Source: Bacillus sp. 522_BSPC (GTDB taxonomy: Bacteria > Bacillota > Bacilli > Bacillales > Cytobacillaceae). From it: a stretch of 54,200 bases of DNA. The position numbers and the translations under genes are program-made. The stretch is taken from the NCBI RefSeq assembly GCF_001076885.1, contig NZ_JVDT01000162.1, forward strand, positions 1-54,200. Reading direction: 5' to 3'. Each line of letters starts with the position of its first letter. The first letter of the stretch is position 1. Shown here piece after piece: positions 1-54,200 of this stretch. The notes beneath the pieces were generated by a model. The model made no database searches. It saw nothing but the letters and a program-made list of their open reading frames with translations, and was not told the origin of the DNA.

Positions 1-58
1 AAAGGGAGCTAAAAAAAACTCCCACAAAAACTTGACTCAATCTTCAGGAAATATCAAA

Positions 59-87
59 TTGACAGTGGAATTTACCTATGCTAGACT
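59..87 (+). promoter_or_regulatory. SigA-type promoter of the beta-glucoside operon
   Basis: TTGACA at 59-64 and TAGACT at 82-87 with a 17-bp spacer. Transcription from here would start just before the RAT hairpin at 97, the arrangement expected for an antiterminator-controlled leader. Confidence 0.75.
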
Positions 88-96
88 GATTTTAAA

Positions 97-127
97 GGAT
101 TGTTACCGCTTTATTGTGGGCTATACC
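97..127 (+). promoter_or_regulatory. RAT (ribonucleic antiterminator) site 1, leader of the antiterminator gene
   Basis: GGATTGTTACCGC, then a short loop, then GTGGGCTATACC. This matches the imperfect hairpin bound by the N-terminal RNA-binding domain of LicT/BglG/SacY proteins. It is followed by TATTTTTT, suggesting conditional termination and autoregulation, but I could not draw a convincing overlapping terminator stem here, unlike at site 2. Confidence 0.75.
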
Positions 128-173
128 TATTTTTTGTTGTAGATGAAGAAAATAAAAGAATAGGGACTATCTT

Positions 174-1010
174 ATGAATGTATTAAAAGTGATTAATAAT
201 AATATTGTATTGTCGAGGAATCAGGATAATCAAGAGCTTGTCGTGATGGGTAAAGGGCTAGGCTTTAAGAAAAAGGTTGGCGACGTTATTGATGAATCCA
301 AGATTGAGAATATGTATCTCAGTTCAAAAGAGTGGAGTGTCAATAAATTAACCCAAATGCTTTCGTCCATTCCGATGGAACATATTCAGGTAGCTAATGA
401 AATTATTAGCTTTGCAAAGGTTTCACTAGGAAAAAAACTAAGTGAAAATGTCTTCTTAACATTAACCGATCATATCAGTTATGCGATAGAGCGCTATCAG
501 AATGGAATGGAAATCAAGAATGCCCTTCTTTGGGAGATTAAACGATTTTATAATCATGAGTTCTTGATTGGAAAAGAAGCGTTATCTATTGTTAAAAACA
601 GACTTGGTGTGGATTTGCCAGAGAATGAAGCCGGGTTTATTGCTTTGCATATCGTAAATGCGGAGCTTGATATGGGAGAAGTAAGCCGAGTATCTGAAAT
701 AGCAAAAGTTATCCAAAATATCCTTAATATTGTGAAGTACCATTTCAAAATTGACTTAGACGAATATTCCCTAAATTATGAACGGTTTATCACCCACTTG
801 AAGTTTTTCTTTCAACGAATGTTTAGTGGTGTTAAATTGGATGATGCAGGAACATCGAGTTTTATTTTCATGCTGAAGGAAAAGTATACGAATGAATACG
901 CGTGTGCTTTGAAAATTAGGGAGTATATTAAGAAAGAATTTGGAAGAGATTTAGAAGAAGATGAGTTAATCTATCTGACGATTCATATAAAAAGAATAAC
1001 CAGTGATTAG
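174..1010 (+). CDS. licT: BglG/LicT-family transcription antiterminator
   Basis: 278 residues, the usual family length. The N-terminal CAT RNA-binding domain (about residues 1-60, MNVLKVINNNIVLS and KGLGFKKKVGD) binds RAT hairpins. PRD1 (about 65-170) carries the phosphorylatable histidines in TDHISYAIER and ALHIVNAE. PRD2 (about 175-278) carries them in FITHLKFFF and LTIHIKRI. PRD phosphorylation by HPr/EII tunes RNA binding to sugar supply and carbon status. The gene lies immediately upstream of a bgl-type PTS operon, with one RAT before it and one after it, so it most likely controls both itself and the PTS genes. The Shine-Dalgarno is weak (AATAGGGA). The symbol is by analogy with B. subtilis licT. 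Confidence 0.93.
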   Translation: MNVLKVINNNIVLSRNQDNQELVVMGKGLGFKKKVGDVIDESKIENMYLSSKEWSVNKLTQMLSSIPMEHIQVANEIISFAKVSLGKKLSENVFLTLTDHISYAIERYQNGMEIKNALLWEIKRFYNHEFLIGKEALSIVKNRLGVDLPENEAGFIALHIVNAELDMGEVSRVSEIAKVIQNILNIVKYHFKIDLDEYSLNYERFITHLKFFFQRMFSGVKLDDAGTSSFIFMLKEKYTNEYACALKIREYIKKEFGRDLEEDELIYLTIHIKRITSD

Positions 1011-1038
1011 GATTGTTACTGATAATGCAGGCTATACC
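1010..1038 (+). promoter_or_regulatory. RAT site 2, between antiterminator gene and PTS gene
   Basis: GGATTGTTACTG, a short loop and GCAGGCTATACC. It begins on the last base of the upstream stop codon. Its 3' part (1035-1038) is also the first bases of the terminator stem that follows, so binding of the antiterminator protein excludes the terminator. This is the classical BglG/LicT mechanism. Confidence 0.88.
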
Positions 1039-1087
1039 TAAATGAAACCTCTACTTGTAGGGAGGGTTCATTTAGGTATTTTTTTAT
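1035..1087 (+). terminator. RAT-overlapping intrinsic terminator (bglP leader)
   Basis: TACCTAAATGAA (1035-1046) pairs with TTCATTTAGGTA (1067-1078), extended by ACC/GGG-type inner pairs, followed by a T-rich run. The stem overlaps RAT site 2. Confidence 0.88.
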
Positions 1088-1145
1088 TCTTTTTAATCTA
1101 CGGCAAATATTTTTAAGGTTTATATAAGAATGGAGGAAAAACGAG

Positions 1146-4468
<3,323 letters not shown>

Positions 4469-4556
4469 TAATATAAGATAGGTAAGGAAATTTAATTACC
4501 ATTTGTATCCTATTGGTAAATTATTTTAAGTTTTTGTATAGTAATATCTCTATGTA

Positions 4557-4590
4557 GAAGGGTGTACCAAACTGGTACACCCTTCTTATC
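4557..4590 (+). terminator. Terminator of the bgl operon
   Basis: GAAGGGTGTACCA (4557-4569) and TGGTACACCCTTC (4573-4585) form a perfect 13-bp stem with an AAC loop. The T-tract after it is short (TTATC). Confidence 0.75.
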
Positions 4591-5331
4591 GATTCTACTA
4601 TTTAACTTTAAATAAGGATTAAAAATAATAGATTAATAATTTATACATATAGGAAATAGGTACAGAAGAAGGATCAATCTAAGAGGAATTTTTATTAGAC
4701 ATTCCTGTTATAGATTCCATATTATGATAAATAAATTAAAAAGCTTATGCCTATTTGTTGCCATTACGGAATTCACCTCAACTAGAATTGTTTTGTATCC
4801 TTATTAAAATATCCAAACATCATCAAAAAATACTTAATATTTTTTTCCCACTTGTCAAGAATTCATAACATGTAGAAAAGAAAGCGAATAGGTGATTACT
4901 AAATGGGGAGATATTCCGAAAAGATACGAGATTAATTGCTGTTAATTTTATAAATAGTAATAGAGAATAACATTTCAAGCTTCAATATAAATAAATGAAT
5001 TTGGTTGAGTATTGTAGTTGGAATTTTAAAAAAATTAAAAAAATAACATTTACAAGCAGTAAATAGAGGGTTATTATAACCCATATAAAGTTATGGTTTG
5101 TATAAAAAACAACAAGAATTAAAGACCTTCTAAATTAACATCTTGGATAAAACAGATAACAGAATATATTAGGTAATCGTTACGAATTGGTCAGAACCTG
5201 TATCTTTCCAGTTAATATGAAAAGGAATGTAACCAATAGTGAGGCTCATCAATAGAGTAATAGTTTTTAGACTATCTGTTTAAAACCATCAAATCAATAG
5301 CTAAATTTAAAACCGTATGGAGGAACTTATC
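4591..5331. other. 741-bp A+T-rich intergenic stretch without a recognisable gene
   Basis: I see no ORF with a ribosome binding site on either strand and no riboswitch I recognise. Two short dyads stand out: the perfect odd palindrome GGGTTATTATAACCC at 5068-5082 and GTAATCGTTAC at 5173-5183. Either could be an operator for the aminotransferase gene that follows. The second resembles an incomplete cre site. The stretch may also hold decayed sequence. Confidence 0.4.
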
Positions 5332-6528
5332 ATGTCTGTAGCTAACCGTTTAACCAATATTCCTTTTTCAAGTATTAGAGAAATTTTTGATGAAGCAAAT
5401 GCGATGCAAAAAAGTGGGATAAATATTACACATATGGAAATAGGAAGACCAGATTTTGATACCCCAATACATATTAAAGAAGCTGCAAATGCCGCATTGC
5501 AAGAGGGATTTGTTCATTATACAGCAAATAACGGTATTCAAGAATTAAGAGAAGCAATTGCAGTCAAGCTAAAAAGGGAAAATAAGATACATGTTGATCC
5601 TAATAAAGAAATAGTTGTTTCAGTTGGGTGTAAAGAAGCCATTGTCAGCATGATTCTTGCATTTATTAATCCTGGTGATGAAGTGTTGATCCCTGATCCT
5701 GCCTGGCTTGAATATCAATATATCGTCGAGCTTGCTGGAGGGGTATCCGTGTCGATTCCTTTACGGGAAGAGGAGGACTTTATACTTAATCCAGAGGATG
5801 TAAGAGCTAGGATAACAAGTAAAACGAAAATGATTCTTTTAAATTCTCCTCATAATCCAACAGGGGCAGTATTGCCAGAGGCTTATTTAAAAGAATTGGC
5901 TGACATTGCGATTAATCATAATCTATTAGTCTTATCCGATGAAATCTATGAAAAATTAATTTATGAAGATGCAGAACATATAAGCATTGCTACATTTCCA
6001 GGTATGTTTGAGCGGACAATTACGATAAACGGCTTTTCCAAGGCATATGCGATGGATGGCTGGAGATTAGGCTATGCAGCTGGTCCTGAAAAGCTGATGA
6101 AACCAATTATGAAAGTGCATCAATATAATACTTCTAGCGCTACTTCGTTTGCACAATATGGCGCGGTTGCTGCCTATTTGGGGACTCAGGAACCTGTTTT
6201 TAAAATGGTTCAAGAGTTTGATAAACGACGTCAATTATTAGTTAAAAGGTTACAGGAATTAGATTATGTTAGTTGTGTTGTTCCTAAAGGAGCCTTTTAT
6301 GTTTTCCCTTCTTTCAAGGGGATTGGCATGACGTCAAAGGAATTGGCGACCTTTCTTTTAAGAGAAGCACAGATTGCTTGTGTTCCTGGATCTGCGTTTG
6401 GAAACTATGGAGAGGGTTATCTCCGCATGGCCTATTCAACGGAGTATAAGCAAATCGATGAGGCAATGGATCGACTAGGAGAAGCGCTGGAAAAATTAAC
6501 AGTAAAAGGCAGTTATGTAGATCATTAG
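5332..6528 (+). CDS. PLP-dependent class I/II aminotransferase
   Basis: 398 residues from ATG 5332. The GGAGG at 5319-5323 lies 8 bases before it and overlaps the in-frame ATG at 5317, which is therefore unlikely to be used. Fold-type I features include LNSPHNPTGAVL, LSDEIYEKL and the PLP-Schiff-base lysine in GFSKAYAMDGWRLGY. A C-terminal arginine sits in GEGYLRMAYS (substrate carboxylate). It resembles the aspartate/aromatic/PatA group and would interconvert an amino acid and a 2-oxoacid. The next gene, 83 bp downstream, is a 2-hydroxyacid dehydrogenase, so the pair could convert an amino acid through a 2-oxoacid to a hydroxyacid. Substrate unknown. Confidence 0.88.
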   Translation: MSVANRLTNIPFSSIREIFDEANAMQKSGINITHMEIGRPDFDTPIHIKEAANAALQEGFVHYTANNGIQELREAIAVKLKRENKIHVDPNKEIVVSVGCKEAIVSMILAFINPGDEVLIPDPAWLEYQYIVELAGGVSVSIPLREEEDFILNPEDVRARITSKTKMILLNSPHNPTGAVLPEAYLKELADIAINHNLLVLSDEIYEKLIYEDAEHISIATFPGMFERTITINGFSKAYAMDGWRLGYAAGPEKLMKPIMKVHQYNTSSATSFAQYGAVAAYLGTQEPVFKMVQEFDKRRQLLVKRLQELDYVSCVVPKGAFYVFPSFKGIGMTSKELATFLLREAQIACVPGSAFGNYGEGYLRMAYSTEYKQIDEAMDRLGEALEKLTVKGSYVDH

Positions 6529-6611
6529 ATTTCGAAATGTGAAATTCAAATCATAAATTCAATCGCAATAACTACTAGGAGATACTATATGTTTATCTGG
6601 AGGTCAAAAAC

Positions 6612-7571
6612 TTGAAGCTTTTAATCATGTTAAGAGATGCTTTCTATGAAGCAAATCCTAAATTTATAGAAGATGCAAAGCAATTAGGTGAAGTGAAAAT
6701 ATTATATACCGATCATGGAATTGGGAAAGAGGAATTGAAAAAGGAAGTTAAAGATATAGATATTATTATTGTTGCAGTAGTGAAGATTGATAGCGAAGTA
6801 ATAGAAGCGGCCCCGAATTTAAAATACATTATAAAATATGGAGCAGGCTATGACAATATTGATGTCGATTATGCCTATGAAAAAGGAATATTAGTAACAA
6901 ATGCTCCTGGTGTAAATGCCCAATCAGCCGCTGATCTTGCGTTCGGTTTGATGTTATCAGCTGCAAGAAATATTCCTAAAAAAGATCAAGAGATAAAATC
7001 AGGACACTGGGAATTGTCAATGGGCAATGAAATTTATCAGAAGAAGCTAGGTATCATAGGCTTTGGGTCCATTGCGAAGGCAATCGCAAAACGTGCAATC
7101 GGGTTTGATATGGAAACAATAGTATACACGAATTATCCAGATCAAACGGTAGCTGACCCATTAAATATGACATTTGTAGATAAAGAAGAATTGTTTAAAA
7201 CGGCTGACTATCTTATTATTGCCACTTCTTTAAACGATAAAAATAGGCATTTGATTAATAGTGAAACATTAAGTTTAATGAAAGCAACTGCTTACATCAT
7301 CAATATATCTCGTGGTCCATTAGTGAACGAAATAGATTTAGTCAAGGCGCTAGAGGAGAAAAAAATTAAAGGTGCAGCATTAGACGTATTTGAGGTAGAG
7401 CCACCTATTAATGATTTACCGGGAAGAAAGGAGATTGTTGCGACCCCGCATATTGGAGGAGCCACCTTTGAATCTATAAAAAGAGTAGGTGACTTATCTA
7501 TTTCGAATATAAAGAAATTTGTTCGTAAGGAAGAGCTTGAATTTGTTGTGGTTCCGAAGCAAAAAACGTAA
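6612..7571 (+). CDS. D-2-hydroxyacid dehydrogenase (NAD-dependent, PGDH/GhrB-like)
   Basis: 319 residues from a TTG start at 6612, set by GGAGG 8 bases upstream. The Rossmann motif is GIIGFGSIAK. The catalytic Arg is in ISRGPLVNE, the Glu in FEVEPPI and the His in ATPHIGGATFES, giving the complete Arg-Glu-His set. The substrate domain has IIKYGAGYDNID. It would reduce a 2-oxoacid or oxidise a D-2-hydroxyacid. It lacks the ACT domain of long phosphoglycerate dehydrogenases. It is probably co-transcribed with the aminotransferase. A paralogue of the same family occurs at 21297. Confidence 0.88.
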   Translation: MKLLIMLRDAFYEANPKFIEDAKQLGEVKILYTDHGIGKEELKKEVKDIDIIIVAVVKIDSEVIEAAPNLKYIIKYGAGYDNIDVDYAYEKGILVTNAPGVNAQSAADLAFGLMLSAARNIPKKDQEIKSGHWELSMGNEIYQKKLGIIGFGSIAKAIAKRAIGFDMETIVYTNYPDQTVADPLNMTFVDKEELFKTADYLIIATSLNDKNRHLINSETLSLMKATAYIINISRGPLVNEIDLVKALEEKKIKGAALDVFEVEPPINDLPGRKEIVATPHIGGATFESIKRVGDLSISNIKKFVRKEELEFVVVPKQKT

Positions 7572-7595
7572 CTTTCTTTTATATGATTTTAAATC

Positions 7596-7637
7596 AGCCC
7601 CTCCATCTTAAGACGGAGGGCTATTTGTTATTTTTTT
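7596..7637 (+). terminator. Terminator after the aminotransferase/dehydrogenase pair
   Basis: AGCCCCTCC (from 7596) pairs with GGAGGGCT (to 7622) around TCTTAAGA, followed by a T-rich stretch with TTTTTTT at 7631-7637. It separates this pair from the convergent LysR gene. Confidence 0.75.
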
Positions 7638-7728
7638 ATAGAGTTTTATAAGCAAAGACGTAATGCAATTATGTTTGTGGTAGCTGCAAATCTTTCTCTA
7701 ATGTTGTTAGAGAACAAAGCAATAACTA

Positions 7729-8673
7729 TTATGATATATACATATTCTTCTGTCTATCCCTAGAGGATTTGATATATTCGGCTAATCTTTCTATTGGTAA
7801 ATTAGTACTTCTATTTTTAGCATAAACAATATGTATATATCTTGGTGGTGAATATTTTCCTAGATTGGTAATTTTGAAAGGAAGCATGTCATAAGAATCT
7901 GTTTTGTTGAAATTTCTTAATTGAACAAAATCTAAGATGAAGGATAAAGGGAGAAAACTATAACCTAGACCACTTGAAATCATGCTGATAAGTGCATAGG
8001 TATCATTTACTTCTTGAATATTTTCAGGAATTTCACCTAACATATTTAGTAGGATTTCATTTGCATCGTGTCTGAGTGGTAAAGATTTATTAAAAAGAAT
8101 AAAAGGTTTATTTACTAATTTTTTTTTATCTAATGGATTTGAATCACTTTTGGGACCAATTAAGACAATATCATCCTTATAAATAGGAATAAATTCAAGC
8201 TCTTCTTGTGGCTTACAATAACAAACAATTCCAAAATGTAATTCGCCAAATAAGACTAGATCCAATACTAAATCTGTTAATTCTGAAGTGATATTGCATT
8301 TTAGGTTTGGGTCAAATTCATTAATACTAGATAATATATCAGGCAAAAGGGAAGTAGCAAGTGGTCTCGTTATACCTATTTTTAGATTTTTATTTAAATT
8401 CGTAGAATGAAAAAAATCACCGTCTTGATCGAGTATATTTCCTGAATCAAACTCCCGAACCATCTTGAGAGCTTTCACTAAAAAGGAGGTTCCAGGTATG
8501 GTAAGCTCCACTCCTTTTTTACTTCTCTCAACTAGTTGGACCCCTACCTCAGTTTCTAATTTTTTTAATTTTGAAGTTAAAGCAGGCTGGGTGATATGAA
8601 GCATATGAGATGCTTTTGTAATGCTTTTTTCTCTAACAATAGTTATAAAAGAATCTAGCGAATTTAAATCCAA
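7729..8673 (-). CDS. LysR-family transcriptional regulator
   Basis: 314 residues. The N-terminal winged helix (LNSLDSFITIVREKSITKASHMLHITQPALTSKLKKLE, about residues 2-40) is typical LysR. An effector-binding domain follows (about 90-300). The start is TTG 8673, preceded by AGAGGTGA. The upstream ATG runs into a stop in another frame. It is transcribed divergently from the amidase gene at 8862 with a 188-bp gap containing a dyad, so it probably regulates the amidase/ABC operon. Such regulators usually respond to a pathway metabolite. A small inverted repeat (TTCTCTAA/TTAGAGAA, 7694-7714) lies past its end, without a clear T-tract. Confidence 0.88.
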   Translation of the reverse strand: MDLNSLDSFITIVREKSITKASHMLHITQPALTSKLKKLETEVGVQLVERSKKGVELTIPGTSFLVKALKMVREFDSGNILDQDGDFFHSTNLNKNLKIGITRPLATSLLPDILSSINEFDPNLKCNITSELTDLVLDLVLFGELHFGIVCYCKPQEELEFIPIYKDDIVLIGPKSDSNPLDKKKLVNKPFILFNKSLPLRHDANEILLNMLGEIPENIQEVNDTYALISMISSGLGYSFLPLSFILDFVQLRNFNKTDSYDMLPFKITNLGKYSPPRYIHIVYAKNRSTNLPIERLAEYIKSSRDRQKNMYIS

Positions 8674-8797
8674 TCCATTTCACCTCTCATTAATATTAAA
8701 TTGTATTTTTGTATATTTATGCATACTTATCATATAACTTATCAGAAAATTTAGTATTTTTCAATATTGTTATCCATAGTTTTTTTCTATTACCACT

Positions 8798-8823
8798 ATT
8801 ACCATAAAATTTATTATAGTAAT
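8798..8823. promoter_or_regulatory. Candidate LysR operator between divergent genes
   Basis: An imperfect palindrome, ATTACCATAAA / TTTATTATAGTAAT, lies about 40 bp before the amidase start in the LysR-amidase divergent region. It is A+T-rich with the T-N11-A-like symmetry typical of LysR sites. The assignment rests on position and symmetry only. Confidence 0.4.
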
Positions 8824-8861
8824 TACAAGAAACAGAATATTCTAAAAACGGAGGGAATGTA

Positions 8862-10289
8862 ATGAAAGAAAATCTAATGAAAAAAACAATTCAGGAGTTA
8901 GCCCCTTTAATTAGGAATAAGGAGGTATCGCCAGTTGAGTTAGTCAATCAATGCATCAAGAGAATTGAGATAACAGAGCCTAATATTAATGCTTTTATTA
9001 CCGTTTTAGAGGATAGTGCAAAAGAAAAAGCCAAAATTGCAGAAAAGGAAATATTAAAAGGAAATTATAAAGGAGTACTGCATGGTATACCATATTCAGC
9101 CAAAGATTTGTATACAACCAAAGGAGTTAAAACAACAGCTGGCTCTAAAATCCTTTCAAATTATGTACCAGATTTTGATGCGACCTCTGTATCAAAATTG
9201 AATAACGCAGGAGCTATCTTGGTAGGTAAAAATAATTTACATGAGTTTGCTTACGGAGGAACGAATGAAAATGAACATTTTGGGCCAACTGGTAACCCGT
9301 GGAATCCGGCCATGATTCCTGGTGGATCTAGTGGTGGGTCAGGAGCAACTGTAGCAGCATCAAGCTCTATTTTCTCATTAGGTACAGATACAGGTGGTTC
9401 CATTAGGATACCAGCAGCGTTATGTGGAGTAGTTGGAATCAAAGCAACGTATGGGAGAGTAAGTAGGAATGGAGTATTACCGTTAAGTTCGTCTCTCGAT
9501 CATGCAGGTCCTTTGGCAAAAACAACATGGGATACTGCTGCAGTTCTTTCTGTAATGGCTGGTTATGATTCAAAGGATGCTAGTTCATCAAAAAAAGAAG
9601 TTCCAAATTACTTTGAAGCATTTACAGAAGATAACCTTTCCTTAGAAGGTGTAACAATTGGAATTTGCGAAGAATATTATTTTGAAAATTTAGATCCAGA
9701 AGTAGATAAGAATGTTCGTGAATCCATAGCATTATTTAAAAAAATGGGGGCAACCATTGTAGAAGTAGAACTTCCGTTTTTATCTGAGTCAGTTCAACTT
9801 CAAAGTATCCTTACTACAGCTGAAGCATATAGTTATCATTCTAGTTTCTTAAAGGAACGATATGAAGAATATGGTACAAATATACGTACTAGATTAGAAA
9901 TGGGACAATACACTCCAGCGTGGGCTTACATACAGGCACAAAGATTAAGACAAAAAACGAAAGAGAATTGGAATGAAGTATATAAAACTATTGATTTACT
10001 ACTCGCACCAACTACTGCTATTCCAGCATTTCCAATTAATTGTGAAACGATTACTTTTGGAAACAAAGAAATAAATCCAAGAGATTTAGGAGTACTTGCT
10101 AGAACTTCTCCAAGTAACTTTAATGGTTTCCCATCAATCTCTGTTCCGTGTGGTTTTACAGAATCAGGATTACCAATCGGATTACAATTACAAGGTCGAC
10201 CATTTGAAGAGTTATTGGTGTTCAGAGCAGCCAATTCATTTGAGAAAGCATATGAAGTTGCTAAATCTGATAGAGGAGTAGTCGTTTAA
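8862..10289 (+). CDS. Amidase-signature hydrolase (amidase 1)
   Basis: 475 residues. The amidase-signature catalytic triad is complete: Lys81 (PYSAKDLYTT), cis-Ser156 (PGGSSGGSGA) and nucleophile Ser180 (GTDTGGSIRIP). The family contains GatA, allophanate hydrolase, AtzE and general amidases. It hydrolyses a C-N amide bond, but the substrate is not evident. GGAGGG lies 6 bases before ATG 8862. It is the first gene of an operon that continues into a peptide-type ABC importer, 23 bp downstream. No GatB or GatC is adjacent, so a role in tRNA transamidation is unlikely. Confidence 0.9.
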   Translation: MKENLMKKTIQELAPLIRNKEVSPVELVNQCIKRIEITEPNINAFITVLEDSAKEKAKIAEKEILKGNYKGVLHGIPYSAKDLYTTKGVKTTAGSKILSNYVPDFDATSVSKLNNAGAILVGKNNLHEFAYGGTNENEHFGPTGNPWNPAMIPGGSSGGSGATVAASSSIFSLGTDTGGSIRIPAALCGVVGIKATYGRVSRNGVLPLSSSLDHAGPLAKTTWDTAAVLSVMAGYDSKDASSSKKEVPNYFEAFTEDNLSLEGVTIGICEEYYFENLDPEVDKNVRESIALFKKMGATIVEVELPFLSESVQLQSILTTAEAYSYHSSFLKERYEEYGTNIRTRLEMGQYTPAWAYIQAQRLRQKTKENWNEVYKTIDLLLAPTTAIPAFPINCETITFGNKEINPRDLGVLARTSPSNFNGFPSISVPCGFTESGLPIGLQLQGRPFEELLVFRAANSFEKAYEVAKSDRGVVV

Positions 10290-10312
10290 AAATTGGAAGG
10301 AGCGATTTTATA

Positions 10313-11302
10313 ATGGAAAAGGTGTTAGAAATGGAGCAGTTAGTTACTAATTTTGCTACCAAGGAGGGTCTAGTACCTGCCGTTAGAGGAGTCAACCTCT
10401 CTGTTGAGAGAGGGAAGACTCTGGTAATACTTGGTGAATCTGGTTCCGGTAAAAGTGTAACATTGCGTTCCATCTTACGCTTAACTCCTCCTGGAGCAGT
10501 TATAGAAGGTTCCATTAAATATCAGGGGGAGGATTTGTTAAAAAAGACTAGAAAAGACATTCAATCTATAAGAGGAAATAGAATAGCAATGATCTTTCAA
10601 GATTCTCTGTCAGCGTTTGATCCGCTTTACAAAGTAGGAAAGCAAATAGAAGAAACTATTCTATCTCACCAAAAAATAAAGCGAAGTGAAGCGAAAGCAC
10701 AAGTTATAGAGCTTTTCCGAAAAGTAGGAATTCCTTCTCCAGAACAACGAGTAAAAGCATATCCACATGAAATGAGTGGAGGTATGAGACAACGTGCTGT
10801 TATTTCGATGGCTCTATCTTGTCAGCCAGAAATATTACTAGCAGATGAGCCAACTACTGCTTTGGATGTAACGATTCAAGCACAAATCCTTAACCTTTTT
10901 AAACAAATACAAGCTGAATATGGGATGTCAATTGTATTAGTAACACATGATATCGGTGTAGCTGCAGAGATGGCTGATGATATAGCAGTTATGTATGCTG
11001 GCAAAATCGTAGAGTATGGAAAAGCGAAACAAGTGATTTCTAGACCCAACCATCCGTACACGAAAGGATTAATTGCAGCAACTCCTAGGCAAGGTCAGAA
11101 AGGTACACTAACAGCTATTCATGGAAAGCCACCATTAATAACAAATATGCCTAAGGGATGTGCTTTTGCTGATAGATGCCCTAATGTAATGGATTCCTGT
11201 AGAACATTAAATCCAAACTTGAAAAAATTGCCGAATGATAGTGAAGTCGCTTGTTTATTATATGAAAATACTGGGTTACCGAAAGAAATCGTACATGTTT
11301 AA
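10313..11302 (+). CDS. Dipeptide/oligopeptide-type ABC importer, ATPase 1 (DppD/OppD-like)
   Basis: 329 residues. Walker A GESGSGKSV, signature MSGGMRQR, Walker B ILLADEPTTALD and H-loop LVTHDIG are present. The C-terminal oligopeptide-ABC extension has the cysteine group CAFADRCPNVMDSC. It would form a heterodimeric ATPase with the protein at 14852. Shine-Dalgarno GGAAGGAG precedes ATG 10313. Lying directly after amidase 1, it suggests the importer brings in the amidase substrate. Confidence 0.92.
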   Translation: MEKVLEMEQLVTNFATKEGLVPAVRGVNLSVERGKTLVILGESGSGKSVTLRSILRLTPPGAVIEGSIKYQGEDLLKKTRKDIQSIRGNRIAMIFQDSLSAFDPLYKVGKQIEETILSHQKIKRSEAKAQVIELFRKVGIPSPEQRVKAYPHEMSGGMRQRAVISMALSCQPEILLADEPTTALDVTIQAQILNLFKQIQAEYGMSIVLVTHDIGVAAEMADDIAVMYAGKIVEYGKAKQVISRPNHPYTKGLIAATPRQGQKGTLTAIHGKPPLITNMPKGCAFADRCPNVMDSCRTLNPNLKKLPNDSEVACLLYENTGLPKEIVHV

Positions 11303-11330
11303 CTGATTCAAACAATAAAGGGGAAATCAT

Positions 11331-12935
11331 ATGAGGCCTAATAATACTAAATCATACTTTAGATGTATCTTACTGGTAATGATTGCAGTAGTAATTTTAA
11401 CAGCATGTAATGGGAATAAATCAACAAGTTCTAATGAAACTCAAAGCTTAGTAATTGCAATGTCTGCTTCTAATATACCAAGCCCTGATACTACACCTAC
11501 GGAAGGGTATGAAGGTTATCGTTTTGTTGGTCACCAACTATATGATGGTTTAGTAGGTTGGGATTTAACACAAGGTGAACAACCAGCAGACATAACTGCA
11601 GGATTAGCAGAGTCATGGGAAACATCTGAAGAGGATCCTACTATTTGGACTTTTCATTTACGTGAGAATGTAACATTCCATGATGGAAGCCCGTTTAATG
11701 CTGATTCTGTTGTGTTTGCCTTTGATAGAATAAGTAATCCAGATTCAGAGTTTTATAATGCAAGTGTTGCTGGTGGAGTTTTATCTTATTTAAAGTATGT
11801 AGAAAGTTACGAAAAAATTGATGATTATACTTTTCAAATTAAAACAACGGAACCCTACAGTTTTTTACCCTATGATTTAACGTTTATTTTAATTCCTAGC
11901 ACGGAAGCAGTAAAAGAATATGGGGAAGATTATGTAAGTCACCCATCTGGGACTGGTCCATTTAAATTCGTAAGCATGAGTCAAGGGGAAGAGTTGGTGA
12001 TGGAAAAAAATGAATCCTATTGGGGTGAGATACCGAAAGTAGATCAAGTTATCTTAAAGCCGATGCCAGATGCTTCTTCTAGATTAGCAGGATTACAATC
12101 AGGCCAAGTAAACTGGGCAGAAATACCTCCAACAGAATCTATAGACCAATTAAAGTCATCGGGATTCCAAGTATTATTAAATGACTATCCACACATTTGG
12201 CCATATTTGTTAAATCTGAAAGAAGAACCATGGAATGATGTAAGGGTGAGACAAGCAGCAAATTATGCTATTGACCGCGATGCTTTAGCGAACTCTTTAT
12301 TAAATGGTGTTGCTAAACCTGCTACCCAAGTTTTATACGAGGGGCATCCTTGGTATAACGAAGAAGCTACACAATATACTTATGATCCAGAAAAAGCAAA
12401 AGAACTGCTAAAAGAAGCAGGATATCCTAATGGTTTTGATACAACTTTTGTTGTACCAACTAGTGGTTCTGGTAATATGTGGCCATTAGAAATGAATGAA
12501 TTTGTTCAAAAAAATCTTAAAGAAGTAGGAATTAATGTGGAAATTGAAGCGATTGAGTGGCAGACATTAATTACAGAGTATCGTGCTGGATTTCCAGATG
12601 ATAGAGAAGTAGGGGCTTATAATATTTCCTTAGCACCAATTGCTCCTTGGGTATTTGACCGCTATTTTGCAACAAGTTCATTTATACCAAATGGATCAAA
12701 TATTATGGAATATTCGAATGAAGAATTAGATGAAGTTATTCAGAAAGCTCGTGAAACCTTTGATACAGTTGAAAGGGATCAATACTTAAAAGAAGCTGGA
12801 AAGATAGTCGCTGATGATGCACCTTGGATATTTGTTGTACATGATCTAAATTTAAGAGTGTTATCAGAAAATGTAAAAGGATTTGTGCAACCACAATCAT
12901 GGTTTGCAGATTTAAAAACTATTTCTATTGAATAA
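11331..12935 (+). CDS. ABC importer substrate-binding lipoprotein, family 5
   Basis: 534 residues. The N-terminal signal ends in a lipobox, VVILTAC-NG, with the lipidated Cys about residue 26. The mature part has the family-5 (OppA/DppA/NikA) pattern, including GLAESWETSEEDPTIWTFHL, VTFHDGSPFNADSVVFAFDR and VRQAANYAIDRDAL. It would be tethered outside the membrane and capture the transported compound. Family-5 proteins bind peptides but also glutathione, nickel chelates, opines and sugars, so peptide uptake should not be assumed. It is third in the operon. Confidence 0.92.
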   Translation: MRPNNTKSYFRCILLVMIAVVILTACNGNKSTSSNETQSLVIAMSASNIPSPDTTPTEGYEGYRFVGHQLYDGLVGWDLTQGEQPADITAGLAESWETSEEDPTIWTFHLRENVTFHDGSPFNADSVVFAFDRISNPDSEFYNASVAGGVLSYLKYVESYEKIDDYTFQIKTTEPYSFLPYDLTFILIPSTEAVKEYGEDYVSHPSGTGPFKFVSMSQGEELVMEKNESYWGEIPKVDQVILKPMPDASSRLAGLQSGQVNWAEIPPTESIDQLKSSGFQVLLNDYPHIWPYLLNLKEEPWNDVRVRQAANYAIDRDALANSLLNGVAKPATQVLYEGHPWYNEEATQYTYDPEKAKELLKEAGYPNGFDTTFVVPTSGSGNMWPLEMNEFVQKNLKEVGINVEIEAIEWQTLITEYRAGFPDDREVGAYNISLAPIAPWVFDRYFATSSFIPNGSNIMEYSNEELDEVIQKARETFDTVERDQYLKEAGKIVADDAPWIFVVHDLNLRVLSENVKGFVQPQSWFADLKTISIE

Positions 12936-12977
12936 CTGAAGATACATTTATAAAGATAATAAAAAGAAGGTGAATAG

Positions 12978-13922
12978 ATGGCTGGTTTTATTCTGAAAAG
13001 ATGCTTGCTCATGATTCCTACTTTATTAGGTGTTACTGTTATTGTATTTCTAATGCTACAAATAGTTCCAGGAGATCCTGTAAACTCGTTGCTTTCACCT
13101 GATGCAACTGAAGAGGACCGTCAGAGAATTGAACAAGAACTAGGGTTAGATAAGTCTTTGGTCGTTCAGTATTTTAGTTGGATAGGTAATACCCTACAAG
13201 GAGATTTCGGGAGGTCTATTATTAAACAGTTAGCGGTTAATGATTTATTATTTGATGCATTGGGAAATACCTTTATATTAGCCTTTGGAGCAGCAGTTTT
13301 TGCTTTCAGTTTGAGTTTGATAATTGGAGTTTATAGTGCTTATCATCCTAAATCATGGATAGCTTCTCTCGGTAATATTATTGGTCTTACAGGTGTAAGT
13401 ATTCCAAACTTTTGGGCAGCACTTATTTTAATAGGAATTTTTTCTGTTATGTTGGGTTGGCTCCCTTCAGCAGGAATGAAAGGTATTGGAGGGGGAGGCA
13501 TAAGTGATACAATTACTCATTTAATACTACCTGCCATAGCAGTAGGAATGACTACTTTAGGAGTAATGACAAGAATGATTAGAAGTTCAGTAGTAGATCT
13601 CTTGCAAAAGGATTTTATCATTACTTTACAAGCAAAAGGAGCAGGTTCTTTTATTATCTTAATGCATGTATTGAAAAATTGTACGCCAACGATTTTAACT
13701 GTAGCAGGATTACAAGTAGGGTATTTGATAGGTGGGTCTGTATTGGTTGAAACAGTATTTTCCTGGCCAGGAGTAGGACAGTTAATCTATCAAGGGATAA
13801 GTCAAAGGGATTTTCCTATTATTCAGGCAGGAGTACTAGTAATAAGTATTTTATTTGTATTAATCAATCTTATCGTTGATATTTTACATGCTGTTGTTGA
13901 TCCAAGAATACGCCAAGCATAA
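12978..13922 (+). CDS. ABC importer permease 1 (DppB-like)
   Basis: 314 residues. The DppB/OppB start is MAGFILKRCLLMIPTLLGVT, followed by a periplasmic-type loop with LGLDKSLVVQYFSWI. About six membrane spans follow, and the EAA-like coupling loop includes DFIITLQAKGAG. Shine-Dalgarno AGAAGGTGA. It forms the translocation channel with the next gene product. Confidence 0.92.
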   Translation: MAGFILKRCLLMIPTLLGVTVIVFLMLQIVPGDPVNSLLSPDATEEDRQRIEQELGLDKSLVVQYFSWIGNTLQGDFGRSIIKQLAVNDLLFDALGNTFILAFGAAVFAFSLSLIIGVYSAYHPKSWIASLGNIIGLTGVSIPNFWAALILIGIFSVMLGWLPSAGMKGIGGGGISDTITHLILPAIAVGMTTLGVMTRMIRSSVVDLLQKDFIITLQAKGAGSFIILMHVLKNCTPTILTVAGLQVGYLIGGSVLVETVFSWPGVGQLIYQGISQRDFPIIQAGVLVISILFVLINLIVDILHAVVDPRIRQA

Positions 13923-13934
13923 GGAGGGAGAAAA

Positions 13935-14837
13935 ATGATAACAGAAAATACTGAACGTATTAATACTGCTACAACAATTTTAACGAGAAAAGAAAAAGAG
14001 GATTCTACAACAAAAAAAGTAATAAGGGTTTTTTGTAAGAATCGTATTGCTTTTGTTTCATTTATAGTTTTACTGATTATAATTTTTTCCTGCCTTTTAG
14101 CTCCATTAATAGCACAATATGATCCTCTTGAAGGAGAGATTACGGATAGATTGCTAGTGATAGGTTCAGAAGGTCATATTTTAGGAACAGATGAACAAGG
14201 AAGAGATATGTTAACGAGAATCCTATATGGAGGAAGGCTTAGTTTGCTAGCTGGTATTGTTCCTGTACTAATTGCTGGTTTCATTGGTAGTTTTCTCGGT
14301 ATTGTAGCAGGATACTTTGGGGGCGTTTTAAATACCATCATTATGCGAACACTCGATATATTTTATGCTTTTCCGGCTATATTGCTAGCAATTGGTATTT
14401 CTGCTGCACTAGGACAAGGAATAAATAATATAATTATTGCTATTTCTATCGTTTTTATTCCCCCAGTAGCTAGAATAGCAGAATCAGCAGTAAAGGGGGT
14501 GAGGGAAGAAGAATTTATAGAAGCTGCAAAATCAAGTGGAGCAAGAAATTTCTCCATAATCCGTTATCACATCATTATGAATGTATTCAGTAGATTATTT
14601 GTGTATTGTACAACACAGATTAGTATAAGTCTTGTTCTTGCGTCCGGTCTAAGTTTCTTAGGTTTGGGTGTATCTCCACCAAATCCTGAATGGGGAATTA
14701 TGTTAAATAATTTGAAACAACAAATATTTATAAATCCCCTACTAACTATCATCCCAGGGTTATTTATTTTTATTACGGCCCTAGCAATTAATTTAGTGTC
14801 AGATGGATTGAGGGATGCATTAGAAATCAAAGAATAA
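13935..14837 (+). CDS. ABC importer permease 2 (DppC-like)
   Basis: 300 residues. A cytoplasmic N-terminal tail leads into the first span, then the DppC signature LGTDEQGRDMLTRILYGGRLSL. A coupling loop EFIEAAKSSGARNFSII and the family C-terminal LGLGVSPPNPEWG follow. It starts 12 bp after permease 1 behind AAGGAGGG. It partners permease 1. Confidence 0.92.
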   Translation: MITENTERINTATTILTRKEKEDSTTKKVIRVFCKNRIAFVSFIVLLIIIFSCLLAPLIAQYDPLEGEITDRLLVIGSEGHILGTDEQGRDMLTRILYGGRLSLLAGIVPVLIAGFIGSFLGIVAGYFGGVLNTIIMRTLDIFYAFPAILLAIGISAALGQGINNIIIAISIVFIPPVARIAESAVKGVREEEFIEAAKSSGARNFSIIRYHIIMNVFSRLFVYCTTQISISLVLASGLSFLGLGVSPPNPEWGIMLNNLKQQIFINPLLTIIPGLFIFITALAINLVSDGLRDALEIKE

Positions 14838-14851
14838 TAGAGGTGAGAATA

Positions 14852-15841
14852 TTGGGAGCAATACTTGAAGCAGTGGAACTTAAGAAAACATTTCCAATTA
14901 AGGGGTGGTTAGGTAAGACTAAGGGAGCTATATCAGCAGTACATGATGTATCGTTTTCCTTAAAAGAACAATCAACAATTGGAATAGTAGGAGAATCGGG
15001 TTGTGGAAAATCAACATTGGCTAGATTAATAATGCGGCTTATAGAACCAGATCAAGGCAAAGTCCTTTTTAGAGGAAAAGATATCCTGACTTTATCTGGA
15101 GCGGAGTTACAAAGTGTTCGAAAAAAAATACAAATGGTGTTTCAAAATCCTTATTCCTCGATAAATCCGAAGTTAACAATAATAGATAATGTTGCATTTA
15201 GTTTATGGGAAAATGGAGTCTCTAAGCAGGAAGCGAGAAAAAAAGCAAATTATTATCTAGAGGCAGTTGGATTACCGAGATCATACGCAACGCGATATCC
15301 GAGTAGTTTAAGTGGTGGGCAAAGGCAACGTGTAGCTATTGCAAGAGCTCTGGTTTTAGAGCCAGAAATTATTATTGCAGATGAGGCGGTTTCGGCTTTA
15401 GATAAGTCTGTACAAGCACAAGTCCTGAATTTATTGCAAGAATTAAAGACTGAATTTTCTTTATCTTTAGTGTTTATTTCACATGATTTAAATGTAGTGG
15501 AATATATAAGTGATGAAGTAATGGTCATGTATTTAGGGAAAGTAGTAGAAAAAGGTATTGCTAATCAAATATATGAAACACCAAGTCATCCTTATACAAG
15601 AGCATTATTAAATTCTGTTCCATCTATGGAAGTAGGAGTGTCTACATTAAATAATTCACCTATTACAGGAGAGTTACCAAGTCCGATGAATCCACCATCG
15701 GGTTGCAGATTTAGAACAAGATGTCCTCATGCGATTAAACAATGTTCAAACATGTACCCACCAGAAATAGAAATAAGAACAGGACAAAAAGTATCATGTA
15801 TTTTATATGAAAGCAGCTCGAGAGAAAAAGTACTACTTTAA
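14852..15841 (+). CDS. ABC importer ATPase 2 (DppF/OppF-like)
   Basis: 329 residues from TTG 14852. An upstream in-frame GTG (14843) lies inside the GAGGTGAG ribosome binding site and is less likely. Walker A GESGCGKST, Q-loop MVFQNPYSSINP, signature LSGGQRQR, Walker B IIIADEAVSALD and H-loop FISHDLN are present, with a C-terminal cysteine segment CRFRTRCPHAIKQC. Together with ATPase 1, the lipoprotein and two permeases it completes a five-gene importer. Confidence 0.92.
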   Translation: MGAILEAVELKKTFPIKGWLGKTKGAISAVHDVSFSLKEQSTIGIVGESGCGKSTLARLIMRLIEPDQGKVLFRGKDILTLSGAELQSVRKKIQMVFQNPYSSINPKLTIIDNVAFSLWENGVSKQEARKKANYYLEAVGLPRSYATRYPSSLSGGQRQRVAIARALVLEPEIIIADEAVSALDKSVQAQVLNLLQELKTEFSLSLVFISHDLNVVEYISDEVMVMYLGKVVEKGIANQIYETPSHPYTRALLNSVPSMEVGVSTLNNSPITGELPSPMNPPSGCRFRTRCPHAIKQCSNMYPPEIEIRTGQKVSCILYESSSREKVLL

Positions 15842-15872
15842 GTAGAAATAAAGATAATAAGGAGGATTAATT

Positions 15873-16499
15873 ATGAAGCAATATCTAAATCCAAATGAAA
15901 CTGTGCTAATTTTAGTAGATATTCAAAATGATTTTTGTCATGAAGAAGGTGCCTGTTCTAAAATGGGGCGTGATGTAACGGGAGCTCAAGAAATTATTCC
16001 ACAGGTAGAATTATTAATGGAGAATGCGAGAGAAATAAATATCCCCATTGTTTTTATTCAAATGACACAAGATGAACATACGATATCAGATGCATGGACT
16101 AATCGTCCAAGACCAGCAGGATATACGGACCCATTAGATATTTGCAAAAAGGGATCCTGGGGAACAGAATTTTATAAAGTGTCTCCAAGAGAAGAGGATA
16201 TCATTGTAGAAAAACATCGGTATAGTGGATTCATAGGGACAGATTTAGATATGATTTTACGAAATTTAAATTGCAAATCTATTATCTTAACTGGGGTTGC
16301 TACTAATGTTTGTGTAGAATCAACAGCAAGAGACGGATTTATGCTCGATTACCATGTAACAGTAGTTAAGGATGCTAGTGCTGGGTATATTCCGGCATTA
16401 CATGAAGCTACATTTGCTAATATTCAAAATAATTTTGGAATGGCATTGGAGACAACTGAAATAATTAATTACTGGTCTAAGTTAAAATCAATGGTTTAA
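15873..16499 (+). CDS. Isochorismatase-superfamily cysteine hydrolase (RutB/biuret-hydrolase-like)
   Basis: 208 residues. The catalytic triad is Asp16 (LILVDIQNDF), Lys114 (IIVEKHRYSGF) and Cys147 (GVATNVCVESTARDGF). The KGSWGTEF and RYSGFIGTDLD segments recall ureidoacrylate amidohydrolase RutB and biuret hydrolase, which cleave carbamoyl/ureide amide bonds, rather than true isochorismatases. It is embedded between the ABC importer and an amidase, consistent with one step in breaking down an amide- or ureide-containing substrate. Substrate inferred only from family resemblance and context. Good Shine-Dalgarno AAGGAGGA. Confidence 0.87.
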   Translation: MKQYLNPNETVLILVDIQNDFCHEEGACSKMGRDVTGAQEIIPQVELLMENAREINIPIVFIQMTQDEHTISDAWTNRPRPAGYTDPLDICKKGSWGTEFYKVSPREEDIIVEKHRYSGFIGTDLDMILRNLNCKSIILTGVATNVCVESTARDGFMLDYHVTVVKDASAGYIPALHEATFANIQNNFGMALETTEIINYWSKLKSMV

Positions 16500-16530
16500 T
16501 AGTCTATTTAAAATAGGGAGCGTGTTATAA

Positions 16531-16713
16531 ATGAATCTAGAATTATTAAAGAATATCAGTGTTGAAATAAATGGTAGAACGTTTGATCCAGCCTTAGAAA
16601 AACAATTAGAAGTTTACGCAATAGGATTACAACCTGTACTTGATGGTCTTAGAGAAGTTTCAAAAGAATTTCCATTAGCCTTAGAGCCAGCACCTGTGTA
16701 TTCTCCAGAGTAA
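16531..16713 (+). CDS. Small AtzG/GatC-like putative amidase partner
   Basis: 60 residues, a single predicted helical pair then an extended tail LALEPAPVYSPE. I recognise no enzyme motif. Size, position directly before an amidase-signature gene and the tail (helices then a Pro-rich EPAPV-type strand) resemble AtzG and GatC. These are small subunits that wrap around AtzE and GatA amidases. It has its own GGGAG ribosome binding site and starts 31 bp after the cysteine hydrolase. The relationship is an inference from layout and pattern, not a strong sequence match. Confidence 0.6.
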   Translation: MNLELLKNISVEINGRTFDPALEKQLEVYAIGLQPVLDGLREVSKEFPLALEPAPVYSPE

Positions 16714-16720
16714 GAAGAAA

Positions 16721-16759
16721 ATGCTTTCCATTAGTATGTAATGGAAAGCATAGTTTTTT
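16721..16759 (+). terminator. Intrinsic hairpin inside the operon, before amidase 2
   Basis: ATGCTTTCCATTA (16721-16733) pairs perfectly with TAATGGAAAGCAT (16739-16751), with a 5-nt loop and then AG and TTTTTT. It looks like a full terminator yet lies only 34 bp before the next co-directional gene. It may attenuate expression of amidase 2 and the exporter, or amidase 2 may have its own promoter. Confidence 0.8.
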
Positions 16760-16792
16760 AATAGAATCCATTTAGAAAGAGGGAATTAGAAA

Positions 16793-18190
16793 ATGGAAAC
16801 CGTTCAATTAATGACTATTGCAAGTATTGGTGAGCAGTTAAAAAGTAAAGAATTATCACCTGTAGAATTATTAAAAAATATGCTTAAAAGAATTAATAAA
16901 TATGAAAGTAAACTAAATACTTTTATTACCTTAATGACAGACATTGCAGAGAAACAAGCAGAAAATGCGGAAAAAGATATTATAAATGGGGACTACAAAG
17001 GTCCATTACATGGAATTCCTATTTCCCTAAAAGATATCATTGCTTATGCAAATATACCAATGACAAATGGCTCAAGAGTTAATCCTGAATATATTCCAGC
17101 TACTCATGCAACAGTAACAAAAAAATTACTAGAATCAGGTGGTGTTATCATAGGGAAAGCTCATTTACATGAATTTGCCTATAAGGGCCCACATCCGCAC
17201 TATGGATGGACGAAAAACCCTTGGGATTTAAATAGAGTACCTGGCGGATCAAGTTCTGGCTCTGGATCAGGGGTTCAAGCTGGATTCGGGCTTGCCTCTA
17301 TAGGGACAGATACAGGTGGGTCTATTCGCATGCCTGCTAGTTTATGTGGTGTTGTTGGTCTAAAACCAACTTATGGTAGAGTTAGCCGACATGGTGTAAC
17401 TCCCCTATCTTGGACATTAGATCATATTGGTCCCTTAACTAGAACATGTGAAGATGCCGCAATTCTTCTAGAAGCTATTTCAGGATATGATGTAAAAGAT
17501 GAATCATCCTATAAACATTCAAAATGGAATATCAATGGATTTAATAAAAATGAAAGCTTAAAGGGGAAAAAGCTAGGAGTTCCAGTTTCGTATATCTTTG
17601 ATTCTCTCCATGAGGATACAGCAACTTTTTTCAAAAAGGCCTTAAAAACTTTTGAATATTATGGTGCTGAAATTATACCTTTAGAAATACCTAACTTGAA
17701 TAGATTAAGAGAGGCACATAGTACAATTTTAACCTCTGAAGCGTACTCCTTTCATATGCATAATCTTGAGGGGAAAGCAGATGGTTATGGTCCTGATTTA
17801 AGACCAGCTTTTGAAATAGGGCAATTCTATACAGCTGAATCGTATATTCAAGCACAAAGGTATAGAAAAAAGATATCGCAAGAATTTAAGGAGATATTTA
17901 ATAAAGTAGATGTTATTTTGACACCAACGTTTCCTGATGTAGCTCCTGAAATAGAATTATATGAAAAAGAGGTTTCATTCTGGCGTGGAAAATTTACTTT
18001 TATTGCGAATATTTTAGGTTTACCTGCTTTGTCATTGCCATGTGGTTTTTCAAAAGAAAATCTGCCAATTGGCCTTCAAATTATAGGTTCTCCTTATTCT
18101 GAAGGTGAAGTTTTATCAATAGGTTCAGTATTTGAGCAACAAGAAGAATATTATAAAGTCCTGCCTAATGAAGTACTTTGGGAAGGGTGA
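16793..18190 (+). CDS. Amidase-signature hydrolase (amidase 2, AtzE/GatA-like)
   Basis: 465 residues. The triad is Lys80 (PISLKDIIAY), cis-Ser153 (PGGSSSGSGSG) and nucleophile Ser177 (GTDTGGSIRMP). It is clearly paralogous to amidase 1, but substrate-loop sequences differ (KGPHPHYGWTKNPW versus GGTNENEHFGPTGNPW), which suggests a different amide substrate. The preceding 60-residue gene may encode its small subunit, as with AtzE-AtzG. It starts behind AGAGGGAA. It is followed after 30 bp by an MFS exporter. Confidence 0.9.
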   Translation: METVQLMTIASIGEQLKSKELSPVELLKNMLKRINKYESKLNTFITLMTDIAEKQAENAEKDIINGDYKGPLHGIPISLKDIIAYANIPMTNGSRVNPEYIPATHATVTKKLLESGGVIIGKAHLHEFAYKGPHPHYGWTKNPWDLNRVPGGSSSGSGSGVQAGFGLASIGTDTGGSIRMPASLCGVVGLKPTYGRVSRHGVTPLSWTLDHIGPLTRTCEDAAILLEAISGYDVKDESSYKHSKWNINGFNKNESLKGKKLGVPVSYIFDSLHEDTATFFKKALKTFEYYGAEIIPLEIPNLNRLREAHSTILTSEAYSFHMHNLEGKADGYGPDLRPAFEIGQFYTAESYIQAQRYRKKISQEFKEIFNKVDVILTPTFPDVAPEIELYEKEVSFWRGKFTFIANILGLPALSLPCGFSKENLPIGLQIIGSPYSEGEVLSIGSVFEQQEEYYKVLPNEVLWEG

Positions 18191-18220
18191 TTCTAGCAAG
18201 CAAATGAAAGGAAGAGCAGT

Positions 18221-19657
18221 TTGGATGAGGAAACGAATGTAGAAACTAGAAAGACTAAGCATGGCGTTTTGATTGCCATGCTATTAGGTTCATTCAGTGT
18301 AATATTAAATAACAGTATATTAAATATTTCTATTCCGTCTTTTATGCATATGTTTGATATTAATGCAACGGAGGCACAAAATGTAATTGTTGGTTTTATG
18401 ATACCCATGATGGTAACAATGACATTATCCGGGTATATTGCTGATTTATTTACTCGAAAGCTAGTATATATACTTGGTATGTTATTGTTTTTATGTGGAT
18501 CCTTATTAGGAACTATCGCTTGGGACTTTCCATCATTAGTTATGTTTCGAGTGGTTCAGGGAATTGGTGGCGGTCTTGTAATGCCCTTGAGCATTTCCAT
18601 ATTATTTAGTTATTTTCCGAAAGAGGAAAGAGGATTTGCTACAGGAATATGGGGTGTTGCAGCGATGATGGCACCTGCTATAGGACCAACAATCGGGGGA
18701 TTAATTTTAGAGTATAGCTCTTGGAAAATGCTATTTGCAATGAATATTCCTACAAGCATTATTTGCATCTTTGCAACTAGTTACTTTATTAAAGAAAAGT
18801 GGCAGAAAAAGAAGCTTAAGTTTGATATGATGGGATTTTTATGTATTACCTTAGGTATTGTATGCTTAACGTTAGGGATTAATAGAATTCCTTATGGCTT
18901 TACAGAAAATAATTGGTTGACTATATGTCTAATTTTAGTAGGATGTATTGGATTTGTATTATTTATCTATACTGAATTACATACAAAGTTTCCCTTAATC
19001 GACTTGAGAATATTTAGAAATTCCATTTTTACTAATAGTACCATCATTGTAGCAGTTTGTACGGCTAGTCTTTTTAGTGGTGTATTATTATTACCTTTAC
19101 TTTTACAAGAAGTTCTCCATTTTAGCGCTCTGGCAACAGGTTTTATCTTATTTCCACAAGGAATTGTGATGGGCATAGCAATGACGATAGGTGGGAAAAT
19201 ATTAGATCGAAGTGGTGTAAGATTTATTTTGCCACTAGGTATATTACTGTTATCAAGTGTAACCTTCATTTTAGGTCTAACTGCTGGTAATATTAGTGAG
19301 ATGTTATTAATTACCTTATTAATAATTAGGGGATTTGGTATAGGGTTTATAAACACACCAGCTACTACAGCAGGATTAAATGCATTACCTGAATTCCAAG
19401 TATCTCGGGCAATGTCAATGAATAACGTAATAAGACAACTTATTGGAGCGATAACAATTGTGTTGTTTTCTATGTTTTTTGAAACTAGGCGGATTATATA
19501 TATGGAGCATATGTCGGAACAAGAAGCTGGTATATTATCAATACAACAATCCTTTTTAATTATGAGTATAATAATATTACTGCTCATACCATTCTCTTTA
19601 AAAATGAGCTATAAGAACAAAAAAATAAATAATATGTCGCTACGTAAATTAGGATAA
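18221..19657 (+). CDS. MFS transporter, DHA2 (EmrB/QacA) type
   Basis: 478 residues, about 14 hydrophobic spans. MFS motif A-like GYIADLFTRKLVYILGM after span 2 and motif C-type AAMMAPAIGPTIGG in span 5 mark a drug:proton antiporter. Start is TTG 18221, preceded by AAAGGAAG with 7-base spacing. It could export a toxic substrate or a product of the amidase pathway, being the last gene of that operon. Direction and substrate are inferred from family. Confidence 0.88.
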   Translation: MDEETNVETRKTKHGVLIAMLLGSFSVILNNSILNISIPSFMHMFDINATEAQNVIVGFMIPMMVTMTLSGYIADLFTRKLVYILGMLLFLCGSLLGTIAWDFPSLVMFRVVQGIGGGLVMPLSISILFSYFPKEERGFATGIWGVAAMMAPAIGPTIGGLILEYSSWKMLFAMNIPTSIICIFATSYFIKEKWQKKKLKFDMMGFLCITLGIVCLTLGINRIPYGFTENNWLTICLILVGCIGFVLFIYTELHTKFPLIDLRIFRNSIFTNSTIIVAVCTASLFSGVLLLPLLLQEVLHFSALATGFILFPQGIVMGIAMTIGGKILDRSGVRFILPLGILLLSSVTFILGLTAGNISEMLLITLLIIRGFGIGFINTPATTAGLNALPEFQVSRAMSMNNVIRQLIGAITIVLFSMFFETRRIIYMEHMSEQEAGILSIQQSFLIMSIIILLLIPFSLKMSYKNKKINNMSLRKLG

Positions 19658-19660
19658 GAT

Positions 19661-19687
19661 GGGACAAGGGGTCTGACCCCCTGTCCC
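19661..19687. repeat. GC-rich palindrome (dispersed-repeat type)
   Basis: GGGACA, A, GGGG, TCTGA, CCCC, C, TGTCCC: a 27-bp near-perfect hairpin, strikingly GC-rich against its surroundings. No T-tract follows on the plus strand. It is of the kind seen as scattered GGGACAGG...CCTGTCCC palindromes in Bacillus genomes, by memory only. Confidence 0.6.
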
Positions 19688-19759
19688 AAAAAATATGAAA
19701 AAAATAAGTGCATAAGTAGTGAAATATTTCAAGATTCGTAATACAATATGTAAAGCAAC

Positions 19760-19793
19760 AAATGCTTCCTTCTTTGAAAGAAGCATTTTTTTT
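19760..19793 (+). terminator. Terminator after the amidase/MFS operon
   Basis: AAATGCTTC and GAAGCATTT form the stem around CTTCTTTGAAA, followed by a T-run. Confidence 0.75.
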
Positions 19794-19845
19794 GGTTCAT
19801 ATTCGAAAGGATATAGAAAATTTATTGTAGGAAGGCGATAGAAAA

Positions 19846-21069
19846 TTGAACACAATATCCAATACTAAAAGGCTACAAATTGCTTTTCTGTTGGGATCAT
19901 TATCCCTATTAGGTCCATTTACAATCGATACATATTTACCTGCGTTTCCAACGATTGTTGAGGAATTTCACACGAGTGCCTCTCTTGTGCAAGTTAGTTT
20001 AACGACTTGCTTATTAGGATTAGGTTTAGGCCAGTTAATTATTGGGCCAATGAGTGATGTACAGGGCCGTCGAAAACCATTGCTTATTTTTCTCGGTTTA
20101 TATTTATTATCTTCATTAGTCTGTGCGGTAGCGCCAAATATCTATATGTTGATTGTTTCACGATTCATACAAGGATTTGCAGCGGCAGGTGGTCTTGTTA
20201 TTTCAAGAGCTGTTGTTCGAGATCTTTATAGTGGAAGAGAACTAACAAAGTTTTTTGCTACATTGATGTTGATTGGAAACCTTGGACCAATTGTGGCGCC
20301 AATTATCGGCGGGGCTATTCTTTCCTTTGCAAATTGGAAAGTGGTTTTTCTTGTTTTAACATGTGTTGGCGCCATTTTGACGGTAGTCGTTTCCTTTAAA
20401 CTAGAAGAAACGTTACCAACTGAAAAACGTGTACCAAGTAATATGAAACAAGTAGTCATGAATTTCGGTTCCTTATTAAAAGACCGTGAATTTGCCGGTT
20501 ATGCATTTACACAAGGCTTTACCACAGCAGGAATCTTTGCCTATGTATCTGGTATTTCTTTTGTTTACCAAAATATTTATGGCGTTTCCCCTCAAGTCTT
20601 TAGTTTATTGTTTGGAATAAACGGGGTTGGCTTAATTATTGGAACACAAATTGTTGGTCGATTATCTAGATTTTCGGAGAAAACCTTCTTGAAAAGTGGT
20701 TTAGTTCTTTCTATGTCCGCTTCTATTCTGTTAGTAATTGCGATTTTATTACATGCACCATTACTAGCTGTTGCAATCCCAATTTTCCTATTCGTCACTT
20801 CTATCAGTATAATTGGTACATCATCCTTCTCTTTAGCAATGGAAACAAAGGGACATATGGCAGGAAGTGCATCTGCATTATTAGGCTTATTACCGTTTTT
20901 ACTAGGTTCATTAACTGCACCATTAGTAGGAATTGGAGGAGAATATACTGCTCTACCGATGGGAGTTATCATCTTCGCATCAAGCTTATTAGCTTTCTTA
21001 TCCTACTTTATATTAGTGCGAAAAGCTCCTTTAAAAGTGAATACACCAAAGCATGCTACGCATAATTAA
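19846..21069 (+). CDS. Bcr/CflA-family multidrug MFS exporter
   Basis: 407 residues, 12 spans. GPFTIDTYLPAFPTIVEEF at residues 18-36 is the Bcr/CflA signature, followed by motif A GPMSDVQGRRKPL and the span-4/5 region RFIQGFAAAGGLVISRAVVRD. The family effluxes drugs such as bicyclomycin, and some members export cysteine or sulfonamides. TTG 19846 is the start, behind AGGAAGG. It has its own terminator downstream and is probably monocistronic. Confidence 0.9.
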   Translation: MNTISNTKRLQIAFLLGSLSLLGPFTIDTYLPAFPTIVEEFHTSASLVQVSLTTCLLGLGLGQLIIGPMSDVQGRRKPLLIFLGLYLLSSLVCAVAPNIYMLIVSRFIQGFAAAGGLVISRAVVRDLYSGRELTKFFATLMLIGNLGPIVAPIIGGAILSFANWKVVFLVLTCVGAILTVVVSFKLEETLPTEKRVPSNMKQVVMNFGSLLKDREFAGYAFTQGFTTAGIFAYVSGISFVYQNIYGVSPQVFSLLFGINGVGLIIGTQIVGRLSRFSEKTFLKSGLVLSMSASILLVIAILLHAPLLAVAIPIFLFVTSISIIGTSSFSLAMETKGHMAGSASALLGLLPFLLGSLTAPLVGIGGEYTALPMGVIIFASSLLAFLSYFILVRKAPLKVNTPKHATHN

Positions 21070-21089
21070 TGAAATATATCTTTTCTTTA

Positions 21090-21127
21090 AAACAGGTACT
21101 TTCGAATGAGAAAGTACCTGTTTTTTT
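21090..21127 (+). terminator. Terminator after the Bcr/CflA gene
   Basis: ACAGGTACTTTC pairs with GAAAGTACCTGT, then seven or more Ts. Confidence 0.88.
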
Positions 21128-21296
21128 GGAGAAAGAAGAACTTTGTTTGATTCTTTTCGATAAATGACAAAATAGTTTGATAAAATGAACAAGAAAAGAA
21201 AATAGAGTTAACACTAGCTCCAAATGCAAGGAAAGCTAATTTCTTTATTATTCCACAGGAAAATATAAACCAGCTAATAATGAGGAGGTATGGCGG

Positions 21297-22301
21297 ATGT
21301 CAAAACCTAAAGTGCTGCAAATATTACCCATGTATCATGAAGCAGCTGAGAAAATCTTAAACAATAAGGCAGAGGTTATAAGAACAGATGATTATAGTAT
21401 GGAAAATTTATGTGAATTAGTTAAAGATGTGGATGCAGTAGTTTTAAGAGCGCCTGCACGAATAGAAAAAGAAGTAATTGAAGCTAATCCTCATTTAAAA
21501 GTGATTTCTGGAGCAGGAGTTGGGCTTGATAATATTGATGTTGCATATGCCACAAAGGTAGGGATTCCAGTATTGCATGCACCTTCCGTAAATAAAGTTT
21601 CCACTGCAGAGCATACCGTAATGTTTATCATGGCATTAAGTAAGTCCCTTCTAAACTTTCATAAAGAAATGGAAAAAGGAAACTTTGATTCGAGGAATCG
21701 AATAAGTACCCAAGAATTAAAGGGGAAGAAAGTAGGGCTAATAGGTTTCGGGAGCATTGCACAAGAGGTAGCAAAGCGATTAGTGTATGGGTTAGATATG
21801 AAGGTAGAAGCTTGGGTAAGAGAGGTTAGGCCTACTAAACAGAAAAAAGCGAATGATCTAGAAGTGGAAATTACCGACGATATCAAAAAAGTATTTGCTG
21901 AGTCTGACTTTATATCTATACATATTCCATTAAATGAAGAAACGAAATATTTCATTGATAATGCGTTATTTTCCTTGATGAAACCAACAGCATATATCAT
22001 TAACACAGCAAGAGGTGCTGTCATTAATCAAGAGGATTTATACACGGTTTTATCAGCCAATAAAATCGCAGGAGCTGCCCTTGATGTCTATGAAGTGGAG
22101 CCAATATCAAAAGACAACAAATTATTAAGCTTATCCAATGTCCTACTCACCCCACATGTAGGTGGAACAACAAGGGAAAGTAATTATATTATGGCGACTA
22201 CTGTTGCACAAAATGTTATTAATTTCTTAAATGGAGAGGAGCCAGAGTTTATTGCTAATCCAGGTGTTTTGAAGAAGAATGAGGGTCTGATTAGGAAGTA
22301 A
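21297..22301 (+). CDS. D-2-hydroxyacid dehydrogenase (NAD-dependent)
   Basis: 334 residues. Rossmann motif GLIGFGSIAQ; catalytic Arg in NTARGAVINQ, Glu in YEVEPIS and His in LTPHVGGTTRES. The substrate domain has VISGAGVGLDNID. It would act on a D-2-hydroxyacid/2-oxoacid pair. Distinct in sequence from the enzyme at 6612, with a longer insert between the cofactor motif and the catalytic Arg. GAGGAGG lies 8 bases before ATG 21297. It appears monocistronic, flanked by terminators. Confidence 0.88.
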   Translation: MSKPKVLQILPMYHEAAEKILNNKAEVIRTDDYSMENLCELVKDVDAVVLRAPARIEKEVIEANPHLKVISGAGVGLDNIDVAYATKVGIPVLHAPSVNKVSTAEHTVMFIMALSKSLLNFHKEMEKGNFDSRNRISTQELKGKKVGLIGFGSIAQEVAKRLVYGLDMKVEAWVREVRPTKQKKANDLEVEITDDIKKVFAESDFISIHIPLNEETKYFIDNALFSLMKPTAYIINTARGAVINQEDLYTVLSANKIAGAALDVYEVEPISKDNKLLSLSNVLLTPHVGGTTRESNYIMATTVAQNVINFLNGEEPEFIANPGVLKKNEGLIRK

Positions 22302-22354
22302 TAGTAATAAGTAAATTAGGATTAATGGTTAAACCAATAATGTAATATCTGAAG

Positions 22355-22384
22355 AAAGCTCACCGACATAAAGGTGAGCTTTTA
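22355..22384 (+). terminator. Terminator after the 2-hydroxyacid dehydrogenase
   Basis: AAAGCTCACC pairs with GGTGAGCTTT around a short loop. The T-tract is short. Confidence 0.7.
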
Positions 22385-22607
22385 ATGTCCTAATATTTAA
22401 TCAATTATTGTATTACTTCTCTTTTTTTGTAATTATATTAATATATTATAAATGCTTATTTAGGTATATTTTTTCACATTAGTTCGAGTTAATTACTATT
22501 CTGGAAAAATTTTATATCTATCTCTTTTTTCATATCCAGAGTATAGTTAGTTTCAGAGAGTGATGGACGACGATAATCGACATAAATACAGAGAGTCAAA
22601 ATCGTTC

Positions 22608-22712
22608 TCATTCTGCAACAAAGGCAAACCAGTTGAAAAATTGGGACGCAAAGTTACAGACCTAAACGTGAGAATCACCATGGTGGCTGAGCTGCTGAAG
22701 GATGGAGAATGA
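22608..22712 (+). ncRNA. Cyclic-di-GMP-I (GEMM-I) riboswitch aptamer
   Basis: Core signatures occur in canonical order: GGCAAACC (22623-22630), a GAAA tetraloop in its hairpin, GGGACGCAAAG, then GACCTAAAC and finally ATGGTGGCTGAGCTGC in place of the consensus GGTAGCCGGGTTACC segment. Outer helix P1 forms from TCATTCT (22608-22614) and AGAATGA (22706-22712). This class binds c-di-GMP. It lies 133 nt before the WxL-type gene and 28 nt before a terminator-like hairpin, so it should switch transcription of the surface-protein gene. Ligand specificity (c-di-GMP versus cGAMP variants) is not settled here. Confidence 0.9.
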
Positions 22713-22739
22713 TACTCGTGTTATGAGTTGAAATTCAAG

Positions 22740-22780
22740 ATTCTTCCGATTCAAAAAATTTGTGTTGGAGGGATTTTTTT
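22740..22780 (+). terminator. Riboswitch expression platform: terminator with competing pairing
   Basis: ATTCTTCC (22740-22747) can pair with GGAGGGAT (22767-22774, two G-U pairs), followed by TTTTTT. The same ATTCTTCC can instead pair with GGAGAAT (22704-22710), the 3' strand of aptamer helix P1, with one bulge. Ligand binding would hold P1, free the terminator strand and turn the gene off. The OFF direction is my inference from pairing by eye. Confidence 0.55.
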
Positions 22781-22844
22781 AATGGATAAAAATAACGTGC
22801 TTATTTCAAATAAATTAAACAAACAGTCTAAAGGAGGAAATTCA

Positions 22845-23390
22845 ATGATTAAAAAATTATTTGCAACTGTTTCTACTTTAGCAATTATAGGTTCCGCATT
22901 GGTTGGTGGACAATCAGCATTTGCTGCTACAACAGCAATCGAAGGTGGTTCATTATCATTTGGTACTCAACCAAGTGTTGATAACTTTGGCTCTGTAACT
23001 CTTAATGGACAAGTTCAAAATAGTACTGCTGCTGTTAGTGCATTTACTGTAATTGACGCAACAGGAACCGGAGATGGATGGAACGTTGTGGTGAAAGCTG
23101 ATCAATTTACGGATTCAGCTAATGGATTAACATTACCAACCAATTCAATTGATATCGATCTTCCAACAGTGACTGCGGATACCGGAGCTAGTGAGTTAGC
23201 TACCATTTCTAAAGCAAGTGGTAAAATAGATAGTTCTACTGGTGTGAAAATTCTTTCTGCTGCTGAAGGCGGCGGCATGGGTACGTATAATGTAGATGCA
23301 AACAATTTAACGTTAACTCTTCAACCAAAAGATGTTAAAGCAGGAACATACACTTCAACAATTTCAGTAACTGTTACAACTGGACCATGA
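22845..23390 (+). CDS. Secreted WxL-domain-like surface protein
   Basis: 181 residues from ATG 22845, which has AAGGAGG 7 bases upstream; an in-frame reading extends further upstream but lacks that signal. Signal peptide MIKKLFATVSTLAIIGSALVG... cleaved after AFA (residue 27). The mature protein is small, Thr/Ser/Gly-rich and beta-strand-like, beginning GGSLSFGTQPSVDNFGSVTLNGQ and containing GDGWNVVV (Trp79) where WxL proteins have the first Trp-x-Leu motif. The second motif near the C-terminus has lost its Trp (NNLTLTLQP). WxL proteins attach to peptidoglycan. The partner-type gene DUF916/DUF3324 follows at 25465, and a c-di-GMP riboswitch precedes it. WxL call by pattern and context. Confidence 0.82.
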   Translation: MIKKLFATVSTLAIIGSALVGGQSAFAATTAIEGGSLSFGTQPSVDNFGSVTLNGQVQNSTAAVSAFTVIDATGTGDGWNVVVKADQFTDSANGLTLPTNSIDIDLPTVTADTGASELATISKASGKIDSSTGVKILSAAEGGGMGTYNVDANNLTLTLQPKDVKAGTYTSTISVTVTTGP

Positions 23391-23411
23391 TATAAGCGAA
23401 TTCCTAATGTG

Positions 23412-23439
23412 ACCATGTCTAATAAGGCATGGTTTTTTT
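23412..23439 (+). terminator. Terminator of the WxL gene and intron insertion site
   Basis: ACCATG and CATGGT form a hairpin around TCTAATAAGG, followed by seven Ts (23433-23439). The group II intron starts 2 nt after the T-run. Group IIC introns are known to insert next to intrinsic terminators. Confidence 0.85.
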
Positions 23440-23441
23440 GT

Positions 23442-25327
23442 GTGCGCCCGGCATGGGCTATAACTTGGTGGTGAAAGTCCACTACAGGCTTGGCAGTAGG
23501 AACTGTTAGCTAATGGCAAGGGTGTCCATCGTGAGGTGGAATCTGAAGGAAGCCGGAGGCAAAATCCCGAACTGACGGACAGAAACTATATATAAGGCTG
23601 AATTGGGATGGACGAGTTTGCACAACAAAACAAAGTCCAATACTGCACGAGTCCCATACAGTAAATATAGCAGTTACATGGGAGGAAGGTTATAGCTCTT
23701 ACCCGGGGAGGTCTTACAAGGGTTCCCGACAAGAGAGATGGAATATCTCACAGGAACAAGTTGGTCAGTGATGACAAACTGAATTGTAAGAAGTCAGCAG
23801 AAGCCATAGTAGTTCCTTTGGAATGAAGGGCTGAACAATAACAATCTTGAAGAAATGCGGAGGTGAAGACAGTGCAAAGACCACAGAATACATTGGAAAA
23901 TGGCTATTTGCAAAGAGATAAGTTGGAAACTGAAGAGTATGCAAAAGTGTGCAGTACTGTCCTTAAAGAAGCAAGACGACAAGATGGTATCGACTTAATT
24001 GACAGAATAATTGATGATAATAATCTACTTAGAGCATGTGAGAAGGTCAAGGCAAATAAAGGTGCACCCGGTATTGATGGGATGACAGTAAATGAACTTT
24101 TTGGTCATGTAAGTAAATACCACAAGCAATTGAAAAGAAAATTGAAGGATGGCACTTATAAACCTTTACCTGTTAAACGTGTTGAAATTCCCAAACCAGA
24201 TGGGTCTAAACGTAAGTTAGGCATTCCATGTGTAAGGGATCGTATGGTCCAACAAGCAATCTATCAAGTAATCGGTGGGATAATCGACCCTCATTTCTCA
24301 GAAATGAGCTATGGATTTAGACCCAACAGAAACCAACATCAAGCCATTGAGCAATCCATCAACTATTACGAACAAGGATATAAAGTGGTTGTAGACTGTG
24401 ACTTAAAGAGTTACTTCGACACCATAAATCACCAGAAGTTGATGGAATACCTAAAGGTATTTATACAAGACAATATAGTCCTAAAGCTAATTTGGAAATT
24501 TCTTAAGAGTGGAATCCTTGAAAATGGACTAACAAAATCAACGGATTCTGGTGCTCCTCAAGGCGGCGTTCTTTCGCCAATATTGAGTAACGTCTACTTA
24601 AATCAACTAGATAAGGAATTAGAGAAACGTGGACACAAGTTTGTGCGCTTTGCGGATGACTTCTGCGTTTATGTTAAAAGCAATCGAGCTGGGCAACGGG
24701 TACTAGAAAGTATCTCTAACTTTCTAGAGAAAGATTTGAAACTGACGGTTAACAGCACTAAGAGCCAAATTGGAAGTCCAACAAAATTGAAATTTCTAGG
24801 TTTTTGCATACACTCTACTTCTAAAGGTGTTAGTTGTAGACCGCACCAGGCAGCCAAAAAGAGATTTAAAGTTAAATTAAAATCCCTAACCAGACGAAAT
24901 CGCCCAGGTAAGTTTGAGGAAATAGCCAAAGCAATTAACCAAGCGACTGTTGGTTGGATAAATTACTATGGGATTAGCTTGATGAAGAGGTTTATTAAAG
25001 ATATTGCACAATGGTTGAATCATCGATTAAGACAGATTATATGGAAAAGATGGAAAAAGGTCAAAACACGTTATGCGCAACTAAGGAGATTAGGCATCAA
25101 ACATGAAGAGGCTTTGAAAGTAGCTAATACCCGAAAGGGTTATTGGAGGATGTCGGGCTGTGAAACGCTTCATACGGCAATTAAAATAAAGACGCTCATT
25201 AAATGGGGTCTAAAAGACCTTAACCATTTATATGAACGTCGATACTTAAGTTATTGAACCGCCGTATACGGGACCGTATGTACGGTGGTGTGAGAGGTCG
25301 GGAGTTAATCACTCCCTCCTACTCGAT
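23442..25327 (+). mobile_element. Group IIC (bacterial class C) intron with reverse transcriptase
   Basis: The 5' end GTGCGCCCGGCATGGGC and the structured stretch to about 23870 are typical of group II domain I-III. The 3' end holds domain V (GAACCGCCGTATACG ... CGTATGTACGGTGG, about 25255-25290) and domain VI with CCTCCTACTCGATT. The ORF sits in domain IV and its stop codon overlaps the start of domain V. About 1.9 kb. Class C is indicated by the compact RNA, the ORF without an HNH endonuclease and the insertion directly after a terminator hairpin. Ends are good to a few bases only. The element looks intact. Confidence 0.9.
23872..25257 (+). CDS. ltrA: Group II intron reverse transcriptase/maturase
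   Basis: 461 residues from GTG 23872, set by GGAGG 8 bases upstream. RT blocks are visible: NKGAPGIDGMTV (RT1), RVEIPKPDGSKRKLGIPCVRDRMVQQA (RT2-2a), YGFRPNRNQHQAI, VVDCDLKSYFDTINH (RT3), GAPQGGVLSPILSNVYLN (RT4) and the active-site FADDFCVYV (RT5). A thumb/X maturase domain with INQATVGWINYYG and a C-terminal GYWRMSG...LIKWGLKDL segment follows. No HNH endonuclease domain, as in class C. It assists splicing and reverse-transcribes the intron into DNA, probably priming at replication forks. Confidence 0.93.
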   Translation: MQRPQNTLENGYLQRDKLETEEYAKVCSTVLKEARRQDGIDLIDRIIDDNNLLRACEKVKANKGAPGIDGMTVNELFGHVSKYHKQLKRKLKDGTYKPLPVKRVEIPKPDGSKRKLGIPCVRDRMVQQAIYQVIGGIIDPHFSEMSYGFRPNRNQHQAIEQSINYYEQGYKVVVDCDLKSYFDTINHQKLMEYLKVFIQDNIVLKLIWKFLKSGILENGLTKSTDSGAPQGGVLSPILSNVYLNQLDKELEKRGHKFVRFADDFCVYVKSNRAGQRVLESISNFLEKDLKLTVNSTKSQIGSPTKLKFLGFCIHSTSKGVSCRPHQAAKKRFKVKLKSLTRRNRPGKFEEIAKAINQATVGWINYYGISLMKRFIKDIAQWLNHRLRQIIWKRWKKVKTRYAQLRRLGIKHEEALKVANTRKGYWRMSGCETLHTAIKIKTLIKWGLKDLNHLYERRYLSY

Positions 25328-25464
25328 TTATTATTAATCCCTTTTTAGCATTAAATATTCAAAGATAAGGAAGACATGTTCAATCGATATTGTTTTTTCT
25401 TTTTCTACTCTAATGAAAATTCTCTAACTTGGTTAAAATAAGCCAACGATAGGGAGGTACAAGC

Positions 25465-26484
25465 ATGAAAGTGTTTCGTATTTTATTTTTAATACTCATA
25501 TTTGGAAAGGCATCTCCATTAGTTAGTATATATGTGAAGGCAGAGGAAGCTAGCGTTCCTTTAACCATTGAGCCAATCTATCCAGAAAATCAAAATCTTC
25601 AAACAAAAGGGTACTTTGATTTGTCTGTAAATTCGAGCGAAGTACAAACACTTCAAGTGCGCATTACCAACAATGAGGACAAAGAGGTAACGATAAGTAT
25701 TAAGCCAGCAAATGCTTATACTAATCCAAATGGTGGAATGCTCTATGAGGATGAGCTATACTCTACCGATACCGTTCTTTTGGAGGATGCTGTTCGATTG
25801 GCTGAATTTATTAAAGTAGAAGAGACTGTAAAGGTACCTCCATCAACATCTGTGGAGGTACCCATTGAGTTAACAGTTCCAGAATTAGATGGAAAGCATA
25901 TTTTAGGGGGTATTCTTTTTACAATGCAAGGAGAGGAAACGGAAACACAACAAGAAGCGGAAGAAGGTACTGCGAATTTTATTTTGAAAACAGAGACCGT
26001 CTATGCCATTGCACTTCAACTAAATATACCAAATGAAGTGCCTGATAACTTCCAATTTGGAGAAGCAGGTTTTAGTGGCGAAACTGGTTTTGTGTTTATG
26101 GAAATGAGCAACGATGCAAAAAAAATACAAGAAAAAATAGCAGGTACTTATTCGGTTTCAGATAAGGATGGAAACGAGTTGTTTAAAGGGGAATATGGAC
26201 CTTTTAAAATGGCCCCTAAGACAAAAATAAGATATCCAATCCAATGGAATGATGAAACACTTGAAGATGGCGACTATACATTAAATATAAAAGGGAAAGT
26301 TGATGGGAAAGAGGTATCCACAGCTAAACCCTTTACCATTAATAACAAAGATGTAACGGAATATGTAGAGAAAACACAAGCTACTCAAGTGAAAGTAGAT
26401 AATGGCATTCCAATATGGGTTTGGATAATTGGAGCGGTATTATTTGGTTTAGTAATGTTTTTGATTGGAAAAAGAAGAAAGTAG
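25465..26484 (+). CDS. WxL-interacting membrane protein (DUF916 + DUF3324)
   Basis: 339 residues. Signal peptide (about 1-25), then DUF916-type beta-sandwich (about 30-155, TIEPIYPENQNLQTKGYFDLSV, LDGKHILGGILF) and DUF3324-type region (about 165-290). A C-terminal membrane span VWIIGAVLFGLVMFLIG with KRRK stop-transfer follows. In Firmicutes this architecture binds WxL proteins and peptidoglycan at the cell surface. The WxL-like gene lies 2 kb upstream; without the intron the two genes would be about 190 bp apart. GGGAGG precedes ATG 25465. Whether read-through from the riboswitch reaches it is unknown. Confidence 0.88.
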   Translation: MKVFRILFLILIFGKASPLVSIYVKAEEASVPLTIEPIYPENQNLQTKGYFDLSVNSSEVQTLQVRITNNEDKEVTISIKPANAYTNPNGGMLYEDELYSTDTVLLEDAVRLAEFIKVEETVKVPPSTSVEVPIELTVPELDGKHILGGILFTMQGEETETQQEAEEGTANFILKTETVYAIALQLNIPNEVPDNFQFGEAGFSGETGFVFMEMSNDAKKIQEKIAGTYSVSDKDGNELFKGEYGPFKMAPKTKIRYPIQWNDETLEDGDYTLNIKGKVDGKEVSTAKPFTINNKDVTEYVEKTQATQVKVDNGIPIWVWIIGAVLFGLVMFLIGKRRK

Positions 26485-26509
26485 AAGATTGGATATAGAA
26501 TTTAATTCA

Positions 26510-26549
26510 CTAGAAAAAAACTCATCCAACACGGTGAGTTTTTTTCTAG
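26510..26549. terminator. Bidirectional terminator between convergent genes
   Basis: CTAGAAAAAAACTCA pairs with TGAGTTTTTTTCTAG. T-rich arms on both strands serve the surface-protein gene (+) and the SDR gene (-). Confidence 0.85.
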
Positions 26550-26566
26550 CGAAAGTAATATACGAT

Positions 26567-27328
26567 TTACTCTATCGTCTTCTTCATCGCATTATACATA
26601 TTTTCCACATGCTTATCCGAATCATCACGTGACATTCTCAAGCGATTGACAGAACTACCATATCCGATCTCCATCTTTCCTTCTTTTAATCCTTGGAAAA
26701 TTCCATCTGCGAATGCATCTAATGGTTCGCCACTAGTATGTAAGCCGGCACCGCCTAAATCTGTATTTACAGCAGGAGGAGCAACTTCGATTACTTCCAC
26801 AGAAGTGTCGGAAAGCTGGTGTCTTAAACTCATGGTAAAAGAATGCATTGCTGCTTTGGTTGCTGAATAAATCGGAGCAATTGCCATCGGTGTAAAGGCT
26901 AAGCCTGATGTTACATTAATAATGGTCGCATTTTCTTTTTCTGAAAAGTAAGGCGCAAACAACATAGATAGATGGATAGAAGCTTCCATATTAATGGTGA
27001 TTTCTTTGTTGAAATAACTCCAATCATTCTTAGCGTCTGCTTTTAACACATTAAAACGTTGTTGAATTCCTGCGTTGTTCACTAACACATTCACGTCTGG
27101 ATAGTTCGTTGTAACCCAATCGAATAGTGCAATACGGTCAGTTTCTACTGCTAGATCGCTCACATATGTAATAAGGCTAGGGAATTTCTCTTTCGCCTGT
27201 TGAAGTACCTCTTCTCGGCGACCACAAACAATCACTTGATTCCCTGCTTTCATAAATCGGTCTGCAAAAGCTAATCCGATCCCGGCGCTTCCACCTGTAA
27301 TTAGAATTGTATTGCTTGAGAGTTTCAT
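26567..27328 (-). CDS. Short-chain dehydrogenase/reductase, DltE-like
   Basis: 253 residues, classical SDR. Cofactor motif TGGSAGIGLAFA (residues about 11-22), NNAG in VLVNNAGIQ and active site YSATKAAMHSF, with an upstream Ser in NVTSGLAF. Whole-length resemblance to B. subtilis DltE (ITGGSAGIGL, VTSGLAF, LRHQL.DTSVEVIEVAPP), whose substrate is not firmly known. The N-terminal glycine pattern and CGRREEV suggest NADP use. It lies 56 bp downstream of a MerR gene on the same strand, probably in one transcript under that regulator. Confidence 0.87.
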   Translation of the reverse strand: MKLSSNTILITGGSAGIGLAFADRFMKAGNQVIVCGRREEVLQQAKEKFPSLITYVSDLAVETDRIALFDWVTTNYPDVNVLVNNAGIQQRFNVLKADAKNDWSYFNKEITINMEASIHLSMLFAPYFSEKENATIINVTSGLAFTPMAIAPIYSATKAAMHSFTMSLRHQLSDTSVEVIEVAPPAVNTDLGGAGLHTSGEPLDAFADGIFQGLKEGKMEIGYGSSVNRLRMSRDDSDKHVENMYNAMKKTIE

Positions 27329-27384
27329 TTGGATTCCTCTTTTCGAATTATTTTATACTATATATATAGCTACTAAATTTCTTT

Positions 27385-27756
27385 CTATATACTTTCCTCT
27401 ATCTTTTTCGTATACCGTGAAATTTTTACATCAATTCCTTTTAGGGATTCCTCCATTAACGATATCTCAGCGACTACATCTTGTTTGTGATTTTCCATCA
27501 TTGCAAGTCGTAGCTGAATGGTGCTGTCTCCTTCTATAATCCAATCAATATACTGTTTAATCTTTTTTATAGGCATATGCGTATTCTTTAAACAGATAAC
27601 TGTTCCGAGGAGTTCCATTTGATTTTCGGAAAATAACCGCCTTCCAGCTTCATCACGTTCTATTAATGGAAGCAGTCCTTGCTTTTCATAATATCTTATC
27701 GTTGATTCAGGAATATTAAATTTAGCTGATGCATCACTGATATGACAATATTTCAT
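27385..27756 (-). CDS. MerR-family transcriptional regulator
   Basis: 123 residues from ATG 27756. An in-frame ATG six codons upstream overlaps its GGAGG and is unlikely. The N-terminal winged helix (YCHISDASAKFNIPESTIRYYEKQGLL, then RDEAGRRLFSENQMELL) is typical, followed by a long dimerisation helix (about 80-118). No cysteine cluster for metals. The lone Cys residues suggest an organic or redox signal. It probably controls its own promoter at 27788-27818 and hence the SDR gene downstream. Confidence 0.88.
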   Translation of the reverse strand: MKYCHISDASAKFNIPESTIRYYEKQGLLPLIERDEAGRRLFSENQMELLGTVICLKNTHMPIKKIKQYIDWIIEGDSTIQLRLAMMENHKQDVVAEISLMEESLKGIDVKISRYTKKIEESI

Positions 27757-27787
27757 TCGGAGACCTCCATTCATTGTCGACAGAATT

Positions 27788-27818
27788 AGTATACGACTTA
27801 AACTACGGTTTAAGTCAA
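27788..27818 (-). promoter_or_regulatory. MerR-type promoter with 19-bp spacer and operator dyad
   Basis: On the minus strand TTGACT (27818-27813) and TATACT (27793-27788) are 19 bp apart. Between them lies the perfect dyad ACTTAAAC-N4-GTTTAAGT (27796-27815). An over-long spacer carrying a dyad is the hallmark of MerR-activated promoters. Confidence 0.85.
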
Positions 27819-27848
27819 GTAGTCAAATGAGGGGGCTCGTAAAATCAA

Positions 27849-27877
27849 TAAAAAAAGAGCAAATTATTGCCCTTTCT
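27849..27877 (-). terminator. Terminator of the radical-SAM peptide operon
   Basis: On the minus strand AGGGCAA pairs with TTGCTCT (one G-U), then TTTTTTATTG. It ends the operon that starts at 31146. Confidence 0.65.
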
Positions 27878-27923
27878 CTTTTTCCTTCATTAATTAAATA
27901 TTTGTTTCTGATTTTCTTCCTAA

Positions 27924-29582
27924 TCATGCTAAGAAATGCACATAGGAATGTGGTCTGTGCATAAGTTGTTCGAAAGAGCCGAATTCTACTATATTCCCGT
28001 CTATCAAAACAATAATTTCGTCATAAACAGATAAGTTTTCTTTTTCCAAATGATGAGAAACAGATACAACCGTTAATTCTTTATCATATAAGATTATTTG
28101 TTCAATTTCTTTTGCTGTTTCCCTATCTAAAGAGGATGTCGCTTCATCCATAAGGAGGATTTCACGATTTCTTAAAAAGGCTCGAGCTATTTCGATACGC
28201 TGTCTCTGTCCACCAGATAAATTCTTTCCATCTTCTCCAACATTATAATCTAACCCTTTATCAAAAATTACTTCAGATAGTCCAGCCCGATAACAAGCAT
28301 TCATAATATCTGCTTCACTGTAATTCTCTCCAAGTAGTATATTATTTCGAAACGTATCATCAAATAAGAACGGCTTTTGATTAATCATGGATACTGTCTT
28401 ATAAAAAGAAATGGCATCAACATCTAGAAAGTTAACACCATCAAGTTTTATCGTACCTTGATAATTTTGAATTCTCTTTTGCAGAATTTTTAATAAGGTG
28501 CTTTTTCCCGAACCTGAAGGACCAGTAATAAGAATTTTTTTCCCTTTTTTTATTTCAAGGTTTAAATCAGAAAGAATCATTTTATCTCCTATTTTGTAGG
28601 TAAGACTCTCGCATGTTAATGAATCTTTAAAAGGGATTGCTTGATGATTAGTAGGTTTATCGGGTGTATTTGTTATGAATTTTTGTATTCTATCGCGAAT
28701 TTTTTTTGTAGTTAATATCTTATTATACTCCTCCAATGAATCAAGTGCTGGAGCAATGACAGTATTAGAAAGCTGAATAATGGCAAGAACTGTTCCAATC
28801 GTGATCTCTCCCCTAGTGGCGAGAATTATTCCATATATATTAACAAAGAAAAAGCCACAAATCCCAAAAAAACCAACAATATTATCTGAGAGTATACGCC
28901 AATTGTTTAATGTCGCAAAACTTCTTTCCACGGTAGAATTGTAGGTTAAATGATCTTCAATCATTCGCTTTTCCATACCGTAGCCTCGAATAATATCTAT
29001 ACCTGTAAAAGCATCCTTCACTTTCCCAGTATAGATTTCACTTTTATTTGTCCAGTCTTCTGTTTGGTCAACGATTCTTTTTTTTAATAATTGTGGGACT
29101 AAACTAGGAATGATAAATACTACTATTAATAGAATAGCCATCGTACTATTAAGAAAAAAAATAGCGCTAATCGAGATTAAAAATATAATTAGGTTTAGGA
29201 TAATTTTTAATAGGGCGTCATAATAGTTAGTTTGAACCAATTTTAAATCGTTTAATAAAAAGGAAACATAGGATGAGGTATTCTTTTCTTGAAGTAAATC
29301 ATCTGAATGAATAAACACTTTGAAAATCCTTTGTTTTAAAGCTGTAATATTCATATAAACTATCTGATGGACAGTAAAGTAATATAATGTTTGACTAATC
29401 ATAATCAAAAAATAACCGCTAATGGAAAAGATGATTAACTTTACAAGAGGAAGTTTATTCGCCGCTTCAAAATAATCGAAAACTTCTTTAAAAACAAAGG
29501 CTTTAAAGGTATTTTCAAATGCAGCCAATGGTAGTAGAAGGATAAATATGATTATCCATTTTTTATTTATATTTTTTAACAA
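27924..29582 (-). CDS. ABC exporter (membrane domain fused to ATPase), peptide-cassette exporter
   Basis: 552 residues from TTG 29582, which has GGAAGG 8 bases upstream. A GTG three codons earlier sits directly against that site. The N-terminal half (about 1-290) has about six spans of ABC exporter type; the C-terminal half has Walker A GPSGSGKST, signature LSGGQRQR, Walker B ILLMDEATSSLD and H-loop VSVSHH. No C39 peptidase domain precedes the spans, so it would not trim a double-glycine leader. It lies 65 bp after the radical SAM gene on the same strand and probably exports the modified peptide made from the 31081-31146 gene, possibly also giving self-protection. Confidence 0.9.
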   Translation of the reverse strand: MLKNINKKWIIIFILLLPLAAFENTFKAFVFKEVFDYFEAANKLPLVKLIIFSISGYFLIMISQTLYYFTVHQIVYMNITALKQRIFKVFIHSDDLLQEKNTSSYVSFLLNDLKLVQTNYYDALLKIILNLIIFLISISAIFFLNSTMAILLIVVFIIPSLVPQLLKKRIVDQTEDWTNKSEIYTGKVKDAFTGIDIIRGYGMEKRMIEDHLTYNSTVERSFATLNNWRILSDNIVGFFGICGFFFVNIYGIILATRGEITIGTVLAIIQLSNTVIAPALDSLEEYNKILTTKKIRDRIQKFITNTPDKPTNHQAIPFKDSLTCESLTYKIGDKMILSDLNLEIKKGKKILITGPSGSGKSTLLKILQKRIQNYQGTIKLDGVNFLDVDAISFYKTVSMINQKPFLFDDTFRNNILLGENYSEADIMNACYRAGLSEVIFDKGLDYNVGEDGKNLSGGQRQRIEIARAFLRNREILLMDEATSSLDRETAKEIEQIILYDKELTVVSVSHHLEKENLSVYDEIIVLIDGNIVEFGSFEQLMHRPHSYVHFLA

Positions 29583-29646
29583 TTGAGTCACCTTCCTATA
29601 AGTTTGCTTCTCTTTAAAATGAATTTTTATGTTAAGGAAAATTAAA

Positions 29647-30942
29647 TTAAATAATATTATGAATTCTATCTAATTTAGAAACGATATCATCTATTCTATC
29701 GTGGTGTTTTGCAATTAAATCGAATACCATTTTTGTTTCTTGCCTTTTGCTTTTACAACGAATCTCTTGATATGGATTTTCATCAACTCTTTTACATAAG
29801 ATACATCTAAAGCGAGCGATACATATCTCACACTCTTTTCGTTCTTTCGTTTTGGAATGAAAGATTTGAGGATAACTCATTATTTTTTTCCAGACATAAC
29901 TTAAATCTTCGTTAACTATATTGGTGATTTTTTCAGAAGTATTAACAAATAAATGACATGGCCAAATATTTCCATTTGGGTCGATAGATAGTAACTCCAA
30001 ACCAGCTTCACAAAAGTGGAACCAATCTATTTCTTTCGAAAAGAAATAAGATAATATATCAGCTGTGCTAGTTCTCATAAAATAAGATTGTTCATATAGA
30101 AATTCTTCAAAGTCTTCTTCAATTTCTTTTTTACTTATATTATAAACATTATTAGATGTTCCTACTTCCCATACATCATTAACTGCTATATTCGATATAC
30201 CAAAATCACTATAGATTTTTTGAGCAATTTCTTTTTTTGAATAAAGCTTATTAGTAGAAGGAGTATAAGTTGCTTGAATGGAAAGAATTTTATTAGGATT
30301 TTTCATTTGGATTTGTTTTACATTCTTTAGTATTCTTTCATATGTTGGATTGTTTTTAATGTCTCTTCTATGCTTATCATGAATTTCTTTTGGTCCATCT
30401 ATACTTACAGTAATTTTAAAATTATACTTTAAGATTAAATTCATAATGGTTGGATTTAATAAATTTGTTCCATTAGTCTGCATCATAAAAGTTAGATGAG
30501 GATATTTTTCACAGAAATACTTAATCATCTTAGAATTAAGAGTCGGTTCTCCTCCAAAAAAAGTAATAGTTTTAATACTGGTAGCATAGTTGTCTATCAA
30601 TTCTGTTACTCGTTCTGCAATTACTTCCTTCATAAATAATCTATTATCACCATAATCCCCCTGTCCAGCATAACAATATGAGCATCTCAAATTACAGCCA
30701 TGCGAAACATTAAGCTTAATATTATCAATGATAGGAGTGAATTTATCAAACGTACTGTTCACAGGAACCCTTTGTTGAATATATTTTTCAATGTCAGGTA
30801 AAAGTTTCAAAGAGTCACCTTTATAGAGTTTAATGAAACCACTATAAAATTCTTCGTTTAATTCAAATATATCAAAAGTTAATAGATCGAAAAGTATGTG
30901 ATTTTCTTCACTAATATAAATGCTATATTCTGGAATAAACAT
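29647..30942 (-). CDS. Radical SAM/SPASM peptide maturase
   Basis: 431 residues. The radical SAM cluster motif is Cys83-x3-Cys87-x2-Cys90 in HGCNLRCSYCYAGQGDYG. The TIM-barrel core includes FFGGEPTLN (SAM-binding GGE) and VSIDGPKEIHD. A C-terminal SPASM/twitch-type region has cysteines in HFCEAG, WPCHLF and the group CEICIARFRCILC...RCKS, able to hold auxiliary FeS clusters. An N-terminal about 70-residue region precedes the cluster and may recognise a peptide leader. Start ATG has AAAGGAGGAA. Upstream on the same strand is a 21-codon peptide gene with two Cys, so I infer post-translational modification of that peptide, perhaps thioether formation. It is not obviously a sulfatase-maturing enzyme, as no sulfatase is nearby. 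Confidence 0.9.
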   Translation of the reverse strand: MFIPEYSIYISEENHILFDLLTFDIFELNEEFYSGFIKLYKGDSLKLLPDIEKYIQQRVPVNSTFDKFTPIIDNIKLNVSHGCNLRCSYCYAGQGDYGDNRLFMKEVIAERVTELIDNYATSIKTITFFGGEPTLNSKMIKYFCEKYPHLTFMMQTNGTNLLNPTIMNLILKYNFKITVSIDGPKEIHDKHRRDIKNNPTYERILKNVKQIQMKNPNKILSIQATYTPSTNKLYSKKEIAQKIYSDFGISNIAVNDVWEVGTSNNVYNISKKEIEEDFEEFLYEQSYFMRTSTADILSYFFSKEIDWFHFCEAGLELLSIDPNGNIWPCHLFVNTSEKITNIVNEDLSYVWKKIMSYPQIFHSKTKERKECEICIARFRCILCKRVDENPYQEIRCKSKRQETKMVFDLIAKHHDRIDDIVSKLDRIHNII

Positions 30943-31024
30943 TAAATATTTCCTCCTTTAAAAAATCGAGATAATAAGTAATTTAGATTAAGTGTGAATC
31001 ATTTATGTAAATCAGATGAAAAGT

Positions 31025-31066
31025 AAAATTCCCTCACTGTTTCTAAGATATTTGTGAGGGAATTTT
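31025..31066 (-). terminator. Hairpin attenuator between precursor-peptide gene and maturase gene
   Basis: A perfect 13-bp stem, AAAATTCCCTCAC (31025-31037) with GTGAGGGAATTTT (31054-31066), and a 16-nt loop. On the minus strand it lies 14 bp past the peptide stop codon and ends in AATTTTACTTTTC. Such partial terminators let peptide genes be expressed above the enzymes that process them. Confidence 0.8.
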
Positions 31067-31080
31067 AAAAATGATTAAAC

Positions 31081-31146
31081 TTAACCGCAATTAATTCCAA
31101 TACAATTTTTTGAACGAGTAGGTATATCAAAGTTTTTTTTCTTCAT
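31081..31146 (-). CDS. Short RiPP precursor peptide (21 residues)
   Basis: A 21-codon gene read 31146 to 31081. It has a textbook ribosome binding site AAAGGAGGAA with 9-base spacing to ATG. The product begins MKKK and is Lys/Arg-rich for the first 13 residues, with DIPTR at 7-11. It ends in the octapeptide NCIGINCG, a pseudo-repeat with two Asn-Cys pairs (Cys15 and Cys20). It has no signal peptide, double-glycine motif or transmembrane stretch. It is followed by a strong hairpin, then a radical SAM/SPASM gene and an ABC exporter on the same strand. This is the layout of a radical-SAM RiPP or modified signalling peptide. I do not recognise the core as belonging to a named family. Confidence 0.82.
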   Translation of the reverse strand: MKKKNFDIPTRSKNCIGINCG

Positions 31147-31357
31147 TTCGAATTTCCTCCTTTCTTGTATATTAATGTAAATTTAGTACAATTAGAAAAA
31201 AAAGTAAATAATATAATGAGAATATTCATAAGATATACACAAAATAAATTATTTTGAATTTTTATTAGAAGGTGGGAATCTAACAATTACTCATCAAACT
31301 TTCAAATCCCTAACCATCCCTACAAAAATATGTTACGATCATCCTGAGGTGGGAAAC
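31147..31357. other. Divergent promoter region between peptide cassette and RpiR gene
   Basis: A 211-bp A+T-rich stretch. For the peptide cassette a weak minus-strand promoter can be drawn (TTTACT, 17 bp, TAAATT), not compelling. No dyad typical of a quorum-sensing regulator was found, and no regulator gene is present in the cassette. Confidence 0.35.
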
Positions 31358-32110
31358 TTGGAACAATTGATTTATACTTTATTAGCTTACATAAATAATT
31401 CTTTAGAAAAAGATATCAATTATTCTATAGCCAATAGTTTTCTTGAAAATATCCATGATATTGAAGGCTATTCTTTAGAGGTGGCTGCGGAAAGATGTAA
31501 TGTTGCCCCTTCTACCATAAATTGTTTTTGTAAGCGAATAGGGTTTCGCAATTTTTCTAATCTGCGAAACAGTGTTGCTTTTCAAGGTAGAATGTATGAG
31601 GAGAGAGAAAAACAGTTGAATGCAGATTTATTTGAATCAAAGCTAAAGGAAAATGTGGAGATCATTGAACGTATCCCGAAGGAACAACTAGAACGGATTA
31701 TAAAAAAAATTCATGAATCTAAAAGGATTGTTATTTTAGGCTTTGAAAAACATCAAATTCAGGCGATGGAGCTTCAAAAACAATTATTTCTTCTTGGAAA
31801 GCTATGTGAATGCAATACAAATTTCTTTAAACAACTGGAGACATTAGAACATTTAACAAAGGAGGACATGATTATTACGATTTCTATCCAAGGGAATATC
31901 CTCATAGAAGAGTTGTCTATAAATGATAAAATAAAGGCAGCGAACGGAAAGAAATTATTAATTACATTTTCGGATTCAGAGCGACATAAGCGCGAATTTG
32001 ATGAGGTCTTACACTGTGGGAATATCGAAAATAGTGAAGTTAGTAGTTACACGCTATTACGGTTATTTGATGTCCTTGTTTATCAATATCAAAAGCAGTA
32101 TCCTTCTTAG
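31358..32110 (+). CDS. RpiR/MurR-family transcriptional regulator with SIS domain
   Basis: 250 residues from TTG 31358, with GAGG 8 bases upstream. An in-frame GTG at 31349 overlaps that site. The N-terminal RpiR helix-turn-helix (about 1-75) has EVAAERCNVAPSTINCFCKRIGFRNFSNLRNSV. The SIS domain (about 105-235), RIVILGFEKHQIQAMELQKQLFLL, would bind a phosphosugar. It sits directly before a GH1 phospho-beta-glucosidase gene, which it likely regulates in response to a phosphorylated sugar. Confidence 0.88.
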   Translation: MEQLIYTLLAYINNSLEKDINYSIANSFLENIHDIEGYSLEVAAERCNVAPSTINCFCKRIGFRNFSNLRNSVAFQGRMYEEREKQLNADLFESKLKENVEIIERIPKEQLERIIKKIHESKRIVILGFEKHQIQAMELQKQLFLLGKLCECNTNFFKQLETLEHLTKEDMIITISIQGNILIEELSINDKIKAANGKKLLITFSDSERHKREFDEVLHCGNIENSEVSSYTLLRLFDVLVYQYQKQYPS

Positions 32111-32138
32111 AAACTGGTCTAAAAGAGACCAGTTTTTT
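32111..32138 (+). terminator. Terminator after the RpiR gene
   Basis: AAACTGGTCT pairs with AGACCAGTTT, then seven Ts. A sequence TGTAAGCGTATCA about 10 bp further on resembles a cre box but is one base short of the consensus. Confidence 0.85.
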
Positions 32139-32174
32139 TGTCTTTGTAAGCGTATCATTATCTATAGAGATTAG

Positions 32175-33647
<1,473 letters not shown>

Positions 33648-33661
33648 TATTTGAGATTACA

Positions 33662-33706
33662 AACAGTGCTTCTTCCTTTCATGAAGGAGTTCTGTTTTTT
33701 ATTTTT
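33662..33706 (+). terminator. Terminator after the second GH1 gene
   Basis: An imperfect stem, AACAG...CTTCCTT with AAGGAG...CTGTT, is followed by TTTTTTATTTTT. Confidence 0.65.
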
Positions 33707-34009
33707 GGGACAATAATAGTTAGTTTAATAGAGTAATTGATTGATTTTTAAGAATAAAAAAACAAATCATAATATATTGATATAATAAAATAAGTATGCT
33801 AAAATGTTCCAGTCAAGCATCTTTGTGAGGGATTCTTCGGTTTATTTTTCAGCAGAGGATGAATAATATTCTAAGTTTTCTAATAATACACAACAATCTA
33901 AGAAATGTTATGATTCTATTTTTTTTCAAGTTTCTACATAGGTTTTTCATAAATTGTAGCGTTTTTTGGAATAATAATTATATTATATGCGTATAAGGAG
34001 AGGTTTAAA
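33707..34009. other. A+T-rich intergenic region before the lipoprotein gene
   Basis: About 300 bp with no ORF, riboswitch or strong hairpin that I can recognise. A TATAAT-like run occurs just before the lipoprotein gene (TATTATATGCGTATAAGGAGAGG), which also supplies its ribosome binding site. Confidence 0.35.
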
Positions 34010-34399
34010 ATGAGATATCTTTCTCTATTTATGGTAGCGTTCTTATTCTTGCTTGCAGGATGTGGAAATGCAGCGGAAGAGAACAAAGAAGAAGTAGTAA
34101 AAGAAGAGAGTAATGCAAACCAAGAAACAAAAGCTAAAGAATTAACAGATGAAGATAAGAAATTTATTAGCTTATTAGAAAAAGGCGACTATCAATCAAT
34201 TATTGATGAATCAATTGGCCTTGGCAGTGATGCACAAGTGAATTTTTATTTTCTAGCAAATGCTTTTAAAGCAGTTCCTGATTATTCTTTAAGCAAAACG
34301 TACCTAAATAAATCAAAATATATTCCAGCTGAAATCGAAGATGAAGTGGAAAAGCTAAAAGAAGAAATTGATGCTAATCTGGAAAAAGAGGGAGCTTAA
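34010..34399 (+). CDS. Small lipoprotein of unknown function
   Basis: 129 residues. Signal peptide MRYLSLFMVAFLFLLAGC with lipobox LLAGC (Cys18) predicts a lipid-anchored, outward-facing protein. A Glu/Lys-rich linker (about 22-50) is followed by a helical domain with NFYFLANAFKAVPDYSLSKTYLNKSKYI, which resembles a single TPR-like helical pair. I do not recognise a family. It has its own ribosome binding site AAGGAGAGG and terminator, so it is probably monocistronic. Confidence 0.82.
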   Translation: MRYLSLFMVAFLFLLAGCGNAAEENKEEVVKEESNANQETKAKELTDEDKKFISLLEKGDYQSIIDESIGLGSDAQVNFYFLANAFKAVPDYSLSKTYLNKSKYIPAEIEDEVEKLKEEIDANLEKEGA

Positions 34400-34446
34400 G
34401 GCGCAACCTTTTCATATGGTTAGATTAGGTGCTTGACCTAAACTTA

Positions 34447-34483
34447 AAAATCTTGCCTAGTAGTATTTAGGCAAGATTTTTTG
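34447..34483 (+). terminator. Terminator after the lipoprotein gene
   Basis: AAAATCTTGCCTA pairs with TAGGCAAGATTTT, then TT; loop GTAGTATT. Confidence 0.88.
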
Positions 34484-34523
34484 TTGGATTTTTAGCTTAA
34501 TAGAAGAATTCATCCTCCCCCTT

Positions 34524-34561
34524 AAAAAAACAAATCAACCAAAATAAAGTTGATTTGTTTC
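34524..34561 (-). terminator. Terminator of the ferredoxin gene
   Basis: On the minus strand AAACAAATCAAC pairs with GTTGATTTGTTT, followed by a T-run (the AAAAAAA at 34524-34530 on the plus strand). Confidence 0.85.
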
Positions 34562-34564
34562 TTG

Positions 34565-34810
34565 TCATCCTTCATATGTTTTGTAAAAATCAATTGCCTT
34601 CTGAATATAGGCTTGCTCTTCCGGAGGCACTTCTTCTTCATGATAAATTGCTGAAACAGGACATACTGCTTCACATGCACCACAATCAATACAAATATCT
34701 GGATCAATATAGAATTGATCTTCTCCCTTTGCGATACAATCAACAGGACAAACATCTACACAATCACCTGCTTTTTCATGCATACATGGTGAAGTTATAA
34801 CGAAAGGCAT
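34565..34810 (-). CDS. 7Fe-type (3Fe-4S/4Fe-4S) ferredoxin
   Basis: 81 residues. Cysteines in C9-x7-C17-x3-C21-P-x2-C25 and CIDCGACEAVCPV reproduce the pattern of Bacillus schlegelii 7Fe ferredoxin, which also shares DQxYIDPDxCIDCGACEAVCPVSAIYHE. It carries electrons in the cytoplasm; partners are not shown by the context. The ATG is preceded by a G-rich ribosome binding site. Confidence 0.93.
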   Translation of the reverse strand: MPFVITSPCMHEKAGDCVDVCPVDCIAKGEDQFYIDPDICIDCGACEAVCPVSAIYHEEEVPPEEQAYIQKAIDFYKTYEG

Positions 34811-34839
34811 TGGAATCCCCCCTCAAATAATAAATATTA

Positions 34840-35256
34840 TTAAGATCTTATGCTGAGTAGTACTTCATTCATTCGATTTATATTTTCTCGGATCTTTACG
34901 GCACTTAAGTAATCAATCTTATCATGATAGCTTTCGGGATGTTCCCTTTGCTCATCGATGGACATATGTTGATATTCATCAATGCCCCCTGTTGATGTTT
35001 GATAGTCCTCCATTAAGCTTGCTTCTAATTGTTGGACTATATTGTTTATTCTATCAAGGCTTTGTGTCATGGAGATCGCAGTGTTGATGATCTCTTCGTC
35101 TGATTTTGTAAGTCTATCCATTTGGCTATTCTGTTCTTGTAAGTCACTTTTTACTTGCTGAAGCATCGTATCTTTGTCAGCATCTACTTTCATATGATCA
35201 AGTATTTGTAACGTGTCGCCCATTAATATTTGTAATCTTCTTGAGGCGTTTTCCAT
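34840..35256 (-). CDS. Conserved helical protein of unknown function
   Basis: 138 residues from ATG 35256, preceded by AAAGGTGGG. An ATG seven codons earlier overlaps that site. The protein is almost wholly alpha-helical with heptad-like stretches (RRLQILMGDTLQILDHMK, IINTAISMTQSLDRINNIVQQLEASL), hydrophilic, with no signal peptide or membrane span. It resembles short methyl-accepting or coiled-coil cytoplasmic proteins in composition only, and I assign no function. It lies just upstream of the ferredoxin on the same strand with a 29-bp gap, so they may be co-transcribed. Confidence 0.72.
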   Translation of the reverse strand: MENASRRLQILMGDTLQILDHMKVDADKDTMLQQVKSDLQEQNSQMDRLTKSDEEIINTAISMTQSLDRINNIVQQLEASLMEDYQTSTGGIDEYQHMSIDEQREHPESYHDKIDYLSAVKIRENINRMNEVLLSIRS

Positions 35257-35322
35257 AGAGATCCCACCTTTAAGCATTGTATCTATAAAATGTACATAAA
35301 ATTAGCATAATATACATGATTA

Positions 35323-36078
35323 TTACGAGAGTTCCCTGTATTTTCTAGGTGAAAAGTTAGTGATTTTTCTAAAATTCCGATGAAAAGATCGCAAATTATT
35401 GTACCCGCAGTTCATTGCAATTTCGCCAATCGGCTGTTGACTATTTTTTAACTGATAACAAGCCTGTGAAATTCGATATTGGGTAAGGTATTCGGTAAAA
35501 GTCATGTTCGTAATATGAACAAAAAGCTTGGAAAGGTAAGCGTAATCATATTGAAGATGCTTTGCAACAGCTTTTAATGTGCAATCCTGACTATAATGAT
35601 TATCCACATAAAGGAGTATTTTATGAAATACTTTCATTTTTGTTGAGTACTCAACAGGCGTTAATTTTGTATTCTCTACTAAATTACCACATATATCATA
35701 AAGAAAACTTTTTTGACGATAAATAGAATCAATTGCGTCTAAATTTGGTGTTTCCTTTAAGTGAATGACATTATTATCAGGAATAAAGCCTTTGTAATTC
35801 ATAAAAAAATGTCCTATTAATTCAGGTGAAAAAATAATGACACTGATATGGGAATGATGGATTGTTTTGAATTCATGCATTTGATTCGTGAAAATAAAGG
35901 CAACATCATTTTTTTTAAGTAAATACTCTTTTTAATCCACGCGAACGAATAGTTCCCCTTCGTTAACAATGATTAATTCATAGGCTCGATGAAAGTGGAG
36001 AGGAAAGTTGAAATTCATTAGGGTGAATTTTTCAAAGGATTCTTTTTCTTCTACGCCGTGATTTTCAAAAAAAACCAA
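35323..36078 (-). pseudogene. AraC-family regulator interrupted by an in-frame stop codon
   Basis: Reading from TTG 36078 (AGGAGG 7 bases upstream) gives an N-terminal cupin-like sensor, including HFHRAYELIIVNEGELFVRVD. Codon 49 is then TAA (35934-35932), and the same frame continues KEYLLKKNDVAFIFTNQMHEF to a full AraC domain pair (about residues 150-251) with CTLKAVAKHLQYDYAYLSKLF and PIGEIAMNCGYNNLRSFHRNFRKI. One change of A to T (AAA to TAA) would explain it. An ATG at 35880 could start a truncated product but has no ribosome binding site. The gene is divergent from the GH120 xylosidase at 36197, its likely target. Nonsense mutation, sequencing error or read-through are all possible. Confidence 0.85.
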
Positions 36079-36196
36079 TTCTTTTCCTCCTATGCAAAAA
36101 CACTAATATTGTCTTAAATTATACTACATTTTGAATAGTAACAACTTTTTAAAGTTTCTATAATGAGGACAGAGTCACAATGAAGGAGGAAGAAAA

Positions 36197-38119
36197 ATGG
36201 CTGTAGAATATCACGTAGCAAAAAATGGTTCAGATCTAGGAGAGGGAACGATACAAAGTCCATTTTTAACCATAAACAAGGCAGCTTCAGTTGCGGTTGC
36301 AGGAGACACCGTTATTGTGCATGAAGGGGAATATCGTGAATGGGTAAAACCGAAAAATGCGGGATTAAGCAATACAAGAAGAATTACCTATCAAGCAGCT
36401 GACGGTGAAAAAGTAGTCATCAAAGGCTCAGAGCAGATTCAAAATTGGCAGCAAGTAGAAGGTACTGTTTGGAAAACGGAACTCCCAAATTCATTTTTTG
36501 GAGAGTATAATCCCTATAAAGAGGAAATATTTGGCGATTGGATTGTCTATAATCCAGGTAGACATCTAGGGGATGTATACCTAAATGGAAGGTCTTTTTA
36601 TGAAGCAGAAACATTAGAACAAGTTAAAAATCCTCAAAAGCAAACAGAAGTATTAGATCACTGGACAAAGAAGGTTGTTCCTGTACATAACCCTGAGCAA
36701 ACAGCTTATGTTTGGTTTACTCAGGTAAATGAAGACTCAACAAGTATTTATGCTAATTTTCACGCGTATAATCCGAATGAAGAGTTAGTGGAGATAAATG
36801 TTCGAAAAGCTTGCTTCTATCCTGAAGAAACTGGCATTAATTATATAACCGTAAAAGGATTCGAGATGGCCCAAGCAGCAACACCATGGACACCACCTAC
36901 CGCTGATCAGCCAGGTTTACTTGGCCCTCATTGGAGTAAAGGATGGATTATTGAAGATAATATCATCCATGATTCCAAATGTAGTGGCATAAGTCTTGGA
37001 AAAGAAGGATCAACTGGAAATAACTATCGTACGAAGCGAAAAGATAAACCAGGCTATCAATATCAATTAGAATCTGTCTTCCTTGCGAGACAAGCTGGTT
37101 GGAGCAAAGAGAAGATTGGCTCCCACATCGTGCGAAATAATATAATCTATGATTGCGGACAAAATGGTATTGTTGGGCACCTAGGCTGTGTATTTAGTGA
37201 AATTTATAATAATCACATTTATAATATTGCCTTAAAGAGAGAGTTTTACGGCCATGAGATTGCTGGTATCAAGCTTCATGCTGCGATTGATGTCCAAATA
37301 CACCATAATCGCATTCATGATTGTTCATTAGGAACATGGCTAGATTGGCAAACACAAGGAACAAGAGTCAGCAGCAATCTTTATTATCGTAATAATCGTG
37401 ATTTATTTGTAGAAGTTAGCAGTGGTCCTTATATCGTAGATCATAATATTTTAACAGCAGATTACGCTTTAGATAATCATGCCCAGGGTGGAGCTTACAT
37501 TAATAATTTAATTCGCGGAAAAATGGTCCACCGCAAAATGCTTGATCGTGCGACGCCATATCATTTTCCACATAGCACAGAGGTAGCAGGTTTTGCTGTA
37601 ACGTATGGTGGCGATGATCGTTTTTACAATAATATCTTTGTTGGGGATGAGACGCTAGAAGGTGTTGGTACATCTCATTACAATGGCTATACAGCTTCCC
37701 TTGAGGAATATATTGAAACCGTTCATCAAGAAGAAGGCGACCATGAATCATTTAATAAAGTAGAGCAGCCGGTTTATATTAAGCGTAATGCTTATTTAAA
37801 CGGAGCACGCCCTTTTGAAAGAGAAGAGGAAAAGCTAGTAGAAGATACCTTTAATCCAAGCTTAAAGATAGTAGAAGAAGGAACAGAAGTATATCTATCA
37901 ATTGAACTTCCAGAGAACTATGAGAGTATTCTTGGCGAGGTACAAACAACACAAACACTTGAAAGAGTCCGCATTGTGGATGCTAACTTTGAAAATCCGG
38001 ATGGAAGTGAAGTAGCTGTTGATACGGATTATTTAGGAGAATTAAGACAAGAGAGAAGTGTGCTAGGACCAATAAGCACATTGAAAAAAGGGAAGAATTA
38101 TGTGAAGGTTTGGGGATAA
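36197..38119 (+). CDS. xylC: Beta-xylosidase, GH120 (right-handed beta-helix)
   Basis: 640 residues, the length of Thermoanaerobacterium XylC. Strong resemblance throughout is recalled: YHVAKNGSD near the start, SFFGEYNPYKEEIFGDW, ATPWTPPTADQPGL, KREFYGHEIAGIKLHAAID and GGDDRFYNNIF. The catalytic Asp383 (TWLDWQ) and Glu406 (FVEVSSG) fall within one residue of the XylC positions Asp382 and Glu405. It would release xylose from xylo-oligosaccharides. There is no signal peptide, so it acts inside the cell. GGAGGA precedes ATG 36197. It is divergent from the disrupted AraC regulator. Confidence 0.93.
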   Translation: MAVEYHVAKNGSDLGEGTIQSPFLTINKAASVAVAGDTVIVHEGEYREWVKPKNAGLSNTRRITYQAADGEKVVIKGSEQIQNWQQVEGTVWKTELPNSFFGEYNPYKEEIFGDWIVYNPGRHLGDVYLNGRSFYEAETLEQVKNPQKQTEVLDHWTKKVVPVHNPEQTAYVWFTQVNEDSTSIYANFHAYNPNEELVEINVRKACFYPEETGINYITVKGFEMAQAATPWTPPTADQPGLLGPHWSKGWIIEDNIIHDSKCSGISLGKEGSTGNNYRTKRKDKPGYQYQLESVFLARQAGWSKEKIGSHIVRNNIIYDCGQNGIVGHLGCVFSEIYNNHIYNIALKREFYGHEIAGIKLHAAIDVQIHHNRIHDCSLGTWLDWQTQGTRVSSNLYYRNNRDLFVEVSSGPYIVDHNILTADYALDNHAQGGAYINNLIRGKMVHRKMLDRATPYHFPHSTEVAGFAVTYGGDDRFYNNIFVGDETLEGVGTSHYNGYTASLEEYIETVHQEEGDHESFNKVEQPVYIKRNAYLNGARPFEREEEKLVEDTFNPSLKIVEEGTEVYLSIELPENYESILGEVQTTQTLERVRIVDANFENPDGSEVAVDTDYLGELRQERSVLGPISTLKKGKNYVKVWG

Positions 38120-38148
38120 TGTTTGCATGAATCCTTCCATAATAGGAT

Positions 38149-38189
38149 AAAAAAGCTAGTAAGTCAGCAATCGACTTGCTAGCTTTTTC
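38149..38189. terminator. Bidirectional terminator between convergent genes
   Basis: AAAAAGCTAG...GTC pairs with GAC...CTAGCTTTTT around AGCAATC; T-rich on both strands. Confidence 0.85.
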
Positions 38190-38198
38190 TGTCTTAAA

Positions 38199-38834
38199 TT
38201 AGTCGATGATTTCCAATCCTAATAAAGCGGAAAATTGAATCGCTTGATAAGTAGAAACCTTGCAGCCTCTTAAATCTGATGGGGATACCATTAGTGATTG
38301 GAAAGTAGATGTACTAATGTCCACACCATTAAGAGAAGTCCTTTCAAAATTAGCTCCATCCATTATACATTTTTTAAATTCTACCTTTTTAAAGATACAA
38401 TCGTAAAAATCAGACGACTCTACTGGTGAGTCTAGAAACCGAACTTTTTCTAATTTGGAGCTCCCAAATGCCGCTAAATTTAATAAAGAATCATTAAATT
38501 GAACATTACCAAACCGTGAGTCTGTAAAATCTACGCCTAATAATTTGCAATTGCTAAATGTACATTTGTGTATCGAAGAAATGTTCATTTTGGCGTTAGA
38601 GAAATCACAGTTCTCAAAGACAACATCTGTCATTTCAATACCAGAAAAATCAGTGTTGATAAATTTACAATTTTTAAGCACCATTTTTGATAATCGCACT
38701 TTATTTAATACTTCATCGTTAAAAACGGAATGCTGAATCTGGCACATTTCTAGCTCTAGGTCTTCCTCATATAAAATATCATGAAAATTCCTTGCAGGTA
38801 AATTAGTTGGAATTTTTGGTGCTTCTATTTTCAT
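38199..38834 (-). CDS. Pentapeptide-repeat protein
   Basis: 211 residues, no signal peptide. From about residue 45 to 190, successive five-residue units with Phe or Leu at the centre occur (CKFIN TDFSG IEMTD VVFEN CDFSN, later CKLLG VDFTD SRFGN VQFND), the pattern of a right-handed quadrilateral beta-helix. Some relatives (Qnr, MfpA) mimic DNA and protect gyrase, but most have unknown roles. No partner gene is apparent. Flanked by its own terminator. Family call firm, function open. Confidence 0.9.
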   Translation of the reverse strand: MKIEAPKIPTNLPARNFHDILYEEDLELEMCQIQHSVFNDEVLNKVRLSKMVLKNCKFINTDFSGIEMTDVVFENCDFSNAKMNISSIHKCTFSNCKLLGVDFTDSRFGNVQFNDSLLNLAAFGSSKLEKVRFLDSPVESSDFYDCIFKKVEFKKCIMDGANFERTSLNGVDISTSTFQSLMVSPSDLRGCKVSTYQAIQFSALLGLEIID

Positions 38835-38992
38835 TTAATTACTCCTCTCCAGTTACTTTCCTGTGTCATTAACTATAAGTAAATATGAAGTTAAATGAAA
38901 GACTGTATTTTTTAATGCATTTATGTGCAGCACAATTAGGTATTACATAACTTCCCTATTTCAAGGAACAATAGAAAGTGGAGGTGATTATC

Positions 38993-39124
38993 ATGCCAAA
39001 CAGAAAAGCAGATCCATCAACAATTGGCTTAGGCTCGACACAACCTGAAGGCCAAGGGACAACTACAAAGGAAACGGGGAGAACGAAGGCAGATTCTTCT
39101 CGAAAAAAACAAAAGAAGTCTTAA
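38993..39124 (+). CDS. Small basic hydrophilic protein (possible small spore protein)
   Basis: 43 residues, missed by length-limited gene calling. Ribosome binding site GGAGGTGA lies 7 bases before ATG 38993 and a terminator follows 19 bp after the stop. The product is Lys/Arg/Thr/Ser-rich, with no hydrophobic stretch, starting MPNRKADPSTIGLGST and ending RKKQKKS. The beginning recalls the minor spore protein SspO (KRKA...TI...GQG), but the similarity is weak and short. I call it an unassigned small protein, possibly spore-associated. Confidence 0.7.
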   Translation: MPNRKADPSTIGLGSTQPEGQGTTTKETGRTKADSSRKKQKKS

Positions 39125-39142
39125 TACTTAGCAAAATGAGTT

Positions 39143-39174
39143 AAACAGGCGGAAGCAATTCCACCTGTTTTTTT
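39143..39174 (+). terminator. Terminator after the small basic gene
   Basis: AAACAGGCGG pairs with CCACCTGTTT (one G-U), then a T-run. Confidence 0.85.
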
Positions 39175-39281
39175 GTATTTTAGTTTAGCTGTTAGTTAAA
39201 GCCTAGTGTTGGCATATTTTGTACTTTGATATATATATAATTTGATCCAGGATTGAACCATATGTTCTAAAATAGGTGGGT

Positions 39282-39565
39282 TATGATCTAAAAAACAAAT
39301 ATATGATCCAAAGGGAGGGCGATATGATCCAAAAAACAAATATATGATCCAAAGGAAGAAGGATATGATCTAAAAAACAAATATATGGTCCAAAAGCAAG
39401 GGAGATATGATCCAAAAACGAATATATGGTCCAAAGCAAGGGAGATATGATCCAAAAAACAAATATATGGTCCAAAGTAAGGGAGATATGATCCAAAAAA
39501 CAAATATATGGTCCAAAGGAAGAAGGATATGATCCAAAAAACAAATATATGGTCCAAAGCAAGAT
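39282..39565. repeat. Tandem repeat, seven ~41-bp units
   Basis: Seven near-identical units follow each other without spacers. The unit is two related halves, ATATGATCCAAAAAACAAAT then ATATGGTCCAAAG plus a variable AAGGRAG-like tail. Variation is mostly in the tail and in TCC versus TCT, and the first units have TGATCC in both halves. The region reads open in several frames, but the products are repeats of one short hydrophobic motif and have no ribosome binding site, so they are not genes. It is a minisatellite. Confidence 0.9.
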
Positions 39566-39598
39566 AGTATCCGCCGCTTTTACGACTCTTGCATTCTA

Positions 39599-39630
39599 TT
39601 TTCGTCTATCCACCAGTAGATAGACGAAAA
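39599..39630. repeat. Perfect 12-bp inverted repeat beyond the tandem repeats
   Basis: TTTTCGTCTATC (39599-39610) and GATAGACGAAAA (39619-39630) with an 8-nt loop. The element has no proper T-run on either strand, so it is not a clear terminator. It is perhaps a hairpin bounding the repeat block. Confidence 0.6.
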
Positions 39631-39708
39631 AGGGTGTGGTGTGAATAAGCAAGTATGAAACCTTTTTGGAATTTGAAGCCGATTTATTGTAAGTTTATCA
39701 GAAACCAG

Positions 39709-39738
39709 TTGACAGGCATAAAGAGTGTATTATATAAT
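39709..39738 (+). promoter_or_regulatory. Promoter of the MhqR-like regulator gene
   Basis: TTGACA (39709-39714) and TATAAT (39733-39738) with an 18-bp spacer. The -10 hexamer overlaps the operator at 39736. Confidence 0.8.
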
Positions 39739-39759
39739 TATCTCGAATTCAAGATAATT
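39736..39759. promoter_or_regulatory. MhqR-type operator (site 1)
   Basis: AATTATCTCGAATTC then AAGATAATT, a 24-bp palindrome with one mismatched pair, centred on GAATTC. It matches the B. subtilis MhqR box style (TATCTCGA ... GAGATA) and overlaps the -10 of the regulator's own promoter, implying autorepression. Confidence 0.8.
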
Positions 39760-39774
39760 GAAAGGGAGATTATC

Positions 39775-40230
39775 ATGGATAATAAAGAATTATTAACATA
39801 TGATGAAGATTTATCTTTAAAGGTATTTGTCGTCTTATCGAGAGCTTTGCAATCGATTAAGAAACGAGTAGAAGAAGATATAAAATGTCTTGGATTAAAT
39901 CCTACAGAGTTTTCTGTTCTTGAATTAATTTACAGCAAAGGAGATCAGCCTATTCAAAAGATTGGTGAGAAGGTACTGATTGCAAGTAGTAGTATTACTT
40001 ATGTTGTTGATAAATTAGAGAATAAAAAATTAATAAGAAGAAAGCCATGTCCTAAAGATCGCCGAATAACATATGCAGTTATTACCGAAGAAGGAACGGA
40101 ACTGATGGACAAAGTCTTTCCAAAGCATAAGGCAGCAATGAGAGAGATATGTGGCGGACTGGAAATAAAAGAAAAAGAATTGCTGATTGAACAGCTAAAA
40201 AAATTAGGTCTCCATGCACAAAGCATGTAA
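39775..40230 (+). CDS. mhqR: MarR-family regulator, MhqR-like
   Basis: 151 residues from ATG 39775, preceded by AAAGGGAGA. The reading frame extends upstream but lacks a start site. It closely recalls B. subtilis MhqR: LSRA..SI...............LNPTEFSVLEL.Y.KGDQP and SSITYVVDKLENK, then DRRITYAVITEEG. The winged helix is about residues 40-115. MhqR represses genes for quinone and catechol detoxification and is relieved by quinone stress. The dioxygenase/hydrolase genes downstream are the expected targets. Confidence 0.88.
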   Translation: MDNKELLTYDEDLSLKVFVVLSRALQSIKKRVEEDIKCLGLNPTEFSVLELIYSKGDQPIQKIGEKVLIASSSITYVVDKLENKKLIRRKPCPKDRRITYAVITEEGTELMDKVFPKHKAAMREICGGLEIKEKELLIEQLKKLGLHAQSM

Positions 40231-40243
40231 TTTTTTTAAATTA

Positions 40244-40261
40244 ATATCTCGAATTAATAAT
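40244..40261. promoter_or_regulatory. Candidate MhqR operator (site 2) before the first dioxygenase gene
   Basis: ATATCTCGAATTAATAAT, sharing ATCTCGAATT with site 1. The other half is degenerate; an AATTCATAT lies 12 bp further on. It is 113 bp upstream of the dioxygenase start. Confidence 0.6.
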
Positions 40262-40374
40262 ACTTTAATTCATATTAATAATTACATTTTATAAAAAACG
40301 CACAAATGATTTTTCATCTATTATCTAATATTAAGAATAAAGAAGAATAAATAAAAGAATGGGAGTGAATTGAA

Positions 40375-41313
40375 ATGACGAAAAAAACAAGTGGAATTCA
40401 CCATATTACAGCAATCGTAGGCCATCCACAAGAAAATGTCGATTTTTATGCAGGAGTACTGGGCTTACGTTTAGTAAAACAAACCGTAAACTTTGATGAC
40501 CCAGGAACCTATCATTTATATTTTGGAGATGAAGGAGGAAACCCTGGAACGATAATTACTTTCTTCCCATGGGTTGGTGCACGCCAAGGGGTAATTGGAG
40601 ATGGCCAAGTTGGAGTAACCTCTTATGTTGTTCCAAAAGGCGCACTTCCATTTTGGGAAAATCGATTAGAAAAGTTTGCTATTCCTTTTACCAAAACAGA
40701 GCGTTTCGGAGAAGAATATTTAGCGTTTACGGATCCTCATGGATTATTGCTAGAAATTGTGGGAAGAGAAGAAGGGAAAAACAATAGCTGGCAGTTTGGC
40801 GAGATAATGCCTGAGTACGCAATTAAAGGGTTTGGCGGTGCTACTCTTTTATCCAAGCAACCAGATAAGACAGCGGAAGTTTTAGAAAAGGTAATGGGAT
40901 TTGAAAAGGTTGGAGAAGAAGGAGAATATATTAGATTTCGTTCTTTCAGCGATATTGGAAATGTGATTGATCTTAAAACAACAGCAGGTAGAAGTGGCTC
41001 GATGGGTGTTGGAACCGTGCACCATATTGCCTTTAGAGCAGTGGATGATGAGGATCAATTAGATTGGCAAAAACATGTTTCGGCAAATGGATATCAAGTT
41101 ACACCAGTTCAAGACCGAAATTATTTTAATGCAATCTATTTTAGAGAGCATGGGGAAATTCTTTTTGAAATTGCAACAGACCCTCCAGGATTTGCAATTG
41201 ATGAATCTCAAGAAACAATGGGAGAAAATTTAATGCTGCCAAGTCAATATGAGCAATATAGAGAACAGTTAGAACGAAGATTAATACCAGTTGAAGTAAG
41301 AAATCTCGATTAA
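40375..41313 (+). CDS. Ring-cleaving dioxygenase, MhqA/MhqO-like (VOC fold)
   Basis: 312 residues. Two vicinal-oxygen-chelate halves: residues about 1-150 with GIHHITAIVGHPQENVDFYAGVLGLRLVKQTVNFDDPG, and 150-312. Metal-ligand candidates are His9, the His of TVHHIAF and Glu260 in EILFEIATDPPGF. The MhqA/MhqO group in Bacillus is thought to cleave quinol or catechol rings. It is the first gene of a four-gene operon after the regulator. Its start is preceded by GGGAGTGAA. Confidence 0.87.
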   Translation: MTKKTSGIHHITAIVGHPQENVDFYAGVLGLRLVKQTVNFDDPGTYHLYFGDEGGNPGTIITFFPWVGARQGVIGDGQVGVTSYVVPKGALPFWENRLEKFAIPFTKTERFGEEYLAFTDPHGLLLEIVGREEGKNNSWQFGEIMPEYAIKGFGGATLLSKQPDKTAEVLEKVMGFEKVGEEGEYIRFRSFSDIGNVIDLKTTAGRSGSMGVGTVHHIAFRAVDDEDQLDWQKHVSANGYQVTPVQDRNYFNAIYFREHGEILFEIATDPPGFAIDESQETMGENLMLPSQYEQYREQLERRLIPVEVRNLD

Positions 41314-41335
41314 CTTTGTAAAGGATGATTCTTTA

Positions 41336-41947
41336 ATGCGTGCCATAGATCCGAATACGATTTCAGAAAGAGATAATTATAAATTTTTAATCGGAAGCAT
41401 CATTCCAAGGCCAATTGCCTTTGTTACTAGCTTATCAGAAGAGGGCGTTTTAAATGGAGCTCCTTTTAGCTACTTTAATATTGTGTCTTCTCAACCTCCT
41501 ATGGTGTCAGTATCTATTCAACGCTCTAATGGAAAACAGAAGGATACTGCGAGAAATATAGTAAACAAAAAGGAATTTGTTATTCATATTGTGGATGACC
41601 AAAATGTCGGACAGATCAATCAAACGGCAGCATCCCTTTCACCAACTGAAAGTGAGATAGAATTGGCTAGCCTAACACCAATGGAAAGCAGAAAAATCAA
41701 TGTGCCTGGCATCAAAGAAGCAAAAATTCGTTTGGAATGCGTGCTAGAGCACGCATTAGAATTGGGAGATAAAAATGCCCAGCCTGGCTGTGATTTTCTT
41801 ATCGGAAGAGTGGTGCAATACCATATCGAGGAAGAAATTTACGAGGACGGTAGAATTGATCCAAGAGGATTAGGTGCTGTCAGCAGATTAGCAGGAAATG
41901 ATTATGCAAAAATTGGAGAAATCTTCACAAAAGAAAGACCAAAATAA
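41336..41947 (+). CDS. Flavin reductase-like FMN-binding protein
   Basis: 203 residues. FMN-binding split-barrel family: FLIGSIIPRPIAFVTSLSEEG near the start and NGAPFSYFNIVSSQPPMVSVSIQ are its signatures. It may reduce flavin or quinones with NAD(P)H. It lies 22 bp after one dioxygenase and 24 bp before the next, in one operon. ATG 41336 has AAAGGATGA upstream. Confidence 0.88.
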   Translation: MRAIDPNTISERDNYKFLIGSIIPRPIAFVTSLSEEGVLNGAPFSYFNIVSSQPPMVSVSIQRSNGKQKDTARNIVNKKEFVIHIVDDQNVGQINQTAASLSPTESEIELASLTPMESRKINVPGIKEAKIRLECVLEHALELGDKNAQPGCDFLIGRVVQYHIEEEIYEDGRIDPRGLGAVSRLAGNDYAKIGEIFTKERPK

Positions 41948-41971
41948 TTTCTTTGAATGGAGAGGATAGGG

Positions 41972-42919
41972 TTGCTAATATCAGCAGGGATTCATCACAT
42001 TACAGCTATGGTGAATGATGGACAAAGAAATATTGATTTTTATGCAAGTATTCTTGGATTAAGATTAGTGAAAAAAACAATTAATTTTGATCGACCAGAA
42101 GTGTACCATCTATATTTTGGGAATGAAACTGGCAATCCAGGCACTGTCATCACCTTCTTTCCATGGGAAAAACAGTTGAAGGGCAGAATTGGCACAGGGC
42201 AAGTTGGTGTTACAAGCTATGTTATACCAGTTGGTTCTAGTGGTTTTTGGGAAAGTCGACTTCAACATTTTGGAGTGAAAGTGGAGAATTACAGTAGATT
42301 CGGCGAAAAGTATTTGCAGTTTGCTGATCCAGATGGTCTTCTTATCGAATTAGTTGAACGAAAGGAAGGTCCACTAAATAATTGGAAAATCGGCGATATT
42401 CATTCCTCTGTTGCAATTAAGGGATTTGGCGGGGCAACGTTACATTCTGCTCAACCAAATAAAACTGCAGAAGTGCTTGAAAATATATTAGGTTTTACAT
42501 GTGTTGGAGAAGACGCTGAGTATCTGCGTTTTTCATCTGAATCACATATAGGTAATATGATTGATATCAGATTATCACCAACCGTTCGCGGTCTCATGGG
42601 AGCAGGCACGATCCATCATATTGCTTGGCGTGCAAAAGATGAACAAGAGCTTCAGCAATGGAGGGCTCTTCTAGTAGAAAAGGGGTATTATCCAACTGAG
42701 CTTAAAGACCGAAACTATTTTAAAGCATTATATTTTCATGAAGAGGGAGGCATACTCTTTGAAATAGCTACAGATGGACCTGGATTTGCTGTAGACGAGC
42801 CATTAAGCAATCTAGGGGAGAAGCTTATGCTACCTGATTGGCTAGAGGAAAAAAGAGAAGAGCTTACAGCTTCTTTGCCTAATGTACAAGTTAAAATTCT
42901 AGAGGAGGAGAAAGAATGA
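41972..42919 (+). CDS. Second ring-cleaving dioxygenase, MhqA/MhqO-like
   Basis: 315 residues from TTG 41972 with GGAGAGG 7 bases upstream. An in-frame ATG five codons earlier overlaps that ribosome binding site. A close relative of the protein at 40375 (GIHHITAMVNDGQRNIDFYASILGLRLVKKTINFDRP; C-terminal ILFEIATDGPGFAVDEPL). The two copies may differ in substrate or form a pair. It overlaps the next gene by 4 bp (ATGA), indicating translational coupling. Confidence 0.86.
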   Translation: MLISAGIHHITAMVNDGQRNIDFYASILGLRLVKKTINFDRPEVYHLYFGNETGNPGTVITFFPWEKQLKGRIGTGQVGVTSYVIPVGSSGFWESRLQHFGVKVENYSRFGEKYLQFADPDGLLIELVERKEGPLNNWKIGDIHSSVAIKGFGGATLHSAQPNKTAEVLENILGFTCVGEDAEYLRFSSESHIGNMIDIRLSPTVRGLMGAGTIHHIAWRAKDEQELQQWRALLVEKGYYPTELKDRNYFKALYFHEEGGILFEIATDGPGFAVDEPLSNLGEKLMLPDWLEEKREELTASLPNVQVKILEEEKE

Positions 42920-43527
42920 AACATATTTTCAATAAAGGAAAAGATCCACAAAAGCCAACATTATTGATGTTGCATGGTACAGGGGGAACAGAATTAGATT
43001 TATTGCCTCTTGCTGGGATGATTGATGATGGTGCTTCCGTGCTAAGTGTCCGCGGAAATATTTTAGAAAACGGCATGCCACGTTTCTTTAAGCGTTTAGC
43101 AGAAGGTATCTTTGATGAAGAGGATTTGATTTTTCGCACAAAAGAATTAAATGAATTTCTGGATGAAGCTGCCGAAAAATATGAATTTGACAGAGCCAAT
43201 GTTATTGCAATTGGTTATTCTAATGGTGCTAATATTGCAGCAAGCTTATTATTCCATTATCAGGATGCATTAAAAGCAGCCATTCTTCATCATCCAATGG
43301 TTCCGAGAAGAGGAATTACTCTTCCTGATTTAACAGGAAAAGGAGTATTTATTGCAGCAGGAACAAATGATCCAATTTGTTCACCAGAAGAATCAACAGA
43401 GTTACAATCATTGCTAGCCGCTGCCAACGCTAATGTAGAAATGCATTGGGAAAATAGAGGTCACCAATTAACAGCACAAGAAGTAGAAGCAGCTGCTAAA
43501 TGGTATGCTACATTTATTAATAGCTAA
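42916..43527 (+). CDS. mhqD: MhqD-like alpha/beta hydrolase
   Basis: 203 residues, carboxylesterase/phospholipase fold. Nucleophile Ser in AIGYSNGANIA, acid Asp in GTNDPI and His in NRGHQLTAQE form the triad. In B. subtilis, mhqD lies in the MhqR regulon with a ring-cleaving dioxygenase, and its role is presumed to be hydrolysis of a ring-cleavage product or ester. Here it is coupled to the dioxygenase gene by a 4-bp overlap. Confidence 0.87.
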   Translation: MKHIFNKGKDPQKPTLLMLHGTGGTELDLLPLAGMIDDGASVLSVRGNILENGMPRFFKRLAEGIFDEEDLIFRTKELNEFLDEAAEKYEFDRANVIAIGYSNGANIAASLLFHYQDALKAAILHHPMVPRRGITLPDLTGKGVFIAAGTNDPICSPEESTELQSLLAAANANVEMHWENRGHQLTAQEVEAAAKWYATFINS

Positions 43528-43711
43528 TCTAATCTAGTTAAAAGAAAAAAATAATCATAAATTTCATATAATAGGGAATAAGAAGAACAGCTAACATTGA
43601 AATATCCTTTCAATGGAGGTGGTTCTTATAAGTTTCCTTTACTAAATAAAAGCAGGTGTACTTATGGGGATATTAAATAAATTATTCGGAAAATCAAAGG
43701 AGATGGAAAGT

Positions 43712-44323
43712 ATGTCAAATGTTAAAGTAGCAGTCGTTTTTTATAGTATGGGTGGAACAAACTATCAACTAGCACAATGGGCAGCAGAAGGAGCAAAAGA
43801 AGCAGGAGCAGAAGTGAAGGTAGTAAAAGTACAAGAATTAGCTCCACAATCTGTTATCGACAGCAATGAAGTATGGAAAGCAACAGTAGACGCAACAAAA
43901 GACGTACCTGTTGCATCATCAGAAGATATTGAATGGGCAGATGCCATTATTTTCAGCGTTCCTACACGATTTGGCACAATGCCATCTCAAATGAAGCAAT
44001 TCATTGATTTACAAGGTGGATTATGGGCAACAGGAAAAACGGTTAACAAAGTAGTGAGTGCGATGACTTCTGCGCAAAATCCACATGGTGGTCAAGAAGC
44101 AACATTATTGTCTCTATATACTTCTATGATGCATTGGGGTGCGATTATTGCTACTCCAGGTTACACAGATCCAGTTCTTTTCGGAGCAGGTGGAAATCCA
44201 TATGGAACAAGTGTAACAGTTGGACAAGACGGTAAAATGATTGAAGACGTTCAAGGAGCTGTAAAACACCAAGCAAAACGTACTGTTACAGTTGCAGAAT
44301 GGGTTAAAAAAGGAAATCAATAA
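43712..44323 (+). CDS. wrbA: WrbA-like NAD(P)H:quinone oxidoreductase
   Basis: 203 residues from ATG 43712, preceded by AAAGGAG. A 16-codon extension to ATG 43664 (AGGTG) also reads in frame, but the shorter form fits the WrbA start (VKVAVVFYSMGGTNYQLA) and length. Flavodoxin-like FMN fold: phosphate loop SMGGTN, PTRFGTMPSQMKQFIDLQGGLW and the HGGQEATLLSLYTSMMHWG signature. It reduces quinones by two electrons, avoiding semiquinone radicals. Its neighbours detoxify quinones too. Confidence 0.9.
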   Translation: MSNVKVAVVFYSMGGTNYQLAQWAAEGAKEAGAEVKVVKVQELAPQSVIDSNEVWKATVDATKDVPVASSEDIEWADAIIFSVPTRFGTMPSQMKQFIDLQGGLWATGKTVNKVVSAMTSAQNPHGGQEATLLSLYTSMMHWGAIIATPGYTDPVLFGAGGNPYGTSVTVGQDGKMIEDVQGAVKHQAKRTVTVAEWVKKGNQ

Positions 44324-44341
44324 TGAAAAAAGAATAATAGG

Positions 44342-44373
44342 AAAAACCAGGAGTAATGACTTCTGGTTTTTTA
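44342..44373 (+). terminator. Terminator after the quinone-reductase gene
   Basis: AAAACCAGGAGT pairs with ACTTCTGGTTTT, then TT. Confidence 0.8.
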
Positions 44374-44501
44374 TATGGATGAAAAGGCTTTATTTTTATA
44401 AAAATAAAAAAAGGAGGATTTTTATATTGACACTACCTTAAAATAACTTTATGATAAAAAAAGTAATTCCGACTATATAAATGGGGAAAGGGTGTTTTGG
44501 G

Positions 44502-45755
44502 GTGGCAACTTCAGCAAACGTTCAATCGACTCAAAATGCAAAGAGTCTACCTGAACATCAAAAAGGATTAAAGGCTCCACAGATGCCTTTAATTATCGGT
44601 GGACTTATTGTTGCAGCAATTCTATTAGTCTACTTAATAATGACACAAAAGAGTATGCAGCCTATATTATTAATTTTAGGTCTTTTACTTGGTTATACAT
44701 TGTTTCATGCTCGTTTTGGTTTCACATCAGCATTTCGCAGACTTGCATCAGTTGGTAATGGGCAAGCATTGCGTGCACATATGTTAATGCTAGCAGTGGC
44801 AGTATCGTTATTTGCACCAATCTTAGCATACGGCATTTCATTCTTTGGAACTGGAGCAACAGGTTATGTATCACCAGTTGGTGTGAGTCTTGTTGTCGGT
44901 GCCTTCATGTTTGGTATTGGTATGCAGCTTGGTGGCGGATGTGCATCCGGTACCTTGTATGCAGTAGGTGGGGGACGTTCTGTTGCGTTCGTAACACTAT
45001 TATTCTTTATTATTGGTTCAACGATTGGGGCAGCTCATCTGTCTTTTTGGACAGAAGATCTACCATCTTTTGCACCGATTTCATTAGCAACATCAACAGG
45101 TCTTGGCTATGGTGGAGCTTGGCTTGTATCTATTATCTTATTTGGATTCATTGCATGGATTACATTGGTTGTGGAAAGAAAAAGAAAAGCACCAAAAATG
45201 GCCCCACTGCCAACAACAACAGGCTGGAAACGTATTTTCCGCGGTTCTTGGCCATTATTTGCAGCAGCAATCGTGTTAGCTGTACTTAACGCATTAACAT
45301 TAATGACTCGTGGCACACCATGGGGAATTACGTCTGCATTTGCTTTATGGGGTTCAAAAGTAGCGCAATTCTTTGGAATGGATGTAGCAAGCTGGGGATT
45401 CTGGCAAGGAAATGCACAAGCTCTAGAAGCATCTATTTTTGCAGATTCAACTACAATCCTTAATTTTGGAGTAATCCTTGGTGCCTTTTTAGCATCAGCT
45501 GCAGGTGGATTATTTAAATTTTCAAAAGTGACACTTGGAAATGTGCTTGCATCGATTATTGGTGGTTTACTAATGGGATATGGCTCACGTTTAGCATTTG
45601 GCTGTAACGTTGGTGCGTATTTTGGCGGTATCGCATCATTCAGCGTACATGGTTATGTTTGGGGTATTCTAGCATTAGCTGGAACGTTCGTAGCCTTATA
45701 CCTCCGCCCATTATTTGGACTCTCTGTACCAAAATCAAAGGATTCATTCTGTTAA
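44502..45755 (+). CDS. YeeE/YedE-family sulfur-compound transporter
   Basis: 417 residues from GTG 44502 (AAAGGGTG upstream). ATG 44481 is an alternative without a ribosome binding site. About 10-12 membrane spans. The family cysteines are present: GGGCASGTLYAVGGG and GSRLAFGCNVGAYFGG in the second half. The family (TsuA) imports thiosulfate in some bacteria. It probably supplies sulfur or deals with sulfide/persulfide. A promoter TTGACA-17-ATGATA just upstream suggests its own transcription. Confidence 0.87.
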   Translation: MATSANVQSTQNAKSLPEHQKGLKAPQMPLIIGGLIVAAILLVYLIMTQKSMQPILLILGLLLGYTLFHARFGFTSAFRRLASVGNGQALRAHMLMLAVAVSLFAPILAYGISFFGTGATGYVSPVGVSLVVGAFMFGIGMQLGGGCASGTLYAVGGGRSVAFVTLLFFIIGSTIGAAHLSFWTEDLPSFAPISLATSTGLGYGGAWLVSIILFGFIAWITLVVERKRKAPKMAPLPTTTGWKRIFRGSWPLFAAAIVLAVLNALTLMTRGTPWGITSAFALWGSKVAQFFGMDVASWGFWQGNAQALEASIFADSTTILNFGVILGAFLASAAGGLFKFSKVTLGNVLASIIGGLLMGYGSRLAFGCNVGAYFGGIASFSVHGYVWGILALAGTFVALYLRPLFGLSVPKSKDSFC

Positions 45756-45797
45756 TAAAAAAAGTAGGTATCAACTTTGTTGGTGCCTATTTTTTTA
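45756..45797 (+). terminator. Terminator after the YeeE gene
   Basis: TAGGTATCAAC pairs with GTTGGTGCCTA (one G-U) around TTT, then TTTTTTT. Confidence 0.85.
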
Positions 45798-45854
45798 GTT
45801 AAAGGTAGAATTGTCTGATCATGTCGATGTATTCGCTAGAGAGTTTTAATCCTT

Positions 45855-45950
45855 GGACAAAACTAAATAAATAATAGAGTGAACCTATCAACTAGTAATC
45901 TTTTTTTTACGGAAAAGATTAGTATAAATAGTTTCACTCTTTTTTTGTCC
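45855..45950. repeat. Nested inverted-repeat element, 96 bp
   Basis: Outer arms GGACAAAA (45855-45862) and TTTTGTCC (45943-45950), middle arms GAGTGAA and TTCACTC, and inner arms TAGTAATCTTTT and AAAAGATTAGTA form a nested palindromic structure on both strands. It has no ORF. It could be a MITE-like repeat or a small RNA ending in a terminator; the plus strand ends in a T-run. Confidence 0.6.
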
Positions 45951-46268
45951 TGTTGATTTAATTTAATGATTTAAAGCAGGGCCTTTTTATTCATTTTCAG
46001 AAAAGTCTATTTAATGCATAGATAATGATTTAATAATTTTTTATACTAGTTAATGAAAACTACTATTTATATGTATTAAATTTTCACAGTTGTTGATAGA
46101 AGGATTAGGGGGTGTCATTTAAAGGGAAAATATTTTTTGTTTTTTACAAACACTTAATAGTAGATTAATAGAGAGTTTCTACAATAAGGGAGAATAGTTG
46201 ACAAATAGAATGGTGATTCGATTAGCTCCATTTACGGTCAACAGAACTAATTAGGGGGTAACTGGTTG
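45951..46268. other. A+T-rich upstream region of the nucleotidase gene
   Basis: No gene. A TTGACA (46198-46203) occurs without a matching -10. TTAATA-N5-TTAATA (about 46154-46170) resembles two PhoP half sites, which would fit a phosphate-scavenging enzyme, but this is weak. Confidence 0.35.
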
Positions 46269-48302
46269 ATGAAAGGGAAGAAGCATTTTACATTTCTTTT
46301 AAGCGCTATTACTACACTTGCACTTTTAGTATCCATTGTTTTACCAGCTAGTACATATGCTGAGGAAAATAGTGATAGCTTTAAGCTTACGATTATGCAT
46401 ATGAATGATACACATGCACATGCTGATCTATTACCAAATATGATGACAGCAATTAAAGAGGTACGTACAGAAGATCCTGAAGCGCTACTTTTTAATGCAG
46501 GGGATGTTTTTTCTGGTACATTGTATTTCAATGAATATCATGGAAAAGCAGATTTAGCTCTATTAAATATGATGGATTTGGATGCAATGGTTTTTGGAAA
46601 TCACGAATTTGATTTAGGATCTAGTGAGAATGGTCATAAATCCTTATCAGAGTTTGTTTCTGCAGCCAAATTCCCACTACTTGGAACAAATGTAGATTTT
46701 TCCAGTGATGCATTCATGAATAAGCTTGTTAAAAATGAGTTTACTGATTCACCAGAAGATGGGAAAGTTTTTGATGGGATGGTGAAAGAAGTAAATGGAG
46801 AAAAGATTGGGATTTTTGGTTTAACGACAGAAGATACAGCAAATATTTCTAGTCCTGTAAATGTAAAATTCTTAAACTATATTAAAGAGGCTGAACGAGC
46901 TGTACAAGCATTTGAAGAAATGGGAATTAATAAAATTGTTGCTGTAACTCATCTTGGTTATGATAGCAATCCTGATTTCGGGAACGATTTACAGCTAGCT
47001 ACATATGTCGATGGAATCGATGTAGTAGTTGGAGGACATTCTCATACACAGTTAAGCGAGCCAGTTGTTGTAAATAAAGATGAGAAGGGCACAGAAAAAG
47101 AGCCGACCGTTGTTGTTCAAGCATATCAATATTCGCAATTATTAGGAAAACTACAGGTGGAATTTGATGGAAATGGTGTAGTTATCGGACAAGCTGGACA
47201 GCTAATTGATGTTGCTAGTAAAGAAGAAGATTCAGAAGCTGCAGCTATTTTAGCTCCATATAAAGAAAAAATAACCGAGCTTTCTACACAGGAATCTGGG
47301 GCAATTGCTAAGAAAACTCTAGCAAATCCACGTCTTACGGACAGTGATGTAAGTGTCCGCGCAAATGAAACAGAATTAGGAAATCTTGTGACAGATGCAA
47401 TGCTTGCCAAAGCAAAAGAAAGATATCCAGAAACCGTTATTGCATTCCAAAATGGTGGCGGAATCCGTGCGGCAATTGAGGAAGGTCCCATTACAATTGG
47501 AGAAATCATTTCTGTGCTTCCTTTTGGAAATGACCCAGTAGTTGTAGAACTATCTGGTGAGGAAATAAAGCAAATTCTTGAACATAGTGTAAGTCAAGCA
47601 CCAGCAGAAAGCGGTGGTTTCCTCCATGTAGCTGGCATGAAATTTACGTATGATAGTACAAAAGAGTCTGGATCTCGTGTTATATCCATGTATGTAAAAG
47701 TAAATGGAGAATATCAAGAGATCCAAGCAAATCAGAAATATCTTGTAACAACAAATAACTTTACTGCTAAAGGCGGAGATGGATTTGACGTATTCGCTAA
47801 AGCATATCAAGAGGGTAGAGTGCAAGATATTGGTGAAATTGATTGGGAACAGCTTCGTAAATATATGGTCGAGGATTTAGGTGGAGTGGTCGACCCTGTT
47901 CTAGAAGGACGAATTACTGATTTGCTTGGGACAGATCCAGAAACACCTGGGGATGAAGAGGAAGAAGTTACACCAGAGGAACCAGAAGTAGAAAATCCTG
48001 AAACTGGTGGGAATGAAGACGATAGTAGCGATACAGATAATCCAACAGATGCAACAGGTTCAGAAACGGATGATGATAATACAGATATTGGAGATAATGC
48101 TGGTATTGAAAATGATACGGAATTAGAGCAGGATGTTAATGATAATCAAGGCTCTAAAGAAACAGTGTCCAATTCTTCTGAAGGAAATGCTCTTCCAAAT
48201 ACAGCTACAAGTATGTACACAATGCTTTTGGTTGGTGGTATTTTATTAGTAGCAGGGATTGGGTTCCTTGTATTTAGAATGATGAAGTATTCTAAAGCAT
48301 AA
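46269..48302 (+). CDS. Cell-wall anchored 5'-nucleotidase
   Basis: 677 residues from ATG 46269 (TTG one codon earlier is possible; ribosome binding site AGGGGGTAA). Signal peptide, then a metallophosphoesterase domain with HMNDTHAHAD, NAGDVFSGTLYF, FGNHEFDLG and GGHSHTQL. A 5'-nucleotidase C-terminal domain (about 350-550, FQNGGGIRAAIEEG, KGGDGFDVF) follows. An acidic Asp/Glu/Thr linker (about 560-640) leads to the sorting signal LPNTA, a membrane span and KYSKA. LPNTA is the motif of class D sortases such as B. anthracis SrtC. It would release phosphate from nucleotides outside the cell. Confidence 0.93.
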   Translation: MKGKKHFTFLLSAITTLALLVSIVLPASTYAEENSDSFKLTIMHMNDTHAHADLLPNMMTAIKEVRTEDPEALLFNAGDVFSGTLYFNEYHGKADLALLNMMDLDAMVFGNHEFDLGSSENGHKSLSEFVSAAKFPLLGTNVDFSSDAFMNKLVKNEFTDSPEDGKVFDGMVKEVNGEKIGIFGLTTEDTANISSPVNVKFLNYIKEAERAVQAFEEMGINKIVAVTHLGYDSNPDFGNDLQLATYVDGIDVVVGGHSHTQLSEPVVVNKDEKGTEKEPTVVVQAYQYSQLLGKLQVEFDGNGVVIGQAGQLIDVASKEEDSEAAAILAPYKEKITELSTQESGAIAKKTLANPRLTDSDVSVRANETELGNLVTDAMLAKAKERYPETVIAFQNGGGIRAAIEEGPITIGEIISVLPFGNDPVVVELSGEEIKQILEHSVSQAPAESGGFLHVAGMKFTYDSTKESGSRVISMYVKVNGEYQEIQANQKYLVTTNNFTAKGGDGFDVFAKAYQEGRVQDIGEIDWEQLRKYMVEDLGGVVDPVLEGRITDLLGTDPETPGDEEEEVTPEEPEVENPETGGNEDDSSDTDNPTDATGSETDDDNTDIGDNAGIENDTELEQDVNDNQGSKETVSNSSEGNALPNTATSMYTMLLVGGILLVAGIGFLVFRMMKYSKA

Positions 48303-48320
48303 TAATACATTTTCAAATGA

Positions 48321-48369
48321 AATAGTCCTTTTGTTAAGTGTTAGTTACTTTAACAAAAGGACTATTTTT
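48321..48369 (+). terminator. Terminator after the nucleotidase gene
   Basis: AATAGTCCTTTTGTTAA pairs with TTAACAAAAGGACTATT, then TTT. Confidence 0.88.
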
Positions 48370-48520
48370 ATAGTTTGAATGACAAAAGAAATTCAGTAAA
48401 AGTAGAGAACACCTTCCCTGTACATAATGAAATGGAAAAGCACAGCAAGCCTTTTGGAGAAGGAATTTACGATGGGAATAATTTCTCCATAAATTTTTTT
48501 AAAATTTTTTCAGCAAAGTA

Positions 48521-48567
48521 TAGACAAAACAAATAGATGTGTTAAAATTATCTTTAATTAGAGATAA
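48521..48567 (+). promoter_or_regulatory. YceI promoter with MhqR-type operator (site 3)
   Basis: TAGACA (48521-48526) and TAAAAT (48543-48548), 16-bp spacer. The palindrome TTATCTTTAATTAGAGATAA (48548-48567) abuts the -10. It has the TATCT...AGATA arms of site 1 and one mismatched pair. A further hairpin CCTTGA...TCAAGG (48612-48638) follows. Confidence 0.6.
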
Positions 48568-48658
48568 CTTATTTCAAAGTAAATTATCAATAGCAATCTC
48601 TAATCAGTTTGCCTTGAAATTTTCTAGAAAGATCAAGGGAGACTAATTTTATAATAAA

Positions 48659-48676
48659 TATCTTGAATTCAAAGTA
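48659..48676. promoter_or_regulatory. MhqR-type operator (site 4) in the YceI leader
   Basis: TATCTTGAATTCAAAGTA, centred on GAATTC like site 1, lies 33 bp before the YceI start. The left arm matches, the right arm is AAAGTA instead of AAGATA. Confidence 0.55.
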
Positions 48677-48709
48677 AAAAAACAAAAGGAAAATGGGAGG
48701 AATTTTAAA

Positions 48710-49234
48710 ATGGCAAAATGGACAGTTGATCAATCACATTCAAGCGTAGGATTCGAAGTAAAACATATGATGGTTTCAAAAGTAAAGGGGCAATTTGATT
48801 CTTACACTGCAGACGTTGAAGCTGCTGATTTAACAGATTTAACAACAGCTAGCGTTGCATTCAAGTTTGATGTAGCAAGCATTAATACACATAGCGAAGA
48901 TCGCGATAATCATTTAAAATCAGGTGATTTCTTCGATACAGAGAAATATCCAACAATTGATTTTAAATCAACATCAATTACAAAAGATGGCGATGACTAT
49001 AAAGTAACAGGTGATTTAACGATCAAGGATGTTACTAAGCCGGTTACATTTGATGTAGAATTCGGCGGAAAAGGCACAAATCCATGGGGCGTAGAAGTTT
49101 ACGGTTTCGAAGCAGAAACAAAAATCAACCGTGAAGAATTCGGTCTTACTTGGAATGCAGTACTTGAATCAGGTGGCGTACTAGTAGGAAAAGATATCAA
49201 AATTAAAGTAGAACTAGAAGTAAATCCGGCATAA
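48710..49234 (+). CDS. YceI-family protein
   Basis: 174 residues, no signal peptide. Starts MAKWTVDQSHSSVGFEVKHMMVSKVKGQFD, with DRDNHLKSGDFFDTEKYPTIDFKSTSI and GDLTIKDVTKPVTFDVEFGG, all hallmarks of the YceI lipocalin-like fold that binds isoprenoid lipids such as quinones. GGGAGGAA precedes ATG 48710. It is monocistronic between strong terminators. Its upstream region carries operators like those of the MhqR-like regulon, so it may respond to quinone stress. Confidence 0.93.
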   Translation: MAKWTVDQSHSSVGFEVKHMMVSKVKGQFDSYTADVEAADLTDLTTASVAFKFDVASINTHSEDRDNHLKSGDFFDTEKYPTIDFKSTSITKDGDDYKVTGDLTIKDVTKPVTFDVEFGGKGTNPWGVEVYGFEAETKINREEFGLTWNAVLESGGVLVGKDIKIKVELEVNPA

Positions 49235-49237
49235 GGA

Positions 49238-49295
49238 ATCAAAAAAGATGGCTCTAATGTATCTGAAAGGATGCGTAAGAGCCATCTTTTTTGAT
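49238..49295. terminator. Strong terminator after YceI
   Basis: An 18-bp perfect stem: ATCAAAAAAGATGGCTCT (49238-49255) and AGAGCCATCTTTTTTGAT (49278-49295). T-rich on both strands. Confidence 0.9.
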
Positions 49296-50336
<1,041 letters not shown>

Positions 50337-50482
50337 GCAGAGGAAGGTTTCAATCCTTTCTCTTGAAGCAATAAGTGCAACTAAATCATTTTTTCAAAGG
50401 TAATAAAAATATTAGCGATTGATACAACCCCTTTCCTCGCAGGGAAATGTATAGGAAATTAACGATAAAGGAGCAACCTTAC

Positions 50483-53400
50483 ATGAATATGAAAACGCTT
50501 TTTAATGATAAATGGGAATTTGCAAAAACAAGTTTAGAAGTCGAAGATAGTAGAAACCTAGATTTTGTGCCAATTGATTTGCCACATGACTGGCTTATTT
50601 ATAATACTCTTGATCTCTATGAATCTAGCATTGGCTGGTATCGCAAAAGCTTTTTCTATTCTAAGCAACAAGGTGAACAAGTACTGCTAAGCTTTGATGG
50701 CGTATATATGGATTCAACTGTGTATGTAAATAATCAGTTTGTAGGGGAATGGAAAAATGGTTACTCCTCGTTTGAGCATGATATTACAGCCGCTATGGTT
50801 GATGGGAAAAATAACATACTCGTGAAGGTTGTATATGAAAGCCCCAATAGTAGGTGGTATTCAGGAGCTGGAATTTATCGTAACGTTTGGCTTAAAACAA
50901 GAGATACTAATCATCTTGTAACAGATGGAATATACATTACGATGAATCAAGAGGATACTCGCTGGCATGTTGAAGTTGAGACAGAATTAGCACTTGATCA
51001 AGATGTGCAGCTTAGCCATTCAATTTTTTTCAAAAATCAAAGAATAGCATCTGTCTCTGAAACGATAGATTTTGGTAAGGAAAATTCTGTCTTGAATCAG
51101 CAAAAGCTCATTGTCGATAATCCATTGCTGTGGAGCATGGACGAGCCCAATCTCTATCAGCTTCAAACAGAATTACAAATTATCAATCAGGAATTAAAGA
51201 CAGTAGAAGCTATTACACAAAACATTGGCTTTCGAAATATAATTCTGGATTCAAAGCAAGGTTTTCATTTAAATGGCAAAAGGATGAAGCTGAATGGAGT
51301 TTGCGAACATCATGATTTGGGAGCGTTAGGAGCTGCATTTAATAAACAAGCTTTAAAGAGAAGGTTTGAAATATTGAAAGAAATGGGTGTGAATGCCATA
51401 AGGACAGCCCATAATATGCCTGCAAAGGAATTAATGGACTTGGCTGATGAGATGGGCTTTCTCGTTATTTCAGAAGCTTTTGATATGTGGGAAAGACCAA
51501 AGACAAAGTATGATTATGCACGATTCTTTAAGGAATGGGCACCAATCGATGTGAAAAGCTGGGTGAAGCGCGATCGAAATCATCCAAGTTTATTAATGTG
51601 GAGCATTGGAAATGAGATTTATGATACCCATGCAGATGAGCGAGGGCAGGAATTAACTAGAAAGTTAATGGCGGAAGTACATAAATATGATCCGAAGCAA
51701 AATGCATGGATGACGATTGGATCCAATTATATGCCATGGGAAAATGCACAAAAATGTGCAGATATTGTAAAAGTAGCAGGCTATAATTATGGTGAAAAAT
51801 ATTATCAAAAACACCATGAAGAGCATCCAGACTGGATTATATATGGTAGTGAAACTGCATCTGTTGTCCAAAGTAGGGGCATTTATCATTTCCCTTATGA
51901 ACAATCCATTCTTGCAGATGATGATGAACAGTGTTCGGCCCTTGGGAATAGCTCCACTAGCTGGGGGGCTAAGTCAACGGAAGCTTGTATTATAGCAGAC
52001 AGAGATGCAGTATTTTCCCTAGGAACCTTTATTTGGACAGGTTTTGACTATATCGGGGAACCAACCCCTTATCATACGAAAAATGCATATTTTGGTCAAA
52101 TTGATACAGCTACTTTTAAGAAGGATTCCTTTTATATTTATCAAGCAGAATGGACAGACTACCGGGAAAAACCAATGGTACATCTTTTTCCTTATTGGGA
52201 TTTTAGTGAAGGGCAGATGATTGATGTTCGTGTATGCTCAAACGCACCTAAAGTGGAATTACAGCTGAATGGTAATAAGATTGGTACACATGTTATCGAT
52301 CATGAAAAGGGAACAGAGCTGGTTGGCTGGTGGAAAATTCCTTATGAAAAAGGGCAGTTAACAGCAATTGCCTATGATGAAAAAGGGAATATTATCGCAA
52401 CGGATACGAAAAGTTCTTTCGATGATGCGAAGAAAATTTGCTTGAATGCAGATAAGCGAATACTTACTGCAAACGGAACGGATATTGCTTTTATCGAAAT
52501 TGCAACAAAGGACCAGGATGGAAACCTAGTTGAAAATGCTACAAATCGTGTAAATGTAAATGTAACAGGTGCTGGTCGTTTGATTGGTCTAGATAATGGA
52601 GATAGTACGGATTATGACCAGTACAAAGGTTTAAGCAGAAGATTATTTAGTGGGAAGCTAATGGCCATAATTGCTGCAACGACTGAACCTGGGAAAATTC
52701 AGATAGAGGTAAATTCTAAAGGACTAGAGAGTGCATGCCTAGAAATAGACGCTCAACCGGCTGAAGACAATGAATTAGTTGGGATATCTGCAACGATGAA
52801 AAACACTGATACACCAATTGTGATGGGAGAAGAAGGAGAAATTCCTCTTCGTAAAATTGAAATCATTAGTGAATCTGGGCAATTATTCGACCCAACTAAA
52901 ACAGACATATTCGTTCATGCTAAACTAATCCCTGCAGACACTTCTTATAGAGAAGTAGAGTGGAGTGTTGTAAACGATGCTGGTATTGAATCGAATATTT
53001 CGAAAGTGGAAGTAGCAGGTGATAAAGTAAAGGTTAGTGCTTTAGGAGATGGTGAATTTCGTCTTCGTTGTACAAATAAGAATGGTACAGATAAAACAAA
53101 ACTCATTTCCGAGCTAGAGTTTAAGGCAGCTGGTCTCGGAAAAGCCTATAAGGATCCGTACGGATTTATCTCAGCTGGTTTATATGACTACAGCAAAGGC
53201 GAAGTAACTAATGGGAATGAACGAGGTGTCGCCACAAGTAGGGATGGCGAAACACAAGTAGGATTTCGAGAAATAGACTTTGGAAATTATGGATCAGACA
53301 AAATTACGATGCCGATTTTTTCCTTATCAGATGAAGAGTATCCAATCCAAATTTGGGAAGGAATGCCGGATGAAGAGGGCAGTGAGCTATTAGCAGATGT

Positions 53401-53908
53401 CATTTATCAAAAGCCATCTAAGTGGAATGTTTATCAGGAAGAGACATTCCAATTGTCAAAAAGACTTCGTGGAATTAAATCACTGTGCTTTGTCTTACAT
53501 CAGAAGGTCCATATTAAAGGTTTTTATTTTGAAAAGAAAAATCAAGCGTTTGAACGTAATTATGCGTCTGAGTGTAACCACATCTATGGGGATACCTTTG
53601 AAGTAAAAGAAAATTGCGTAGAAGGAATTGGCAATAATGTATCATTAACTTTTGAAGAATTTGATTTTACTGAGACAGGGGCAACAAAGCTCATTATTTC
53701 AGGAAAGTCACCAATTGAAAAAAACACCATTCATATACGTTCCGCAAACCAAGAAGGCGAAAGCAATCAGATGGTTGAATTTCTTTACTCTGTTGGCTAT
53801 GAAGAACGCGTATTTGATTTAGAGAAAATAACTGGAATACAAAAAGTAACTTTTGTCTTTTTACCAGGTAGTAATTTTGATTTTGAGTGGTTCCAATTTA
53901 AAAGATAG
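50483..53908 (+). CDS. GH2 family glycoside hydrolase with CBM6-like modules
   Basis: 1141 residues from ATG 50483 (AAAGGAG 9 bases upstream). An upstream in-frame reading from 50447 lacks that support. N-terminal sugar-binding, Ig-like and TIM-barrel GH2 domains (about 1-560): NAIRTAHNMPAKELMDLADEMGF, acid/base Glu378 in WSIGNEIYD and nucleophile Glu457 in IYGSETASV; GFDYIGEPTPYH follows. A DUF4982-type Ig domain comes next, then two beta-sandwiches (about 900-1141), the first with DFGNYGSDKITMPIFSL and WEGMPDEEG, CBM6-like. No signal peptide. Probably a beta-galactosidase or related exo-enzyme. Its first codons contain a cre-like TGAAAACGCTTTTT. Confidence 0.87.
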   Translation: MNMKTLFNDKWEFAKTSLEVEDSRNLDFVPIDLPHDWLIYNTLDLYESSIGWYRKSFFYSKQQGEQVLLSFDGVYMDSTVYVNNQFVGEWKNGYSSFEHDITAAMVDGKNNILVKVVYESPNSRWYSGAGIYRNVWLKTRDTNHLVTDGIYITMNQEDTRWHVEVETELALDQDVQLSHSIFFKNQRIASVSETIDFGKENSVLNQQKLIVDNPLLWSMDEPNLYQLQTELQIINQELKTVEAITQNIGFRNIILDSKQGFHLNGKRMKLNGVCEHHDLGALGAAFNKQALKRRFEILKEMGVNAIRTAHNMPAKELMDLADEMGFLVISEAFDMWERPKTKYDYARFFKEWAPIDVKSWVKRDRNHPSLLMWSIGNEIYDTHADERGQELTRKLMAEVHKYDPKQNAWMTIGSNYMPWENAQKCADIVKVAGYNYGEKYYQKHHEEHPDWIIYGSETASVVQSRGIYHFPYEQSILADDDEQCSALGNSSTSWGAKSTEACIIADRDAVFSLGTFIWTGFDYIGEPTPYHTKNAYFGQIDTATFKKDSFYIYQAEWTDYREKPMVHLFPYWDFSEGQMIDVRVCSNAPKVELQLNGNKIGTHVIDHEKGTELVGWWKIPYEKGQLTAIAYDEKGNIIATDTKSSFDDAKKICLNADKRILTANGTDIAFIEIATKDQDGNLVENATNRVNVNVTGAGRLIGLDNGDSTDYDQYKGLSRRLFSGKLMAIIAATTEPGKIQIEVNSKGLESACLEIDAQPAEDNELVGISATMKNTDTPIVMGEEGEIPLRKIEIISESGQLFDPTKTDIFVHAKLIPADTSYREVEWSVVNDAGIESNISKVEVAGDKVKVSALGDGEFRLRCTNKNGTDKTKLISELEFKAAGLGKAYKDPYGFISAGLYDYSKGEVTNGNERGVATSRDGETQVGFREIDFGNYGSDKITMPIFSLSDEEYPIQIWEGMPDEEGSELLADVIYQKPSKWNVYQEETFQLSKRLRGIKSLCFVLHQKVHIKGFYFEKKNQAFERNYASECNHIYGDTFEVKENCVEGIGNNVSLTFEEFDFTETGATKLIISGKSPIEKNTIHIRSANQEGESNQMVEFLYSVGYEERVFDLEKITGIQKVTFVFLPGSNFDFEWFQFKR

Positions 53909-53919
53909 AGCTTAAAATG

Positions 53920-53958
53920 AAGCTTACCGTACGAATGAAAAAGTACGGTAAGCTTTTT
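53920..53958 (+). terminator. Terminator after the GH2 gene
   Basis: AAGCTTACCGTAC pairs with GTACGGTAAGCTT, then TTT. Confidence 0.88.
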
Positions 53959-54029
53959 ATTGCGTTTTTGGTGATGATGAAATTTTTGTTGGTTAGCATT
54001 TGGAAAATAAGAGGGGTTAGAGAAGGAAG

Positions 54030-54200
54030 TAGGTATTCATAAGTGGATGAAAACCAAAAATCTGAGAGAGCAGGGAAAAGTGGTGTTCATTAAGCAGATG
54101 AAAACCAAAGGAGCAGAAAAAGGTAACAGAGAAGTGTTCTCTGAGCCCGAAAGCAAGAGAAGAAGCAGAAAAAGGTAATAGAGAACCGTTCTCTGAGCCC
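54030..54200. repeat. Degenerate repeat field at the window end
   Basis: Two repeat types alternate. Type A, TTCATAAGTGGATGAAAACC (from 54036), returns as TTCATTAAGCAGATGAAAAC (from 54086). Type B, GCAGAAAAAGGTAACAGAGA (from 54112), returns from 54164 with one change. Each type B unit holds AGAGAA-N3-TTCTCT followed by GAGCCC. The field probably continues past the window. No ORF. Confidence 0.8.

Follow-up and report, generated by a model that had tools for sequence, protein, structure and literature searches.

A three-gene cassette on a genomic islet

The window analysed here, a stretch of 54,200 nucleotides from Bacillus sp. 522_BSPC, carries a three-gene cassette that can be read directly on its minus strand. 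The cassette consists of a 21-codon gene (31081-31146), a gene for a radical SAM/SPASM peptide maturase of 431 amino acids (29647-30942) and a gene for an ABC exporter with membrane and ATPase domains and no peptidase domain (27924-29591). A preliminary description of this DNA had proposed a compact cassette of this composition, with a hairpin following the tiny precursor gene, and every one of these features was confirmed. The short gene encodes MKKKNFDIPTRSKNCIGINCG and has, as had also been pointed out, a good ribosome binding site (AAGGAGG, 31162-31156, minus strand). Further upstream lies a candidate sigma-A-type promoter, TTTACT-17-TAAATT (31180-31208, minus strand), which was not among the sites of a consensus promoter scan; aligned copies, read by eye, are TTTACT-17-TATATT in locus L009 and TTTACA-17-TATCAT in locus L014.

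The cassette occupies an islet of 3.5 kb (27823-31310) whose presence varies within Niallia. In the congener G010, 49 bp take its place between matching MerR-side and RpiR-side DNA. The four neighbouring genes that we scanned encode MerR-type, RpiR-type, SDR and GH1 proteins, and no Rgg gene is among them. We found neither a peptidase gene nor a gene for a regulator or dedicated immunity in the cassette, and neither receptor nor regulator genes in the islet as a whole.

The short gene is conserved beside its enzyme

The preliminary description had made its reading depend on whether the short ORF recurs next to orthologous SAM genes, and it does. Niallia circulans, an order-level relative and five genomes of the same phylum each have a related short gene ahead of maturase and exporter genes, so that a relative of the precursor lies ahead of the maturase gene in all eight loci of the clade. 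The maturases are 61% identical to that of the window in the order-level relative, and 30-35% identical in the five more distant genomes. Since related ORFs hold this place in the relatives, the short gene is, on comparative grounds, a real one. The small size of the ORF and the presence of further, unrelated small ORFs nearby in this stretch could suggest that it arose by chance and that the real substrate is encoded elsewhere. However, this explanation is already contradicted, and we regard it as extremely improbable: besides the related ORF at the equivalent place in 8/8 loci, a core motif that was drawn from the clade itself was found in none of 30 control maturase loci and in 3 of 20,000 random 300-mers, and the 21 codons show an excess of synonymous change between the window and the order-level relative (0.85 of synonymous versus 0.30 of non-synonymous sites differ, uncorrected).

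The eight loci encode seven distinct peptides of 21-27 amino acids, each with two cysteines, the first of which is fixed at residue 15. Phe6 and Cys15 are common to all eight, the start codons having been chosen in three of the loci, and all eight share the core C-x(0-1)-G-[LIF]-x(1-3)-C-G, in which, apart from the cysteines, the whole set has just Gly and [LIF] in common. Other positions vary. Across the seven distinct peptides, residue 14 is N, N, R, W, W, F and F, and the residue preceding the second cysteine is N, N, N, G, G, I and I; Asn14 is not retained in the L013 peptide. The duplicated Asn-Cys core to which the preliminary description had drawn attention thus occurs only in the two Niallia peptides, whereas the shared elements are Cys15, the Gly-hydrophobic pair and Cys-Gly. 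As the Asn-Cys core is not conserved, Asn is, judging from the alignment, unlikely to be a general acceptor residue. Residues 1-14 appear leader-like, and the core probably begins at Cys15.

The maturase forms a separate clade

The claim that the second gene encodes a radical SAM protein with a CxxxCxxC motif and SPASM-type cysteines was borne out. Pfam assigns Radical_SAM (72.5 bits) and SPASM (24.7 bits, cut-off 21.5), and the three core and seven SPASM Fe-S cysteines (C83, C87 and C90 of the CxxxCxxC motif, then C311, C329, C371, C374, C380, C383 and C396) are all invariant in an alignment of 29 rows. The best NCBIfam match is PapB (NF047865), at 169.5 bits versus a cut-off of 340. In a search across genomes the same profile scored 170.9 bits here, and two of 398 genomes, this one not included, pass its cut-off. 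The maturases of the clade stay below all 25 NCBIfam cut-offs listed and group together (support 100/99), separately from the SCIFF and PapA enzymes with which they were compared. One member, in L024, is interrupted by a stop, and the system is therefore dispensable there.

The predicted structure of the window maturase is of low confidence (mean pLDDT 62.5). A fold search with this model returned 5why and 5wgg first, followed by anSME and SuiB, with large rmsd, in agreement with a sequence profile search whose nearest solved structures were also 5wgg and 5why. We take these structures to be CteB, an enzyme with an RRE-SAM-SPASM layout. In the same low-confidence model, residues 8-56 form three strands and then two helices (means of ten-residue blocks, 66-91 pLDDT), which suggests an RRE leader-binding domain at the N-terminus; no PqqD-type family was among the five Pfam families listed for the protein.

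Hairpin, terminator and exporter

The gap between the precursor and maturase genes contains the perfect 13-bp inverted repeat noted earlier (31066-31054 / 31037-31025, minus strand), and its predicted hairpin is stable relative to shuffled sequences (z -4.6; none of 500 shuffles reached so low a value). At the equivalent place all 8 clade loci have a hairpin, its sequence varying between distant members; it is probably a partial terminator or RNA stabiliser. As a distinctive feature of this family it had to be discarded. Stems also follow the precursor in both PapA-type loci tested (z -5.1 and -4.7) and in several of seven SCIFF loci (z -0.8 to -2.8), these scores being based on Markov-generated rather than exact dinucleotide shuffles, and the hairpin is therefore ordinary. 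As for the terminator proposed to close the cassette, a terminator-like stem is present at 27879-27850 (minus strand), the sole one found in 27700-31400, and a similar stem is at the equivalent place in N. circulans, but shuffled sequences contain 1.5 such stems on average, so that the stem alone is not above chance.

The exporter is 555 amino acids long as listed, with an alternative TTG start at 29582. It matches ABC_membrane and ABC_tran in Pfam, and no peptidase family is among the 25 of 45 Pfam matches listed, in line with the earlier view of an exporter lacking a peptidase domain. Identity to its relatives is 91% in L009 and 58% in L014, and falls to 32-33% in the five deep relatives. 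In L016 the exporter gene is followed by a peptidase-like gene, presumably S9-type, which was considered as a leader protease and rejected, as it is absent from all seven other loci tested.

Distribution

Counting the present genome, the cassette is found in two of 13 Niallia genomes and in two of 193 genomes of the family. The samples of 397-398 genomes were overlapping even draws with four to five candidates scored per genome, and the rarity is therefore approximate. This sparse, islet-like distribution fits an accessory competition trait. A weak match in another congener (G001) proved to be a SCIFF-type locus.

Among plasmids, the window maturase matched 166 records, all below 60% identity (five loci among the best 20 were inspected), and the maturase of G1013 matched 75, again all below 60%; among phages, the window maturase matched 40, likewise all below 60%. 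The plasmid matches in Anaerococcus and Paraclostridium bifermentans are accompanied by different Cys-rich precursor-like ORFs, and that in Acetoanaerobium by a SCIFF-type one; no matching small ORF was found in L034 and L037. This small-ORF search covered the loci of Anaerococcus, P. bifermentans and Acetoanaerobium as well as L034 and L037; the loci inspected also included those of P. sordellii and Thermococcus. Within 5 kb of an ABC transporter match on a plasmid of Lactobacillus helveticus, no SAM gene is annotated. The 21-mer itself had no match in plasmids; in phages it matched two records of a single Erwinia phage with an E value of 9, which were taken as chance. Viral contigs contained no match to the precursor pattern, and none of 120 stretches found in them with the three-row profile A1 was confirmed.

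Comparison with known systems

Our literature searches, for which most subscription papers were beyond reach, found no published description of this cassette family, which seems to be a small, so far undescribed group within a known kind of modified peptide. The PapA/PapB (freyrasin) ranthipeptides resemble it in having a precursor gene, a hairpin and a SPASM maturase, and PapB is the closest named family. Unlike the window peptide with its two cysteines, however, PapA-type precursors have six C-x3-D motifs, and no Asp or Glu follows Cys15 here, so the C-x3-D/E motif of PapB-type precursors is missing; the score of roughly half the PapB cut-off and the separate clade also set the enzymes apart. 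SCIFF/CteB thermocellin-type ranthipeptides offer the nearest solved structure by both profile and fold, but their maturase profile (TIGR03974) gives 131.3 bits versus a cut-off of 425, the clades are separate (support 100/100), and two cysteines in 21 residues contrast with the six in 45 residues given for SCIFF precursors in the available text of PMC8172795.

The streptosactin system GggABC and related streptococcal RaS-RiPPs share a short precursor, a SPASM maturase and a GggC gene, the product of which is a protease according to the accessible part of PMC8172795 and an export ABC transporter according to NCBIfam. The window core differs from the GGG type, the GggB profile (NF050038) scores 95.2 bits versus a cut-off of 650, and the exporter scores 174.9 bits with the GggC profile, under its cut-off of 750. 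Nor is there Rgg/SHP beside the cassette, in contrast to Rgg-linked RaS-RiPPs, so the resemblance to streptococcal systems in the preliminary description is no more than an analogy. Finally, the NxxC system (NxxcA/NxxcB) has in common with the window core the presence of Asn and Cys and possible thioether chemistry, but the window peptide has no NxxC motif and its Asn is not conserved in the clade.

Possible modifications and roles of the peptide

The best reading of the locus is a small RiPP family whose peptide is modified by the radical SAM enzyme and then exported. That all seven SPASM cysteines are kept, that PapB is the nearest profile and that 5wgg/5why is the nearest solved enzyme support thioether chemistry, by which PapB and CteA products mature (PMC9413430 and PMC8172795, as far as their available text goes). 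One or two thioether rings at the two cysteines are probable. The conserved residues offer no acceptor apart from Cys, Gly and a hydrophobic position, so the bond itself cannot be read from the sequence.

Two other bonding patterns have to be weighed. Sactipeptide-type links to an alpha-carbon, with Gly17, Gly21 or a hydrophobic residue as acceptor, are a serious though minority possibility: Gly and [LIF] are what the eight cores have in common besides Cys, streptosactin uses Ser and Gly alpha-carbons (PMC8172795, in part) and QMP has small sactionine rings with one intervening residue (PMC13361665, in part), but by profile and fold the enzyme is closest to PapB and 5wgg/5why, which act on ranthipeptides, and Gly may be kept solely for turn geometry. 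A beta-thioether to Asn, either between Cys15 and Asn19, whose C-x3-N spacing is that of C-x3-D in PapB, or, in the manner of NxxcB, between Cys20 and an Asn shortly upstream, is unlikely. PapB is the best-scoring named family, Asn19 is retained in the three close peptides and NxxcB joins Cys to the beta-carbon of an upstream Asn (available text of PMC13361665 and PMC8326336); however, position 19 is G, A, K and K in the four distinct deep peptides, Asn14 is not retained in L013, and PapB itself rejects an Asp-to-Asn change, according to the accessible part of PMC8172795. Because no acceptor side chain is conserved, we tentatively propose, as a rather doubtful possibility, a backbone- or Gly-directed thioether bicycle of unreported ring layout, made by a further undescribed ranthipeptide-like maturase clade that acts on two-Cys precursors of 21-27 residues and is encoded in Niallia on a 3.5-kb islet, the clade being shared with other Bacillota.

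As to function, the peptide may be an antimicrobial or a signal. A signalling role, in which the cassette itself senses nothing, seems rather improbable: it would agree with the missing immunity gene and with a role of SCIFF ranthipeptides in quorum sensing, as worded in the title of Chen et al. 2020 in the reference list of PMC8326336, but the islet has no receptor or regulator, and its presence-or-absence distribution is sparse.

We consider it likely that the locus is a self-contained RiPP cassette working as follows. The first gene would yield a 21-residue precursor, of which residues 1-14, with the invariant Phe6, would form the leader, bound by the N-terminal maturase domain, and the remainder from Cys15 onwards the core. 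The radical SAM/SPASM enzyme would take a hydrogen from a residue near Cys15, Cys20 or both and link the sulfur to the carbon concerned; one or two small thioether rings would form, with a loss of 2 or 4 Da. The hairpin between the two genes would lead to more precursor than enzyme. The ABC protein would export the product, which a protease encoded elsewhere would trim beforehand or at the same time, and may also serve as immunity. The secreted product is probably a bacteriocin-like competition peptide. Of the earlier interpretation, the compact radical-SAM RiPP cassette is retained, with its tiny precursor and an exporter that lacks a peptidase domain, and the NC...NC core is not.

With one enzyme, one exporter and a 21-residue substrate, the system lends itself readily to synthesis and co-expression. 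Its comparison with PapB and CteB would reveal what sets the choice of acceptor in SPASM thioether-forming enzymes, and F6, C15 and C-x(0-1)-G-[LIF]-x(1-3)-C-G together provide a signature for precursors that gene callers may miss because they are so short.

Organisation of the cassette

On the minus strand of the window, a candidate promoter (TTTACT-17-TAAATT, 31208-31180), for which the only evidence is that aligned copies can be read by eye in two relatives, and a strong ribosome binding site precede the 21-codon precursor ORF read from the sequence (31081-31146). A 13-bp hairpin (31066-31025) separates this ORF from that of a radical SAM protein (29647-30942), and is followed by an ABC ORF (27924-29591) and, last, by a stem resembling a terminator (27879-27850), the number of such stems being no higher than in shuffled sequences. 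The parts and coordinates given in the preliminary description were correct when the sequence was read again.

The radical SAM protein, which we call the maturase, matches the Pfam families Radical_SAM and SPASM. Its best NCBIfam matches include PapB (169.5 bits, cut-off 340) and the SCIFF maturase (131.3 bits, cut-off 425), and none of the best 25 of 83 matched families reaches its own cut-off. When this maturase is aligned with others (29 rows), the three core cysteines and the seven of the SPASM domain do not vary. The closest solved protein by profile is 5wgg (E 7.8e-48), and 5why and 5wgg also rank first in a fold search with a low-confidence model (mean pLDDT 62.5); we take both to be entries for CteB. 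The PDB entry title of the CteB structure mentions the formation of thioether bonds in sactipeptides. In the same low-confidence model, residues 8-56 form three strands and two helices, a predicted layout as expected of a leader-binding domain, although such a domain was not confirmed by any profile. The ABC ORF contains ABC_membrane (residues 13-281) and ABC_tran (residues 340-486) domains, with no peptidase family among the best 25 of 45 Pfam matches, and scores 174.9 bits against the model of the streptosactin exporter GggC (cut-off 750).

Conservation of the short gene

A scan with six exact octamers, which covered 84,980 species by a single genome each and detects close relatives only, found one relative, N. 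circulans, with MKKKNFEIPTRSKNCNGINCG at the same place and an exporter that is 91% identical. Among 397 sampled genomes of the order there is one further carrier besides the window's own (maturase 61% and exporter 58% identical, peptide MKRKEFEIPTRSMRCGGFNCG). A sample of 398 genomes of the class showed no carrier except the window's own (at E 1e-45). Another sample, of 398 genomes of the phylum, added one, whose order (24 genomes) has five carriers in total, one with a stop-broken maturase. In these five deep relatives the maturase is 30-35% identical in aligned pieces and the exporter 32-33%, and all five have a tiny upstream ORF: MSKITFSSVSPMDWCFGLGGCGVVKIN, MSKITFSSVSPMHWCFGLAGCGVKIS, MRKINFDPIVNPAFCGFAKICGVEIK and, at two loci, MRKINFDPIVNPAFCGLAKICGVEIK. 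The broken maturase is that of L024, where the precursor and exporter remain open. At locus L026, an opposite-strand ORF of 444 aa lies between maturase and exporter.

In the preliminary description, a lack of conservation of the short ORF next to orthologous SAM genes would have spoken against the proposal; a related ORF is present there at 8/8 clade loci. Phe6 and Cys15 occur in all seven distinct peptides, given the chosen starts: at the MRKINFDPIVNPAFCGFAKICGVEIK locus and both MRKINFDPIVNPAFCGLAKICGVEIK loci, the start codon was selected among in-frame GTG and ATG codons, and is the one that places Cys at 15. All seven also contain C-x(0-1)-G-[LIF]-x(1-3)-C-G, and a stricter pattern that includes Lys3 fits 7/8 loci, the exception being the order-level relative (Arg3). 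The core motif is found at 8/8 clade loci, compared with 0/30 other maturase loci and 3 of 20,000 random 300-mers; since it was drawn from the clade itself, these control figures measure specificity, and are not an independent prediction. Between the window and N. circulans precursors, 2 of 11.5 synonymous and 2 of 51.5 non-synonymous sites differ, and between the window and the order-level relative, 9.75 of 11.5 and 15.25 of 51.5.

A stable hairpin follows the precursor stop codon at all eight loci (z -4.0 to -7.5, with 0/500 shuffles as low in each), and its sequence differs between distant clade members. PapA-type loci and some SCIFF loci likewise have a hairpin after the precursor. We infer that it is the usual brake, which keeps the precursor above the enzyme.

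A distinct maturase clade

In a tree of 25 maturases, which included six of the eight clade enzymes (all but the broken one and one near copy), these six form a group with support of 100/99. Seven SCIFF enzymes (100/100) and three PapA-type enzymes (98/94) fall outside it, and the branching among the three groups is supported at 31/66 only. L114, a maturase with a long branch and no precursor found, joins the clade at 85/88, a placement that may be false. When a six-row clade profile was searched against 37 genomes, all 37 gave a match, because other SPASM maturases score too. Four members score at least 655 bits and the two fragments of the broken maturase 410 and 216 bits, and other maturases, for a minority of which the precursors were inspected, do not exceed 204 bits.

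No NCBIfam model matches any of the four clade precursors given, and no Pfam model matches that of the window. For three clade enzymes, no NCBIfam maturase cut-off is reached among the best 25 models for each, and the portions of the sources covered by a literature search gave no account of this RiPP family. The kind of system, an rSAM/SPASM RiPP, is well known, and the precursor/maturase family appears to be new.

Predicted bond chemistry

In published work, PapB links Cys to Asp or Glu within C-x3-D/E, also accepts a minimal substrate with other spacings (PMC9413430), and refuses Asn (PMC8172795); NxxcB links Cys to an upstream Asn (PMC13361665, PMC8326336); and streptosactin has links at Ser and Gly alpha-carbons (PMC8172795). 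Our seven distinct peptides have N, N, N, G, G, I and I immediately before the second Cys, and N, N, R, W, W, F and F at position 14. As both positions vary, one side-chain acceptor such as Asn is unlikely to be fixed across the clade, and acceptors could differ from member to member. Judging from the sequences, a thioether at one or both cysteines is most likely, because none of the seven peptides lacks either cysteine and thioethers are what the best-matching enzymes make; alpha and beta links would both fit.

Other loci in the window and on plasmids

A c-di-GMP-I-GGC riboswitch (22614-22700, plus strand, 65.7 bits) lies just 5′ of a gene encoding a WxL surface protein (22728-23390), which suggests that the WxL locus is under c-di-GMP control. 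Between this gene and that of a WxL-interacting protein (25465-26484) sits a plus-strand group II intron (23525-25327) with a reverse transcriptase/maturase ORF (23863-25257).

A Paraclostridium bifermentans plasmid (CP124692.1; L055/L057) encodes a related maturase accompanied by genes for an ABC protein, a response regulator and a histidine kinase, and has a precursor-like ORF of 38 aa (core CGGWDGNCIFCDGG) that is not annotated; this locus is a different variant adjoining a two-component system. On an Anaerococcus prevotii plasmid (L059), a Cys/Asp-rich ‘hypothetical’ protein of 50 aa (2491-2643) directly precedes a maturase that groups with PapA-type enzymes, and looks like a PapA-type precursor.

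A rare islet and its possible role

Only two of 13 Niallia genomes, including the window's, carry the cassette (a third match is a SCIFF locus), and 2 of 193 in the family. In the congener G010, the flanking MerR-type (96% identical) and RpiR-type (90%) genes are 144 bp apart. DNA similarity stops at window position 27822 and restarts at 31311, and G010 has 49 bp between these two points, so the window-specific stretch is 27823-31310, comprising the cassette together with a candidate promoter and terminator of its own. Either insertion here or loss in G010 fits this difference. N. circulans has the cassette between the same two genes; its MerR-type gene is broken (L009 9191-9527; G002:C13:37426-37777) and is open in the window and G010. 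In another congener, G001, DNA on the RpiR and SDR sides matches the window and the intervening MerR stretch does not, so the site varies. In the order-level relative, the cassette adjoins a run of N and three transposase-like ORFs that are nearly identical to one another (L014 3679-8036), and further transposase-like ORFs lie on its opposite side, all named from sequence.

How streptide is processed while being secreted is described as unknown in one paper (PMC13361665). An islet that is rare, and that has an exporter and no regulator, would be more like a source of a competition peptide than of a housekeeping or signalling factor.
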